Source: a virus
Strand: one strand, 5' to 3'
Length of the DNA stretch: 42,352 bases
IMG/VR virus record: IMGVR_UViG_3300038549_000029
Span: 1 to 42,352 of that record
Part shown: positions 1 through 42,352 of the stretch, in pieces
Position numbering within the stretch: position 1 is the stretch's first letter
How the letters are laid out: every line of letters starts with the position of its first letter
Position numbers and translations under genes: made by a program
The notes under the pieces: model-generated
What the model saw: only the letters and a program-made list of their open reading frames with translations
What the model was told of the DNA's origin: nothing
The model's database searches: none

Positions 1-127
1 TTTCTGCTGACGGCACCGATGCTGATATCAACATCACCATCACACCCAAGGGGACTGGGTCAGTTGTAATGTCAAAGGTTGACATCAACGCTGGTGCAAT
101 CGACGGCGCGGCGATTGGGGCTTCTTC
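1..127. repeat. Terminal direct repeat, left copy (assembly circularisation overlap)
   Basis: Bases 1-127 are identical to 42226-42352. The repeat lies inside an open reading frame that continues in the same frame across the join, so the molecule closes into a 42,225-bp circle. A length of exactly 127 equals a common maximum k-mer size of de Bruijn assemblers. I therefore read it as an assembly overlap of a circular or circularly permuted genome, not as a biological terminal repeat. Confidence 0.9.
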
Positions 128-824
128 CCCATCTACTGGTGCCTTTTCCTCCTTGACGGTCGGTGGGCTTCCGGTCACAACGACTGCCTACGCGGATGAC
201 GCTCATACCTGCAGTCGAGAGGAGAATGTTGCCGGTCTCAGCTCAGCTATTGCTCTCTGCACAGAACTGCTTACCGACTACGAGGCCCATGTCATTGACC
301 AGGGCGCCGGGACCGAGGAACATAAAGCGCTTCACGTTGCTGGGCAGCTTGCCAGCACGGTTGCGCCCACCACTTTAGCTGAGCTCATCACGCGCACCAA
401 TGATCTGCAGACCAAATACGCGCTGCACAACACTGACGCCATCAACGCATTGCCAACCTACCACATTGCCCAGGCGACTGACAGGGCTTTGACCAATGCC
501 GACGCTGTCACGACCTTGCAGACCTGCATCACTAAACTCAACGACATCAAGGCAAAATTTAACCTCCATGATGCGGATGCCGCCGGGCATCGCACTGGTA
601 GTAAATACCAGATCACTACTGGTAACGCCGATTATGGTGCAGCTATCGCAGTGGTTGTTTCTGGCGCCAAAGCTGGCGATTTGGTCACGTGGGCAATCCT
701 GAACGACGGGACCGGCAACGTTACCGGCGTCTCGGCGGTTGCCGGAACAGACAAGATAACCTTCACATTCAGCGCTGATCCACAGAACGACGCGATAATC
801 TCTTACATGCTGTTATCAGTATAG
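1..824 (+). CDS. Fibre-like virion protein, C-terminal part (gene begins at 41481)
   Basis: This is the 3' part of a gene that starts at ATG 41481 and crosses the contig ends. Joined, it encodes 522 residues and stops at 822-824. The part here includes one copy of the phage structural motif D-I-N-x-G-x-I-D-G-x-x-I-G-x-S-x-P-x-x-G-x-F-x-S; another copy lies near the end of the window. A helical, Ala/Thr/His-rich middle follows (with AYADDAHTCSREE and LHVAGQLA segments), then a beta-rich C-terminal domain. The motif is common in fibre or appendage proteins of phages. The role (head or tail fibre) is inferred from that motif and from the fibre genes upstream. It is followed by a strong terminator at 837-878. 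Confidence 0.75.
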   Translation, partial: SADGTDADINITITPKGTGSVVMSKVDINAGAIDGAAIGASSPSTGAFSSLTVGGLPVTTTAYADDAHTCSREENVAGLSSAIALCTELLTDYEAHVIDQGAGTEEHKALHVAGQLASTVAPTTLAELITRTNDLQTKYALHNTDAINALPTYHIAQATDRALTNADAVTTLQTCITKLNDIKAKFNLHDADAAGHRTGSKYQITTGNADYGAAIAVVVSGAKAGDLVTWAILNDGTGNVTGVSAVAGTDKITFTFSADPQNDAIISYMLLSV

Positions 825-836
825 TAGATAACATAT

Positions 837-878
837 AAGCTAGGAGCCCCCTATTTAAAATCAGGGGGCTCCTAGCTT
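837..878. terminator. Bidirectional terminator between converging operons
   Basis: A perfect 16-bp inverted repeat (AAGCTAGGAGCCCCCT and its complement) encloses a 10-nt AT-rich loop. It sits between the end of the rightward fibre gene (824) and the end of the leftward small-gene operon (886). There is no long T run, but A/T-rich bases flank both sides, so it can serve both directions. Confidence 0.8.
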
Positions 879-885
879 TAAGAGT

Positions 886-1167
<282 letters not shown>

Positions 1168-1169
1168 TA

Positions 1170-1511
1170 TTACTCCGTTGTGCTCAAGTTGACACCAGAT
1201 ACTACAGGGATCACTTCGATTGCCTGAGTGAGGGTGATGGTAGGAACAGGCTTGCAAATACGGCTGTTTTTTCGGTCAACCCCCTGAAGTGCTATTTCAT
1301 TGAGTGTGAAGGCACCAGCCCATTTCCATATGCGCCTAGCATTAGAAAGGACACAGGTGGCGCCTTCCAGGGAAACTAGATTGCCGACATGAACGCCTGC
1401 AGAGTATGTCCTGACGATCACCTCGTCTCCCAGTGGCTTGGTTTCTTGAATCGAGTCCTTTCGGACGTAATCAACGCCGTTGATGCTGATAACTCCAGTT
1501 TTTTCTTGCAT
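1170..1511 (-). CDS. DUF6948-like small phage protein
   Basis: The 113-residue protein has the pattern I recall for the DUF6948 family: an N-terminal INGVDYVRKDSI segment, then VIVRTYSAGVHVG, a LSNARRIWKWAGA core and a C-terminal beta segment (TQAIEVIPV). The family's function is unknown; members occur as small accessory proteins in phages. The gene lies between two other leftward genes. The family call rests on memory of the motif order, not on a search. Confidence 0.7.
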   Translation of the reverse strand: MQEKTGVISINGVDYVRKDSIQETKPLGDEVIVRTYSAGVHVGNLVSLEGATCVLSNARRIWKWAGAFTLNEIALQGVDRKNSRICKPVPTITLTQAIEVIPVVSGVNLSTTE

Positions 1512-1537
1512 TATCTCCCCTTTTTGAGATGTGTTGG

Positions 1538-1765
1538 TTATGTTTCAACCTTGGTAAGTTCAGCCTCATTGTGCATTGAGATATACCCACTGTTCCATCT
1601 GACGGCGACCTTGCCGTATCCAGGTATTGAGACGACCTCCCCATATATCCCGCTGTATTCGACTGTATCTCCAATCTTGAGACGGTATTGCGAGCGCTGG
1701 TTGAGCTCGATTGGCTTGTCGTCGACGACATGCCAGCCCTTGATTTCATCCCAGACGAGAGCCAT
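1538..1765 (-). CDS. Small protein with SH3-like beta segment
   Basis: It encodes 75 residues from ATG 1765, which overlaps the stop codon of the upstream gene (TAATG) with GGAGG just before it. The N-terminus VWDEIKGWHVVDD resembles the C-terminus of the upstream gene product (VWDDYKGWHHVA). The remainder, GDTVEYSGIYGEVVSI...GKVAVRWNSGYISMHNEAEL, has the strand-turn pattern of a small SH3/KOW-like barrel. No function is known to me. Confidence 0.65.
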   Translation of the reverse strand: MALVWDEIKGWHVVDDKPIELNQRSQYRLKIGDTVEYSGIYGEVVSIPGYGKVAVRWNSGYISMHNEAELTKVET

Positions 1766-2097
1766 TACGCCTCCACAGCAACGTGATGCCATCCTTTATA
1801 GTCATCCCACACCATGTTCTGGCGTGCCTCACATGGCCACATAGGGCGCGTATGTTGCACAGGCACACCCTGTTCCGAAACCTCAAGAACCTCTACAGCA
1901 ATTTGATGCCCACCCATCCAGGTGGGGCCGTTTGACCACACAGCACGCTCAAGTGCGGCCTTGGCCTCCAGGGTTGACACTGTTGGCGCTGCCGATTGAA
2001 TCAGCCTGATGATTTCTTCCTGGGCCGCCGTGATCTTGCCCACCTGGCGGACTGAGCCGCCTAGCATAGATTTGATGACTACTGTGGCTTGTCTCAA
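1765..2097 (-). CDS. Small hypothetical protein (110 aa), TTG start
   Basis: I chose the TTG at 2097 because it is preceded by a near-perfect AAGGAGGT with good spacing; an upstream in-frame ATG (2151) has no Shine-Dalgarno site. The product begins MRQATVVIKSMLGG, has a helical middle (ITAAQEEIIRLIQSA, LEAKAALERAV) and ends in VWDDYKGWHHVAVEA. The ending repeats the beginning of the next gene's product, which suggests a partial duplication or a shared short module. It overlaps the next gene by TAATG. Function unknown. Confidence 0.6.
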   Translation of the reverse strand: MRQATVVIKSMLGGSVRQVGKITAAQEEIIRLIQSAAPTVSTLEAKAALERAVWSNGPTWMGGHQIAVEVLEVSEQGVPVQHTRPMWPCEARQNMVWDDYKGWHHVAVEA

Positions 2098-2214
2098 TTG
2101 GACCTCCTTGTTTTTGTTTACATCGCTGGGCACCCGCCGATGCCCAGACATCTAAACAAAATAGACGTTTATAGATAATTGGGGAACTTCCTTCTCGCAT
2201 CTTTGCGAAACCTA

Positions 2215-2231
2215 CCAGTAATTTTTACTGG
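2215..2231. other. Short palindromic hairpin
   Basis: CCAGTAA-TTT-TTACTGG is a perfect 7-bp inverted repeat with a 3-nt loop. It lies in the about 190-nt gap (2098-2290) inside the leftward operon. It could be an operator, an RNA processing site or a weak hairpin. Nothing else is recognisable in the gap. Confidence 0.5.
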
Positions 2232-2290
2232 CGGCATGTGGCGGGTAATTGGAATCGACCAAATTTGAGGCGTTATTATTGGTTTGATTA

Positions 2291-2449
2291 TCATTTTAAG
2301 GTCCCGAAGTGTGTGCGTTTGCAATCTAAGCAGATGCCATGTGTCAAGTCTGCATGCTGGTCTATCGGCTTTGCTACAAACTCGCCATTCTCTTTAATCC
2401 TTTGACACCATGCGCAAACAGTAATAAACTCTTTGTTTTGGTCCCTCAT
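2291..2449 (-). CDS. Zinc-ribbon microprotein (52 aa)
   Basis: The ORF starts at ATG 2449 (GGTGGA upstream) and begins MRDQNKEFITVCAWCQRIKENG. It carries two CxxC knuckles, C-A-W-C near residue 12 and C-L-D-C near residue 40, the spacing of a small zinc ribbon. The start overlaps the stop of the upstream gene (ATGA). Its composition and coupling make it a real gene. A nucleic-acid or protein-binding accessory role is inferred. Confidence 0.65.
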   Translation of the reverse strand: MRDQNKEFITVCAWCQRIKENGEFVAKPIDQHADLTHGICLDCKRTHFGTLK

Positions 2450-2619
2450 AAATCCACCGTAACTGAACCGACTTTTACTTTTCCATCCTTGGACTGATCA
2501 ATAGCCAACTGCAATAACGCGAGTGATTTTCTTATCACATGTGCGCAATTAGCACTACCAATGCTATTTTTAATGCTTTGCAACCTATCAAGATCTAAAT
2601 CTAAGCTTACTAGCGTCAT
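2446..2619 (-). CDS. Small RHH-like protein (57 aa)
   Basis: The ATG at 2619 is preceded by GGAGGT with 5-nt spacing. The protein begins MTLVSLDLDLDRLQSIKN and continues with a helix SANCAHVIRKSLALLQLAIDQ. A short strand followed by two helices resembles the ribbon-helix-helix (Arc/MetJ) fold, so it may be a DNA-binding regulator. It ends with an ATGA overlap into the zinc-ribbon gene. The fold assignment is tentative. Confidence 0.6.
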   Translation of the reverse strand: MTLVSLDLDLDRLQSIKNSIGSANCAHVIRKSLALLQLAIDQSKDGKVKVGSVTVDL

Positions 2620-2678
2620 ATGCTACCTCCATGCTGTTAAAGATATTTCTGGTGATGATAAAGTCAAATTAAAAATTG

Positions 2679-2888
2679 TTAAGATTCCAAGTCGTGTATC
2701 TCCATTATAGACACCCTGTCTTGATTTTTCCTGTCGCGGTCCCGAAGCGCTTCCATTTCCCATCCGAATTGATAACACGGGAACAACCTAGCCATCTCGG
2801 CGTTATAATGGCCGAACTGGAAGTCTACCATGCCAGTGTTATATTGCACAAGCATATCGTGTTGAACTATAGCTTTATCATCCGTCAT
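2679..2888 (-). CDS. Small hypothetical protein (69 aa)
   Basis: It starts at ATG 2888, overlapping the stop of the upstream gene (ATGA), which supports it as a coupled member of the leftward operon. The N-terminal half (DMLVQYNTGMVDFQFGHYNAE) is followed by a charged end rich in Arg/Asp (ALRDRDRKNQDR). I recognise no family. Confidence 0.55.
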   Translation of the reverse strand: MTDDKAIVQHDMLVQYNTGMVDFQFGHYNAEMARLFPCYQFGWEMEALRDRDRKNQDRVSIMEIHDLES

Positions 2889-3112
2889 ACCCTGATCTCC
2901 TGGAGGAACCTGGCTGTTTCACCAACCCACCCAGTCCCTTCCTCTTGATGTGTCGGAAATGCGCCTTTCTTACCAAGAGGTGCTGCTTCCCAGATCCTGA
3001 CAATGTCGCCCTTCGGCAAGCCTTCGATGTATTGGTTAAGGAGATCTTTGGACTTCACAAAGAACCCACACGATTCTTTACCTCCAACGAGTCTTTTGAC
3101 ACAAAGCAGCAT
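2885..3112 (-). CDS. Small hypothetical protein (75 aa), first gene of leftward operon
   Basis: I set the start at ATG 3112, which has GGAGGT five bases upstream and lies just downstream of a good promoter (3157-3130). Longer in-frame extensions to 3340 would cross that promoter. The protein begins MLLCVKRLVGGKESCGFF and contains a GDIVRIWEAAPLGKKGAFPT segment that may be a small beta barrel. No family recognised. Confidence 0.55.
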   Translation of the reverse strand: MLLCVKRLVGGKESCGFFVKSKDLLNQYIEGLPKGDIVRIWEAAPLGKKGAFPTHQEEGTGWVGETARFLQEIRV

Positions 3113-3129
3113 CTGACACCTCCACATAA

Positions 3130-3157
3130 AACATAGTTCCCATGCGAGCAAAGTCAA
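3130..3157 (-). promoter_or_regulatory. Sigma-70-type promoter of the leftward small-gene operon
   Basis: On the minus strand, TTGACT (3157-3152), a 16-nt spacer and TATGTT (3135-3130) lie directly ahead of the Shine-Dalgarno site of the gene starting at 3112. The predicted leader is very short. Confidence 0.55.
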
Positions 3158-3170
3158 TTCTATTTTTCTG

Positions 3171-3200
3171 TAGACACCCAAAATTGGTTTGATGTAGAAT
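3171..3200 (+). promoter_or_regulatory. Candidate rightward promoter of a small RNA
   Basis: TAGACA (3171-3176), an 18-nt spacer and TAGAAT (3195-3200) form a plausible sigma-70 promoter. No coding start follows; instead a strong terminator comes about 45 nt after the -10 box. It is divergent from, and adjacent to, the leftward promoter at 3157-3130. Confidence 0.4.
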
Positions 3201-3206
3201 AAAAGA

Positions 3207-3280
3207 GACGGGATACTAACCGAGCATGCCCGGTCAAGTCCCAAAGCCCCTGACTTGAGATCCCAGGGGCTTATTTTTTT
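3207..3280 (+). ncRNA. Candidate small structured RNA with interlocking stems
   Basis: A transcript from the promoter at 3171-3200 would be about 75 nt and end at the terminator at 3244-3280. TCAAGTC (3234-3240) pairs with GACTTGA (3252-3258), and AAGCCCCTG (3244-3252) pairs with CAGGGGCTT (3264-3272). The order is 1-2-1'-2', so the stems are either a pseudoknot or mutually exclusive, as in an antitermination switch. No known RNA family is recognised. Confidence 0.4.
3244..3280 (+). terminator. Rho-independent terminator
   Basis: A 9-bp GC-rich perfect stem (AAGCCCCTG / CAGGGGCTT) with an 11-nt loop is followed by ATTTTTTT. The orientation is rightward. Confidence 0.8.
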
Positions 3281-3890
3281 GTTGACATCTTTTTCTTGAC
3301 GTGTAACCATACAAATTCCGGCATGGCACCGGGCGGACAACGGAGAAGGCCATGGACTGAGTTAGCCACTACGGCCGAAGACCGGAAAGCTCGGAAGCAA
3401 TTTCTTGATGCCACTAGGCCAAAAAAGCTTCAGCAGGATCTCTTGGGGTGTGTGAACCTTGCCTTCCCGACATCCGTAATCATCGCGGTCATCACTGCAT
3501 GTGTTTGCGGGCGCTAAGTGACATGAACCCCACCAAGAGGCAATCCCTATCGCTCTGTAAAGAACCTAGGATATCGCCCAACTGACGCTTGTAGACGGGT
3601 TGGAGGCCTGATCTGATGGTGAGCCGCTGACGATTAAAAACAAGATCACAACTCCCATGGTTGTCCAGTGTAGCCATGGAAGACTAAGCGCCGTGACCAA
3701 TCGGCGACCGTCTGGCGAGTGGGTGACTGCACGAGATGCCAGGGATACCAAACCTTGCTGGCAGCATGGCGAGCGCATGCGTAGTGCAACACTGGAGGCA
3801 TTAATTGCCTATCTTTAGCCCCTACCATGGGGTTAGTGCATCCGCAATTAACGAACATCCTCCAAAAATTCACCCTTGCAAACTGAATTC
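3281..3890. other. About 600 bp without a confident gene
   Basis: Several overlapping ORFs of 60-75 codons exist on both strands. The best rightward one (ATG 3323 to 3517) would encode a charged N-terminal half and a hydrophobic tail, but has no Shine-Dalgarno site. Leftward candidates at 3677-3492 and 3858-3646 are also poorly supported. It may hold a degraded gene, a regulatory spacer before the head operon or an uncharacterised small gene. Confidence 0.4.
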
Positions 3891-3891
3891 A

Positions 3892-3900
3892 TGGTATTAT
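3892..3900 (+). promoter_or_regulatory. Extended -10 promoter before head operon
   Basis: TGG-TATTAT lies 16 nt ahead of the protease start codon and matches the recurrent TGSTANWAT motif. There is no good -35 box at standard spacing. Confidence 0.4.
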
Positions 3901-3915
3901 TTGCCGGAGGGCATT

Positions 3916-4989
3916 ATGCGCCTATACGCAGAGATCCAGAAAGTTGAAGAGCAGGAAGATGGAACACTTAAGGTGTTTGGTGTCGCGTCTTCAGAGTGTG
4001 TCGACTCCGCTGGCGAAGTTATAACCGCCCAGGCAATGAGAAGCGCAATCCCCGACTACATGCGATTCGGGGCCGTCCGGGAGATGCACGATGCAAAAAA
4101 AGCTGCTGGCACTGCTATCTCATGTAATGTCGAAGAGGATGGAAAGACTTACCTCGAAGCTCTTGTGGTGGATAGTGAAGCGATCAAAAAGGTGCAACAC
4201 GGTGTCTATAAAGGTTTTAGTGTCGGCGGGAAAACGCTACACCGTGAAGGTAAAATCATTGACTCTTTGAAGCTGGTTGAGATCTCACTGGTTGACAGGC
4301 CCTGTAATCCAGAGGCTATTTTCTCAATTACCAAGTTGGAGAACGACATGGAACTTGATCTATCTAAGTTCGAAGGTCAGGAAGTTTATGATGCCAGGAT
4401 GGCGATGGAAGCCCTACTGATTGTCATGCAGTTGTGCCAGATTGAAGAATCCGAGATGGAAAACGAGTCGGAACAGACCACTCTGTTGCGGGATGTCATG
4501 GCCAAGCTCAAGGCATTCATCGCGTCTGAAATTGTAGAGGACCATAAGGAGAAGACCATGGAAATGGCGGATCCCACAGGCGACATCGAGAAGGCTGGTA
4601 AGAAGTTCTCCAAAGCCAACCTGGAGAAGATGCAGAGCGCATACTCTGCCGTCACCAAAGCCATGCAGGAATTCTCTAAACTTTGGGACGAGAAGGATGA
4701 AGAGGAAGACGAGGAAGAGGAGAAGTGCAACACTAAGGTCGAGGATGTCGACATCGCCAAGATCGAGTCAGAAAAAGCTGACGCGCTGGCAAAGGTCGCC
4801 TCACTTGAAAATGACCTGGCCAAAGCAAAGGCAGAGGTCGAGGATCTGAAAAAGCAAAAGCCTCTCAAGCCTGTGCCAATCGAGAAGGCTGAAGAGACCG
4901 GAGACGTCAAAAAGGCTCTCGAATCGAAAGACCCTCTCACAATCATGAAATCAATCCACGCCGTGGGCGGTCGCCCCGGCCCATTTTAA
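3916..4989 (+). CDS. Prohead protease (XkdF-like) fused to scaffold domain
   Basis: The 357-residue protein starts at ATG 3916 (GGAGGG upstream). Residues 1-140 match phage serine prohead proteases: a His in REMH (58), a Ser in GVYKGFSVGG (102), a second His (109) and the family ending LVEISLVDRPCNPEA. Residues about 215-357 are acidic and then coiled-coil rich (a run of Asp/Glu near 255-270, then heptads in ADALAKVASLENDLAKAKAEVEDL), as expected of an assembly scaffold. The major capsid gene follows. The enzyme would mature the prohead, and the C-terminal part would organise capsid assembly and be removed. Confidence 0.85.
   Translation: MRLYAEIQKVEEQEDGTLKVFGVASSECVDSAGEVITAQAMRSAIPDYMRFGAVREMHDAKKAAGTAISCNVEEDGKTYLEALVVDSEAIKKVQHGVYKGFSVGGKTLHREGKIIDSLKLVEISLVDRPCNPEAIFSITKLENDMELDLSKFEGQEVYDARMAMEALLIVMQLCQIEESEMENESEQTTLLRDVMAKLKAFIASEIVEDHKEKTMEMADPTGDIEKAGKKFSKANLEKMQSAYSAVTKAMQEFSKLWDEKDEEEDEEEEKCNTKVEDVDIAKIESEKADALAKVASLENDLAKAKAEVEDLKKQKPLKPVPIEKAEETGDVKKALESKDPLTIMKSIHAVGGRPGPF
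4558..4989 (+). CDS. Candidate nested scaffold protein (internal in-frame start)
   Basis: AAGGAG at 4546-4551 with 6-nt spacing precedes an in-frame ATG at 4558. Initiation there would give a free 143-residue scaffold (MEMADPTGDIEKAGKK...) sharing the C-terminus of the protease fusion. Phage lambda C/Nu3 uses the same design. Another in-frame ATG at 4348 also has a GGAG upstream. Whether either is used cannot be seen from sequence. Confidence 0.45.
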   Translation: MEMADPTGDIEKAGKKFSKANLEKMQSAYSAVTKAMQEFSKLWDEKDEEEDEEEEKCNTKVEDVDIAKIESEKADALAKVASLENDLAKAKAEVEDLKKQKPLKPVPIEKAEETGDVKKALESKDPLTIMKSIHAVGGRPGPF

Positions 4990-5016
4990 CCGCCCGTTGT
5001 GGCAAATGGAGGCTCC

Positions 5017-6489
5017 ATGAGCAACCTGCAAGAAGACCTGGCCGCGATGAAGGCGGCTCAATCACAGCCGAGATCGGACCTTGACGTCCGCAAGGCTTTC
5101 ACTACCGGACTGGGCCTGGTCAACTATGACTTGCAGCCCGTGGCGCTCAACCTCTACCCTGTCATTACGATGCTCAGGAATGAGATCGCTCGCGTTCCTG
5201 GCAATGGTGACACGGCGACCCGCTGGAAGGCCATAACCGGCATCAACACCACCAATCAGCACATCGGAATCTCTGAAGGACAGCGCGGCGGCGCCATCAC
5301 AACCACGCTGAGCTCCTTTACCGCTGCCTACATCCCGATGGGTCTGGAAGACAGCGTTACCTTCGAAGCCGAACTTGCCGCGCAGGGGTTTGATGATGCC
5401 CGCGCCAAGGCCAGCCTAGGCCTTCTCCGAAGCATGATGATTGCTGAAGAGAAACACCTCTTTGCCGGGAACGGCAGCCATGCACTTGGCAAAACCCCGA
5501 CCCCGACCGCTTCCGGTGCAACCACTGGCGGAACGATTCCAGATGGAACATACCTGGTGTCCTGCGTTGCGCTAACCCACCTTGGCTATGAGCGATCCAG
5601 CCTGACAAGCGGTGTTCCCAGCCAGCTTTCCAAGCTCAATGCTGACGGGACGACTGACACCATCAATGCTGGTGCCGCTCAGGTCTCCGATGCTGGCAGC
5701 ACTGGCTCTGTCGCCAGTGCCAACACCAACACGGTATCAGCCTATGTCACTGCCGTCGAGGGCGCCGCTGGCTATGCCTGGTATGTCGGCACCTCTGGCA
5801 ACCAGAAACTTGAAGCCATCACCAAGATCAACTCTGTCAAGCTGACGGCTCTTGCCGGGACTCATCAGGCCCTTGCATCTGCTCCTGCCGCTGACTACAG
5901 CTCTGACAGCACCTACGATTACAATGGCCTGTTCCACTTTGCCCAGGCTGCCCTCGGCAGCACGATCAAAGTCTTGGCCACTGGCACCGCCGGGACTGGT
6001 TCCAAACTGACGTCTGACGGCGCCGGTGGAATCCAGGAAATCAGCGATGTGTGTCAGCTCATGTGGGACAACTACAAGTTAGGCCCGCAGGAAATCCTGT
6101 GCAGCGCCTATGACCTGATCGCAATCAACAAGCTGGTCATTGCCAACGGTGGAGCTCCCATCGTTCGTTTCAATGGCGACTTCAACAGCGGCGCCGGGAT
6201 GACTGCCGGTCTGACCATTGGCAGCCTGCTGAATCCAGTCACCCAGCAGTTGATGCGCTTGCGCGTGCATCCCAACGCTGTCCAGGGCACCATCCTGCTC
6301 TACGCCAAAGAAATCCCGTATCCTCTGTCTGGTGTCGGCAACGTCATGCAGGTCAAGTGCCGTCGGGACTACTATCAGATCGAGTGGCCATGGGTCACCC
6401 GCAAATACCAGTTTGGTGTGTATTTGGATTCAGTCCTCCAGCATTATTTCCCGGCTGCGATTGCAACCATCAGCAACATCGGCCTGTAA
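5017..6489 (+). CDS. Major capsid protein with inserted Ig/FN3-like domain
   Basis: The 490-residue protein starts at ATG 5017 (GGAGG upstream). The position after protease/scaffold and before connectors identifies it. The N-terminal arm (residues about 1-40) leads into a capsid-like core (NLYPVITMLRNEIARV, ISEGQRGG, and later DVCQLMWDNYKLGPQEILC and LRVHPNAVQGTILLYAKEIPYPL). Residues about 155-290 look like an insertion: a Thr/Ser/Gly-rich beta domain (IPDGTYLVSCVALTHLGYERSS...AVEGAAGYAWYVGT) with the rhythm of a fibronectin-III or Ig-like fold, probably displayed on the capsid surface. The HK97 fold itself is assumed from context. Confidence 0.85.
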   Translation: MSNLQEDLAAMKAAQSQPRSDLDVRKAFTTGLGLVNYDLQPVALNLYPVITMLRNEIARVPGNGDTATRWKAITGINTTNQHIGISEGQRGGAITTTLSSFTAAYIPMGLEDSVTFEAELAAQGFDDARAKASLGLLRSMMIAEEKHLFAGNGSHALGKTPTPTASGATTGGTIPDGTYLVSCVALTHLGYERSSLTSGVPSQLSKLNADGTTDTINAGAAQVSDAGSTGSVASANTNTVSAYVTAVEGAAGYAWYVGTSGNQKLEAITKINSVKLTALAGTHQALASAPAADYSSDSTYDYNGLFHFAQAALGSTIKVLATGTAGTGSKLTSDGAGGIQEISDVCQLMWDNYKLGPQEILCSAYDLIAINKLVIANGGAPIVRFNGDFNSGAGMTAGLTIGSLLNPVTQQLMRLRVHPNAVQGTILLYAKEIPYPLSGVGNVMQVKCRRDYYQIEWPWVTRKYQFGVYLDSVLQHYFPAAIATISNIGL

Positions 6490-6492
6490 TCG

Positions 6493-6501
6493 TGGTAGAA
6501 T
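6493..6501 (+). promoter_or_regulatory. Extended -10 motif after capsid gene
   Basis: TGG-TAGAAT follows the capsid stop codon at once and matches the recurrent phage motif. Its predicted start point falls inside the terminator hairpin at 6504-6536, so transcription from here would start within the hairpin's left arm and escape termination. Confidence 0.35.
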
Positions 6502-6503
6502 CA

Positions 6504-6536
6504 GGGGCCGGGTCAGCAATGGCCCGCCCCTTTTTT
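6504..6536 (+). terminator. Rho-independent terminator after capsid gene
   Basis: GGGGC(c)GGG pairs with CCCGCCCC across a short loop and is followed by six T. Partial termination here would keep capsid mRNA more abundant than downstream connector mRNA. Confidence 0.7.
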
Positions 6537-6546
6537 AGAGGTGCCA

Positions 6547-6750
6547 ATGAGAATGATAGGGGCTGTGTCGATCAGCATGAACGGGGAACCCCCGATTGTC
6601 GCAGACGCTGACGGGGTTCTTGAGATACCTGATCACTGGGAAGAGGCGGCAATAGCTTTTGGGCTAACACCAGCTCCAGCGCCTCAAGTGGTAGCTGACG
6701 AACCTCCGATTGTTGATCATCAGGCCAGGAAGGCGAGGAAGCATGTCTGA
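6547..6750 (+). CDS. Small head-tail region protein (67 aa)
   Basis: It starts at ATG 6547 with AGAGGTG upstream. The protein (MRMIGAVSISMNGEPPIVADADGVLEIPDHWEEAAIAFGL, then a Pro/Ala-rich stretch and a basic KARKARKHV-like end) resembles small proteins often found after capsid genes. It overlaps the connector gene by eight bases. No defined function. Confidence 0.65.
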   Translation: MRMIGAVSISMNGEPPIVADADGVLEIPDHWEEAAIAFGLTPAPAPQVVADEPPIVDHQARKARKHV

Positions 6751-7276
6751 CTTCACAACCACTGCAGATGTTAAGGAATATCTAGGCATCACGGTGTCTA
6801 CGTCTGACGCACTGATAGCCAGGCTGATTACAGCCGCGTCTGCATGGATGATCAACTACATGTCATACAACCCGTTCTCGGCCACGTATGTCGATATCAA
6901 AAACGGCTCTGGGACAAAAAGTATGACCTTTGGAGCCTACCCTATCACTGGCGTCAACAGCGTAACGGTTGATGATGTCGCAGTGGATCTGGATTACATA
7001 AGGTATCGAGACGCAACAATAACCCGAACTGATGGGTATATTTTCCCTATGACGTCTGAGGTGTCCGTGTCGTTCACCGCCGGGTATGCGGCCATACCTG
7101 CCGAGCTTGCCCAGGCATGCATCGAGATCGTCTGCTGGAGATTTAAGGAGCGCGACAGAATTGGTCAGTCCATGAAGGCGGAAGGCGCCCATGGAAACGT
7201 GACATACCAGACCAAGGATATCCCGGCGTCATCCAAAACCATTCTTGACCAATGGCGTAGGAGATTCCCGTTATGA
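6743..7276 (+). CDS. Head-tail connector (HK97 gp6-like)
   Basis: The 177-residue product begins MSDFTTTADVKEYLGIT...SDALIARLITAASAWMINYMS, the helical start typical of gp6-type adaptor proteins (LxxVKxyL, then ixxlIxaAsxxI). The middle has a beta module (TGVNSVTVDDVAVDLDYI) and the end a helix (LAQACIEIVCWRFKERDRIGQ). Gp6-like proteins form a ring beneath the portal that links head and tail. ATG 6743 is preceded by GGAAG; the gene overlaps its downstream neighbour by ATGA. Confidence 0.75.
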   Translation: MSDFTTTADVKEYLGITVSTSDALIARLITAASAWMINYMSYNPFSATYVDIKNGSGTKSMTFGAYPITGVNSVTVDDVAVDLDYIRYRDATITRTDGYIFPMTSEVSVSFTAGYAAIPAELAQACIEIVCWRFKERDRIGQSMKAEGAHGNVTYQTKDIPASSKTILDQWRRRFPL

Positions 7277-7836
7277 TCGATCTCAAAGTGTCAATCATTG
7301 GGGCTGAGCGCGTCCAGGCTAGGTTCCTACTTGGCATCAAGGAATCTCGCCGCAAAGTGGAAGATGAAGTGAAACGCCTTGGCATCATGCTTCTCAATAA
7401 GGTGAAATCTGAAAAGCTGAGTGGCCAAGTGTTAAATGTGAAGACCGGTAGATTGCGTCGGTCGATCAACATGAAGTTTACATCATCAGCAAACAGCGCC
7501 TCAGCTTCCGTTGGCACGAATCTTGTGTATGCCAGAATTCATGAGTTTGGCGGGCAAACACGTGCGCACATTATCAAGCCCAAAAATGGACGTGCGCTGC
7601 TGATACCAAACCCAAAATTTGCAGGCCCGCAACAAGGCCTTACCGTCAAGACGCAATCTGGCAGATACAGACACAACGCAGCCAATAAGGCAGCCGCGTC
7701 TGGCGAGCTCGCATTCTTTAGAGTCGTCCATCACCCTGGCTCTAAAATACCCATGAGGTCATATTTACTCAGCAGTCTTGGAGAGATGCGATCGACAATT
7801 CAGGCGCGGCTATTATCTGTCGCCAGGGGGCTGTGA
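7273..7836 (+). CDS. HK97 gp10-like head-tail / tail completion protein
   Basis: This 187-residue protein has an N-terminal strand-helix pattern (KVSIIGAERVQARFLLGI...KVEDEVKRLGIMLLNKVK), the family signature VKTGRLRRSINMKF, then VGTNLVYARIHEFGG and the end IPMRSYLLSSLGEM. These match the HK97 gp10 family, which helps to join tail to head. It is embedded by overlaps with gp6-like and tail-terminator genes. Confidence 0.8.
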   Translation: MIDLKVSIIGAERVQARFLLGIKESRRKVEDEVKRLGIMLLNKVKSEKLSGQVLNVKTGRLRRSINMKFTSSANSASASVGTNLVYARIHEFGGQTRAHIIKPKNGRALLIPNPKFAGPQQGLTVKTQSGRYRHNAANKAAASGELAFFRVVHHPGSKIPMRSYLLSSLGEMRSTIQARLLSVARGL

Positions 7837-8303
7837 TGGCCCTTGACCGTGAGGCAATCTATACCGCTCTGTTCTCCAGACTTTCCGGTTTGGCTGGTTT
7901 CATCACCACGTCACGTGTCTGGAAACACTGGGACGACGTGATACCTGATGAGCAACCAGCACTCTTTTTGTCACAGGGAAACGAGATGCTTTCTCAGCAG
8001 CTCCACGGCATGCCGCCAGTGTGGAAGTTACAGCCCATGGTCTACATCTACTGTAGGCATGATTCAGACCCGGCAACTATCCCGGGGTCAACCTTAAACG
8101 TCTTGATACAGGCCGTCGAGGGCGCCCTTGAGCGAACGCCGACGGAAGCAACAGGGCCTTTTGGAGGACCAAACGAGTGGTCAACAACACTGGGTGGATT
8201 GTGCAGCTACGTAAAAATAGACGGTCAGATTGTCACAGACGAGGGACTACTAGGGGAGCAGGCAGTATGCGTAATACCGCTCGAAATTCTAACAACAAGC
8301 TGA
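7836..8303 (+). CDS. Tail terminator-like protein
   Basis: Starting at ATG 7836, the 155-residue protein begins MALDREAIYTALFSRLSGLAGF and contains SRVWKHWDDVIPDEQPALFLSQGNEML and a later LNVLIQAVEGALERTP helix. This order is typical of minor tail U / gp37-like terminators that cap the growing tail tube. The position before the major tail protein agrees. Confidence 0.7.
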   Translation: MALDREAIYTALFSRLSGLAGFITTSRVWKHWDDVIPDEQPALFLSQGNEMLSQQLHGMPPVWKLQPMVYIYCRHDSDPATIPGSTLNVLIQAVEGALERTPTEATGPFGGPNEWSTTLGGLCSYVKIDGQIVTDEGLLGEQAVCVIPLEILTTS

Positions 8304-8314
8304 TAGGAGACGTC

Positions 8315-8458
8315 ATGACGCCTGCCGAAATCGTTGCCAAGTGGGGACAAGAATTACTCCGCAACATGGGTCCTGATTTGCCCACTTCATCGTATAATAA
8401 ATTGCACGCTGCGATCAGCGAGCTGAAAGCCAAGCTGGCGAAACAGGAGGAAAAATGA
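8315..8458 (+). CDS. Small helical protein (47 aa) before major tail protein
   Basis: ATG 8315 has GGAG upstream. The product begins MTPAEIVAKWGQELLRNMG and ends in a charged helix SELKAKLAKQEEK. The stop overlaps the next start (ATGA). Function unknown; it is in the tail operon. Confidence 0.55.
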   Translation: MTPAEIVAKWGQELLRNMGPDLPTSSYNKLHAAISELKAKLAKQEEK

Positions 8459-9192
8459 CCGCTTATCTTTTCGGAACCGGCTTACTTTCAATAGTTCCAG
8501 CCGGAAACAACCCCACCCCCGTCAATGTTGGCGTCCTGAAAGACGTTAGCCTTGACGCTTCCTACACCATCAAGGAGCTGTTTGGGCAATACCAGATGGC
8601 ACTCGATTGCGCATTGTCACAGGTGAAAATCACCGGCAAGGCCAAAACCGCAGTGTTGGCTGGCGACCTTATCAACCAGTTCCTGACTGGGTCCAGCATC
8701 GCAACCGGGTCAAAGATCGGAGTGCAGGGAGAAAGCGGAACAATCCCTTCCCCATCAGGCCCTTACGATGTTACCGTTACACATAGTGCTGACTGGGATT
8801 CGGACTATGGTGTATGGTCTGTGACAAATGGCGTCTGGATGACCAGGGTTGCCAGCACTCCCGCCACTAATGAGTATGCCGTCACTGCCGGGGTTTACAC
8901 CTTCTCCGCTACCGACGCGGGTGACTCTGTCAAGATTTACTACCGCTACACTGCAGCCTCAACCGGTAAGACCGTCACCTACACAAATCAGCTCATGGGC
9001 ACCGGGACTCCATTTGTCCTCAGCCTGTTCAACTCATACCGGTCGAACAGTCAGGGCCTCAAGCTCTACAGCGTGCTCGCTACCAAGCTGGCTATGGGCC
9101 TCAAGTCTGATGACTTCTACGACAGTGACCTGGACTTCCAGGCCTTTGCAGACGCGAACGGCAACGTTATGGATGTGTTCACTGTCAACTAG
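8455..9192 (+). CDS. Major tail (tube) protein
   Basis: The 245-residue protein lies between the tail terminator and the tail chaperones, the classical place for the tube subunit. The N-terminus (YLFGTGLLSIVP...TPVNVGVLKDVSLDASYTIKELFGQYQMALDCALSQVKITGKAKTAV, in part) follows the pattern of tube proteins. The middle (residues about 90-165) is a Thr/Ser-rich beta segment, perhaps an added surface domain. Preceded by GGAGG. Confidence 0.8.
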   Translation: MTAYLFGTGLLSIVPAGNNPTPVNVGVLKDVSLDASYTIKELFGQYQMALDCALSQVKITGKAKTAVLAGDLINQFLTGSSIATGSKIGVQGESGTIPSPSGPYDVTVTHSADWDSDYGVWSVTNGVWMTRVASTPATNEYAVTAGVYTFSATDAGDSVKIYYRYTAASTGKTVTYTNQLMGTGTPFVLSLFNSYRSNSQGLKLYSVLATKLAMGLKSDDFYDSDLDFQAFADANGNVMDVFTVN

Positions 9193-9209
9193 CAACCATA
9201 GGGGATCTC

Positions 9210-9578
9210 ATGATTGACACTGTAGAAATTAGCGGGAAGATTTACCGGCTCTGCCCGTTCAATGCCGGGCAGATGCGGCGCCATGTTGACCCGACCTTCT
9301 CCATGACCTTGGAGCTCGTCAAGCAAATGGAGAAGGGGCTCAATGACGACAATGTGTCTATGTTGGACATCGCATGCAAGACGCGAGAGGTTCAGCGGTC
9401 TCATGCCGACCTTGTCACAATGGCTCTTCAGAATTCCTACCCGTCGTTCAAGCTCGAAGATCTGGACGACATGACGCCTGGTGAGATCTCTGACTTGTTC
9501 AATGCGATCATGCTCTTGACACAGTCAGGCGGCAAGCGGGGGGAAGCTCCAGCCCCAAAAGAGGTGAGAAGCCTTTAG
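9210..9578 (+). CDS. Tail assembly chaperone, G-like (unshifted product)
   Basis: The 122-residue protein begins MIDTVEISGKIYRLCPFNAGQMRRHVDP and is helical after residue 20. Its place between tube and tape measure genes, and the frameshift signal near its end, identify it as the lambda gpG equivalent, which coats the tape measure during tail assembly. The last ten codons are bypassed in the frameshift product. Confidence 0.8.
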   Translation: MIDTVEISGKIYRLCPFNAGQMRRHVDPTFSMTLELVKQMEKGLNDDNVSMLDIACKTREVQRSHADLVTMALQNSYPSFKLEDLDDMTPGEISDLFNAIMLLTQSGGKRGEAPAPKEVRSL

Positions 9579-9829
9579 ATTGGGGCCAACTTTACAGCTC
9601 GATAGCTATGGCCACAGGGTGGACAATCCAACAGATTGAAGTCACCCCGTGGCCATCAGTGCTGGATCTACTTAGCTACTGGCAAGAGAACCCTCCATTG
9701 CACATCTTAGTGCAGGCGTTTTTTGACAAGAAAGAGAAGCCATCCCGTGACCATGACGATAGCGTGTTACGGCCAGAAACAGCACAGGAGCTGCAAAGTC
9801 TGGTAAACTTGGCTAATAGAGGTGGGTGA
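9210..9829 (+). CDS. Tail assembly chaperone, G-T-like -1 frameshift fusion
   Basis: The heptamer C-CCA-AAA at 9554-9560 is in the correct phase of the upper frame. A -1 slip enters a frame with no stop from before 9500 to 9829. The T-like part reads KRGEKPLDWGQLYSSIAMATGWT, then LLSYWQENPPLHILVQAFF; the DWGxLY...TGWT and NPP motifs are typical of the T part. The ORF from ATG 9608 is therefore not a separate gene. The fused product is about 206 residues, made at low frequency, and recruits tube subunits. Confidence 0.8.
9554..9560 (+). promoter_or_regulatory. Programmed -1 frameshift slippery heptamer CCCAAAA
   Basis: It has canonical X-XXY-YYZ form in the upper reading frame (C CCA AAA), seven codons before the upper-frame stop. 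A purine-rich GAGGTGAGAAG follows, and GAGGTGAG could act as an internal Shine-Dalgarno-like stimulator. Confidence 0.75.
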
Positions 9830-12138
9830 TGTCTGACAACAGCGAAATTAAAGTTGTGATTATGGGAGACATCAAATCCCTGGTAGGCGGACTTGAAAAA
9901 GCTACAAGCTCGGTCAAGGGCGCCACTGACGAGATGGGTGGAGCGTTTGGTCGTCTTGGTGGCATCATAGACAACCTGAAAGCGCCATTCCTTGGTATCA
10001 TGGCGATTGCTGGTGGAGGGAAGCTTTTTAAAGACGCTATCGGTGAGACGACAAAATGGGCAAGCGAGGTCAATAAGCTTTCGAAAACCATGGAAATAAA
10101 CCTAGCTCAGGCAAGCGCATGGAGCCTGGCACTAGACGACTATGGCCTCACTGCTGACAATATGACAGGCGTGATGCAAAAATTGAAGATGCGCATGGAC
10201 ATATCTGCTGAGTCGTTTAAAAAGCATGGCATATCAACGAGGGATTCAGGCGGACATCTTAGGTCGAGCGGAGTCGTATTAGAAGACATTATCAAAAAAT
10301 ATAATGATCTAGGAAATCAGACTGACAGAAATCAGCTCCTGCAGCAATTATTTGGGCGGTCGTGGGCCGAAACAATCCCATTAATGAAGCTGACAAAAGA
10401 TGTTATATCAGAGAATGCAGAGCAAGCAAAGGCTCTTGGTCTAACTATGGACGAGAACGGTGTAAAATCTGCAAGAGAATACAAAATAGCAATGAACGAT
10501 CTAAAAGATATCATGATGGCGTTGCAAAATGCCGTAGGACGTGCAGTTATACCAGTTTTAAAACAGTTCATAGATTGGGTAAAAGGCAGCGGTGGTGATG
10601 CCGTATCAGTCCTTGAGAATGGTATAAAAAGTGTTATAGCAGCATTTTATATATTGAAAGGTTCAATAGAGCTAGTTGTCAATATATTTAGGACATTAAT
10701 AAATCTAATCATTGACGGTTGGGTCACAGCCGGGGCCGTGGTAATGAACATCATACAGGGCAAATTTGTGGCAGCATGGAATGCCGCCAAGACCGGTGCT
10801 AGACAATTTACCGATGATGCCAAGAGTGGCATAGATGAATACAAGTTATCTGTTAACAATGCTGCTGATGCAATCGCCAACCTGTGGGCAAAGAAGCCGA
10901 AGGCCAAGGAGAAGGAATCTCCGATAACAGGGACGCTCCCGGACGACACACCATTCAAGTCGAGGATGCCAGAATGGGAAGCCGAGCTACAACACAGGAG
11001 AGCCATGCTCGCACAGATGGGCGGAGACATTGCCCAGTTGTCAAAGGACCAGGAGCGCAAATACTGGGAAGAAATCATCAAGCAAGCGAAGCGTGGTTCA
11101 ACTGACTGGGTAGCGGTTAGGAACAAAATGGCCGCGCTTGGGTATGCCGTATTCCAGGAGCAACAAAAGAAAGAGGAGGAAGCACGTAAGGAAGCTGCAG
11201 CCAAAGCGATTGAAGCCGAAAGGGCCGCGTCAGAAGCCCGAAAAGCCTTGATGAAAATGGAGCTAGAAGCGCTCAAATCAACACTTGAGATTAAATCTGA
11301 GATCATAGACAACAAGGAAAAAACAGACCAGATCAATTATAAAAAAGCTGCGGAGGAGCGCATAGCAATAATCCGGCAGATCCGTGATGAGGAAGTAGCG
11401 GCAATACAAGAAACCTTGATGGCAGGCGTTGCCAGCCAAAAAGAACGGATAGAGATGGAGGCAAGGATTGCCCAGATAAAACACAAGGCCACTTTGGACA
11501 TCATGAAAACTGAGAACCAGGCGATCCAACAATCCAGGGCCAAGTGGAAGGAATTTTTTACCTCGTTAATGTCAGGGTTCAGCACTGCGATTAAGGGCCT
11601 GATCAACGGGACCATGTCATGGAAGGATGCACTCAAAACAGTGCTGAGCTCAGCCCTTGACGCCGTGATTGATTTCTTTGTGCAGTGGGGCATAAAACAG
11701 GTGGCCACATATTTGACAGCGCAGGCAACAGGAGCCGCAACCCGTGTGTCAGAGGCGACAGGTGCCGCTGCGGTGTATGGGGTTAATGCTGCGGCATCGG
11801 CTGCTGCCATACCTGTGTATGGATGGGCCATGGCTCCAGGGGTAGGGGAGGCTGCATATATGGAAGGCCTGTCTTACGCGGCAAGGGCTTCGGCTGCTAA
11901 AGGGTGGGATAAGGTGCCATCAGATCAGCTTGCAATGGTGCATCGAAACGAAATGGTTATGTCGGCGCCTCTTGCCCAAGGTATCCGTGACATGATCGGG
12001 AATGGCGGGCAGAAGGCGCAGCCTGCTCAAAACATCAATGTCAACTTCCATGGGGTAGTCGACGCGAAGACCTTCTTCAGCAGGAACCAGGAACACATCG
12101 TTGGAACAATCAGGGACGCTGCCAGGAGGGGGAGATGA
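9829..12138 (+). CDS. Tail tape measure protein
   Basis: The 769-residue protein is the longest in the tail module. It has an N-terminal segment MSDNSEIKVVIMGDIKSLVGGLEKATSSVKGATDEMG, a hydrophobic middle (about residues 245-310, FYILKGSIELVVNIFRTLINLI and AGAVVMNII) and long charged coiled coils (about 360-560, rich in Lys/Glu/Ala). An Ala/Gly-rich hydrophobic end follows. It sets tail length and is probably ejected during DNA entry. The length suggests a tail of roughly 110 nm by the usual 0.15 nm per residue rule. Confidence 0.9.
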   Translation: MSDNSEIKVVIMGDIKSLVGGLEKATSSVKGATDEMGGAFGRLGGIIDNLKAPFLGIMAIAGGGKLFKDAIGETTKWASEVNKLSKTMEINLAQASAWSLALDDYGLTADNMTGVMQKLKMRMDISAESFKKHGISTRDSGGHLRSSGVVLEDIIKKYNDLGNQTDRNQLLQQLFGRSWAETIPLMKLTKDVISENAEQAKALGLTMDENGVKSAREYKIAMNDLKDIMMALQNAVGRAVIPVLKQFIDWVKGSGGDAVSVLENGIKSVIAAFYILKGSIELVVNIFRTLINLIIDGWVTAGAVVMNIIQGKFVAAWNAAKTGARQFTDDAKSGIDEYKLSVNNAADAIANLWAKKPKAKEKESPITGTLPDDTPFKSRMPEWEAELQHRRAMLAQMGGDIAQLSKDQERKYWEEIIKQAKRGSTDWVAVRNKMAALGYAVFQEQQKKEEEARKEAAAKAIEAERAASEARKALMKMELEALKSTLEIKSEIIDNKEKTDQINYKKAAEERIAIIRQIRDEEVAAIQETLMAGVASQKERIEMEARIAQIKHKATLDIMKTENQAIQQSRAKWKEFFTSLMSGFSTAIKGLINGTMSWKDALKTVLSSALDAVIDFFVQWGIKQVATYLTAQATGAATRVSEATGAAAVYGVNAAASAAAIPVYGWAMAPGVGEAAYMEGLSYAARASAAKGWDKVPSDQLAMVHRNEMVMSAPLAQGIRDMIGNGGQKAQPAQNINVNFHGVVDAKTFFSRNQEHIVGTIRDAARRGR

Positions 12139-12542
12139 CAACCCATTTACCACTCTCAAGTCTGCCAGGGCTCTCTATCGACGTGTCAAGGTCAGAGATA
12201 CACTCAACAACAATAGAGTTGTGCAACACTGGTGTGGAGCTCCGCGCTCCGTGGTTTACCGGGCAACAGCGCTACAGATACACACTGAAGTTCAACTTCC
12301 TGCGCCAAAACAACCATCAGGCAATAATTGACGAGCTGGATAAACTACACGATTTCTACCTTGAGAAATCAGGGCGCCTCATCTCGTTCTGGCTAGTCGA
12401 CCCAGTGACCGGCAGTGATGTTGCAGTAAGATTCGAAGAAGAGCTTGACATTGAGAGGATCTTATCAGGAGTTTACACCTCATCTGTTACGCTGATATCC
12501 TGTCCAGGGGAAACCCCTCCAGGGGGAACCCCCCCAATATAG
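12135..12542 (+). CDS. DUF2460-type distal tail protein, short copy
   Basis: The 135-residue product starts LPLSSLPGLSIDVSRSEIHSTTI and has the conserved core YTLKFNFLRQNN...IIDELDKLHDFYLEKSGRLISFWLVDPV, then a beta end (DVAVRFEEELDIERILSGVYTSSVTL). This is the DUF2460 / distal-tail pattern found after tape measure genes in proteobacterial siphophages and gene transfer agents. It overlaps the tape measure stop by ATGA. A second, longer copy follows at once. Confidence 0.75.
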   Translation: MTTHLPLSSLPGLSIDVSRSEIHSTTIELCNTGVELRAPWFTGQQRYRYTLKFNFLRQNNHQAIIDELDKLHDFYLEKSGRLISFWLVDPVTGSDVAVRFEEELDIERILSGVYTSSVTLISCPGETPPGGTPPI

Positions 12543-12552
12543 CCGGTGCTAC

Positions 12553-14226
12553 ATGGCAGCATTCCCCATTTCAATTCCAGGCCTGGCCATAGACGTCAGA
12601 CGGATATCCAGACTACCTGTAGAGGTTCAGACCTCGGTGAATGGGAGTGAGCTAAGGTTGTGCCGACGAGGCTCTACCATCTATGATTTTGAGCTCAAGT
12701 TCAACTTTCTGCGGCAAGATAGCCTGCAGTCCACCTACGATGAGCTAGCTGAGCTGCTTGATTTTTTCTTGGCAAGACAGGGTAAGTATGGGTGGTTCAC
12801 AATCCTTGACCCGGTTGACTCAGTCTATAAAATAGTAAGGTTTGCAGATGATTACCTTACCGTTGACCAGATCCTGTATAAGGTGTGGACTGGTGGCACA
12901 GTGAAGCTAGTCGGGATTGTGATAGCAGTCCCACCCATCACAGTTGCGATAACATTTCCGCCAGACGGATATGTTGCCCTCACCACCGAGACGGTCACAT
13001 GCACGGCCAGTGTGTCGTGTGGCTCATATGTAGACTTTGCCTACCTCTGGGTATCTGATGGCAGTTCATATACTGAGGCATCGCCTGACATACTGTGGGA
13101 TACAGTTGGCAGTTACGAATTGTCGCTAACTGCAACGTCTCTTGACGTTGGAACATCAGGCAGCGACTCAATAGATATCGACGTAGTTTCCGATTACAGT
13201 GTCGCGACAATTGGGAATAACTCAACCACCTATTTCGATTATGCCATGGCGACAGAGCTTGCATCAGGATCTGCTATGAGCATAGGTGGGTGGAAGTCTA
13301 CCGTTTTATCGAAAAAATGCTACCTATTTAACGGGACGACATGGGCAGAAACTGGCTCCATGCATTATGCAAGGTTTTGCCAGGGCAATGCAGGTATGAC
13401 CACACGTCGGTGTGCTAAGTTGGCGGATGGCAGAATTTTAGTGGCAGGGAATACAAGCGCTCTTGGCGAAGGAGTCACGGCGGAAATCTATGATCCAGAC
13501 ACAGGGACATGGGGAGACACTGGCTCAATGACTACAGAGCGGTCTATAGATTGCCAGCTTACAACATTGCCAAACGGCAAAGTGCTGGTTTTCGGTGGAT
13601 GGAGCCGAACAGACGTCTTGAACCATAAGTATGAAATTTACGATCCAGACACAGGTGTTTGGACAAACCATGGCGATGTAGCAGGTATGACAGACGACTA
13701 CGGAAGAACACCTTGCTGCACATTATTGTCTGATGGCAGGGTGTTCTTCTATCACTATTATGTTAATAGAATCTCTATTTACAACCCAACACTTGACACA
13801 TGGACAATTAAAACCCCTAGTATCTCTTTGAACACCGCTAGCCAGCCAGTTGAGGTTATTCCTGGCGTAGTTCTTTTATTTGGTGTTATATCAAGTGATA
13901 TGAGAAAGGTTGTATATTATAACCTGTCTGGTGACTCATGGGGATATAAGACAAGCTCGACATATTCAACGCAATATGGTCTCAAGGTAAAAGTAGGAGT
14001 TAATAAGGTTGCATGCACTGGTCCAACTTATAACGGAATACAACTTTACAATGCAGTTTCAGATAGCTGGAGTTATTACATAAATCCGCAAAGTATTATC
14101 AGTTACTATAATAGCCATAGCGGTTATGCAGAGTTTGGGCATAAATTACTCAGATGGGGAACCACTGGAGCCCCTAGTAGTCCATATGGTTATGCTGAGC
14201 AATTCAATATATACTGTGATCTATGA
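12553..14226 (+). CDS. DUF2460 paralogue fused to Ig-like region and Kelch-like propeller
   Basis: Residues 1-120 of this 557-residue protein repeat the preceding DUF2460 protein (PGLAIDVRRISRLPVEVQT, FELKFNFLRQDS, YDELAELLDFFLARQGKYGWFTILDPV). Residues about 130-215 (AITFPPDGYVALTTETVTCTAS, TVGSYELSLTATS) look like a PKD/Ig-like domain. Residues about 220-555 hold Kelch-type blades: MTTRRCAKLADGRILVAGN, AEIYDPDTGTWGDTGSM, LTTLPNGKVLVFGGWS, YEIYDPDTGVW and weaker later blades. The propeller may bind a cell-surface glycan or protein at the tail tip. The Shine-Dalgarno site is weak. Confidence 0.8.
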   Translation: MAAFPISIPGLAIDVRRISRLPVEVQTSVNGSELRLCRRGSTIYDFELKFNFLRQDSLQSTYDELAELLDFFLARQGKYGWFTILDPVDSVYKIVRFADDYLTVDQILYKVWTGGTVKLVGIVIAVPPITVAITFPPDGYVALTTETVTCTASVSCGSYVDFAYLWVSDGSSYTEASPDILWDTVGSYELSLTATSLDVGTSGSDSIDIDVVSDYSVATIGNNSTTYFDYAMATELASGSAMSIGGWKSTVLSKKCYLFNGTTWAETGSMHYARFCQGNAGMTTRRCAKLADGRILVAGNTSALGEGVTAEIYDPDTGTWGDTGSMTTERSIDCQLTTLPNGKVLVFGGWSRTDVLNHKYEIYDPDTGVWTNHGDVAGMTDDYGRTPCCTLLSDGRVFFYHYYVNRISIYNPTLDTWTIKTPSISLNTASQPVEVIPGVVLLFGVISSDMRKVVYYNLSGDSWGYKTSSTYSTQYGLKVKVGVNKVACTGPTYNGIQLYNAVSDSWSYYINPQSIISYYNSHSGYAEFGHKLLRWGTTGAPSSPYGYAEQFNIYCDL

Positions 14227-14233
14227 GGATGGT

Positions 14234-15124
14234 ATGAAAACTGCAACGGTAGATCTTATCAACTTCTTGAATTCAAACAATGTGACGTTCATGGCAGACC
14301 TATACGATTTTTTCATATCTGATGGTGTGTTTGAAAATTTCGACGAGCCATCGGGAACACATATTTATCTGACCAGTTACGATAGCGATATCGTTTTCGA
14401 GGGCAATACTTACCAGTCATTACAGGTTCTATCAAGAGGAGTGGCACGCTGGGTTGCTGGTCTGGAATCCAACTCAATGGAAACGACGATTGGGGTAGGT
14501 GACTCCTCATACACCATCCTCGGAACACAGATTCAGGCCGCTGCGCAGAACGGAGTGTTTGACAATGCTATGATGAGGGTGAGTAGGGCCTTTCTATCTG
14601 ACGCTTCCACACTGGTTGGTGCTGTGCCAATCTTTGAGGGGTTTGTGGCCAACGTGATAATCTTTCCAACCAGGGTTGTTCTGGATGTCAGATCTGAGAT
14701 AGAGCGCCTAAATATCCAACTACCAAAGAACGTATATTCGCCGAAATGCCAGCACTGTCTGTATGACTCTGGCTGTCAGGTGTCAAAAACAACATTCAAA
14801 GAGACTGGTCAAATCGTTGATGTGACCCCTAGCACGTCGGTATTTAAGACAGATCTCACCCAGGCCAATGGGTATTTCACCCTCGGAGTTATCGAGTTTA
14901 CCAGCGGCCCAAACTCGGGCGCCAAGCGGGCAATAAAATCATACCTGCAAACCAACGGCAGAGTTTTCCCAGCCGTCGCGCTGCCGAACACACCAACCAA
15001 TGGCGACACATTCAACATCTACCCTGGTTGCACACACACCTACAGCGATTGTGTTAACAAGTTTTCAAACGGCACCAGGTTCAAAGGGTTCCCGTATGTC
15101 CCACCACCAGAGTCTACGCGATAA
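14234..15124 (+). CDS. DUF2163-type tail tip protein
   Basis: The 296-residue protein starts at ATG 14234 (GAGGA upstream). It shows the DUF2163 pattern: DLYDFFISDG near the start, LTSYDSDIVFEGNTYQSL, then the Cys cluster YSPKCQHCLYDSGCQVSKTTF and the end YPGCTHTYSDCVNKFSNGTRFKGFPYVP. The cysteines are arranged as in family members that bind a metal or Fe-S cluster at the tail tip. The next gene is the NlpC/P60 protein, the usual order. Confidence 0.85.
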   Translation: MKTATVDLINFLNSNNVTFMADLYDFFISDGVFENFDEPSGTHIYLTSYDSDIVFEGNTYQSLQVLSRGVARWVAGLESNSMETTIGVGDSSYTILGTQIQAAAQNGVFDNAMMRVSRAFLSDASTLVGAVPIFEGFVANVIIFPTRVVLDVRSEIERLNIQLPKNVYSPKCQHCLYDSGCQVSKTTFKETGQIVDVTPSTSVFKTDLTQANGYFTLGVIEFTSGPNSGAKRAIKSYLQTNGRVFPAVALPNTPTNGDTFNIYPGCTHTYSDCVNKFSNGTRFKGFPYVPPPESTR

Positions 15125-15527
15125 GGTTGTGGCTGAGGCCCTGACATGGGTCGGGACTCCATACGCTCACAATCAGAGGTGCAAGGGGTCCGGTGTGGAT
15201 TGCGGCCAACTGTTGATTGGTGTGTTCTCTGCTGCCGGGGTGATTCCGAATTTGGACAGGTGGGACTACCCGGCAGACTGGCACCTCCACCGCAATGAAG
15301 AGCAGTTCCTGCAGAACGTCGAGAGGTTTGCCAGGAAGACTGACAACCATGGACCTGGTGATATCGCCCTGTTTCGTTATGGCCGGTGCATCTCACACGG
15401 ATCAATCGTGATCGACTGGCCAGTGATCATCCACGCATACGTCAGACAGGGCGTTGTTTTTGGCGATGTCAAGAGGGACGCTGATTTGGCTAAACGTTTC
15501 GTTGGGTGTTGGTCAATGTGGTGGTAA
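15096..15527 (+). CDS. NlpC/P60-type tail-tip cell-wall peptidase
   Basis: The 143-residue product starts MSHHQSLRDKVVAEALTWVGTPYAHNQRCKGSGVDCGQLLIGVFSAAG (quoted in part); the Cys in VDCGQLL is the nucleophile and the His in SIVIDWPVIIHAYVRQG the general base. It is the usual third member of the DUF2460-DUF2163-NlpC/P60 trio and would cut peptidoglycan peptides during entry. ATG 15096 overlaps the upstream gene by 29 bp. Confidence 0.85.
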   Translation: MSHHQSLRDKVVAEALTWVGTPYAHNQRCKGSGVDCGQLLIGVFSAAGVIPNLDRWDYPADWHLHRNEEQFLQNVERFARKTDNHGPGDIALFRYGRCISHGSIVIDWPVIIHAYVRQGVVFGDVKRDADLAKRFVGCWSMWW

Positions 15528-15545
15528 GCTGATTAGGGGTGGCGT

Positions 15546-17759
15546 GTGGGGGGAAAAACTAGAACAAATACCGTCTCCGAGCGACTGGCTACCATACAGA
15601 TACAGACGTCTGCCTATGGAGAGGTAATCCCAATCGTCTACGGCACAAACAGAGTGCAGCCGAACCTTATTTACTACCCACCGAGTGATTTTGTGGCAAC
15701 CCCCATTACAACTACCGACTCATCCGGGGGTAAGGGTGGAGGCTCTGAGACCTCAAATACCACCTGGACATATAGCGCTTGCGTGATGCTTGCGATCTGT
15801 GAAGGGCCTATCTCAGATATCCTACGGATCTGGAAGGACAAAGAGATCACCGACATGGCCACTGATGGCCTCACACTGCTCAATGATCTACCAGGGGTCA
15901 CTTGGGCATACCTCACCTCGAACCATCCAACACAGGCGATACCATACGGCGGAACAACCATAGCGGCGTCAGCCTCACTAAGCCTTGGCGACTCTGCATC
16001 GCTGCCGAATTACAACTTTGAGGTAGAGGGCTTCTACTCCAGCGATGTTGACGCAAACGCAAATGATGTGATAACACACGTTTTAAGCACGTGGATCGAC
16101 TACAATTGGACAAGGCGACTTGACAGCAGCAATACAACAAATTACGCGCAATACTGCTACATAGCCGGGTTCGGCATCTCGCCGGTGTTGAATGAGCAGA
16201 GGGCAGCAGTCGACTGGTTGAAGGAATGGTTGATTGCAACCAATTCAGAAGCGGTGTGGTCTTCCTCTACTGCTGGCGATGGCCGCATGGCCCTGAAGTT
16301 CTTGCCTTATGGCGACGTGACAATAACCAATGAGCTCGGAACATGGGAACCCAACACGACACCTATCTACGATCTGACGCGTGATGACTTCCTGGTGGAC
16401 AGTCCTGGCGACAACCCTATAGAGGTGACTAGGATTTCACTGGCTGACACATTCAACTCATTTCCGATACAGTTCAGGGATAGGTCGATTGATTACAATG
16501 ACAACACAGTCACAGACCAAGACCAGAACGACGTGTATTCCTTCGGGGAGCGCCGGAAGGGTGTTGAAAGCCTACCGTGTATCACTAGGTCAGAGCATGC
16601 GCTGCAGATCAGCCGGATACTATCACAACGATCTACTTACGTGAGGAATAAATACAGGTTCAAGGTAGGGTGGAAGTATATTCTGCTTGACCCAATGGAC
16701 TTGGTCACTATCACAGAGCCACTGCTGGGACTTGACCAAAAGATCGTTAGGATAAAATCGATAGAGGAAGACGAATACAACGGGCTGACAATCGAGGCTG
16801 AGGAGTGGCCGTTTGGTGCTGGCACCGGGACGCTATACACAACGGAAGAGGGTGATCCTGGTGGCCAACCAACACACAACGATCCACCCGGCGATATCGA
16901 GACCCCATTGATAATCGACGTTCCGGTTAACTACCGACTCGTCAATGGTCAGCCAGAGCTCATGATCGGCGCTGCCGGGTTGTCGACACTGTGGGGTGGG
17001 TGTGAGATTTGGGTGTCAGAGGACAACGCCACCTACCAAAAAATAGGCCGCCTTGATGGGCCTGCCAGGATCGGGGTATTGACTGACACACTACCGGTTG
17101 GCGACACAATAGATCTTGTCAACACCTTATCTGTCGATCTAACTGAATCGGACGGAGCTCTTACCAGCACAAGTTACGACAATATGATCGACTCTGTGAC
17201 GCTCAGCTACTGTGGAGGAGAATTCCTTGATTACCAGACAGCCACGCTTACCGGTTCGAATGCCTATGACCTTACCACTTTGAGACGTGGCGACTACGGC
17301 ACAACCATCTCTGAGCACCTGGCTGGTGAAAGGTTTGCTAGGCTGGACAGTGCATTCATGCGTTACACACTGCCTGCCAGCCGGATAGGCACTACTCTCT
17401 ACTTCAAATTCCCTTCCTACAACGTGTATGGAAACGGCCTGCAGTCATTGGGGGACGTGTCGGCATACACCTACGCCCCACAGGCACAGTCGGCACCGGC
17501 GCCTTACAATGTGACGCTTGAATCAAAGCTGTCTGGACTTGGATATTATGGCGTGACAGTTGAATGGGACTTCCCGTCCAGCACTGGCGACCCTGACTAC
17601 TTCGAGATTGTGGTTCACACAGGAACTGATCCCGAAGACCCTGACGCGCTGGTAACGTCTGCACAAGCGCCTGGTGATCAGAGAGTGGTGTTTGCTCCAA
17701 TAAATACAGGGACAGCGGTGTCTAGTTGCAGGGCATCTGTAAGGGCGGTGTGGACATGA
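15546..17759 (+). CDS. Central tail hub / baseplate protein (gp13-like)
   Basis: The 737-residue protein uses GTG 15546 with GGGGTGG upstream. The N-terminus has ATIQIQTSAYGEVIPIVYGTNRV, then a Gly-rich loop SSGGKGGGSETSNTTW and CVMLAICEGPI, the signature of the large phage tail hub (J-like, gene-transfer-agent gp13/TIM-barrel class). The middle includes VDWLKEWLIATNSEAVWSS and the end carries a fibronectin-III-like segment (APAPYNVTLESKLSGLGYYGVTVEWDFP, in part). It likely forms the tail tip and anchors receptor-binding proteins. Confidence 0.8.
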   Translation: MGGKTRTNTVSERLATIQIQTSAYGEVIPIVYGTNRVQPNLIYYPPSDFVATPITTTDSSGGKGGGSETSNTTWTYSACVMLAICEGPISDILRIWKDKEITDMATDGLTLLNDLPGVTWAYLTSNHPTQAIPYGGTTIAASASLSLGDSASLPNYNFEVEGFYSSDVDANANDVITHVLSTWIDYNWTRRLDSSNTTNYAQYCYIAGFGISPVLNEQRAAVDWLKEWLIATNSEAVWSSSTAGDGRMALKFLPYGDVTITNELGTWEPNTTPIYDLTRDDFLVDSPGDNPIEVTRISLADTFNSFPIQFRDRSIDYNDNTVTDQDQNDVYSFGERRKGVESLPCITRSEHALQISRILSQRSTYVRNKYRFKVGWKYILLDPMDLVTITEPLLGLDQKIVRIKSIEEDEYNGLTIEAEEWPFGAGTGTLYTTEEGDPGGQPTHNDPPGDIETPLIIDVPVNYRLVNGQPELMIGAAGLSTLWGGCEIWVSEDNATYQKIGRLDGPARIGVLTDTLPVGDTIDLVNTLSVDLTESDGALTSTSYDNMIDSVTLSYCGGEFLDYQTATLTGSNAYDLTTLRRGDYGTTISEHLAGERFARLDSAFMRYTLPASRIGTTLYFKFPSYNVYGNGLQSLGDVSAYTYAPQAQSAPAPYNVTLESKLSGLGYYGVTVEWDFPSSTGDPDYFEIVVHTGTDPEDPDALVTSAQAPGDQRVVFAPINTGTAVSSCRASVRAVWT

Positions 17760-18901
17760 TAAAATCAGACTGGGTGTCTTCAACCTTGACAGATGTGGGT
17801 GTTGTTCCCATGTCAGCCGTTGTGAAAGAGAGAACAGGGTTTGACGATCCGTCACAGGTGACAGTGACATATGACTCAACTACCAGGAAAATCACGCTCA
17901 GCGGAACATTTGTTGCCTACTGGCAAGATACCGTTGTTGGTGTGTTGGTTGATGGGTGGGAATCATCAGCTCACTCCTCAAACCTAGGGCACACCTATTT
18001 TTTATACTACGATGGCGATACAGATACCTTTGCGTGGTCGACAGACTCCTACCCCGGTTTTGAATATTTGTTGATTGCTTTTGTTAACTATAGAATTATT
18101 TACAAATTCGGGTCTCGGGAATGCCACGGGCTGATGAATCACTTGGACCATCTATCAGACCATTACAATATTGGGACTTACAAGATATCTGGCGGAACGA
18201 TTTCTGATTATGTTCTATCTTCAACGACTGCTACCAACAGGCGCCCGTCTGTAGCGGAGACAGTTTTGAGGGATGAGGATCTTCAGTCAACGCTGTCGGG
18301 CTTAGCCGCTGCAGGCCCCTACACACAGATGGGTTTTTCTGCGAGTGCGCCATTCTTCACGGCATCGCAAACAGAGATACTTCCTGTAAGTGGGAGCAAC
18401 CCATACTACAACCAATATACCGGTGGAGTCTGGACTCAGACACTAATGCCAGCAAACTCTGTTGCCACGGTATGGCTCATTGGGATACCAGCTTCTGCCG
18501 ATGCTGGCTCACAGCTATACAGGTTCTCGTGGTTGCAACCACAATGGATAACCCAAGCGCAGAACAGTAGTGCCAACGCACTGTTGTCGGCAAGGACTGC
18601 TGAGCTCGCGAAGGAGCCAAGGAACTTGTATTGGGGGAGCTTGGTCAATTGGCTGCCGGAAATGTATATCTTGACTAGGGTTTTGGTGCAATACACAGGC
18701 GGTGATTGGACAATTGAGGATGTCACAGTTATGACTGGCAGTAGATACCAGCAAGTCGGGCAGACCTCTGGTAACTTCCTGTCGTCAGTATCGTGCAACA
18801 CCCCAATATCAGGGACCGGCAGCGTTGCCGACCCAATAACGCTAGATGTTAGTTACCTCCGCCTCCGATCACTAGGTTTAATTTACCTATTGAACCAATA
18901 A
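17756..18901 (+). CDS. Tail fibre / receptor-binding candidate
   Basis: The 381-residue protein overlaps the hub stop by ATGA. The N-terminal part (SDWVSSTLTDVGVVPMSAVV...DPSQVTVTYDSTTRKITLSGTFVAYWQD, in part) is beta rich. A central HGLMNHLDHLSDHYNIGTYKISGG segment is typical of phage proteins that follow the hub. The last 150 residues include conserved-looking GSRYQQVGQTSG. The position suggests the tail-tip receptor-binding protein. No enzymatic motif is visible. Confidence 0.65.
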   Translation: MIKSDWVSSTLTDVGVVPMSAVVKERTGFDDPSQVTVTYDSTTRKITLSGTFVAYWQDTVVGVLVDGWESSAHSSNLGHTYFLYYDGDTDTFAWSTDSYPGFEYLLIAFVNYRIIYKFGSRECHGLMNHLDHLSDHYNIGTYKISGGTISDYVLSSTTATNRRPSVAETVLRDEDLQSTLSGLAAAGPYTQMGFSASAPFFTASQTEILPVSGSNPYYNQYTGGVWTQTLMPANSVATVWLIGIPASADAGSQLYRFSWLQPQWITQAQNSSANALLSARTAELAKEPRNLYWGSLVNWLPEMYILTRVLVQYTGGDWTIEDVTVMTGSRYQQVGQTSGNFLSSVSCNTPISGTGSVADPITLDVSYLRLRSLGLIYLLNQ

Positions 18902-18933
18902 TGAAAGGCATTAATCTTTAATCGGGAGGTAAC

Positions 18934-19149
18934 ATGAATACACTTATCGATCGTCTTATGTCAGGTGATCAGACAGCCGCAAAAGAAGCCGCCGTCTACC
19001 TGCACAGTCTGCAGGGACTCGGTAACGCCATCAGGAAGTTGCACCAGGTTGCCAGCGATTCACTCATCAATGACCCATTGGATGAGGGTATGAAAGGCCA
19101 TCGCCTTGGGACAATCGAGGTATGCGAAGCACTCCTTAGAGTATTCTAG
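18934..19149 (+). CDS. Small helical protein (71 aa)
   Basis: GGGAGG precedes ATG 18934. The protein (MNTLIDRLMSGDQTAAKEAAVYLHSLQGLGNAIRKLHQVA, in part) is largely helical and soluble. No family recognised. It opens a set of small genes between tail and lysis. Confidence 0.6.
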   Translation: MNTLIDRLMSGDQTAAKEAAVYLHSLQGLGNAIRKLHQVASDSLINDPLDEGMKGHRLGTIEVCEALLRVF

Positions 19150-19157
19150 GTGCAAAT

Positions 19158-19331
19158 ATGACGCCATTTGAAGCGGGTGAACAATCGGCACGCCGGTCCA
19201 TCTGTAAATCACAGGCATGGATCGGATATGTTGACAAGCTGTCACATGCAATGACGCATGGCGAATTGATGAAAATCAAGTCAGAATTCTTCCGAGGCTT
19301 TGAATCTGCCAAGAAAAGGAGCAAGAAGTGA
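19158..19331 (+). CDS. Small hypothetical protein (57 aa)
   Basis: It begins MTPFEAGEQSARRSICKSQ and ends in a basic ESAKKRSKK tail. The start lacks a strong Shine-Dalgarno site (AGGTG upstream), but spacing is tight and the stop overlaps the next start (TGATG), which supports it. Function unknown. Confidence 0.5.
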   Translation: MTPFEAGEQSARRSICKSQAWIGYVDKLSHAMTHGELMKIKSEFFRGFESAKKRSKK

Positions 19332-19561
19332 TGAAGGTGTTAAAGGAATACCGCAAACGTCACGGTCTATCCCAGTATGAGTTGGCCAAATACCTACGCA
19401 TGGATCAGGCCAGTGTGTCATTCTGGGAGTCAGGCAAGATCAAACCCAGCGGCCCGGCAAGCGTGTTGTTGGATCTGTTGATCACATTGGACGACGACCC
19501 GCGAACCATTGTAGCCCATGGCAAACCAGGCAACAGAGCCTTTGTATTCCCTTGCGAGTGA
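19331..19561 (+). CDS. XRE-type helix-turn-helix regulator
   Basis: The 76-residue protein has a Cro/CI-type HTH: LKEYRKRHGLSQYELAKYLRMDQASVSFWESG (quoted in part), with the second and recognition helices QYELAKYLR and QASVSFWE. It lies directly upstream of a promoter (19542-19570) for the lysis cassette, so it may regulate late genes. GTG 19328 is an alternative start three bases earlier. Confidence 0.75.
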   Translation: MKVLKEYRKRHGLSQYELAKYLRMDQASVSFWESGKIKPSGPASVLLDLLITLDDDPRTIVAHGKPGNRAFVFPCE

Positions 19562-19570
19562 TGGTAGAAT
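19542..19570 (+). promoter_or_regulatory. Promoter of holin cassette
   Basis: TTGTAT (19542-19547), a 17-nt spacer and TAGAAT (19565-19570) with extended TGG give a good sigma-70 promoter. The -35 box lies within the end of the HTH gene. The holin gene starts 18 nt after the -10 box. Confidence 0.6.
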
Positions 19571-19587
19571 CCAGTTAGAGGTGCGGT

Positions 19588-19989
19588 ATGGATCTTACTG
19601 GGCTTGGCAGCGTCGCCGATCTGATTAAGACTGGCATCAACAAGATATTCCCTGACAAAAATGAAGAGGAAAGGGCAAAGCTTGCACTGATGCTGGCAGA
19701 ATTGCAGGGTGAAATCGACCTAGCGAAAGGCCAACAAACAACCAACACGGCAGAGGCTCAGAGTCAGAGTGTGTTTGTATCGGGTTGGCGCCCCGGTGTT
19801 GGCTGGACATGTGGCGCTGGGCTTGCTTGTCAGTTTGTTGTCTTCCCGCTCATCACATGGATTGCTGATCTATTTGGTAAGCACGTGACATCTCCCAACC
19901 TGGACATGGGCACCTTACTCACCCTACTCCTGGGTATGCTCGGACTCGGCGGGCTCAGGACGGCTGAAAAGATCAAGGGTGTCAAATGA
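19588..19989 (+). CDS. Holin of the 3-TM (GTA-type) family
   Basis: The 133-residue protein has an amphipathic start (MDLTGLGSVADLIKTGINKIFPDKNEEERAKLALM, in part), then FVSGWRPGVGWTCGAGLACQ, a hydrophobic FVVFPLITWIADLF and a final LLTLLLGMLGLGGLRTAEK. The SGWRPxxGW motif is the hallmark of this holin family. It would form membrane lesions that release or activate the endolysin; the endolysin gene is at 27463. Confidence 0.85.
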   Translation: MDLTGLGSVADLIKTGINKIFPDKNEEERAKLALMLAELQGEIDLAKGQQTTNTAEAQSQSVFVSGWRPGVGWTCGAGLACQFVVFPLITWIADLFGKHVTSPNLDMGTLLTLLLGMLGLGGLRTAEKIKGVK

Positions 19990-20156
19990 GCCCGCAACGG
20001 TCTTCGCAGATATCAAACTTGCTCCTTACCGCTGCAGTCGGGCTCATGGGTTGGGTTCTCATTAAGATAACCACCATAGACACGTCATTGGCCGTCGTAA
20101 AGAATGACATCAGTTGGGTAAAACAGACGATAGTGGAACGACTGTCTAAAAAATAG
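19986..20156 (+). CDS. Single-TM protein next to holin (56 aa)
   Basis: It overlaps the holin stop by ATGA. The product, MSPQRSSQISNLLLTAAVG then LMGWVLIKITTID, has one hydrophobic helix and a short coiled tail (LAVVKNDISWVKQTIVERLSKK). It may be an accessory holin or anti-holin; this is inferred from overlap and topology only. Confidence 0.6.
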   Translation: MSPQRSSQISNLLLTAAVGLMGWVLIKITTIDTSLAVVKNDISWVKQTIVERLSKK

Positions 20157-20165
20157 GCTACCAAA

Positions 20166-20306
20166 ATGGATGAACCTCGTATTTTCGCGATAGCCGCACG
20201 GCTAGCTAATTGGGCGCGCTCTGATTCTGACAACACCGAGCTCGCTGAGGCCCTGGCCGAATTCGATCAATACTCGAACGAACGGCAGAGCAGGAGGCTC
20301 CTGTGA
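20166..20306 (+). CDS. Small acidic protein (46 aa)
   Basis: It begins MDEPRIFAIAARLANWARSD and is helical. The stop overlaps the start of the nuclease gene (GTGA). No family recognised. The Shine-Dalgarno site is weak. Confidence 0.45.
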   Translation: MDEPRIFAIAARLANWARSDSDNTELAEALAEFDQYSNERQSRRLL

Positions 20307-20647
20307 AACAGCTTGAGATCATGATGGCCCAACACATCAAACTGGCCAAGCTGCCAAAGCCTGAGCGCGAATACCGAGCCATCCCTGGACGCCGCTACCG
20401 GTTCGATTTCGCCTGGCCTGAACACCGCCTTCTTCTTGAAGTGAACGGCGGGACATACGCGCCTATCAGGTGTGGGCATTCCTCTGGCGTCGGGCTGGAT
20501 AGGGATTACCTTAAATCGTCCCTTGCGGCTGCGCATGGGTGGCTTACAATGTCCTTCAGCGGAAAGCAGGTCAGGTCAGGGCTTGCGCTGGAAGTGTTGC
20601 AATTATTCTTCGAGAGGCACCATGAGGCAAAAACTTCCCAACCGTAG
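20303..20647 (+). CDS. PD-(D/E)xK-type phage nuclease (Vsr/DUF559-like)
   Basis: The 114-residue protein has the core YRFDFAWPEHRLLLEVNGGT, with Asp35 and Glu46 as likely metal ligands, then a glycine/histidine segment (CGHSSGVGLDRDYLKSS) and AHGWLTMSF. This matches small phage endonucleases related to VRR-NUC/Vsr. It may resolve branched DNA or trim ends during replication. It starts at GTG 20303 overlapping the preceding stop, and its end overlaps the TSCPD-like gene. Confidence 0.75.
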   Translation: MKQLEIMMAQHIKLAKLPKPEREYRAIPGRRYRFDFAWPEHRLLLEVNGGTYAPIRCGHSSGVGLDRDYLKSSLAAAHGWLTMSFSGKQVRSGLALEVLQLFFERHHEAKTSQP

Positions 20648-21005
20648 GGCAATATTTACCTTCACAGTTGGTGAGGGTATGCAAAAAGTTTACGTTTCCG
20701 TAGGAGAATACAGGGATGGAAAACCAGGAGAATTGTGGCTTGAGTCAAACAAAGAGGGAACGTGGACACGTGATATTCTGCATGCACTGGCACTTTCAAT
20801 CTCTCTGGGGCTACAACACGGCGTCACCTGGGAGCAGTTTGCCCATACATACCGGCATTTAGAGATGGAATCCGATACAGTCCGTGAAATTTTTAGACGC
20901 ATAGGTGAAGAGTATGGAGCTCCGACCGTTTCCAGATCAGCAGCAATTAATCGAACTACTGCAGGACTCGGCCCGGCGCGGCAACAAGAGGATACTGGCA
21001 TTTAG
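20622..21005 (+). CDS. TSCPD-domain-like protein
   Basis: ATG 20622 has GAGAGG upstream. The 127-residue product contains FTFTVGEGMQKVYVSVGEYRDGKPGELWLES, then ALALSISLGLQHGVTWEQFAH (quoted in part). This is the pattern of the TSCPD domain found at the C-terminus of class II ribonucleotide reductases and as a stand-alone phage protein. The catalytic reductase itself is absent, so the role is unclear. The gene overlaps the helicase start by about 90 bp. Confidence 0.6.
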   Translation: MRQKLPNRRAIFTFTVGEGMQKVYVSVGEYRDGKPGELWLESNKEGTWTRDILHALALSISLGLQHGVTWEQFAHTYRHLEMESDTVREIFRRIGEEYGAPTVSRSAAINRTTAGLGPARQQEDTGI

Positions 21006-23382
21006 TGGGACAGGCAGCGGCAAGAGTGAGATCGTGATTTTGCTTGCGCAACAGGCCATCGCCAAGGGAAACCGTGTGGCCTTTGTTGACAACCGGATTC
21101 AACGCACTACCCAGTTCTGTCAACGCTTAGAGAAGTATGGATTCCTTGATTACGGAGTCATGCAGGGGGAAAACTCTCGCAATCTCAGCGCTCCACTCCT
21201 GGTGTGCTCAATCGATACCGTGCGCTCCCGTGGTGGGGTGCCGGATGATATCAAGATCATCTTTGTGGACGAGTGTTTCACTCCAGACACAGAAATCCTT
21301 ACAGAAAACGGGTGGGTCAAATTTGCAGATTTATCTGAAGAAAAAGTCGCGCAATGGTCTTGTAATGATGGAATAGCTTTTGTTGACCCAATTGAAAAAA
21401 TAGTCAGATACCACGATGGAGAAATGGTGCGTTTATGGTCGGATAAGCTGATAGATGTAACTATGACGCCAAACCATGAATTAGTTGTCGAGCATAATGG
21501 AGAAATTAGAAAAATAAAAGCAAAAAACATGGTTTCTTCCAATTATAATCATATGTTTACATCTAGCTATGGTGATTCTAATCACGAAGCTGATCCCAGG
21601 GTGGAATTGACACCATTAGAAAGGCTAGCTATAGCGTTTCAGGCAGATGGCAGTTATCACACAACTAGGCAAGATGGGTCTAGAACTGTCTCATTCTCAT
21701 TCGTTAAATCCAGAAAGATTGAGAGGCTATTCGAAATATGTCTGGATGGAGGGTTTAGATGCCATGAAGTAAGTGATAGCAAAGGTGATCGGAGGAGATT
21801 TTTAGTTAACGTCGGTCATTCCTTAGTATCAAAATACTTATCAGAATCAATGCCAAAATTTGAAAATTTAAGTCGAACTAAAGCAATGGCTATAATAAAT
21901 GAAATGGTAGAATGGGATGGGTCCAAAGTAAACAAGAAAGGATTGTATTATTATTCATCCAAATACAAAGGTAATTGCGATTATTATCAAATAGTCTCAG
22001 TTTTGGCTGGGTTAAAAGCTAGACAAACGGTTCAAATAGATAATAGATCGAAATCTTTTAGTGATATATATAGACTTTTTATTGCGAAAACAAATAAATT
22101 TTCGACACAAAAAGTTAAAAAAGAAACGACCAAATACACAGGTAATGTATACTGCGTGAGAGTCCCAAGTGGAAATATTATCATCAAAAGCAAAAATGGA
22201 AACACTTTAGTGACTGGAAATTGCCATTACTCTGCCAATACCAGCATATATGAGCAGCTTTTTAAGGATCGATTTGTCATCGGCCTGACCGGCTCGCCAT
22301 GGGCCAAACTTGGAAGGCACGTCGAATCTTTAGGCGGCCCTCTCTATCAAGACCTCGTTTACTGCAAGACCATGGAGGAGTTGTTTGCCTCTGGCCGTCT
22401 CCTTGAGCCTATCGTCTGGAGCTTAGAAGCTCCCGATATGACCGGTGTGAAAACTGTGATACGGCACGGCGAAAAGGGCTATGACGAGGTTGAAGGCGCA
22501 AAACGATTCGCAGGACTCACTGGTGACGTCATCGAAAATTACCTCAAGTATGCTCCTGGCAAACAGGCACTTGCTTTCTCATTCGACATCGAATCCTCTC
22601 TACGTCTCCGTGATGCCTTCCTGCAGTCTGGCATAAAGGCTGAACACGTCGACTACCACGCGAAAGACACGGATCGAAACGAGCTTTACGACGCATTCCG
22701 GGCAAAACAGTTCCAGGTGTTATGCAACGTTGAGCTACTTGGATGCGGCGCCGACTTCCCGATGTGCTCAGTCGTTATTCTTAACAAGGCATACAAATCG
22801 AAGAATGCGCTGGCCCAAGTCGTTGGGCGCCCGTTGCGTGTTGACCCTGATGACCCCAACAAGGAAGCAATCATAATTGACCACGGCAAATCACTGCGAA
22901 CACTTGGCCTCCCATGGGAATGGCCCATCGAGCTCATTGACGGCAAACCCAAGAAATCAGGCTCCAGTAAAGAAGAAAAACCGGAGCCAAAGGAGCCTTT
23001 CGAATGTCCACAGTGCAAGCGCCTCAGGTCAAAGAAGAGTCAGCCATGCCCATCATGTGGACACCGCATCTACCTACAAGAAAAAGAGGAGCGCCAGACA
23101 GGTGAGGCGCATAGACTAGGCAAAAAAACACAGAAGGTCAAGATTTCTGTGCAACTGCATAATATGCCCAAACAGCTTTTCTACTCACAACTGATTGAGT
23201 ATGCCAGGGCCATGGGGTATAAAGATGGTTGGGCAGCCGTCCACTTCAAAAAGATACATGGCGATTGGCCCAGCGGTCTCAAAAATGTAGGGTGTGAGAT
23301 TGATCCGGTAGTCGCAAGGTGGGTTAGGAGTGAGCAAATCAGATGGGCACACGCAAGGAGGTTTAAGTATGAGCAGGTATAA
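20914..23382 (+). CDS. SF2 DNA helicase interrupted by an intein
   Basis: I prefer ATG 20914 (GGTGAAGAG upstream) over GTG 20905. The precursor has 822 residues: helicase N part (1-120), intein (121-436), helicase C part. Motifs: LRPFPDQQQLIELL (Q-like), GTGSGKS (Walker A), VDE|CH (motif II, split by the intein), LTGSPW (motif III), QVVGRPLRVDP (motif VI). A zinc ribbon CPQC...CPSC follows the core near residue 695. After splicing the 506-residue enzyme would unwind DNA in phage replication or recombination. The primase follows nearby. Confidence 0.85.
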   Translation: MELRPFPDQQQLIELLQDSARRGNKRILAFSGTGSGKSEIVILLAQQAIAKGNRVAFVDNRIQRTTQFCQRLEKYGFLDYGVMQGENSRNLSAPLLVCSIDTVRSRGGVPDDIKIIFVDECFTPDTEILTENGWVKFADLSEEKVAQWSCNDGIAFVDPIEKIVRYHDGEMVRLWSDKLIDVTMTPNHELVVEHNGEIRKIKAKNMVSSNYNHMFTSSYGDSNHEADPRVELTPLERLAIAFQADGSYHTTRQDGSRTVSFSFVKSRKIERLFEICLDGGFRCHEVSDSKGDRRRFLVNVGHSLVSKYLSESMPKFENLSRTKAMAIINEMVEWDGSKVNKKGLYYYSSKYKGNCDYYQIVSVLAGLKARQTVQIDNRSKSFSDIYRLFIAKTNKFSTQKVKKETTKYTGNVYCVRVPSGNIIIKSKNGNTLVTGNCHYSANTSIYEQLFKDRFVIGLTGSPWAKLGRHVESLGGPLYQDLVYCKTMEELFASGRLLEPIVWSLEAPDMTGVKTVIRHGEKGYDEVEGAKRFAGLTGDVIENYLKYAPGKQALAFSFDIESSLRLRDAFLQSGIKAEHVDYHAKDTDRNELYDAFRAKQFQVLCNVELLGCGADFPMCSVVILNKAYKSKNALAQVVGRPLRVDPDDPNKEAIIIDHGKSLRTLGLPWEWPIELIDGKPKKSGSSKEEKPEPKEPFECPQCKRLRSKKSQPCPSCGHRIYLQEKEERQTGEAHRLGKKTQKVKISVQLHNMPKQLFYSQLIEYARAMGYKDGWAAVHFKKIHGDWPSGLKNVGCEIDPVVARWVRSEQIRWAHARRFKYEQV
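21274..22221 (+). mobile_element. Intein 1 (316 aa) in helicase motif II, LAGLIDADG-type
   Basis: The first residue is Cys (CFTPDTEILTENGW, block A). Block B is VTMTPNHELVVEH. A LAGLIDADG-like pair is visible: LERLAIAFQADGSY and KAMAIINEMVEWDGSK. Block F/G reads VYCVRVPSG...TLVTGN with the extein +1 Cys next. The penultimate residue is Gly, not the usual His. Removal rejoins VDE and CHYS, restoring a DECH box. The DNA is clearly more A/T-rich than the flanks, a sign of separate origin. Confidence 0.9.
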
Positions 23383-23677
23383 ACAACAGAGAGACAAAGG
23401 CCTGTGCATGTGTGGCAAGCCGTTGGAGCTACGTGAAGATGGGTCAATGAGAACCAACTGCGTCAGGTGCAGGATCAATAATGAGAAGTGGAGAGCCGGG
23501 AGGAAGGATAAAAGAAGCGAGTATGATAGGTCAAATTACGAAGTGAAGAGGCGCCTGCACATCTGTGTGGCCTGTAAAAAAGAGGTCGAGCCAGGTCGAG
23601 CGTTGTGCAAAGACCACCTGGAATACCACCGCGCATACAACAAGACCAAGAGAAAGGCGGCCAAGGGTGAGTTCTGA
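23369..23677 (+). CDS. Cys-rich zinc-binding protein (102 aa)
   Basis: AAGGAGG precedes ATG 23369. It has two Cys clusters: CMCGKPLELREDG...TNCVRC and ICVACKKEVEPGRALCKDH, each like a zinc ribbon; in between and after it is strongly basic ([24 protein letters not shown]). It probably binds nucleic acid. Such proteins occur beside phage primases and helicases. Confidence 0.65.
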   Translation: MSRYKQQRDKGLCMCGKPLELREDGSMRTNCVRCRINNEKWRAGRKDKRSEYDRSNYEVKRRLHICVACKKEVEPGRALCKDHLEYHRAYNKTKRKAAKGEF

Positions 23678-24587
23678 TTTCCACGGCGCTACGTTTGGCA
23701 GGTGGACATCAATCCTTGCACATTGGATTGACCCAAAGTTCCTGCGCGTGGGGGTGCACCAGGCATGCCCGATCTGCGGCGGGAAGGACCGATACAATTA
23801 CAAGGACAATGGCGTTGGGCAATGGTATTGCAACCAGTGCTACAAGCCGCCGTCAAAGCCGGATGGCATAACCCTCCTCCAGTTGTTCAAGGGATGGGAC
23901 TTCAAGCAAGTCGTCAAGGAAGTCGAAGCGGTCATCGGCACGTGCCATAAGAACGAGCCTAGGCCAGAGGTTGATAAAAAGGCCATACTGCGCAAAATCT
24001 ACCTAGAGACAGTCCCAATCAACGGGACACCGGCTGAAGAGTATCTAAGGTCACGCTGCACGATCATCGATATGGCGTGGTTGCATAATCTGAGGTATCA
24101 CCACCACATGAGGTGCCCAGCGTCATTTTTTGGAGATGCCCAACAAGACCGATACCTACAGGCAATGATCGCTGTCTGCACAGGCCTTGACGGAAAAGGA
24201 TGCGGCATTCAAGCCACTTACCTTAGCAGTGATGGAAAGAAGATATACAACCGCTGGAACTATGGAGAGATAGGGTGCGGGGTGTGGATCGGGCCGCCGG
24301 AATGCAAAGAATACCTAATAGCCGAGGGGGTTGAAACAACCATTAGTGCTATTGCCAAGTTTGGGTATTGCGGGTGGGCATCCCTGAGCGCTGCCAGTAT
24401 GAAATCATGGGCTGGCGATCTGACGAAAATTGCGGTTGTGGCTGGCGATAACGATGCAAATTTTACAGGTCAGGCTGCAGCATACACTCTGGCGAATAGA
24501 GTAATTCTTAAAGAAGGTAGTTGCATAGTGAAGATACCAGAGCCCGAAGGAAAAGACTGGAACGACCTTGACACCGCCCGCTCATGA
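23667..24587 (+). CDS. Phage DNA primase (zinc finger plus Toprim)
   Basis: I use GTG 23667, overlapping the preceding gene by 11 bp; upstream codons lie in that gene. The 306-residue product has a primase zinc site [12 protein letters not shown]...WYCNQC (C34, C37, C55, C58) and a Toprim region with [15 protein letters not shown] and [13 protein letters not shown]. It ends [14 protein letters not shown]. It would make primers at the fork with the upstream helicase. No helicase domain is fused, unlike T7 gp4. Confidence 0.85.
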
Positions 24588-24657
24588 ACTATTTTTACAC
24601 CAGGAGGAACACATGCCTAAGACACGAGAAGACGTAAACCAAGAGCTTGAACTTGCC
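24568..24657 (+). repeat. 90-bp direct repeat, copy 1 (primase end plus pentapeptide gene start)
   Basis: It matches 25846-25935 with four mismatches in 90 positions. It includes the last codons of the primase, the stop, the Shine-Dalgarno site and the first codons of the first pentapeptide gene. The second copy therefore carries a primase 3' remnant. Confidence 0.9.
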
Positions 24658-24957
24658 AGGAAGAAAGGGCGACGGCCAAATTTTGCAGGCTGGGACCTCA
24701 GCAATGCTGACCTCAGCGGTGCCGACCTCAACAATGCCAACCTCCACGGTGCCTACCTCAGCAATGCCGACCTCAGCGGTGCCGACCTCAGCGGTGCCGA
24801 CCTCCGATATGCCAACCTCCACGGTGCCTACCTCAGCAATGCCGACCTCAGCGGTGCCGACCTCAGCGGTGCCGACCTCCGATATGCGGACCTCAACAAT
24901 GCCAACCTCAACGGTGCGACTATTTCCATCGGAAATGTTTACAGGAAAATTGCATGA
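24613..24957 (+). CDS. Pentapeptide-repeat protein, copy 1 (114 aa)
   Basis: AGGAGG precedes ATG 24613. A short N-terminal helix ([20 protein letters not shown]) leads to about 13 tandem pentapeptides of the A(D/N)LxG type (residues about 28-102). Such repeats form a right-handed quadrilateral beta-helix that can mimic DNA; known members bind DNA gyrase. The role here is unknown. It lacks the C-terminal domain of copy 2. It overlaps the next gene by ATGA. Confidence 0.8.
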
Positions 24958-25745
24958 TAAAGCCACTATCAGACGCTACATTAGAGGGTGTAATACTTAA
25001 TGGTGATCTGTCTAAGCTAACACAGGCTCAGAAAATTGAATATGTGACTGGATTATGCACTAGGCTTGGTCTAGATCCTGCCACTCAGCCGTTAAAGCTA
25101 ATGAGTTTAAACGGCAAATTAATAGTATATGCAGACAGATCATGCGCTTCTCAGCTCAACAGGCTCCACCACCTTAGCCATCAGATCACCAGCACTGAAC
25201 GTGTTGACGATGTATTTATTGTCAATGCTAGATGCACTGGGCCTGACGGGCGCTACACTGAAGAAATGGGCGCCGTGTCACTCGCTGGTCTCAAGGGCGA
25301 ATCCCTGGCAAATGCTATGATGAAGGCACGCACAAAGGCAATGCGTCGAGCCACATTGACACACGTTGGGCTTGGCTTCTTGGATGAAGAGGAAACAGAA
25401 ACTATAGCAGTCCAGATCGAAAATAGGGTCACCAAAGCAATAGCCGACCGACCAGGGGATGCCCCGCAAGTCACCAACCAACCTGAGACACCTCTGGCAG
25501 ACTGGACTGCAGAGGAATCCAAAGAGGCATACGCCGTGATAATGGGCTATGCTGATGAGCTTCTGGAGCGCGGGTATGAGCAGTCAGTGTTTGAAACTGA
25601 AGTGTTGGCACCCAAGAACCCACACGGCAACCCCACACCAATCGGACTGATAGGTGATCCTGAGACGCCATACAGCGAATGGAGCCGCAAGATTGTGCCA
25701 TGGCTTGAGCGTATGGACAAAAAATACCCAAAGAAATCAGTATAG
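24954..25745 (+). CDS. Conserved phage recombination-type protein (possible RecT-like)
   Basis: The 263-residue protein has [50 protein letters not shown] (quoted in part), then [41 protein letters not shown] recall these segments in a phage family whose MMKAxTKAxRRxTL helix and GLGxLDE end resemble RecT/Red-beta annealing proteins. The primase and helicase neighbours fit a role in recombination-dependent replication. The function is inferred, not proven. Confidence 0.55.
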
Positions 25746-25841
25746 CCACGGGAGGCAATCGTGTTGAAACGACCCACAGGCTAAACCGCCAAGTCGAGGC
25801 AAGGCGCTCTGCTGATGCCGGGGAGAAATCCCCGGTTTTTT
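25746..25841 (+). ncRNA. Structured leader or trailer RNA ending in a terminator
   Basis: After the stop at 25745, CACG...CGTG forms a short stem, and a GGGAGG followed by GTG would start a seven-codon leader peptide. A strong terminator ends the segment. It may be a 3' trailer or a small independent RNA. No riboswitch family was recognised. Confidence 0.3.
25818..25841 (+). terminator. Rho-independent terminator with GAAA tetraloop
   Basis: CCGGGGA-GAAA-TCCCCGG is a perfect 7-bp stem with a stable tetraloop, followed by six T. It ends the replication operon before the second pentapeptide gene. Confidence 0.85.
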
Positions 25842-25845
25842 CATA

Positions 25846-25935
25846 TTGACATCGCCCGCTCATGAACTATTTTTACACCAGGAGGCACACATGACTAAGA
25901 CACGAGAAGACGTAAACCAAGAGCTTAAACTTGCC
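25846..25935 (+). repeat. 90-bp direct repeat, copy 2
   Basis: Matches 24568-24657 with four substitutions. Translated in the primase frame it reads DIARS-stop, the remnant of the primase C-terminus DTARS, although no primase gene precedes it here. Confidence 0.9.
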
Positions 25936-26373
25936 GGTGAGGGAATACGACAGCCCAATTTTTCAGGCTGGGACCTCAGCGGTGCCGACCTCCGCGATGC
26001 CGACCTCCGCGATGCCGACCTCAGCGGTGCCGACCTCAGCGGTGCCTACCTCAGTGGTGCCAACCTCATCGGTTCCGACCTCCGCAATGCCGACCTCCGC
26101 GGTGCCGACCTCAGCGGTGCCTACCTCAGTGGTGCCAACCTCAGTGGTGCCAACCTCATCGGTTCCGACCTCAGTGGTGCCAACCTTGACTTTTCGTCAT
26201 GGCCATTATGGTGCGGGTCGAAAAAAGTAAAGGTTGATGCAAGATTGGCAAAGCAGTTAGTTGGTCACATATGCGTGCTCAACTGCAATGATCCCGCGTT
26301 CCAATCATTGTTGCCGGTGCTGAAAGAATTTGCCAAGGATGGGCACAGGGCTGCATCTCTCGGTTTATCGTAA
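25891..26373 (+). CDS. Pentapeptide-repeat protein, copy 2 (160 aa)
   Basis: AGGAGG precedes ATG 25891. The start ([18 protein letters not shown]) is nearly identical to copy 1. About 17 pentapeptides ([20 protein letters not shown]) follow to residue about 108. A distinct C-terminal domain comes next: [27 protein letters not shown] and [18 protein letters not shown], which I recall from other phage pentapeptide proteins. The gene arose with its leader by duplication (see repeats). A gyrase-directed role is possible. Confidence 0.85.
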
Positions 26374-26383
26374 GGAGGGCGCT

Positions 26384-26539
26384 ATGTTGAATGCGCAGGC
26401 CGAACGGGAACGAATCGCCTACCTCAAAAAGGAGCCGCCATGCGACAGTTTGTTATACCCTGCAACTTCGACGGCTCACCTCGCCATGGGCTCTATTTTC
26501 GCACCAAGTCAGGACGGTGGTTATGCCGCCATCATGTAG
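26384..26539 (+). CDS. Possible small ORF (51 aa) overlapping the next gene
   Basis: AAGGAGGG precedes ATG 26384. The N-terminal part, MLNAQAERERIAYLKKEPP, looks genuine, but the second half lies over the gene starting at 26440 in another frame and looks like a shadow. It may be a short coupling peptide that loads ribosomes for 26440. Confidence 0.35.
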   Translation: MLNAQAERERIAYLKKEPPCDSLLYPATSTAHLAMGSIFAPSQDGGYAAIM

Positions 26540-26655
26540 CTGGGAACATGGCCGCATGCATGGACCCCTATAGCCCCGACTGGTTTCTCACCGCGTGCTC
26601 AGCCGACACCCATGAATGTGATGAGTGTAAAAAAATAGTTGCGGAACTAGAGTAA
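26440..26655 (+). CDS. Small Cys/His protein (71 aa)
   Basis: AAAGGAG precedes ATG 26440. The product reads MRQFVIPCNFDGSPRHGLYF, then WLCRHHVAGNMAACM and CSADTHECDECKKIVAEL. The Cys/His pattern suggests a zinc site. I recognise no family. Confidence 0.6.
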   Translation: MRQFVIPCNFDGSPRHGLYFRTKSGRWLCRHHVAGNMAACMDPYSPDWFLTACSADTHECDECKKIVAELE

Positions 26656-26684
26656 TGACTTATATTTTTGTCCAGGAGGCGGAA

Positions 26685-26810
26685 ATGAGAAAGCCCAGCC
26701 AGCCTAGACAACAGTTACTTGACGAGTTAAACAGCAATATTTACCGGGCTTTATACCAAAGCGCTTGCAACCGCCTTAACTGGGCAAAAATTACAGGAGA
26801 AATAAAGTGA
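26685..26810 (+). CDS. Microprotein (41 aa)
   Basis: AGGAGG precedes ATG 26685. Product MRKPSQPRQQLLDELNSNIY followed by RALYQSACNRLNWAKITGEIK, probably helical. The stop overlaps the next start (GTGA). Function unknown. Confidence 0.55.
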   Translation: MRKPSQPRQQLLDELNSNIYRALYQSACNRLNWAKITGEIK

Positions 26811-27016
26811 GCAAACAAAGTAAAGCAAAAACTGAAATGCTTTTCTCTAAGGAAGGGCCACAGTGTAAGAATTGTGAACATTTCACGTTCGACACTGAAT
26901 ACCATACTTCATACTGGGGAAATAAAATAACCAAGAACCTAAGATGCTCTATTGGATGTTTTAAGGTAAACAAAACAAGTTATTGCAAGTGCCATAGCCC
27001 TAAAGTCGGAAGGTAA
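26807..27016 (+). CDS. Cys-rich zinc-ribbon-like protein (69 aa)
   Basis: GTG 26807 follows ACAGGAG. The protein has CKNCEHFTFDTEYHTSYWG, CSIGCFKVNKT and CKCHSP: six cysteines in pairs as in small metal-binding proteins. It lies just upstream of dut. Confidence 0.6.
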   Translation: MSKQSKAKTEMLFSKEGPQCKNCEHFTFDTEYHTSYWGNKITKNLRCSIGCFKVNKTSYCKCHSPKVGR

Positions 27017-27021
27017 TAACC

Positions 27022-27462
27022 ATGAAAATCAAGATAAAAATTCTTCCAAATGGTGTTGGCCTTGGCCTGCCGGGGTATGCCACAAATGGCGCATCCGGGA
27101 TGGATCTTCGAGCCGCAATACCTGAAGGCGAAGTAATAGTTATCGGCCCAGGATGTGTTGGCCTTGTCCCAACTGGCATTACGGCCGCCATCCCGTTCGG
27201 ATTTGAAGGGCAAGTCAGGGGACGCAGCGGGCTGGCCAGGAGACAGCAAATCACATGCCATCCTGGCACAATTGACTCAGACTACCGTGGAGAGATAGGG
27301 GCAATCCTGTTCAACCATGGCAACACACACCTTCTTGTAAACAGGGGTGACAGGATTGCCCAGCTTATCATCGCGCCGGTTGTCCGTTGCGAGTGGTCAG
27401 AAGTTGGTGAGCTTGATGACACCGAGCGTGGAACTGGCGGATACGGACACACAGGGGTGTAA
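27022..27462 (+). CDS. dut: dUTP diphosphatase (dUTPase)
   Basis: The 146-residue trimeric-type dUTPase has all five family motifs: SGMDLRAAI (1), GRSGLA (3, substrate site), GTIDSDYRGEIGAIL (with the catalytic Asp), RIAQLIIAPV (4) and RGTGGYGHTG (5, P-loop-like tail). It converts dUTP to dUMP and so keeps uracil out of phage DNA and supplies dTMP precursor. The start ATG 27022 follows GGAAGG. Confidence 0.95.
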   Translation: MKIKIKILPNGVGLGLPGYATNGASGMDLRAAIPEGEVIVIGPGCVGLVPTGITAAIPFGFEGQVRGRSGLARRQQITCHPGTIDSDYRGEIGAILFNHGNTHLLVNRGDRIAQLIIAPVVRCEWSEVGELDDTERGTGGYGHTGV

Positions 27463-27942
27463 ATGAACCTCAACCCAAACTTTCACACATCCTGGCCTCT
27501 CATCCTCGAAGCGCTTGGCGGTGATCACTGCGAAGATAATGTTCGCCTTGCCGCAGCCGCCACTATCCAAGTTGAATGCCCGGCATGGACCCCGATGTGC
27601 GAGAAGAGGGCCAACCCTGCCAGGCAACCTGCGCTTTGGAAGCTGCAAGAGCGATACTGGCCATCAGGTTACTATGGCCGAGGTTTCCTCCAGCACACCT
27701 GGAAAAGCAACTACGCTCGCCTCGAACAGGCCCTTGGGCTCCCTCTCTTGGAGCATCCCGACCTTCTTCTCCAGACTGACATCGCAGCAAAAGCATTCGC
27801 CTGGCAGTTCAAGGCCGATGGCGCCGCGAGAGCTGCACAAGCTGCCTATTGGGCAAGAGTGCGCAGAATCATCAATGGGCCTGGTATGCATGGACTTGGG
27901 CAGTTCCTGCAGGCTATCCAGGACTTCAAGGGGATTGTATAA
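27463..27942 (+). CDS. Endolysin (GH19 chitinase/lysozyme-like)
   Basis: The 159-residue protein matches GH19-type phage lysozymes: NVRLAAAATIQVECPAW with Glu38 as a catalytic candidate, then YYGRGFLQHTWKSNYARLEQALG corresponding to the GRGxxQLTxxxNY motif. The end is helical (DIAAKAFAWQFKADG, RVRRIINGPGMHGLGQFL). It would cleave peptidoglycan glycan strands. No signal peptide, so it depends on the holin at 19588. It starts directly after dut; no other lysin is visible. Confidence 0.75.
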   Translation: MNLNPNFHTSWPLILEALGGDHCEDNVRLAAAATIQVECPAWTPMCEKRANPARQPALWKLQERYWPSGYYGRGFLQHTWKSNYARLEQALGLPLLEHPDLLLQTDIAAKAFAWQFKADGAARAAQAAYWARVRRIINGPGMHGLGQFLQAIQDFKGIV

Positions 27943-27959
27943 TCCCATCAGGAGGCAAT

Positions 27960-28262
27960 ATGTTAAAGGCCATCATCCTTTCTTTAGCCATGGCGCTGCA
28001 GCCAGCACTGCATGCGGCCCAACCAACCCAGGCTGAAATCTGTCTCATGGAAGCAGAAAATGCCTACAAGCAAGCGCTTGAAGTTGATGCCATGCTCAAC
28101 CAGCTTGACGCAGCCTTCAAGACAGAGAAAGACCCTGAAGTGCGGGTCAAGATGTATATGTATGCCACCAAGCTCCTTGTGGCGGCCAACACCTGCAGGG
28201 AGAAGTGCATCCAGAAGTTGATCGAACACATCATACTGAAACAGAAGGAGGTGAAGGCATGA
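27960..28262 (+). CDS. Exported lysis-region protein (100 aa)
   Basis: AGGAGG precedes ATG 27960. The N-terminus MLKAIILSLAMALQPALHAA is a signal peptide with cleavage after AxA. The mature part is helical with three Cys (AEICLMEAENAY, NTCREKCIQKL). It follows the endolysin, so an exported spanin-like or regulator role is possible. No lipobox is seen. Confidence 0.6.
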   Translation: MLKAIILSLAMALQPALHAAQPTQAEICLMEAENAYKQALEVDAMLNQLDAAFKTEKDPEVRVKMYMYATKLLVAANTCREKCIQKLIEHIILKQKEVKA

Positions 28263-28354
28263 TCTTGACAGGATGTGTGTTGCTTGGTATCGCTTTATTC
28301 CTCGGCGGGGTAGTTGCAGGTTTGCATTTATCTGAGATCATTGAAGAAAGGTAG
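28259..28354 (+). CDS. Single-TM microprotein (31 aa)
   Basis: It overlaps the previous stop by ATGA. Product MILTGCVLLGIALFLGGVVA then GLHLSEIIEER: one transmembrane helix with a short charged tail. GGAGGTG lies upstream. It probably acts in the lysis set. Confidence 0.55.
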   Translation: MILTGCVLLGIALFLGGVVAGLHLSEIIEER

Positions 28355-28359
28355 AAGCC

Positions 28360-28971
28360 ATGGGGCGCCCTTCCAAACTCACTGAGGATAAATGGGCAGA
28401 GGTAGGCAGACGATTGATGGGAGGGGAGACCTTAATTACTCTATCAAAAGAGTTTAAGGTCTCCAAAAGTGCTATTTCCGAAAAATTCCAGGAATTCCGG
28501 AAAAAGAATCTGGAATTAGCGGAAAACCTCGCCATTGTTGAATCTAGAGTGGAATCCTTGCCGAGACGTGAGCAGGCAGCCGTTAGGACCTTGGCTGACC
28601 AACTCAAGGGTGTTGCGATGAACCTGACACTGGCCTCTGATGCCGGTGCAAGGACCGCCAAGCTGCTGCAGGATAAAGCACATCGCCAGGCAGAGATGAT
28701 CAACGAGGAACTTGAAGGCGGATTGGACGATCCAGAGTCACACAGCAGGGAACGCCTGAGGGCAATCCATGCGCTGCACAGCACTGCCAACGAGGCTGCA
28801 AGACCCGGGCTTGAGATGCTGAAGCTGGCCAAGGGCACAGTGGAGCGGGAAGCTGAGCCACAACAACAAGGAGGGCCTATTGATTTCAGCACGTGGAGCG
28901 ATGAGGATCTGGCTGAATACCTGCGGCTGATGAAGAAAAACTCCATTGACAGCAACGCCAGCGGGACGTAA
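28360..28971 (+). CDS. Terminase small subunit candidate
   Basis: The 203-residue protein begins MGRPSKLTEDKWAEVGRRLM with an HTH (GETLITLSKEFKVSKSAISEKF, in part), then a long helical oligomerisation region (FRKKNLELAENLAIVESRV, RTLADQLKGVAMNLTLASDAGARTAKLL) and an acidic C-terminal end (DFSTWSDEDLAEYLRLM) of the kind that contacts the large subunit. The large terminase lies 1.5 kb downstream, separated by small genes. It should recognise the packaging site. Confidence 0.75.
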   Translation: MGRPSKLTEDKWAEVGRRLMGGETLITLSKEFKVSKSAISEKFQEFRKKNLELAENLAIVESRVESLPRREQAAVRTLADQLKGVAMNLTLASDAGARTAKLLQDKAHRQAEMINEELEGGLDDPESHSRERLRAIHALHSTANEAARPGLEMLKLAKGTVEREAEPQQQGGPIDFSTWSDEDLAEYLRLMKKNSIDSNASGT

Positions 28972-29029
28972 CTTATGGTCTACTAGAGATGGATAAGGCG
29001 CCGTGACTGCGCTGATCGCGTTCCATTGG

Positions 29030-29053
29030 TGCCGGGTAAGCGTGACCCCGGCA
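29030..29053. other. Hairpin between small terminase and next gene
   Basis: TGCCGGG (29030-29036) pairs with CCCGGCA (29047-29053) over a 10-nt loop; no T run follows. It might be a processing site or part of a packaging recognition region, as it lies just after the small terminase gene. Confidence 0.3.
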
Positions 29054-29084
29054 TGTTCGACGAAGTGTTTCAGAGGAAGACAGA

Positions 29085-29387
29085 ATGAGCCATGAAATTG
29101 AAGCCTACGTATACCGAGGCGACACGTTGTTCCCTATATTTGAAATGAGAAGGGCTGGACTAGACAACCCATTACGGCACGTGATCTATAGACTCCTCGG
29201 CGCTGAAGAGTTTGACGCCGGTTGCTCTGGAGTCGGTAATGGTAGATGGTTCACCCAAGAGGAGATCAAGGCCGCCATAGCGCGACTACCTGCCGAGCAA
29301 GAGGCCGAACAAGATGACCTGGAAAGAGAGCGGTTGTTCCTTGAGCGCTGCAGTGCTGAACCAGACGTGTATATTGACTTCTCATAG
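29085..29387 (+). CDS. Hypothetical protein (100 aa)
   Basis: GAGGAAG precedes ATG 29085. The product has a beta-rich start (MSHEIEAYVYRGDTLFPIFE) and helical acidic end (ERERLFLERCSAEPDVYIDF). A WFTQEEIKAAIARL segment is helical. No family recognised. Confidence 0.6.
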   Translation: MSHEIEAYVYRGDTLFPIFEMRRAGLDNPLRHVIYRLLGAEEFDAGCSGVGNGRWFTQEEIKAAIARLPAEQEAEQDDLERERLFLERCSAEPDVYIDFS

Positions 29388-29395
29388 GAGACACC

Positions 29396-29662
29396 ATGCT
29401 GCCAATCGACATCAGTTGTGCCCGTGACACTCGGGGGTTTGAGTATTACCAATGGATGGTGTTGGGGGATTGACAAAGGGCCGTTCGTGACACATCTTTC
29501 TCTTTGACAGCGTAGAGAATACCTAAAGCAGTGGTTACAACATACTGCGAAACGCTGACGGCCAGGACGGTGATGCTGGCACACCCTCGGGATATGGGTT
29601 ACTTTCCCCTCCCGATCAGCCCGGACAAGCTGATGACAGCCTGGAAAGACAGGCGCCTTTGA
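29396..29662 (+). pseudogene. Possible interrupted small gene with two in-frame stops
   Basis: ATG 29396 has TAGGAG upstream. The frame reads MLPIDISCARDTRGFEYYQW...GD, then TGA (29471), 13 codons, TAG (29513), then 48 codons to TGA 29660, the last part reading VVTTYCETLTARTVMLAHP and FPLPISPDKLMTAWKDRR. The last part looks like protein. It may be a decayed gene, or a 25-codon ORF followed by an unrelated GTG-started ORF (29531). Confidence 0.35.
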
Positions 29663-29674
29663 TTGGGAGTCACA

Positions 29675-29812
29675 ATGATCCGAGGCCGCAATGCCGAGAA
29701 GGCTGAACTGCAGAGAGGCATGGAGCTGTTCGCCAAGCATCTTTTGGATAGCGAGGCTGACTGCAAAGAGGCTGCCAGGCTGTTGCTGGAGGGACACAAT
29801 GAGCTACCTTGA
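29675..29812 (+). CDS. Small helical protein (45 aa)
   Basis: GGGAG precedes ATG 29675. Product MIRGRNAEKAELQRGMELFAK then HLLDSEADCKEAARLLLEGHNELP; amphipathic helices. It overlaps the next gene. Function unknown. Confidence 0.55.
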   Translation: MIRGRNAEKAELQRGMELFAKHLLDSEADCKEAARLLLEGHNELP

Positions 29813-29930
29813 CCACATGCAGCCCACAGAGCCACAGAATGACGTGGTTGCCCTCTATGGCGAGAATGGCAAGCTGCTTGGTATAATGAAAGAGATGGAT
29901 TACCTCAGCATGACAAAGGACATACGATGA
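29799..29930 (+). CDS. Small hypothetical protein (43 aa)
   Basis: GGAGGG precedes ATG 29799 inside the end of the previous gene. Product MSYLDHMQPTEPQNDVVALY, then GENGKLLGIMKEMDYLSMTKDIR. It ends with an ATGA overlap. Codons near 29879-29887 also spell a TGGTATAAT extended -10 motif. Confidence 0.5.
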   Translation: MSYLDHMQPTEPQNDVVALYGENGKLLGIMKEMDYLSMTKDIR

Positions 29931-30154
29931 CCATCCCACAAGACAAACTGGAACACTTCATTGCAGGCGTCTCGATCTTCGGGTCGGGCGCCTTGCTTTT
30001 TAACGTCACGGCTGGCATTGCGCTCGCATGCGTCGCAGGCATCGGTAAGGAGCTCGTCTGGGACTGGTGGCTAGGCAAGGGCGACCCTGACCCGCGGGAC
30101 GCCATCAGCACGATCCTGGGCGGGCTGTCTGGCCTGGTAGTGGCGATGTTGTGA
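29927..30154 (+). CDS. Membrane protein with DKLEHF start (75 aa)
   Basis: It overlaps the previous gene by ATGA. The protein has MTIPQDKLEHFIAGVSIFGSG, a hydrophobic segment LLFNVTAGIALACVAGIGKEL, a WDWWLGKGDPDPRDAISTILG loop and a final helix LSGLVVAML. I recall phage proteins with the same DKxxHFxAG...GKExxD layout, annotated as membrane or lysis proteins. Two to three short TM helices. Confidence 0.65.
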   Translation: MTIPQDKLEHFIAGVSIFGSGALLFNVTAGIALACVAGIGKELVWDWWLGKGDPDPRDAISTILGGLSGLVVAML

Positions 30155-30161
30155 CATAGAA

Positions 30162-30182
30162 AAGCCCCCAAAAGGGGGCCTT
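30162..30182. terminator. Terminator between converging transcripts
   Basis: GCCCCC-AAAA-GGGGGC is a perfect stem; on the minus strand it is followed by TTTT. It separates the rightward lysis/terminase small genes from the leftward microprotein genes at 30450-30203. Confidence 0.75.
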
Positions 30183-30202
30183 GGCGTCACATTGGCTATT
30201 GA

Positions 30203-30319
30203 TTATTCGTCAACCTCCACTACCGGGATTGCTGACATGGGCGCGTTGCAGGCCACATAAAACAGAGCGTAGATGGCCATGCCGCTTATCATTAGGATTC
30301 CGAGGGCTCTTAGTAACAT
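30203..30319 (-). CDS. TM microprotein (38 aa), leftward
   Basis: AGGAGG precedes ATG 30319 on the minus strand. Product MLLRALGILMISGMAIYALF then YVACNAPMSAIPVVEVDE: one transmembrane helix with a short acidic tail. It has its own promoter (30366-30339) and terminator (30182-30162), which supports a real gene. Confidence 0.6.
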   Translation of the reverse strand: MLLRALGILMISGMAIYALFYVACNAPMSAIPVVEVDE

Positions 30320-30338
30320 TGTTGCCTCCTATGCAGAT

Positions 30339-30366
30339 AGTATAAGGCACTCATTGCACTGTGCAA
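30339..30366 (-). promoter_or_regulatory. Promoter of 38-aa microprotein
   Basis: Minus strand: TTGCAC (30366-30361), 16-nt spacer, TATACT (30344-30339). Confidence 0.55.
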
Positions 30367-30381
30367 GAGTGGTAGGCAAAT

Positions 30382-30450
30382 TTATTTCAGGCGCTTCGGG
30401 TTGCAGTAGATGATTACGCCTGCACAGAGGATAAGCCAGAACCAACACAT
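30382..30450 (-). CDS. TM microprotein (22 aa), leftward
   Basis: A near-perfect AGGAGGTG precedes ATG 30450. The product MCWFWLILCAGVIIYCNPKR-LK is one hydrophobic helix with a basic end. It is very short, but the Shine-Dalgarno site and the promoter at 30494-30467 are good. Confidence 0.5.
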   Translation of the reverse strand: MCWFWLILCAGVIIYCNPKRLK

Positions 30451-30466
30451 AAACACCTCCTACCAC

Positions 30467-30494
30467 AATGTAAATCCATGTGCTACAATATCAA
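30467..30494 (-). promoter_or_regulatory. Leftward promoter overlapping terminase promoter
   Basis: Minus strand: TTGATA (30494-30489), 16-nt spacer, TACATT (30472-30467), 17 nt ahead of the 22-aa ORF. It overlaps the rightward extended -10 motif at 30481-30489, so the two may compete. Confidence 0.4.
30481..30489 (+). promoter_or_regulatory. Extended -10 promoter of large terminase
   Basis: TGC-TACAAT. The surrounding 19 bases match the sequence upstream of the antisense endonuclease (minus strand near 36307-36289) at 17 of 19 positions (TGTGCTAYAATATCAWTGG). The predicted leader before ATG 30505 is only about 10 nt. Confidence 0.5.
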
Positions 30495-30504
30495 TGGGTA
30501 TTTT

Positions 30505-32001
30505 ATGCAGCCAAACATGGATGAATACTACCGAGCGCTGGCGGAATTCGAGAAGCGAAAGCGGACTTGGCGGCCATTGCATGGGCCTCAAACGGAAGCG
30601 TTCAATAGCCCTGCTGATATCTTATTTTACGGCGGGGCAGCAGGTGGGGGCAAAACGGATCTAATTCTAGGTGTTGCACTTAAGCATCAACGAGCTGTCA
30701 TCTTCCGCCGCGTTTTTCCTAGTATGGAAGCCATCATTGAGCGCAGCAGGGCAATCTACGGCGTCGAGTCTGGAACCTATAACGAGTCTTCCCACAAGTG
30801 GCGCTTTGAAGACGGCAAGCAAGTGATCTTCGGCAGCCTCCAACACGAGAAGGACAAAGCCGACTGGCAGGGCAAGGCCCATGACCTGTATTGTTTTGAC
30901 GAAATAACAGAGTTTACCGAATCACAGTTCAGGTTTGTCACAGGGTGGAACCGTCCGCTCGACACCGGCAAGGCTTCACGCTGCCGGGTAATCGTCACAG
31001 GAAACCCCCCATGTAGCGCTGAAGGTGACTGGGTGATTGAATACTTCCGCCCTTGGCTTGACGACAAGCATCCTAATCCTGCCCAGCCTGGTGAGCTCCG
31101 TTGGTTCACAACCCAGGGTGGTAAGGATATCGAGCTGCCTGATGGATCACCAGTGATGATCGATGGTGAACTGGTTGTGCCAAGAAGCCGCACATTCATC
31201 CCGGCAAAGGTGCAAGATAACCCTCACCTCATGAAGTCCGGGTATCTTGCCCAGCTCCAGGCGCTGCCCGAGCCTCTGCGGTCAAAGATGCTCTACGGCG
31301 ATTTCCGCAAGGGCCGTGAAGATGACCCATACCAGGTCATCCCGTCCGAGTGGGTAAAACTTGCTCAAGAACGGTGGGTAAATTCTACTAAGCCAGATTT
31401 ACCCATGACTGCGGTTGGCCTTGATGTGGCCAGGGGCGGCAGCGACAAGACGGTGATCTCAGTGCGCTATGGCCGGTGGATGGACTTTCAACATGCCTAC
31501 CCTGGCAAACAAACTCCAGATGGACCGGTCGTGGCGACCCTGGCACTACAACACCGCAAGGACAACGCAACCATCAACGTTGACGTCATTGGTGTCGGCA
31601 CCTCTGTTTATGACCATCTCAAGGACACGGTCGAAGTGGTGCCCATCAACGGCGCCGAGAAGTCAGAGGCAACAGACGCATCTGGGCAGCTAGGATTTGT
31701 CAACCTGAGAGCCGAGATCTACTGGAAGCTCCGAGAAGCCCTAGACCCTGCCAGTGGGCAGGACATCTGCTTGCCTCCCGACCGCGAGCTCATGATCGAC
31801 CTGTGCGCGCCAACGTGGAAGATGACGCCACGGGGAATCCAGGTGGAGAGCAAGGAAGATCTGATTAAACGCATAGGCAGGAGCCCCGATAAAGGTGACT
31901 CCTGCGTGTATTGCTTTGCTATCAAGCATGTGCCAGGGATGGGGTTCTTTGAATTCCTGAAGAGCCAAGCTGCTAAAGCCCCTTCTTGTACAGCGAGTTG
32001 A
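30505..32001 (+). CDS. Terminase large subunit
   Basis: From ATG 30505 it is 498 residues; ATG 30478 is a longer option, but lies upstream of the -10 box. No start has a clear Shine-Dalgarno site, which agrees with a nearly leaderless mRNA. Motifs: Walker A GGAAGGGKT (residues 43-51), Walker B YCFDEITEF, coupling VTGNPP and a C-terminal RNase H-like nuclease (VGLDVARGGSDKTVI, then VDVIGVGTSVYD). It powers DNA packaging and cuts the concatemer. It converges with the leftward gene ending at 31973 and overlaps its end. Confidence 0.93.
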   Translation: MQPNMDEYYRALAEFEKRKRTWRPLHGPQTEAFNSPADILFYGGAAGGGKTDLILGVALKHQRAVIFRRVFPSMEAIIERSRAIYGVESGTYNESSHKWRFEDGKQVIFGSLQHEKDKADWQGKAHDLYCFDEITEFTESQFRFVTGWNRPLDTGKASRCRVIVTGNPPCSAEGDWVIEYFRPWLDDKHPNPAQPGELRWFTTQGGKDIELPDGSPVMIDGELVVPRSRTFIPAKVQDNPHLMKSGYLAQLQALPEPLRSKMLYGDFRKGREDDPYQVIPSEWVKLAQERWVNSTKPDLPMTAVGLDVARGGSDKTVISVRYGRWMDFQHAYPGKQTPDGPVVATLALQHRKDNATINVDVIGVGTSVYDHLKDTVEVVPINGAEKSEATDASGQLGFVNLRAEIYWKLREALDPASGQDICLPPDRELMIDLCAPTWKMTPRGIQVESKEDLIKRIGRSPDKGDSCVYCFAIKHVPGMGFFEFLKSQAAKAPSCTAS

Positions 32002-32104
32002 ATTCCTCGTCCCAGTATTCAAGCTCCTCTTCCTCTGCTCGGCCAGAGTAATATTCAAGCGCCCTTGAGATGAGCTCACGCTCGCGTTTGGTCAGTTCGT
32101 CCAT
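31973..32104 (-). CDS. Small acidic protein (43 aa), leftward
   Basis: Starts at ATG 32104 (AAGGGGG upstream) inside a TAATG overlap with the upstream gene. Product MDELTKRERELISRALEYYS then GRAEEEELEYWDEEFNSLYKKGL, helical and acidic. Its end overlaps the large terminase gene tail-to-tail by 29 bp. Confidence 0.55.
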   Translation of the reverse strand: MDELTKRERELISRALEYYSGRAEEEELEYWDEEFNSLYKKGL

Positions 32105-32253
32105 TATAGCCCCCTTAATGCGATCCAGCCCGGGAAGTTGAGGTGAATGTAATGCAGGTATGCAGCGGTGAAGATCTTGCCAGTTCGATACCGGTTGTGT
32201 TTGAAGGCTGCATCCGCGATCTTGATGAGCTTCAGTGTGTATTTGTCGGACAT
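32104..32253 (-). CDS. Small basic protein (49 aa), leftward
   Basis: GAGGTG precedes ATG 32253. Product MSDKYTLKLIKIADAAFKHN then RYRTGKIFTAAYLHYIHLNF and PGWIALRGL. Coupled by TAATG to the next gene. Function unknown. Confidence 0.55.
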   Translation of the reverse strand: MSDKYTLKLIKIADAAFKHNRYRTGKIFTAAYLHYIHLNFPGWIALRGL

Positions 32254-32318
32254 GTGGCACCTCACGACTAAAGGGTAGGGCCTTGGCGGTGGGCTGCAAT
32301 GGGTAATGTTTACCTTAC

Positions 32319-32594
32319 CTACTCCGCCATCGCGTTTTTCCTAGCAAGTCTGTCTTTATATATAGTATGATCCACTGGTTTTATCTCTCCAAATTCACAC
32401 AAAAACTCATAATTTCTGCTATTGTCTCCGTTGCGGCTTATTACGCCTGTTTCTTCTATAAGTTGGCATAAATACGATGTTTTATTGATTTTTTCAAGGT
32501 TAGACATAAGTTCATCAAGCTTGCCAAATTCATCAATCAATCGCTTTCTTGTGGCATTTTTTGCCGCGATCCAATCTCTGCAAATCCTAGTCAT
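32319..32594 (-). CDS. Hypothetical protein (91 aa), leftward
   Basis: AAGGTGAG precedes ATG 32594, which overlaps the upstream gene by eight bases. It starts MTRICRDWIAAKNATRKRLI and is mainly helical (DEFGKLDELMSNLEKI). No family recognised. A/T-richer than the structural genes, like its upstream neighbour. Confidence 0.6.
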   Translation of the reverse strand: MTRICRDWIAAKNATRKRLIDEFGKLDELMSNLEKINKTSYLCQLIEETGVISRNGDNSRNYEFLCEFGEIKPVDHTIYKDRLARKNAMAE

Positions 32595-32979
32595 AGTTCT
32601 CACCTTTCCTTTTTTTGGCGCGGTATTTTCTTTGTCTAACGGCATCAGGATGCATGGATAGGCCTTTTTCTACTTTTTGCTCATGGTATTTTTGATATGA
32701 AACAATATACCAACCACCAATCCCGTTACGTATTATCCTGCGGCCCTCTTCCTCTATATTTGTGCTATATGGGTCAGGCGATTCGAGCTCTTTGATACAG
32801 CGCTCAACATCATCTATAGAATACCCGCATTCCCTCGCCATCCCAGGTATTGTTGCCCTATTCGTGTTCCCAGATGAGTCTGAATCTAAAAGTAAATAAA
32901 TCCATACACGTAAAACTTTGTCATCCTTGCACCATAATGTTGATCCTACAAATCTATCAAAGAGTTTCACGAAATGCAC
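32587..32979 (-). CDS. Replication-organiser-like winged-helix protein
   Basis: I chose GTG 32979 because GGAGGT lies five bases upstream. The 130-residue protein reads MHFVKLFDRFVGSTLWCKDD, VLRVWIYLLLDSDSSGNTNRATIPGMARECGYSIDDVERCI (quoted in part), then PDPYSTNIEEEGRRI and WYIVSYQKYHEQ and a basic end (RQRKYRAKKRKGE). I recall this order in phage replication/HTH proteins at the start of early operons. It probably binds the origin or recruits host helicase. It heads the leftward operon ending at 31973. Confidence 0.65.
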   Translation of the reverse strand: MHFVKLFDRFVGSTLWCKDDKVLRVWIYLLLDSDSSGNTNRATIPGMARECGYSIDDVERCIKELESPDPYSTNIEEEGRRIIRNGIGGWYIVSYQKYHEQKVEKGLSMHPDAVRQRKYRAKKRKGENYD

Positions 32980-32996
32980 ATTCACCTCCAGATGAA

Positions 32997-33024
32997 AGTG
33001 TAATTCATATGAGACCTTTGTCAA
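32997..33024 (-). promoter_or_regulatory. Leftward promoter of replication-type operon
   Basis: Minus strand: consensus TTGACA (33024-33019), 16-nt spacer, TACACT (33002-32997), directly ahead of the GGAGGT of the 32979 gene. Confidence 0.6.
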
Positions 33025-33170
33025 GCTACAAATTGTTGCGGTGTTACTTTTTCGCGACATGTAGCCTACAGTCCCTAACACTCTATACTTATACGTATAC
33101 TTCTAGTATGTTAACTGATTAAACTCTAAGGTGACAGTGTCTCGCATCATTATTAGTTACACTAGGAGTC

Positions 33171-33188
33171 TATAACTATCGAGTTATA
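33171..33188. repeat. Inverted repeat TATAACT-ATCG-AGTTATA
   Basis: A perfect 7-bp palindrome with 4-nt centre. Its right arm with flank (TCGAGTTAT) recurs at 33207-33215. Likely a repressor or initiator site. Confidence 0.55.
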
Positions 33189-33383
33189 TGCACCATGTGG
33201 AACTGTTCGAGTTATCACCATCTCTACCCCATGCATAACAGTGGTGGTCATGTGCAATTTTCGTGCAATCCTGCAATTTCCGGCTGTAACCCGCATCACG
33301 TCTGGGAATCATCATGCCTGAACACCATCAGCACCTTCCGGAGTCCGGATGTGGGTGTTGATTCAACCACGTGCTTTAGTTCG

Positions 33384-33411
33384 TTGGGACCAAGTGGGAC
33401 TGTGGTATAAT
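33384..33411 (+). promoter_or_regulatory. Rightward promoter of portal operon
   Basis: TTGGGA (33384-33389), 16-nt spacer and TATAAT (33406-33411) with extended TGG. The best-formed member of the recurrent TGSTANWAT set. Confidence 0.7.
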
Positions 33412-33428
33412 CCCCCAGTGAGGCGACC

Positions 33429-34916
33429 ATGGCACACCAGGGCGGTAAAGACTTCGAGCCAGGCATCATCGACAGAGTAAGTGGCGCTGTTTCATGGCTT
33501 GTGACTGGCAAAGTCCCGGCATGGTTCGGCCCCAATCAGCCATTGGCACCTGTGGCGCCCAAGGAAGTGGAAGGTCGGGCATTCGACTATCCCGTAGGCG
33601 TCAACCTCAACTACATGCCCAGGTCTGAACAGTCGGAATCCGGAGTCAGCTTTGCCACCCTGCGAGCAATAGCCGATCCTGCCCTAGGTGGTCTCGATCT
33701 GGTGCGCCTGGCAGTAGAGACGCGCAAAGACCAGATGGAAGCCCAGAGGTGGACAATCCGTGGATTGGACGGTAAGGATGCAGGCGACCGTGGCAAGAAG
33801 GCTATGGGACTCTTTCGCAGGCCTGATGGCGTCCACACATTCCGGCAATGGGCAAGGCAGCTCTGGGAAGACCTGCTGGTCATCGACGCGCCATCGGTCT
33901 ACATTGACCGTGGCATGCCTGAGATCATCGACGGTGGCAGCATAAAGCTGCTTTCCGATCCAAACGGCAGGCGCCCTATCCCACCACTCCCTGCCTTCCA
34001 ACATGTGCTCAAAGGGATGCCAGCGGTCGACTACACCGCTGATCAGTTGATCTACTTCCCACGTAACCTACGCAGTAATAAGTTTTATGGCATGAGCCCG
34101 GTTGAGCAGTTGATTAACATCATCCAACTGGCCCTCAAGCGGCAGCTCAGCTTGACAGCGGTCTACACTGCCGGGAATGTTCCTGAACACCTCATTGGTG
34201 TGCCTGAGAGCTGGAATCCAAAGCAAATTGAATTGGCCCAGCAATACATGGACGCGCTAATGCAGGGCAACATCGAGGCCAAGCGTAAAGCCCTGTTCGT
34301 TCCTGGCGGGATGCAGCCGATCAAACTGGGTGACCCAACCATGCATGAAGGCTTTGACGAATGGCTTGCCCGCTTGATCTGCTGGTGTTTCTCGATCCCA
34401 CCCACTGCGCTCGTGAGACAGGTAAACCGGGCTACCGCAGAGACTGCCCAGATCCAGGCGCAGCAAGAAGGCCTCGAACCGCTCAAGGAGTGGTGGAAGG
34501 ACTTCATGAACGAGATCTTGGTCAAGTGCTACGGAATAACGGATCTCGAATTCGGGTGGCTTGATGCTGAGATTGTCAACCCACAGATCAAAGTCCAGAC
34601 CGCATCCATGGCGTGCGGCGGGTCAGCGTTTATGACCAAGGATGAGGTAAGGACGACGTTCTACGGGCTTGATCCACTCACACCGGAGCAAAAGGAAGAG
34701 TTGGCGCCTAAGCCTGTCGATCCATTTGGTGGGATGTTTGGTGTGGGTCAAGAGCAACCCAAGAAAGACGGGGAGGACATTCCAAAGGAAGAACCGGAAG
34801 AGAAGATAGCCAAGCGGAGGTTACTTCAAGCCGATCAACCGGAACGGAAAGGCTGCACGTGTGGCAATTGCCAAAATACAAGCAGCAAGCAAAAAATACC
34901 TAGGCAGTATCCGTGA
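33429..34916 (+). CDS. Portal protein
   Basis: The 495-residue protein starts at ATG 33429 (GAGG upstream). Typical portal segments are FATLRAIADPALGGLDLVRLAVETRKDQM, RQWARQLWEDLLVIDAPSVYIDR, LIYFPRNLRSNKFYGMSPVEQLI and CWCFSIPPTALV followed by AETAQIQAQQEGLEPL (all quoted in part). It forms the dodecameric ring for DNA entry. The C-terminus is charged and ends CTCGNCQNTSS. The next gene (MuF-like) begins 56 bp inside it. Confidence 0.9.
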   Translation: MAHQGGKDFEPGIIDRVSGAVSWLVTGKVPAWFGPNQPLAPVAPKEVEGRAFDYPVGVNLNYMPRSEQSESGVSFATLRAIADPALGGLDLVRLAVETRKDQMEAQRWTIRGLDGKDAGDRGKKAMGLFRRPDGVHTFRQWARQLWEDLLVIDAPSVYIDRGMPEIIDGGSIKLLSDPNGRRPIPPLPAFQHVLKGMPAVDYTADQLIYFPRNLRSNKFYGMSPVEQLINIIQLALKRQLSLTAVYTAGNVPEHLIGVPESWNPKQIELAQQYMDALMQGNIEAKRKALFVPGGMQPIKLGDPTMHEGFDEWLARLICWCFSIPPTALVRQVNRATAETAQIQAQQEGLEPLKEWWKDFMNEILVKCYGITDLEFGWLDAEIVNPQIKVQTASMACGGSAFMTKDEVRTTFYGLDPLTPEQKEELAPKPVDPFGGMFGVGQEQPKKDGEDIPKEEPEEKIAKRRLLQADQPERKGCTCGNCQNTSSKQKIPRQYP

Positions 34917-36363
34917 CCACCTTCTGAGCTCAGTCGAGAAGGCAGACACGCCAGATTACAGCAGGCTCGTTGAACTTCTTGCCCAGTTGCCAGAGGAAGA
35001 ACGTAGGCAGTATTTGCAGGCGATAGAGGATGCAATCTCAACCATGGCAGAATTCGGGGTAGAGGCTGCGTTAAAACAGATTGAGAATCTATTACCATCC
35101 GGCTCAGATCCATTCAAGCAAGCCAACGAGGAGGCTATTGCCTGGGCAGAGGAAAGATCTGCCTGGCTGGTGACGAAGATAGATGAAACCACCAGAGAGA
35201 ACATCCAGACGCTGGTAGAAAATGCCGAGAAGGATGGATTATCGAACCAAGAATTGGCCCAACAACTCAGGGATTCTGAGGCCTTCTCTGATGCCAGGGC
35301 CGAGATGATAGCCAGAACTGAGACGGCCATGGCCGATGTGCAGGGTAACCTTGCAGGGTGGAAGGCAAGTGGGGTTGTGGAGGGCAAGCAATTCCTGGCA
35401 GCGCCAGATTGCTGCGACGAGTGCCAGGCCATGGCGGATGTTGTAGTAGGGCTGGACGAAGAATTCCCAGAGGGAGACCCCCCCATCCATCCTAACTGCT
35501 TCCTACCAGGAACTTTGGTATCTACCGTTGGTTGGGTTTCGTCTGTCTTTGAACGTTGGTATGAAGGGGAAATCGTTCGCATTCGAATCGAGGGAAATCC
35601 AGACATCACCTGCACGCCCAATCACCCGATATTGACGCAGCGCGGATGGATTCCCGCCGCACAACTCACAGAACGCGACTACCTGTTCAAGGTGTCTAGG
35701 GAAATGTTTAGTTCCGTTAATCCAGAGAATAATCACGTTAACGCCTTGATTGAGGAGGTATCTAATACGATCTCCATGTCTGGCCGCGTGTCTACCACCC
35801 GCATGCCATCCTCCACCGAAGATTTCCACGGCGATGGAACCATTGATCAGGAAATCAACATTGTAAGGGCCGACAGCGGCTTGAGGGCGGATACCAGAAA
35901 ACACGGAGGAAAGCATACCAAAGAAGGCAACTTCTTGATCACTGATTCCGATTTGGAGGCCTTCGCGCGAGAGTGTAATTGCGCTCCTATGAGTTTGGGA
36001 TTGTCTGGAACCACGAACTGCAGCATGAGCTGCTTTGACACGAGCAAGCCTAGCTTCAGGAGTGGACCTGGCAGCTTCTGCGATATGCGCGGCGGAACTA
36101 TCTCGGATATGAAGCCCGAAACGATTAAATGTCTTGCGGATGGTGGAGCTATGGCAACCAAGGCTCTTAGCAATGTCAACACTGCTCTCTCCAGCCTCAT
36201 AACGACGGTAAATATCAAGGAGTTGATCGTCGGTGAACAATTTTCTGGACATGTCTATAACCTCGAAACGGAGGGTGGGTGGTATGCAGCCAATGATATT
36301 ATAGCACACAACTGTCGATGTGACGTGATCGCAGTTATTAAAGAACAGGAGGGTGAAGAATGA
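34861..36363 (+). CDS. MuF / SPP1 gp7-like head protein interrupted by an intein
   Basis: The GTG start at 34861 overlaps the portal end. The 500-residue precursor has a helical N part (residues 1-212; LVENAEKDGLSNQELAQQLRD and SDARAEMIARTETAMADVQGNLAGW typical of the MuF family, quoted in part), the Cys pair CCDECQAM and the family ending DPPIHPN|CRCDV, which is split by a 272-residue intein (213-484). After splicing the mature protein would be 228 residues. MuF-like proteins attach to the portal and are packaged or assist head morphogenesis. The stop overlaps the next gene by ATGA. Confidence 0.88.
   Translation: MAIAKIQAASKKYLGSIRDHLLSSVEKADTPDYSRLVELLAQLPEEERRQYLQAIEDAISTMAEFGVEAALKQIENLLPSGSDPFKQANEEAIAWAEERSAWLVTKIDETTRENIQTLVENAEKDGLSNQELAQQLRDSEAFSDARAEMIARTETAMADVQGNLAGWKASGVVEGKQFLAAPDCCDECQAMADVVVGLDEEFPEGDPPIHPNCFLPGTLVSTVGWVSSVFERWYEGEIVRIRIEGNPDITCTPNHPILTQRGWIPAAQLTERDYLFKVSREMFSSVNPENNHVNALIEEVSNTISMSGRVSTTRMPSSTEDFHGDGTIDQEINIVRADSGLRADTRKHGGKHTKEGNFLITDSDLEAFARECNCAPMSLGLSGTTNCSMSCFDTSKPSFRSGPGSFCDMRGGTISDMKPETIKCLADGGAMATKALSNVNTALSSLITTVNIKELIVGEQFSGHVYNLETEGGWYAANDIIAHNCRCDVIAVIKEQEGEE
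35503..36252 (-). CDS. Antisense homing endonuclease nested in intein 2 (HTH plus Vsr-like)
   Basis: The 249-residue ORF runs opposite to the intein and is wholly contained in it. ATG 36252 has GAGGT seven bases upstream and an extended -10 (TGCTATAAT) 46 bases upstream. Residues about 5-46 form an HTH (DIYRRYEAGESSVDIAKSLG, CHSSTIRKTFNRFGL). Residues about 103-180 give a Vsr/EDxHD-like nuclease core: QEVAFF (E107), YNVDFLING (D133), SIAVEIFGGGWH (E143, H150), RHGDRIRYLLNQG (D161) and VNVIILWIN. Vsr-type homing endonucleases with an N-terminal HTH are known beside fractured/split inteins, which fits. The open frame extends to 36309 without a better start. Expression is not shown. Confidence 0.78.
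   Translation of the reverse strand: MSRKLFTDDQLLDIYRRYEAGESSVDIAKSLGCHSSTIRKTFNRFGLHIRDSSAAHIAEAARSTPEARLARVKAAHAAVRGSRQSQTHRSAITLSREGLQIGISDQEVAFFGMLSSVFSGIRPQAAVGPYNVDFLINGSIAVEIFGGGWHAGGRHAARHGDRIRYLLNQGVNVIILWINGTKHFPRHLEQVVAFCELCGGNPSALRQYRVIGRAGDVWISLDSNANDFPFIPTFKDRRNPTNGRYQSSW
36298..36306 (-). promoter_or_regulatory. Extended -10 promoter for the antisense endonuclease
   Basis: Minus strand: TGC (36306-36304) then TATAAT (36303-36298). It lies within the codons of intein block G (D-I-I-A). The predicted start near 36291 gives a leader of about 40 nt with the Shine-Dalgarno site before ATG 36252. No good -35 box. Confidence 0.55.
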
Positions 36364-36563
36364 GCTCGATAGTCAAGACCAAAGACGGGCGCGAGATAGA
36401 TTTTGACAAGCTCCAGATCAAGATTGTCAACAACCCAGATGGGACAATTGCCTACATGTGGGTTGAAACAGATCAGGGCTTTAGGTATAAATATACAATG
36501 ACTTACGACGGGGATGGGAATCCGCTTACCCTTGGTGGCACCGGCGGATGGGAGCCATTCTAA
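36360..36563 (+). CDS. Small beta-rich protein (67 aa)
   Basis: Overlaps the MuF stop by ATGA; GGAGGGTG upstream. Product MSSIVKTKDGREIDFDKLQI, then KIVNNPDGTIAYMWVETDQG and FRYKYTMTYDGDGNPLTLGG. Alternating strands. No family recognised. Confidence 0.6.
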   Translation: MSSIVKTKDGREIDFDKLQIKIVNNPDGTIAYMWVETDQGFRYKYTMTYDGDGNPLTLGGTGGWEPF

Positions 36564-36784
36564 TGCGCTGGCGTGTGGCATACGTCAAGGTAAAGAGCGC
36601 ACTAACCAAGCTGCGCCGAAAGTGGATACGTGATAGACTTGGCAGGAAGTTTTTGCGCAGGACGAAACGGATGGTGTGGAAAGTGCCCATCGTAGCAATC
36701 CACTGGGTGAAATGGCGCATTAAGAGACACGAACGGGAAACCAGATACAAGCGTGAGCGCAGGCGGATGTATGGACCTCGGTAG
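36563..36784 (+). CDS. Extremely basic small protein (73 aa)
   Basis: Starts in a TAATG overlap at 36563. About 40% of residues are Arg or Lys (for example LTKLRRKWIRDRLGRKFLRR and KRHERETRYKRERRRMYG), with Trp scattered. It lies between MuF and fibre genes. It may bind nucleic acid or the acidic scaffold; no family is recognised. Confidence 0.55.
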   Translation: MRWRVAYVKVKSALTKLRRKWIRDRLGRKFLRRTKRMVWKVPIVAIHWVKWRIKRHERETRYKRERRRMYGPR

Positions 36785-38627
36785 GCTGATTGCCCTAATA
36801 CGTGTCTTTGGCTACAAAGGAGCCCAAGGGCCTCCAGGGCCACAAGGGCCTGCCGGTGCAGACGGCGAAGACGCAACCATGGAAGTTGGGACAGTCACCA
36901 AGATCGCGCCCGGCGGCGTCCCAACTGTGGACAACTCCGGAACAGAGATTCACGCAATTTGGGACTTCGGGCTTGTGACCGGGGACACCGGGGCTCAGGG
37001 CCTAAAAGGTGATCAAGGCGATAAGGGTGATCAAGGTGATCCTGGACCGCAGGGCCTTCAGGGCGATAAAGGGGACAAAGGAGACCAGGGCGACAAAGGC
37101 GATACTGGCGACAAAGGAGACCAGGGCGACCCTGGCCCGCAAGGTCTGAAAGGCGACAAGGGTGATCAAGGCGATCAAGGGCCACAAGGATTAAAGGGTG
37201 ACAAAGGGGACACTGGTGATCAAGGAATCCAAGGCATCCCTGGTCCTGCGCCATCAGGCACAGCCAACCAGGTATTAGCGACACCAGACGGAACCGATGG
37301 TGTTTCTTCTTTGCGGTCATTGGTCAAGTCAGATCTTCCGTCTTTGTCATCGTCAGATTTGTCGGACGGGCCATGTGTGCCATATCCATACTCTGTTGCC
37401 ACCTATACCAGCGCAGATTGGACTGGCGGGAATGTGACATATGTGCCTCTGTCTGGGAATCTTCAGACCTATATCGACAATGCATCGGCTGGCGACACAT
37501 TAATCCTAGCCGCTGGAACATATACCAGGAATCGTTTAGCCATAGATAAGGCCATCAACATCGTCGGGCAAGGCCGGAAGGACACTGTTGTTAATGTAGT
37601 TGTCACATTGGACACTCCACGTGGAGCATTCGAGTTTTCCGCTAGCGATATCCACATCAGAAGCCTGTCGATGATTTGTGACGACTTGTTTATTGATGAC
37701 CCCTGCTTTTTGACCGTTTCACCAAACTTAACTGGTCTAATTGTAGAGGATGTATATATAAGGGCGAAGTGCAACGACGCTGGCAGCCCTGCCGTCGAGG
37801 TTTTAAACTCAGACCTTGACATGATCGATTGTGAAATTTATAGCGGGATACTAAACGCCATATCTGCGTGGCCGATTGGAGTGAAGGCCTATAACGATAG
37901 CAGCGCGTCCACAAACAACGTCGTAAATCTATACAATTGTAAAATTACAGTAGAATCGCCACTTGGCTGGCTCGGTGGAGCCCACGGGGTGGAGTGCTAC
38001 GGCGGTAGCTCGTCCAAAACCATGACAGTCAATCTGTATGGCAGCTCTGTTATCGCAACTGCTGATTCATTGTGTGTTGGCCTATTTAACTACGGAGGAG
38101 CCAGGTCAATAATCAATGCGTATCATTGTGACATAAATGCGGTTACATATGATGTTTATTGTGGTGCATCTGGCGTTGTGAACCTTTATGATACAGTGTT
38201 GGTAAACAATACTGTCAATGGGACTGTGACATACAGGGCCGCTGTTAATGCTGGGTTGGGTATATTCAGCACATCAATAAACACCCCTAGAATAGCCAAT
38301 TTAACAACCAATGGTTTAATCGAAACCACTGGAGGGAACGGGACACTTGGGGTAAGGACAACTGTTTATCAGACAGCGTATGCAATCCTATCTGCACTTG
38401 GTGAATTGGCGGACGATGCCGGGTATCTCGAAAACGATGGCGCGGGAAACCTATCATGGGGTTCGTCGCCTGGCGGTGACGATAATTGGAATCAAACCGA
38501 GTATATACTGACAAAGGACCGGACGATAGAGGCCGGTAAATGTGTTATCATTGTTGGGCCGCTGCAGACGAACGGAAATACGCTGACGACAGAGAGTGGT
38601 GGTATCCTTTACACATTGAGAGGGTGA
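36771..38627 (+). CDS. Collagen-like / beta-helix fibre protein
   Basis: ATG 36771 is chosen within the end of the previous gene; the Shine-Dalgarno site is weak (GGCGG). The 618-residue protein has collagen-like Gly-X-Y runs (residues about 17-31 and 74-165: GPPGPQGPAG, GDKGDQGDPGPQGLQ). It then has DLPSLSSSDLSD, and residues about 215-510 are a right-handed beta-helix (LQTYIDNASAGDTLILAAGTY as entry, repeating IxVxN rungs). The end is an Ig-like segment. The collagen stalk would trimerise and the helix would bind or cut a polysaccharide. Confidence 0.8.
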   Translation: MDLGRLIALIRVFGYKGAQGPPGPQGPAGADGEDATMEVGTVTKIAPGGVPTVDNSGTEIHAIWDFGLVTGDTGAQGLKGDQGDKGDQGDPGPQGLQGDKGDKGDQGDKGDTGDKGDQGDPGPQGLKGDKGDQGDQGPQGLKGDKGDTGDQGIQGIPGPAPSGTANQVLATPDGTDGVSSLRSLVKSDLPSLSSSDLSDGPCVPYPYSVATYTSADWTGGNVTYVPLSGNLQTYIDNASAGDTLILAAGTYTRNRLAIDKAINIVGQGRKDTVVNVVVTLDTPRGAFEFSASDIHIRSLSMICDDLFIDDPCFLTVSPNLTGLIVEDVYIRAKCNDAGSPAVEVLNSDLDMIDCEIYSGILNAISAWPIGVKAYNDSSASTNNVVNLYNCKITVESPLGWLGGAHGVECYGGSSSKTMTVNLYGSSVIATADSLCVGLFNYGGARSIINAYHCDINAVTYDVYCGASGVVNLYDTVLVNNTVNGTVTYRAAVNAGLGIFSTSINTPRIANLTTNGLIETTGGNGTLGVRTTVYQTAYAILSALGELADDAGYLENDGAGNLSWGSSPGGDDNWNQTEYILTKDRTIEAGKCVIIVGPLQTNGNTLTTESGGILYTLRG

Positions 38628-38628
38628 T

Positions 38629-39072
38629 ATGGCTGACACTACTTTCGGCATCCATGAATCAGACAGCACCGGAAAGCTGTATAAAAAGGTGCCAACAATC
38701 TCGTCTGATGTGACGCTGATGGCACCAACTTCATCTGGTGTTGATGGCATCCCACACTATTCAACCTCTGAGGTTGATACAGGAGTAAAATGGACTGACG
38801 GCTCTAAGTCCATCTACCGCAAAACTATATCTACCGGGGCGATGCCGAACGCAACAACAAAGAATGTTGCGCATGGGATCTCTGGCATGACCGCGATTGT
38901 AGGATGGGTGTGGAGCGCTGATAACGGCTCGACTGCTTTCTTGCCGGTCGGGTATGCTGATTTTAACTTTGGTTTATGGATGTATGCAACTGATACAAAT
39001 ATAGTTATAGTCAGCAATTACAACTGGTCATCACTTACAAATGGATACGTAACCGTGTGGTATATCAAATAA
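38629..39072 (+). CDS. Fibre tip-like protein (147 aa)
   Basis: The gene starts two bases after the collagen fibre gene. It ends with a domain I recall from many phage fibre tips: GVKWTDGSKSIYRKTISTGA, MPNATTKNVAHGISGM then strands to VWYIK. The N-terminal half (HESDSTGKLYKKVPTISSDV) is an attachment segment. Probably the distal tip or a trimerisation partner of the adjacent fibre. Confidence 0.7.
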   Translation: MADTTFGIHESDSTGKLYKKVPTISSDVTLMAPTSSGVDGIPHYSTSEVDTGVKWTDGSKSIYRKTISTGAMPNATTKNVAHGISGMTAIVGWVWSADNGSTAFLPVGYADFNFGLWMYATDTNIVIVSNYNWSSLTNGYVTVWYIK

Positions 39073-39083
39073 TTGAGGTGAAT

Positions 39084-39608
39084 ATGTATCAAGTTTTTGA
39101 CCGACAGTTCCAGCATGAGCACCAGGCATGCGCTTACGCTGAATCAATCGTGAAGTCAAAGCTTTACCCATGTGAGGTTGTTGTCTACCAAGATGGGCAA
39201 CAGATCTGCACAATCACTCCTACCGGCAGCGCTCAGATACTCTACCGTATCACCACAAGTGGTGAGGAGCTGGCACCAGGCGTCACCGTGCAAGAAGCTG
39301 ATGCAGAGGTTTCAAGGTTGCAAGGGGTTAAGAAAGATGACAACATTGCTGCTTTAAAGGCTGCAAGGGACGCATATATCGCAGGGTATCTTGATGTTGA
39401 TGAACAACTTTGGGCCGCAATAGGTAAAATACAATCACTTCCGAAATCAACGAGTGTAATCACATGGATTAAGACTGTGAAGGCTTTATTTAAAACCAGG
39501 AAACCACTTGTAACTCACGAAATGCCACCTGAATATCTAGACTTTTCATCCTGTGGCGCGTGTCCTTATGGTGGAAATGCTATACAAAATGAGGTTTTAG
39601 GCGCTTAG
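39084..39608 (+). CDS. Hypothetical fibre-cluster protein (174 aa)
   Basis: GAGGTG precedes ATG 39084. The start (MYQVFDRQFQHEHQACAYAE) is followed by beta strands (CEVVVYQDGQQICTITPTG), then a helical part (AALKAARDAYIAGYLDVDEQLWAAIGKI). The end has CGACPYGG. It could be a fibre assembly chaperone by position; this is a guess. Confidence 0.5.
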   Translation: MYQVFDRQFQHEHQACAYAESIVKSKLYPCEVVVYQDGQQICTITPTGSAQILYRITTSGEELAPGVTVQEADAEVSRLQGVKKDDNIAALKAARDAYIAGYLDVDEQLWAAIGKIQSLPKSTSVITWIKTVKALFKTRKPLVTHEMPPEYLDFSSCGACPYGGNAIQNEVLGA

Positions 39609-39616
39609 GAGCCATA

Positions 39617-40609
39617 ATGCACATCTTGACCGCCACAACCCACAGTGTGAAGCTCACCACTGGAAGCGCCGTCACTACTGATTACGTCTGCTCTTGGGTG
39701 GACATCGAGACAGAAACCGGTGTCCCAACACCTGGGAGTGGCCAGGGCAACATCACAACGGCAACCACCACGGAAATCATAGAGGCTCCTGCGTCTGGGT
39801 ATAGCAGACATATAAAGTCTATAACGGTAACAAATATACACGCCTCCAGTGCCCAAACAGTCCAACTGTTCAAGGCTGTATCCGCAAGCAACTACGCGAT
39901 GACCGGGTCGATAGCTCTGTCCGCTGGCAGCACTATGGTGTATGACGGTGGCATCGACTCAGGGGCAGAACAACAGACGGTTGATAGGCTGCAGGCATAC
40001 AACACAACCGGTGCAATCCAGGTGTCTGGGCCTGCCGCCGGGGCACTCAGAGTGATAACGGTCCCTGACGCTGCGTCAAGTATGGCACGGATTGACGCAG
40101 GGCAGACCTTCACTGGCAACCAGTTGGTTAATGGTAACGTCAGGGCTGATGCATTTTCTGTTGGCATGGACCCTACGGTTGCGACACATGGCATAGCTGT
40201 GAGCAAAACCACAAATGCAGTTTACGGTGCATCGATTTATAACGCTGACACAGGCTCATCGGCACGATGTATGCTTCAAATGAATAACAACACGTGCAAT
40301 GCATATCTTTACCTGAGTGGATCTGGTGCAACAACAACTGGATATTATGCCGCCAATGGGGTTACCCTTGTGAATGCAGGATCTGGCGGAATAATCATTG
40401 CCACGGCCACAACTGCGGATATAACGTTTTTTTACAACTCAACGAATATCTGCAATATATCATCCGGTGGTCTCACAATGGCTTCCGGTAAGATTGTAAG
40501 AGGGGCACATTCGTCATCTGATGGCACAGCGGGTTACACAGGGACACTGACACTTGCCGGGCTCACCAGTATCACTGTCAAGGACGGGTTAATAACTGGA
40601 TCTGCATAG
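39617..40609 (+). CDS. Fibre-like virion protein (330 aa)
   Basis: The N-terminal part (MHILTATTHSVKLTTGSAVT, TDYVCSWVDIET) is a pattern I recall in phage structural proteins (MHILTATT...). It is followed by TGV...GNITTATTTEIIEAPASG and a beta-rich body with Thr/Ser/Gly/Ala repeats. The end (SSSDGTAGYTGTLTLAGLTSITVKDGLIT) is a common fibre segment. No catalytic motif. Confidence 0.65.
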   Translation: MHILTATTHSVKLTTGSAVTTDYVCSWVDIETETGVPTPGSGQGNITTATTTEIIEAPASGYSRHIKSITVTNIHASSAQTVQLFKAVSASNYAMTGSIALSAGSTMVYDGGIDSGAEQQTVDRLQAYNTTGAIQVSGPAAGALRVITVPDAASSMARIDAGQTFTGNQLVNGNVRADAFSVGMDPTVATHGIAVSKTTNAVYGASIYNADTGSSARCMLQMNNNTCNAYLYLSGSGATTTGYYAANGVTLVNAGSGGIIIATATTADITFFYNSTNICNISSGGLTMASGKIVRGAHSSSDGTAGYTGTLTLAGLTSITVKDGLITGSA

Positions 40610-40610
40610 A

Positions 40611-41447
40611 ATGAAACCACTAGTTGATATTTGCCTACCGACCTTCCGACGTCCGGCATGGCTAAAGGAATCGCTTGAATCAGTCATCAGCCAACAAGGC
40701 GTTGATGTGCATCTCATCTTGATGGACAACGGAAGTAATTGCCTAGAGACGGATACCGTCATAGAGCAGATGTTGCCGAGGTTTAAAAACCCAACGTTCA
40801 TCAAGAAGGAAAGCAACGATTTTGACAACATACCTGGCATATGGAAACACGTGCGAGGTGACTATGTGGTTGAATTCACTGACGACGATAGGATGCTGCC
40901 GCGCAATTTGTATGAGAAGGTGTGCCTGCTACAAAAGCATGATGCAGGGATAGCCTTCTCGCCAGCCTTCCATATAGGACCTGATGGACAGCGGAAGGGG
41001 AAAATTGTCGGCGGCTTCCGGAGACAGGATGGCACAACAAATCCAACCTTCGACGATCTTTTCCCGGCTTCTAGGTTGGTAATGCCTAGTGTCGTCATGA
41101 CAAGAACCGCCTTTGAATTGCAATTCGATGGTTACACCATAGGCTCAGAATGGGGTCGACACCTCGCTATAGTTGGTGCAGGGCATAAATGTGTGCAGGT
41201 TTGCTATCCGATGGTTGAGCTTAGAATCCATGGCGGCAGCGACACGAACACGCGCGGGTTTTATGATGGCAAGTTCCTCGACATGCACCTTCACACTTGG
41301 AAACATTGGATACAGCGAGGGTATTACCCACCGCAGATCGCAAAGAATGACATGTATAAGGTTTATTGTGATCTAGCATGGGACCGATACCAAGAGGGGC
41401 CAATGTTCGCTGAGGCCGTCCAAAAGTTTTGCAACATATGGCTGTGA
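40611..41447 (+). CDS. Family-2-type glycosyltransferase
   Basis: The 278-residue protein has a GT-A fold start KPLVDICLPTFRRPAWLKESLESVISQ (quoted in part), HLILMDNGS, and VEFTDDDRMLPRNLYE with the metal-binding DDD. RDG-like and later His-rich segments (MHLHTWKHWIQRGY) follow. It starts one base after the preceding fibre stop. In this place it probably glycosylates a virion fibre, or changes host surface glycans. The acceptor is unknown. Confidence 0.8.
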   Translation: MKPLVDICLPTFRRPAWLKESLESVISQQGVDVHLILMDNGSNCLETDTVIEQMLPRFKNPTFIKKESNDFDNIPGIWKHVRGDYVVEFTDDDRMLPRNLYEKVCLLQKHDAGIAFSPAFHIGPDGQRKGKIVGGFRRQDGTTNPTFDDLFPASRLVMPSVVMTRTAFELQFDGYTIGSEWGRHLAIVGAGHKCVQVCYPMVELRIHGGSDTNTRGFYDGKFLDMHLHTWKHWIQRGYYPPQIAKNDMYKVYCDLAWDRYQEGPMFAEAVQKFCNIWL

Positions 41448-41458
41448 TAGGGTATAAT
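41429..41458 (+). promoter_or_regulatory. Promoter of terminal fibre gene
   Basis: TTGCAA (41429-41434), 18-nt spacer, TATAAT (41453-41458). Followed by AAAGGAGGGG and ATG 41481. Confidence 0.65.
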
Positions 41459-41480
41459 TGCCCAAAAGGAGGGGCAAATT

Positions 41481-42352
41481 ATGTCCAGCACCATTTCTCT
41501 ACGTGCTCCCAGTGGGGTCACAGAAATCTATATCGACGGGACGCAATACATTGTCGCTGATGGCGTGATTGATGCCCCTTTGACGCATCTCAATGAGCTG
41601 CTGGCCGCCGGGTGGACATACGCCGATTTCCCTGTTGGTGGGATGACAGTCGGAGGCGACATCGATTGCGACAATCTGGAGGCCACTGACACAGTTGCTG
41701 CTGTGACGATGGAGGTCACAGACTTCACGGGCATCAACGTGACCACGGCTTCTATCAGCTCGGCATCCAACGATGACATAACAATCAATGTGCCAGTCTC
41801 TGGCTCCAACGCCGCAGCCCATGTCATCACTGCCGCCATCGATGGCCAGATTGGCCTGAGCATTTCCGCCACTGGCAACGGTGCTGGTGGGGTCGGCGCG
41901 AACACAGTGGAGCTTGGAAAATCATCTGCCGCTGATGTGATCCATATCGGAGACGCGAACGCGCTGGTTGACATCACCGATGCACACTGGTCAATCACTG
42001 AAGCCGGGGTTCTCTCGATCGTTTCAATGGGCACCAACTGGACGAATGCAGGCCGCACGGTTGCAGACATGGGTGTCTTGACCACGGTTGACATCAATGG
42101 CGGGACTGCCGACGGTGTGACGATCGGCGGGGCCACTCCGGCGGCAGGGACATTCACAACTGCCTACGCCACGACTTTCGATACCAATGTTGCCGCTGCC
42201 GGTGTGACGTTGGCGGGAACCACTCTTTCTGCTGACGGCACCGATGCTGATATCAACATCACCATCACACCCAAGGGGACTGGGTCAGTTGTAATGTCAA
42301 AGGTTGACATCAACGCTGGTGCAATCGACGGCGCGGCGATTGGGGCTTCTTC
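41481..42352 (+). CDS. Fibre-like virion protein, N-terminal part (continues at base 1)
   Basis: A strong Shine-Dalgarno (AAAGGAGG) precedes ATG 41481. The frame is open to the end of the window and continues in phase at base 3 of the left end (42226 equals 1), ending at 824. It begins MSSTISLRAPSGVTEIYIDG, then ADGVIDAPLTHLNELLAAGW, a domain found at the start of phage appendage proteins. The rest is Thr/Ala/Asp-rich beta structure, with the motif DINGGTADGVTIGGATPAAG. Total length after closure 522 residues. Confidence 0.75.
   Translation, partial: MSSTISLRAPSGVTEIYIDGTQYIVADGVIDAPLTHLNELLAAGWTYADFPVGGMTVGGDIDCDNLEATDTVAAVTMEVTDFTGINVTTASISSASNDDITINVPVSGSNAAAHVITAAIDGQIGLSISATGNGAGGVGANTVELGKSSAADVIHIGDANALVDITDAHWSITEAGVLSIVSMGTNWTNAGRTVADMGVLTTVDINGGTADGVTIGGATPAAGTFTTAYATTFDTNVAAAGVTLAGTTLSADGTDADINITITPKGTGSVVMSKVDINAGAIDGAAIGAS
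42226..42352. repeat. Terminal direct repeat, right copy
   Basis: Identical to bases 1-127. See the left copy. Confidence 0.9.

Follow-up and report, generated by a model that had tools for sequence, protein, structure and literature searches.

The locus analyzed here raises the question of whether the two functions of a mobile intein—protein splicing and endonuclease-driven mobility—can be encoded on opposite strands of the same bases. Conventional inteins carry their endonuclease, a LAGLIDADG or HNH domain, in frame with the Hint splicing domain. In a virus sequence of 42,352 nucleotides (IMG/VR record IMGVR_UViG_3300038549_000029, hereafter the window), an earlier note had instead pointed to an intein in a MuF-like head protein, whose sense strand would lack any endonuclease motif and whose minus strand would encode a nuclease. 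The features of the sense strand are the following:

34861 to 36363, plus strand: MuF-like minor capsid (head morphogenesis) gene that carries the intein (Phage_Mu_F 2e-11; PHROG head protein 1e-51)
35497 to 36312, plus strand: intein of 272 aa with Cys1, block B TPNH, block F GHVYNLE, and C-terminal HN
35896 to 36147, plus strand: sense linker joining the halves of the splicing domain (intein residues 134–217), mostly disordered as predicted by AF2

A portal gene (33429–34916) precedes the MuF-like gene, and directly downstream of the MuF region a collagen-like Gly-X-Y repeat protein is encoded (36753–38627, plus strand), which is probably a tail or fibre component. The insertion is located between HPN and CRC (...PPIHPN^CRCDVI...). 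Its splicing motifs, as read from the residues, are complete—C1, TPNH, AHN, and C+1—and C1, H43, and N272 are invariant among 96 relatives. The Pfam profile Intein_splicing matches the MuF sense protein at 4e-8 and the intein alone at 1e-8, the latter with 35.6 bits and thus marginally below the Pfam cut-off of 35.8; further profile matches are to intein_Nterm/NF011418. For the model of the sense intein, the best Foldseek matches are the RadA, RecA, and GyrA inteins, with a probability of 1.00 for several of them at E values of only 0.01–0.06. Judged by Cys1, TPNH, HN, and C+1 and by the Phage_Mu_F and Intein_splicing matches, 35497–36312 represents a complete intein within a minor capsid gene of MuF type, as had been proposed, and its motifs suggest that it would splice. 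The sense strand is also devoid of an endonuclease motif as claimed: Pfam finds no nuclease domain in the sense frame of the MuF gene, and the layout is hence not the conventional one with an in-frame endonuclease. In the AF2 model, both ends of the intein reach pLDDT values above 92, with values below 50 at residues 134–160 and 172–217; this linker faces the helix-turn-helix (HTH) and linker part of the antisense gene described below.

An element with an antisense endonuclease gene might also be read as a group I intron—nuclear rDNA group I introns with antisense homing endonuclease genes (HEGs) are known (PMC9548176)—or as a split-intein "fractured gene," instead of a contiguous intein. The sense frame, however, is uninterrupted and bears the full splicing motifs, and Rfam gives no intron match on either strand of 34861–36700. 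Since 34861–36363 is one continuous ORF, the layout of a split intein is absent as well, and we give this reading practically no weight. The sense element is hence treated as a contiguous intein in the following.

On the minus strand of this intein, one frame runs without a stop from the right intein border at 36312 to a stop codon at 35503–35505. It lies in register with the sense frame, so that antisense and sense codons pair one to one as reverse complements. The features of this strand are:

35503 to 36252, minus strand: putative antisense homing-endonuclease gene of 249 aa, its stop at 35503–35505 (open frame, homologs, codon-position test, pN/pS)
36250 to 36252, minus strand: antisense start ATG, lying opposite the block-F His codon CAT of the sense frame
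36260 to 36264, minus strand: Shine–Dalgarno-like GAGGT, 7 nt before the ATG, opposite sense AAC-CTC (N-L, block F)
36121 to 36231, minus strand: helix-turn-helix, residues 8–44 of the antisense protein (HTH_38 2e-4, HTH_23 5e-4; AF2 helices 8–19, 24–31, and 35–44)
35590 to 35952, minus strand: Vsr/EDxHD-like nuclease domain, residues 101–221 of the antisense protein, with E107, D133, E143, H150, and R162 (structure and profile matches)

Most likely, translation would start at the ATG at 36252, which is preceded by a GAGGT that is conserved in relatives. The antisense protein would thus begin about 60 nt inside the right intein border. The earlier statement that the frame reaches to within 3–6 bases of both borders is therefore right for the open frame, which is unbroken from 36312 to its stop, and has to be given up for the start of the protein.

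An in-register frame could also be a mirror image: only the sense intein would be coding, and similarity and openness of the antisense frame would reflect conserved sense codons. The phase is indeed exact, conserved sense codons do yield conserved antisense codons, and some sense positions of the intein middle are conserved, like the motif FHGDG, which mirrors the antisense catalytic strand AVEIF. However, synonymous codon choice keeps the antisense ribosome site and start. At 79 non-redundant loci, the block-F histidine is encoded by CAT in 64 and by CAC in 15 cases versus 171 : 257 in the exteins (40% CAT; P = 1e-11), and the leucine opposite the Shine–Dalgarno sequence is CTC in 65/79 versus 501/2075 extein Leu codons (24%; P = 3e-26).

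The openness of the frame points in the same direction. In the in-register phase, antisense stops arise only from sense TTA, CTA, and TCA. For the window alone, 8.4 antisense stops are expected from the Leu/Ser codon usage of the gene itself and none is seen (P about 8e-5); over 106 non-redundant loci about 580 are expected, again with none seen. Opposite the antisense ORF, stop-making codons account for 0/2535 Leu and 0/2331 Ser codons, versus 248/2075 and 150/1304 in the exteins (12% each). As the antisense ORFs were picked as stop-free stretches, the weight of this test rests on the regularity of the openness. A second intein of the window, at 21274–22221 (plus strand), bears 14–24 stops in each antisense frame and hence serves as internal control; together with the codon-usage expectation, it rules out a chance open frame. 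This second intein resides in the helicase gene 20905–23382 at helicase motif II (DE^C...GN^CH) and shows the ordinary layout; its sense strand may bear a LAGLIDADG-like motif (LERLAIAFQADGSY), which was spotted by eye and has no Pfam match.

The substitution pattern allows for a separation of the two frames. For 47 disjoint pairs, the differences at sense positions 1/2/3 distribute as.46/.22/.32 in the intein middle,.33/.20/.48 in the N-block,.24/.21/.54 in the C-block, and.30/.28/.42 in the extein; middle and extein differ at P = 7e-80, and 10/10 close pairs agree. Substitutions in the middle thus favour sense position 1, which is antisense position 3, whereas those in the extein and at the intein ends favour sense position 3. 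On the C-terminal side, this switch coincides with the antisense start codon; toward the N terminus, a mixed zone covers sense codons 25–64, which probably matter for both products. About 60 residues at the end of the antisense ORF face the N-terminal splicing blocks, and since substitutions there follow mainly the sense frame, this C-terminal tail may be passive. Pooled over close pairs, pN/pS of the intein middle is 0.27 in the antisense versus 0.78 in the sense frame. Likewise, the same DNA aligned as protein scores higher in antisense than in sense in 600/600 random pairs (medians 279 vs 105). The codon-position, pN/pS, and alignment-score tests refute the mirror image, whose probability we regard as negligible. 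Judged by these patterns, the antisense frame is a real gene under selection.

What kind of protein this gene would encode can be appreciated from models and profiles. The AlphaFold model of the antisense protein has a pLDDT of 90.8, and VIA-align aligns it best with Vsr (1cw0, Z 11.4), NGO0050 (3hrl, Z 10.9), and I-Bth0305I (3r3p, Z 10.4), followed by two mitoribosomal proteins (Z 9.8 and 9.1). Foldseek alone yields no E value below 0.001 for this model, with I-Bth0305I as best match (0.04). A search of PDB sequences with the single antisense protein of the window returned nothing relevant; the family profile matches 3hrl at 6e-6 and 3r3p at 1.7e-5. Among 106 antisense proteins, 91 match PF18741 (REase_MTES_1575), 24 match DUF559, and many match an HTH family, which together with the known nuclease fold of the model is a further point against the mirror image. 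At least two HTH units are present in some members; multiple DNA-binding modules are frequent among phage homing endonucleases (PMC3943268). Y130, N131, D133, E143, and R162 are invariant in alignment A2. In the realigned subset A5, D133 is invariant, E143 nearly so, and E143, E107, and H150 are each present at 90% or more, with H150 being lost in some Gordonia and Pseudomonas members. As far as the model and the profiles tell, the antisense protein has a Vsr/EDxHD-like nuclease fold of the PD-(D/E)xK type. Hence, the earlier assignment of an HTH plus a Vsr/EDxHD-like nuclease to the minus strand holds, and the comparison with profiles of Vsr-like nucleases brought no refutation.

The arrangement is not confined to the window. 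A first genome scan for relatives gave no matches. Relatives of the antisense protein were located at 215 loci beyond the window—in phages, IMG/VR, and bacterial genomes of many phyla, with genome matches from Firmicutes, Bacteroidota, Actinomycetota, Chloroflexota, Cyanobacteria, Pseudomonadota, and others. Each of these loci has at least one intein half on the opposite strand with few exceptions to both halves being present, and loci with a single half are taken to be contig ends. In all 207 loci having both halves, the window among them, the antisense frame is in register with the N-terminal block. Homologous inteins with stop-filled antisense frames would have spoken against the earlier claim; the frame is intact in 129/130 and 76/77 testable loci (205/207), with the nuclease residues named above for alignment A2 being invariant. 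Free-standing or same-strand relatives were absent among the loci fetched and classified (IMG/VR, species genomes, phages, plasmids), and "always antisense" covers these loci, which are a part of all matches listed. By tblastn, the antisense protein matches at least 47 phage records, the listed matches falling under head morphogenesis, minor capsid, MuF, capsid maturation protease, and hypothetical genes; in 15/15 opened records the match is antisense to a MuF-type gene. These counts are lower bounds, as an intact antisense gene is also present in Salmonella phage CTH7, which is absent from the matches listed. In members missed by the MuF profile, the host gene is Phage_Mu_F, VG15, or Phage_min_cap2 wherever Pfam recognises the capsid protein.

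Some members bear peculiarities of their own. In Mycobacterium phage Sejanus (L003), the intein precedes CTIDGKTRP instead of following the usual HPN^CRC, which suggests a second insertion site. In Salmonella phage vB_StyS-sam (L224, 1910–2311, minus strand), a fragment of the antisense endonuclease is found in GenBank as hypothetical ORF43; in the other opened phage records of the family, the antisense gene is unannotated. L159, L164, and L170 show extra intein-like N-terminal blocks a few kb from the antisense-nuclease intein (e.g., L159 7961–8059), possibly further inteins in neighbouring genes.

Homing genes commonly decay, and the frame in the window might accordingly be the remnant of a once-active antisense endonuclease. 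Decay is seen in the locus L171 and possibly in L037: at 3806–4387 of L171, the nuclease gene bears a nonsense codon and an internal deletion, while the sense intein is open with 194 residues. Such a loss of the nuclease with retention of the intein is as expected if the two functions are separable, and L171 marks a natural step toward a mini-intein. On the contrary, nearly all testable copies are intact, and the window copy retains all conserved nuclease residues, the start, and the Shine–Dalgarno sequence, which makes a remnant quite improbable here.

Traces of mobility are found in relatives. In Gordonia Vividuovirus, the site PHEVIN^CRCTML is empty in Shivanishola and occupied by a 316-residue intein in Angelicage and a 275-residue intein in Kewpiedoll; the latter two inteins are 53% identical in DNA, with flanks that are 93–97% identical. 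In Salmonella Jerseyvirus, the site is empty in SP_4 and intein-bearing in BPS11Q3. The Salmonella phages sam and VSe101 carry identical 816-nt inteins, with a downstream extein that differs at 28/315 positions. The vacant sites, the occupation of one site by unrelated inteins, and the sharing of identical inteins by otherwise diverged genes indicate mobility: in the Gordonia and Salmonella relatives, closely related alleles either bear or lack the element, and the sequences point to horizontal transfer.

A second type of nuclease appears at the same MuF site in the Gordonia phages Thing3 and Barsten (L141/L143 pair), which carry a third, different intein. Its in-register antisense frame reads MKLDPVAAAYVAAFIDGEGTVTV... 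and is LAGLIDADG-like. The ORF matches I-MsoI at E = 4e-4 and Pfam LAGLIDADG_3 at only 0.26, as well as sense-strand phage genes annotated as endonuclease at 7e-7 and 4e-5, so that we assign it to the LAGLIDADG family with moderate confidence. Differences between Thing3 and Barsten at sense positions 1/2/3 amount to 30/1/7 in the antisense stretch and 4/1/26 in the extein—a clear sign, in the substitutions, of purifying selection on antisense coding. A Shine–Dalgarno sequence is not evident for the Thing3 ORF, and an IMG/VR scan found no further LAGLIDADG-type relatives. As this ORF shows the same substitution signature, the antisense-nested architecture probably arose twice.

A real antisense gene need not serve homing. 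It might be a regulator, a restriction/defence nuclease, or a repair nuclease that is merely housed in the intein, given that repair and restriction are further roles of Vsr and MTES_1575/DUF559-like nucleases and that HTH proteins regulate. Yet, at the loci classified, the gene is found only inside inteins; its presence or absence concerns one codon of the host gene, and transfer occurs at the level of the intein. Moreover, an unrelated LAGLIDADG-like ORF fills the same niche, and the closest solved relatives include a homing endonuclease. A role other than homing hence appears unlikely.

The best explanation, which we hold with considerable confidence, is a mobile intein that carries its mobility gene within itself, on the opposite strand. 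Translation of the sense strand would yield a MuF precursor; from this, the intein would excise itself by means of the splicing (Hint) domain that its two terminal parts form, its middle serving as a mere open-frame linker. Transcription of the other strand would give rise to the HTH plus Vsr/EDxHD-like endonuclease, with its start and Shine–Dalgarno sequence inside the reverse complement of block F. During co-infection, this nuclease might cleave MuF alleles that lack the intein, at the HPN^CRC codons or close to them; repair with the intein-bearing copy as template would insert the element into the cut allele. The codon-aligned phase is workable because a stop can arise in the antisense frame only where the sense frame has Leu TTA/CTA or Ser TCA, and for each of these a synonymous codon is always available. 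Capsid genes belong to the late genes. An in-frame fused nuclease would thus appear late, whereas an antisense gene could have its own timing; the position on the opposite strand may in this way free the nuclease from the late structural-gene programme. We infer that the antisense protein is expressed and acts in homing. What counts against this explanation is that a promoter/terminator scan of 35300–36900 gave no site and, for the sigma-70-like type of promoter that it covered, no candidate on either strand, which leaves antisense transcription unexplained.

Several known systems resemble parts of this arrangement. Like conventional homing inteins, the element combines splicing at a conserved site of a conserved gene with a linked endonuclease and empty alleles; unlike in these, the nuclease lies outside the spliced protein, on the opposite strand, with its own start and ribosome site. 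The "fractured genes" of Dassa et al. (2009) are reportedly split inteins with a free-standing Vsr-like endonuclease in a separate ORF between the halves. They would share with the window an intein plus a separately translated endonuclease, said to be of the same Vsr-like family, but the window intein is contiguous and fully overlaps the endonuclease gene. I-Bth0305I, an EDxHD homing endonuclease, and Vsr share the fold of the nuclease domain and the arrangement of the active site, but are encoded by ordinary sense genes (intron-encoded or for bacterial repair). Group I introns with antisense HEGs, such as that of I-DsqI at Didymium rDNA L2066, come close in having the HEG antisense within a self-splicing element (PMC9548176). 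There, however, the HEG sits in a loop of a non-coding ribozyme RNA and the other strand need not code, whereas in the window the same bases have to be protein-coding on both strands. Finally, insertions of the ShiLan type are mobile in a phage protein gene, with an endonuclease out of frame with the host ORF; these are HNH endonucleases on the same strand in a shifted frame without a splicing domain, as opposed to an opposite-strand, in-register gene with a splicing domain in the window (PMC11855218). An antisense endonuclease in an intein was not found described in the open-access literature. Within this literature, the earlier remark that no system of this form has been described is hence correct, and we call the arrangement an undescribed architecture of mobile inteins. 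That it was missed so far is probably due to annotation dropping ORFs that overlap a longer gene on the opposite strand.

A broader reading is reasonably probable, if less so than that of the window itself: antisense-nested inteins would be a general, repeatedly evolved class of selfish elements with unrelated splicing and endonuclease folds written codon over codon, at least two endonuclease families (Vsr/EDxHD-like and LAGLIDADG-like) would have entered inteins antisense, and an endonuclease nested in a late capsid gene could, through this arrangement, differ from that gene in its time of expression.

Inteins are classed as large (with in-frame endonuclease), mini, or split. The antisense-nested intein would be a fourth intein architecture, present in hundreds of phages and prophages, and it suggests that every intein classed as "mini" or lacking an endonuclease should be searched for antisense ORFs. 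In-register dual coding of two strands is seldom this clean: on one side, selection changes sharply from sense to antisense, which could be of use for studying the origin of overlapping genes. In addition, the family is a source of new candidate nucleases specific for a conserved site in a capsid gene, as well as of contiguous inteins whose middle tolerates large change.

Follow-up and report, generated by a model that had tools for sequence, protein, structure and literature searches.

A probable homing endonuclease gene lying codon on codon opposite a phage head-protein intein, with a core that appears to be constrained on both strands

The head gene, its intein and the opposite reading frame

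The window, by which we mean the whole 42,352-nt stretch of DNA analysed here, comes from a tailed-phage record. A gene for a Mu F-like minor head protein comes after the portal gene and is interrupted by an in-frame intein, and a second gene runs through the intein on the minus strand. The features are listed below, with the residues of the antisense protein numbered from the ATG at 36252.

33429-34916: portal gene (PF04860 match)
34861-36363, plus strand: Mu F-like minor head protein gene with the in-frame intein inside (500-aa precursor; GTG start uncertain)
35497-36312, plus strand: intein of 272 aa, Cys1 to Asn272, inserted at HPN/CRC (at the slash) of the MuF domain
35614-35637, plus strand: intein block B, TPNHPILT, invariant or nearly so among relatives
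35818-35838, plus strand: EDFHGDG, intein residues 108-114, opposite antisense SIAVEIF (139-145), by direct reading
35824-35835: apparently dual-coded core of 12 bases, sense FHGD and antisense V/I-A-V-E, proposed from codon null tests in both directions and from the survival of FHGD where the antisense gene is dead
36250-36264, plus strand: intein block F, HVYNL, by direct reading, facing the antisense start codon and its Shine-Dalgarno-like sequence
36307-36312, plus strand: C-terminal His-Asn of the intein
35503-36252, minus strand: antisense gene of 249 aa with a helix-turn-helix (HTH) and a Vsr-like nuclease, a probable homing endonuclease
36260-36264, minus strand: Shine-Dalgarno-like GAGGT ahead of the ATG at 36252, by direct reading
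36103-36240, minus strand: predicted HTH, residues 5-50 (PF13936/PF13384 matches; GcrA DNA-binding domain, Z 7.3)
35653-35952, minus strand: predicted nuclease domain, residues 101-200 (Vsr 1cw0, Z 11.7; I-Bth0305I 3r3p, Z 10.4)
35854-35856, minus strand: codon of Asp133 in YN-x-D, invariant in alignment A3
35824-35826, minus strand: codon of Glu143, opposite intein Phe110, invariant in 144/144 non-redundant relatives
35803-35805, minus strand: codon of His150 in GGGWH, invariant in alignment A3

The product of the head gene matches Pfam Phage_Mu_F (2e-11) and PHROG head protein (1e-51), as well as intein regions. The intein scores 25.7 bits with TIGR01445, above the cut-off of 24.5, and 33.7 with Pfam Intein_splicing, slightly under the cut-off of 35.8. 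Its model has the Hint fold, with the Mtu RecA intein (2in0) as the best match (Z 12.8, rmsd 1.7, 107 aligned), and the hallmarks of a Cys1/Asn-type intein are present, namely Cys1, the TxNH of block B and a C-terminal His-Asn followed by Cys. An Asp and a His in block F are common among inteins, but not universal. Block F of the present family mostly reads VYNL, not VYDL, and the usual combination of Asp and His is lacking, with a block F His in just 6 of the 128 relatives that have a findable block F. An endonuclease domain is absent from the sense strand of the intein, and sense residues 135-206 and 211-219, which lie opposite the HTH side of the antisense gene, are predicted to be disordered (pLDDT <50).

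In most relatives the insertion lies at HPN/CRC or near it. When the extein parts of one intein carrier are joined, a Salmonella phage with an uninterrupted HPN/CRS matches them at 98.5% identity, and the flanks of an intein carrier, once joined, align with the empty Salmonella site without gaps (99/120 bases). The exact empty sites in near-identical Salmonella phages indicate that the intein is mobile. In some Salmonella phages the intein-containing head protein is annotated as an NAD+--asparagine ADP-ribosyltransferase (L064), which is probably a misannotation. Elsewhere in the window, the ORF at 36753-38627 contains long runs of collagen-like Gly-X-Y repeats (GPQGP, GDKGD) and is likely to encode a tail fibre.

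Coding status and relatives of the antisense gene

The antisense ORF is in exact codon register with the intein; its start falls within block F and its end faces the N-terminal splicing blocks. The placement of its start codon and Shine-Dalgarno-like sequence opposite the conserved block F, seen at 36250-36264 of the window, recurs in many related loci, and a sequence resembling GGAGGTTRTAAACATG lies opposite block F across many relatives. The AlphaFold model of the antisense protein has a mean pLDDT of 90.4, and its top Foldseek match is 3r3p (E 0.047). A profile comparison with I-Bth0305I gave an E value of 0.12, which is not significant, and REase_MTES_1575 (PF18741) reached 13.7 bits on the antisense protein of the window, below the curated cut-off of 38.2. 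The same family matched 31 of 39 antisense relatives at E <=0.01, the best at 1.4e-8. As well as the residues listed above, E107 is nearly invariant in alignment A3. The antisense proteins of phages Aaphi23 and Rctr197k (L421 and L422) apparently carry a pair of HTH units ahead of the nuclease, and the profile match to that of Rctr197k starts only at position 89.

The earlier note on this DNA, made from the sequence alone, had suggested that the antisense gene would be widespread, and this is borne out by relatives of about 24-46% identity in 48 IMG/VR contigs and 47 phage records. The genes opposite them are mostly annotated as head morphogenesis or minor capsid proteins, or as hypothetical. 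Both frames were open in codon-on-codon register in all relatives fetched first; 48/48 contigs have a codon-register sense ORF of at least about 300 codons, and the other two reverse frames are mostly short. Some of these relatives were found partly via EIFGGGWH, so the set is biased toward that motif. Loci were also collected by sense-anchored scans, each limited to the 80 loci most similar to the query. A block B search, blind to the other strand, gave the best 80 and then 75 more loci, including some contigs already seen, and an antisense profile match was present in 155/155 loci listed by these first two scans. The set of about 101 non-redundant sense-anchored loci agrees with the EIFGGGWH-biased set, and in it 2 antisense stops were seen against 287.6 expected from extein codon usage. 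In the bacterial phylum of a Micromonospora locus, 6 of 396 matches were full length; the antisense family matched in all 5 full-length loci fetched from that phylum and in none of 25 Hint-N-only matches. Of the phage records examined, that of PK2 alone annotates the antisense ORF, as a hypothetical protein. The annotations of two Salmonella phages, PK2 and vB_StyS-sam, place a second hypothetical protein on the minus strand inside the same gene, in another frame (L057:1644-2045 and L058:1644-2045).

Antisense ORFs in frame -1 are frequent in GC-rich genomes, and a search for a sigma-70-like promoter near the antisense gene found none, as might fit a GC-driven artefact without a product. However, the ORF is also open at low GC: in ten loci of 33-45% GC, 133 antisense stops were expected and 0 were seen. 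Domain homology, a high-confidence predicted fold and purifying selection on the antisense strand likewise speak against an artefact, to which we give practically no credence and which we have rejected. On these sequence and model data we take the antisense ORF to be a genuine gene. Considering the pattern of presence and absence of the intein and the lack of an endonuclease domain on the sense strand, we suggest that its product is probably the homing endonuclease.

Constraint on the two strands

The sense codons at 35818-35838 read gaa gat ttc cac ggc gat gga (EDFHGDG), and the reverse complement reads tcc atc gcc gtg gaa atc ttc (SIAVEIF). Direct reading thus confirms the earlier observations that EDFHGDG lies exactly opposite antisense residues 139-145, codon on codon, and that the TTC of Phe110 faces the GAA of Glu143. 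A check of whether the opposite frame always reads hydrophobic-V-E in relatives, as had been proposed, found hydrophobic-V/I/M-E in 144/144 non-redundant relatives. The recurrence of the register in relatives, the deficit of antisense stops and the matches to the HTH and REase_MTES_1575 families argue that the overlap is not due to chance.

Substitutions were compared in 11 independent close pairs. Over antisense residues 14-195, 148 changes were silent on the antisense strand and altered the sense protein, compared with 42 of the reverse kind; opposite the Hint-N splicing blocks the corresponding numbers were 6 and 19 (Fisher 1.8e-7 for the contrast). The column entropies show the same switch between strands. 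Both results suggest that the nuclease gene determines the central part of the intein and that splicing determines the two ends.

It had been proposed that the conservation of EDFHGDG is the shadow of the antisense active-site strand, and a codon-level comparison of substitutions had been suggested as a check. The check favours antisense-silent changes over the linker, and the proposal stands for most of the linker and for the leading 'ED', which appears in relatives as VD, MN, PD, PY, EQ, EH, EA, GD or FN and largely behaves as a shadow of the antisense gene. It does not stand for F-H-G-D, the conservation of which exceeds what the antisense protein alone would impose. A null model with only the antisense protein held predicts, for the 144 relatives, 27.5 His compared with 137 seen (z +24.9), 57.5 Gly compared with 133 (z +13.1), 71.6 Asp compared with 136 (z +11.0) and 67.9 Phe compared with 133 (z +10.9). 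The converse null, with only the sense protein held, fails as well, the antisense Ala (z +12.1), Val (z +8.3) and Glu (z +8.2) being conserved far above chance.

If the motif had no role in the intein and were conserved only through the need of the nuclease for VAVE(I/V), the invariance of Glu143, the free variation of the sense E and D with antisense F145 and I144, the tracking of the antisense strand by the remaining linker and the few loci that lose HGD yet keep the nuclease would all be accounted for. However, the antisense wobble bases would not be expected to be frozen, and those of V140, A141 and V142 have an entropy of only 0-0.28 bits, compared with mostly 1.5-2 bits at other conserved four-fold codons. 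Nor would FHGD be expected to persist opposite a dead nuclease, and it does so in two loci, L267 and L350, which hold it despite a broken opposite frame and a lost catalytic region and so supply the refuting case for this explanation. We consider it very improbable and have rejected it.

These two loci belong to a group of mini-inteins obtained from two further sense-anchored scans, in which the antisense gene is lost by degrees and FHGD or FHSD is retained (L267, L275, L329, L335 and L350). In L329 and L335 part of the region between the HTH and the nuclease is missing. L275 has lost the HTH and contains stops, and keeps the nuclease half and DFHSD. In L267 and L350 the HTH, the YN-D strand and GGGWH are lost and stops are present. 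The antisense strand of L350 reads PVAVKLC, with two stops and no HTH, and its Phe codon is TTT, a change that is silent for the intein and turns Glu into Lys for the nuclease; that of L267 reads AVAVERP, with stops. The residual antisense profile match in both lies only opposite block B, where the sense strand constrains the sequence. They are the only two clearly dead antisense lineages found, both mini-inteins on metagenomic contigs, and a search with the L350 mini-intein as the query found no more mini-inteins.

The constraint on the sense side might also act on DNA or RNA, as a binding site or regulatory element TTCCACGGCGAY, and not on the intein protein. The nucleotides TTCCACGGCGA are nearly fixed in the 144 relatives, and the flanking sense residues are mostly unconstrained, both of which would suit such a motif. 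However, the variants that occur fit the sense codons (GAC/GAT, CAC/CAT, GGN at Gly114, TTT in L350 and Asp to Glu), and the bases left free coincide exactly with the sense wobble positions, which is not expected of a nucleotide motif. The change from CAC to CAT leaves His unchanged and turns the antisense Val into Met. Position 114 is Gly or Ala in 126/144 relatives, and its own wobble base is free: opposite antisense residue 139 the Gly codon is GGG, GGA, GGT or GGC, and the antisense residue is Pro, Ser, Thr or Ala, which places the constraint on the sense amino acid. The free wobble at Gly114 and the CAT, GAT and TTT variants thus disfavour a motif at the DNA level, which we regard as unlikely. 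We suggest instead, from the codon patterns, that the FHGD stretch is dual-coded and selected on both strands, as VAVE for the nuclease and as FHGD(G) for the intein.

FHGD is not strictly essential, since it is lost in L003 (DLDRQG) and L231 (DLDAYI) with the antisense active site intact. We hypothesize that it helps splicing or folding, either by supplying a His and an Asp or by holding the linker against the Hint core. An Asp in block F occurs in 5 of 13 relatives that have lost HGD and in 13 of 112 that have kept it (Fisher 0.022, with relatedness ignored). A link between the loss of HGD and the return of the block F Asp is suggestive only; it would fit a role of FHGD as the source of His and Asp. 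Antisense co-variation could have misled the AlphaFold model of the intein in its placement of FHGD, for which the pLDDT is only moderate (about 70-77).

Proposed arrangement and comparison with known systems

We are highly confident that the locus carries a mobile MuF intein with a homing endonuclease gene codon on codon on its antisense strand, and that the FHGD core is constrained on both strands. The intein would occupy the conserved HPN/CRC site of phage Mu F-like head proteins, and the strand opposite it would encode the homing endonuclease, with an HTH and a nuclease of predicted Vsr/I-Bth0305I-like fold that may cut empty HPN/CRC alleles. On the sense strand, the central part of the intein would be mostly filler fixed by the nuclease gene. 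The exception would be F-H-G-D-(G/A), four to five residues opposite the catalytic strand V-A-V-E, in which the same codons would provide Glu143 and its neighbours for the nuclease and His-Gly-Asp for the intein. FHGD may aid splicing or folding of the intein, perhaps by giving the His and Asp usually missing from block F. It is also likely that this arrangement characterizes widespread phage homing inteins, with the endonuclease codon on codon antisense and four codons giving both VAVE and an FHGD that the intein needs.

If so, a large family of phage inteins that seem to be free of an endonuclease has the nuclease gene on the other strand, where annotation has overlooked it in every cultured-phage record examined except one. 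The family would also offer a rare natural case in which the selection exerted by each of two proteins on shared codons can be told apart at the level of single bases, and in which intermediates of decay exist.

Mobile inteins are usually described with the homing endonuclease as an in-frame domain, or with the endonuclease lost. The large LAGLIDADG and HNH inteins resemble the present element in being mobile and in combining a Hint splicing domain with an endonuclease, but theirs is fused on the sense strand, whereas here it would be a separate antisense gene. In the open-access full-text literature we found no report of an antisense or opposite-strand endonuclease gene in an intein. The capsid morphogenesis protein of Escherichia phage Snoke and Salmonella phage LSPA1 has been described with an intein that some relatives have and K1ind2 lacks (PMC6776784). 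It belongs to the same family as the intein of the window, but the antisense gene is not mentioned in that paper and is unannotated in the Snoke record.

For the nuclease, the EDxHD homing endonucleases, including I-Bth0305I, have been reviewed (PMC3943268). The likeness to I-Bth0305I lies in the predicted catalytic fold, an HTH-type DNA-binding region and the association with a phage mobile element; I-Bth0305I differs in being intron-encoded, the similarity to it reaches only the E value given above, and the invariant Glu of the antisense protein is on the third strand. The Vsr mismatch endonuclease and DUF559/REase_MTES_1575 share the fold, the former with the Z score listed above, and the profile matches in relatives are weak to moderate, but the antisense gene has no mismatch-repair context and another domain layout.

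The nearest precedent is the ShiLan-domain insertion in phage methylases, which hides an out-of-frame HNH endonuclease (PMC11855218). In both cases a phage gene contains an in-frame insertion without stops on which a homing-type endonuclease is overprinted, and the distribution of the insertion is patchy. However, the ShiLan gene lies on the same strand in another frame, encodes an HNH enzyme and is without a splicing domain, whereas the present element combines the opposite strand and exact codon register with a Vsr-like nuclease and an intein insertion.

Follow-up and report, generated by a model that had tools for sequence, protein, structure and literature searches.

Canonical large inteins carry a LAGLIDADG or HNH homing endonuclease in frame, enclosed in a two-part Hint domain and inserted at a conserved site of the host gene. 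Dassa et al. (2009) reportedly described split inteins whose two halves flank a free-standing gene for a Vsr-like endonuclease, an arrangement in which an EDxHD-type endonuclease accompanies an intein as a separate gene. A 2025 preprint by Gosselin et al. (10.1101/2025.01.02.630785, cited in PMC11855218) is said to survey actinobacteriophage inteins and their non-canonical architecture and probably covers Gordonia MuF inteins. In a partial set of the literature, which did not include that preprint, we found no report of an endonuclease gene antisense to an intein or of control signals placed in splicing-motif codons.

Besides inteins themselves, several elements of such an arrangement are already known. 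EDxHD endonucleases are represented by I-Bth0305I, a homing endonuclease of intron type (PMC3943268; PDB 3r3p). Antisense endonuclease genes occur in group I introns, where I-DsqI and D. iridis S956 lie antisense inside self-splicing mobile elements of the rDNA, probably with an internal promoter (PMC9548176). In ShiLan, an out-of-frame HNH endonuclease is hidden on the sense strand of a phage gene that is still open in the host frame (PMC11855218).

Here we analysed the phage record IMGVR_UViG_3300038549_000029 of IMG/VR (42,352 nt; "the window" denotes this whole stretch of DNA). The best explanation of the locus described below is, with high confidence, a mobile intein that has no homing endonuclease fused in frame; instead, a complete gene on the opposite strand of the same DNA, in codon register with the intein and expressed separately, encodes the enzyme. 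This reading is based on the geometry, the register, codon selection, constraint on two frames, predicted folds and a pattern of transfer, and from these we infer transcription, splicing and cleavage. The host gene and its intein are arranged as follows:

34861 to 36363, plus strand: intein-containing precursor of a MuF-like minor head protein (500 aa; the listed start is GTG)
35497 to 36312, plus strand: intein of 272 aa (816 nt), from C1 to the terminal N, inserted at HPN/CRC of MuF
35497 to 35694, plus strand: N-terminal splicing region of the intein, blocks A to B (CFLPG ... TCTPNHPIL), residues 1-66, with a confident Hint-fold model
36247 to 36312, plus strand: intein blocks F and G (GHVYNLETEGGWYAANDIIAHN), from the sequence and the family alignment

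The 34861-36363 gene matched Phage_Mu_F (PF04233, E 2.1e-11) as well as PHROG head morphogenesis profiles. Its intein begins with CFLPG and ends in DIIAHN before the next C; it scored 25.7 bits with the intein family HMM TIGR01445, above the cut-off of 24.5, and 33.7 bits with PF14890, just below the cut-off of 35.8. The splicing residues are C1, T40-P-N-H43 and the final H-N followed by C, with C1, T40 and H43 being invariant in the family alignment. The structure model is predicted to adopt a Hint fold resembling the splicing domain of the Mtu RecA intein (2in0; Z 12.7, rmsd 1.7 over 107 residues). A split intein with an intervening endonuclease gene was rejected, as 34861-36363 is a single continuous ORF. 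A canonical large intein with an in-frame endonuclease was likewise rejected, the endonuclease being on the opposite strand; family HMM searches gave no endonuclease match in the sense-frame middle of the intein. Directly downstream, 36753-38627 (plus strand) encodes a collagen-like Gly-X-Y repeat protein (PF01391), probably a fibre protein.

The complementary strand of the intein contains a putative gene together with candidate signals for its expression:

35503 to 36252, minus strand: putative antisense homing endonuclease gene, 249 aa, ATG at 36252-36250 and TAG at 35505-35503
35803 to 35865, minus strand: endonuclease core motif YNVDFL...VEIFGGGWH (residues 130-150); read antisense, it gives the conserved intein string MPSSTEDFHGDG
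36298 to 36306, minus strand: extended -10 element TGCTATAAT of a putative promoter, with a predicted transcription start near 36291
36260 to 36264, minus strand: Shine-Dalgarno sequence GAGGT, opposite the N-L codons
36250 to 36252, minus strand: ATG start codon facing CAT, the His codon of block F
35503 to 35505, minus strand: stop codon TAG, opposite the intein Leu3 codon CTA

The endonuclease consists of an N-terminal HTH domain (residues 8-44) and a Vsr/EDxHD nuclease domain (residues ~101-221), and its family profile matched I-Bth0305I (3r3p) with an E value of 2.7e-4. The AlphaFold2 model (pLDDT 84.5) is predicted to resemble Vsr (1cw0, Z 11.9) and I-Bth0305I (Z 10.4); the alignments behind the structure models comprised window and IMG/VR rows only. 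Y130, N131, D133, E143 and H150 are invariant in one family alignment, H150 being near-invariant in another; D133, E143 and H150, with the near-invariant E107, are candidates for the acidic residues and His of the active site. By the codon table, the conserved intein string MPTxxEDFHGDG would be what the complement of the nuclease motif VEIFGGGWH spells. Upstream of its ATG the endonuclease ORF continues without a stop as far as a GTG at 36309, but in almost every family member the gene begins opposite the His of block F. In the phage records that were fetched, no annotated feature matched the antisense gene.

The initial annotation had proposed that the control signals of this gene are written in the most constrained codons of the other. 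In the window, each signal was found where it had been placed: TGCTATAAT is read directly from the antisense of the D-I-I-A codons GAT ATT ATA GCA, GAGGT from that of AAC CTC (N-L), 7 nt before the ATG, the ATG from the His CAT of GHVYNLE, and the TAG from the CTA of Leu3 in CFLPG. By sequence, TGCTATAAT fits a sigma70 extended -10 (TGnTATAAT). A generic promoter consensus scan of the window gave no match at the -10 site, because no -35 is present there. When the synonymous codons of the block F-G residues were resampled from the codon usage of the locus itself, the -10 exceeded chance (p=0.010; AT-matched p=0.027) and the SD alone did not (p=0.18). The window by itself would not convince, since its signals are modestly above chance; the weight comes from the relatives.

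The locus shares its elements with the described systems and combines them differently. In contrast to canonical large inteins, its endonuclease lies on the other strand with its own putative promoter, SD, start and stop, and the sense-frame middle is predicted to be a largely unstructured shadow. The split inteins attributed to Dassa et al. are said to have the gene between two halves, whereas the present intein is one uninterrupted ORF whose complement encodes the endonuclease. The hidden ShiLan endonuclease is on the sense strand and comes with no splicing domain, whereas here the gene is antisense to a true intein and has identifiable signals (PMC11855218). I-DsqI and D. iridis S956 are insertions in RNA introns and entail no overlap of two proteins, whereas here both strands are protein-coding, in register (PMC9548176). 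With I-Bth0305I and Vsr the window enzyme shares a predicted nuclease fold joined to DNA-binding domains, but I-Bth0305I overlaps no protein-splicing element, while the window family has one or more N-terminal HTH domains and overlaps an intein.

Relatives of this element are numerous. A search with the endonuclease protein returned 48 IMG/VR loci, and an intein query added a 49th (L049); a wider search gave 479 tblastn-confirmed relatives in IMG/VR, the best 80 of these 479 being kept. Others were found in phages of Salmonella, Escherichia, Gordonia, Vibrio, Mycobacterium, Pantoea, Cronobacter and other hosts, and at two loci in Micromonospora and Ornatilinea genomes, both antisense in MuF-type inteins. 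All 132 loci measured (49 from IMG/VR, 18 from phages and a further 65) have the antisense endonuclease within an open MuF-type frame and in exact codon register, such that endonuclease codon positions 1-2-3 face intein positions 3-2-1. TTA, CTA and TCA, the three codons that would be stops on the sense strand, account for 0 of 2023 Leu/Ser codons in 58 antisense genes.

Most inteins are ~271 or 315-334 aa long. Longer ones have a second HTH in the antisense gene, and two or three HTH domains stand in tandem in eleven loci (L010, L012, L014, L031, L033, L036, L051, L055-L057 and L070); the added HTH makes the intein longer by ~50 residues of sense-frame shadow. An internal start of the endonuclease in these ~50-aa longer inteins was rejected, because the extra piece is the second HTH, and the F-block codon still opens the frame. 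The residue opposite the endonuclease start is His in 78 of 87 inteins, and in many loci the stop faces Leu2 or Leu3, the residues that follow Cys1. Of 73 inteins that end in HN, 56 have a TATAAT-like hexamer at a distance of 44-48 nt before the start, 27 of them with TGn. In SSN-ending inteins (the SSNC class) the hexamer is at 26 nt and a -35 is opposite the Ser-Ser codons; six members of this class carry a perfect TTGACA-N17-TATAAT (12/12) wholly inside the intein, with a spacing in the 16-18 nt range of sigma70 promoters. The start codon opposite block F is missing in a few members (e.g. AAA in L029, GTA in L048, AAA in L131 and L156), so these would start elsewhere or be decaying, and the high-GC members L003, L034 and L052 have no good -10.

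Variations at the host gene were also seen. Two Escherichia phages, KMB36 (L053) and fEg-Eco06 (L067), carry the same type of element at a second MuF site, VKNC/RARDGM, ~25 residues upstream of the usual HPN/C site and with CHVYTL as block F. The MuF gene of Gordonia phage Lennon (L082), related to Vivi2, contains a different Hint element, in which no antisense endonuclease was detectable. Several MuF genes (L058 and hits H70, H74 and H155), whether they carry the intein or lack it, are annotated as NAD+--asparagine ADP-ribosyltransferase, a label probably carried over from other MuF proteins.

We then asked whether relatives keep the signal bases beyond what the amino acids demand, comparing the choice at each codon with the expectation from the codon usage of each locus. 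Among 46 discovery loci, the SD Leu was CTC in 30 of 43 (9.7 expected), the -10 Ile ATA in 23 of 29 (5.4) and the other Ile ATT in 25 of 39 (11.1); Thr was ACA in 14 of 19 (3.4), His CAT in 32 of 40 (17.1) and Leu2 TTA or CTA in 23 of 24 (4.8). A replication on 41 new loci, with sites chosen beforehand, gave CTC in 30/40 (9.1 expected), ATA in 16/20 (2.3), ATT in 23/29 (7.5), CAT in 33/38 (15.7) and TTA/CTA at Leu2 in 11/13 (1.7); Thr ACA was weak (6/20 vs 3.0, P=0.06). In the combined set of 87 diverged intein clusters, the bias amounted to 60/83 vs 18.8 expected for the SD Leu as CTC (P 3e-24), 39/49 vs 7.7 for the -10 Ile as ATA (P 5e-28), 65/78 vs 32.8 for the start His as CAT (P 5e-15) and 34/37 vs 6.6 for the stop Leu2 as TTA/CTA (P 3e-26); these P values assume independence of loci and are approximate, clustering lowering shared ancestry and not removing it.

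The bias was specific to the signals. A control Leu in block B was unbiased in the 87-intein set (12/57 vs 12.8), as were neighbouring synonymous sites in the same loci (Tyr F+3, Gly end-6 and extein codons). Most control codons of the 41-locus replication were unbiased too, one of six (Tyr end-10) giving P=0.04. The -10 was enriched on the antisense strand against an AT-matched null (P 2e-15), whereas the sense strand showed no enrichment (P 0.96), and AT-richness as its cause was rejected on these two grounds. Fifteen control inteins without an antisense gene, from Micromonosporaceae and phage Lennon, showed no enrichment of either signal (-10, P=1.0; SD, P=0.96), and none had the His. The M. 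jannaschii KlbA intein (2jmz; GHIYDL) also has His at this block-F position, so the residue is not in itself proof of a start codon; although it is absent from the 15 controls, we do not claim that the start codon alone imposes it. Free synonymous variation of the signal bases was thus not what the 46-, 41- and 87-member sets displayed, and codon choice, spacing and a bias confined to the antisense strand and to carriers support the idea that one gene's control signals sit in the splicing-motif codons of the other. One refinement is that the signals lie mostly in the free, synonymous bases of the constrained codons.

Substitutions were compared between eight Guernseyvirinae phages as per-site differences at positions 1/2/3 of the host codon. 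The extein gave.167/.103/.439. In the intein middle (.161/.029/.072) the endonuclease rules, host position 1 being endonuclease position 3; under blocks A-B (.123/.041/.138) both frames rule, and under F-G (.012/.012/.136) the intein does. The fold models are reciprocal: intein residues 128-219 are predicted to be disordered opposite the folded endonuclease residues 34-125, and endonuclease residues 221-238 and 246-249 are predicted to be disordered opposite the folded intein residues 4-32, its tail (221-249) being faced by the N-terminal region of the intein (residues 1-66). Substitution patterns and models together show, as far as sequence comparison and prediction reach, that both frames are maintained.

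Evidence of mobility came from E. coli phage Snoke and Salmonella phage sidste, whose inteins are 95.8% identical and whose exteins are 74.6% identical. The ~130 nt upstream of the insertion are 93-95% identical, which is what co-conversion would give. Phage vB_EcoS_fFiEco03, the intein-free relative of Snoke, has a precise empty site, HPNCRS, with a span of 1044 nt (1860 - 816). The Snoke/sidste pattern is consistent with a recent, homing-like transfer and would fit cleavage of an intein-free allele. Salmonella phage L223 (L064) has an intein whose N-terminal part is like that of Pantoea phage AH01 and an extein like that of other Salmonella phages, which suggests possible recombination inside the intein.

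Could the signals be a by-product, the amino acids of blocks F and G happening to spell them and common descent keeping them, with the antisense gene expressed in another way or never? These inteins spread horizontally, so DNA can be shared among loci, and the KlbA intein has the His at the same position with no such gene. The signal codons are nevertheless strongly biased where neighbouring synonymous sites of the same loci are not, and this survives clustering; moreover, the promoter occurs in two alternative positions and is lacking from the control inteins. We consider such a coincidence very improbable.

Slightly less probable still is that the main product of the promoter is a regulatory antisense RNA tuning MuF expression, the endonuclease frame being secondary. 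While a transcript antisense to a late gene must, from general knowledge, interfere somewhat, the strong purifying selection on the protein frame in the intein middle, the conserved nuclease core and the selection on SD, start and stop alike all speak against it. A comparably slim chance attaches to DNA contacts, in which the endonuclease or the recombination machinery would bind the intein ends, for instance in autoregulation, with the likeness to a promoter being incidental. The HTH domain or domains of the enzyme, and the general knowledge that homing enzymes can bind their own operators, would suit such contacts; yet the conserved bases coincide exactly with -35, -10, SD, start and stop, correctly spaced and separated by free bases, and a 19-nt shift accompanied by the gain of a -35 is not what one expects of a binding site.

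Under the preferred reading of an intein with a separately expressed antisense endonuclease, the sense strand would yield a MuF-intein precursor that undergoes splicing. A sigma70-type promoter within the intein would drive transcription of the minus strand; in most members it is presumably the extended -10 facing block G, and in the SSNC class the full -35/-10 facing blocks G-F. Ribosomes would use an SD opposite N/D-L-Q/E of block F and an ATG or GTG opposite the block-F His, and translation would often end opposite Leu2/3. Promoter to stop lie within the mobile segment, and the control region therefore travels with the element. The Vsr-like/EDxHD endonuclease would then cut intein-free MuF alleles, and break repair would copy the intein in. 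With somewhat more doubt, we think it more likely than not that these loci form a widespread class of mobile inteins with an autonomous endonuclease gene in register on the complement, in which the synonymous bases of the splicing motifs are selected to spell a consensus promoter, SD, start and stop. The splicing domain, nuclease gene and control region would share a segment of ~820 bp, and in one subclass Ser-Ser-Asn in block G, in place of the usual Thr/Val-His-Asn, would go with a -35 box.

In these elements, opposite strands of the same DNA encode two unrelated folded proteins together with control signals, a natural situation that recurs many times, and such pairs allow overlapping genes to be studied quantitatively. 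They also warn that a conserved protein motif, here MPTxxEDFHGDG, can do no more than mirror an enzyme motif encoded on the opposite strand, and as compact natural intein-nuclease overlaps they are usable for engineering. For the phages, the analysis suggests that an unannotated nuclease gene is hidden in hundreds of phage head genes, and the arrangement explains how these inteins could keep their mobility although no endonuclease lies in frame.
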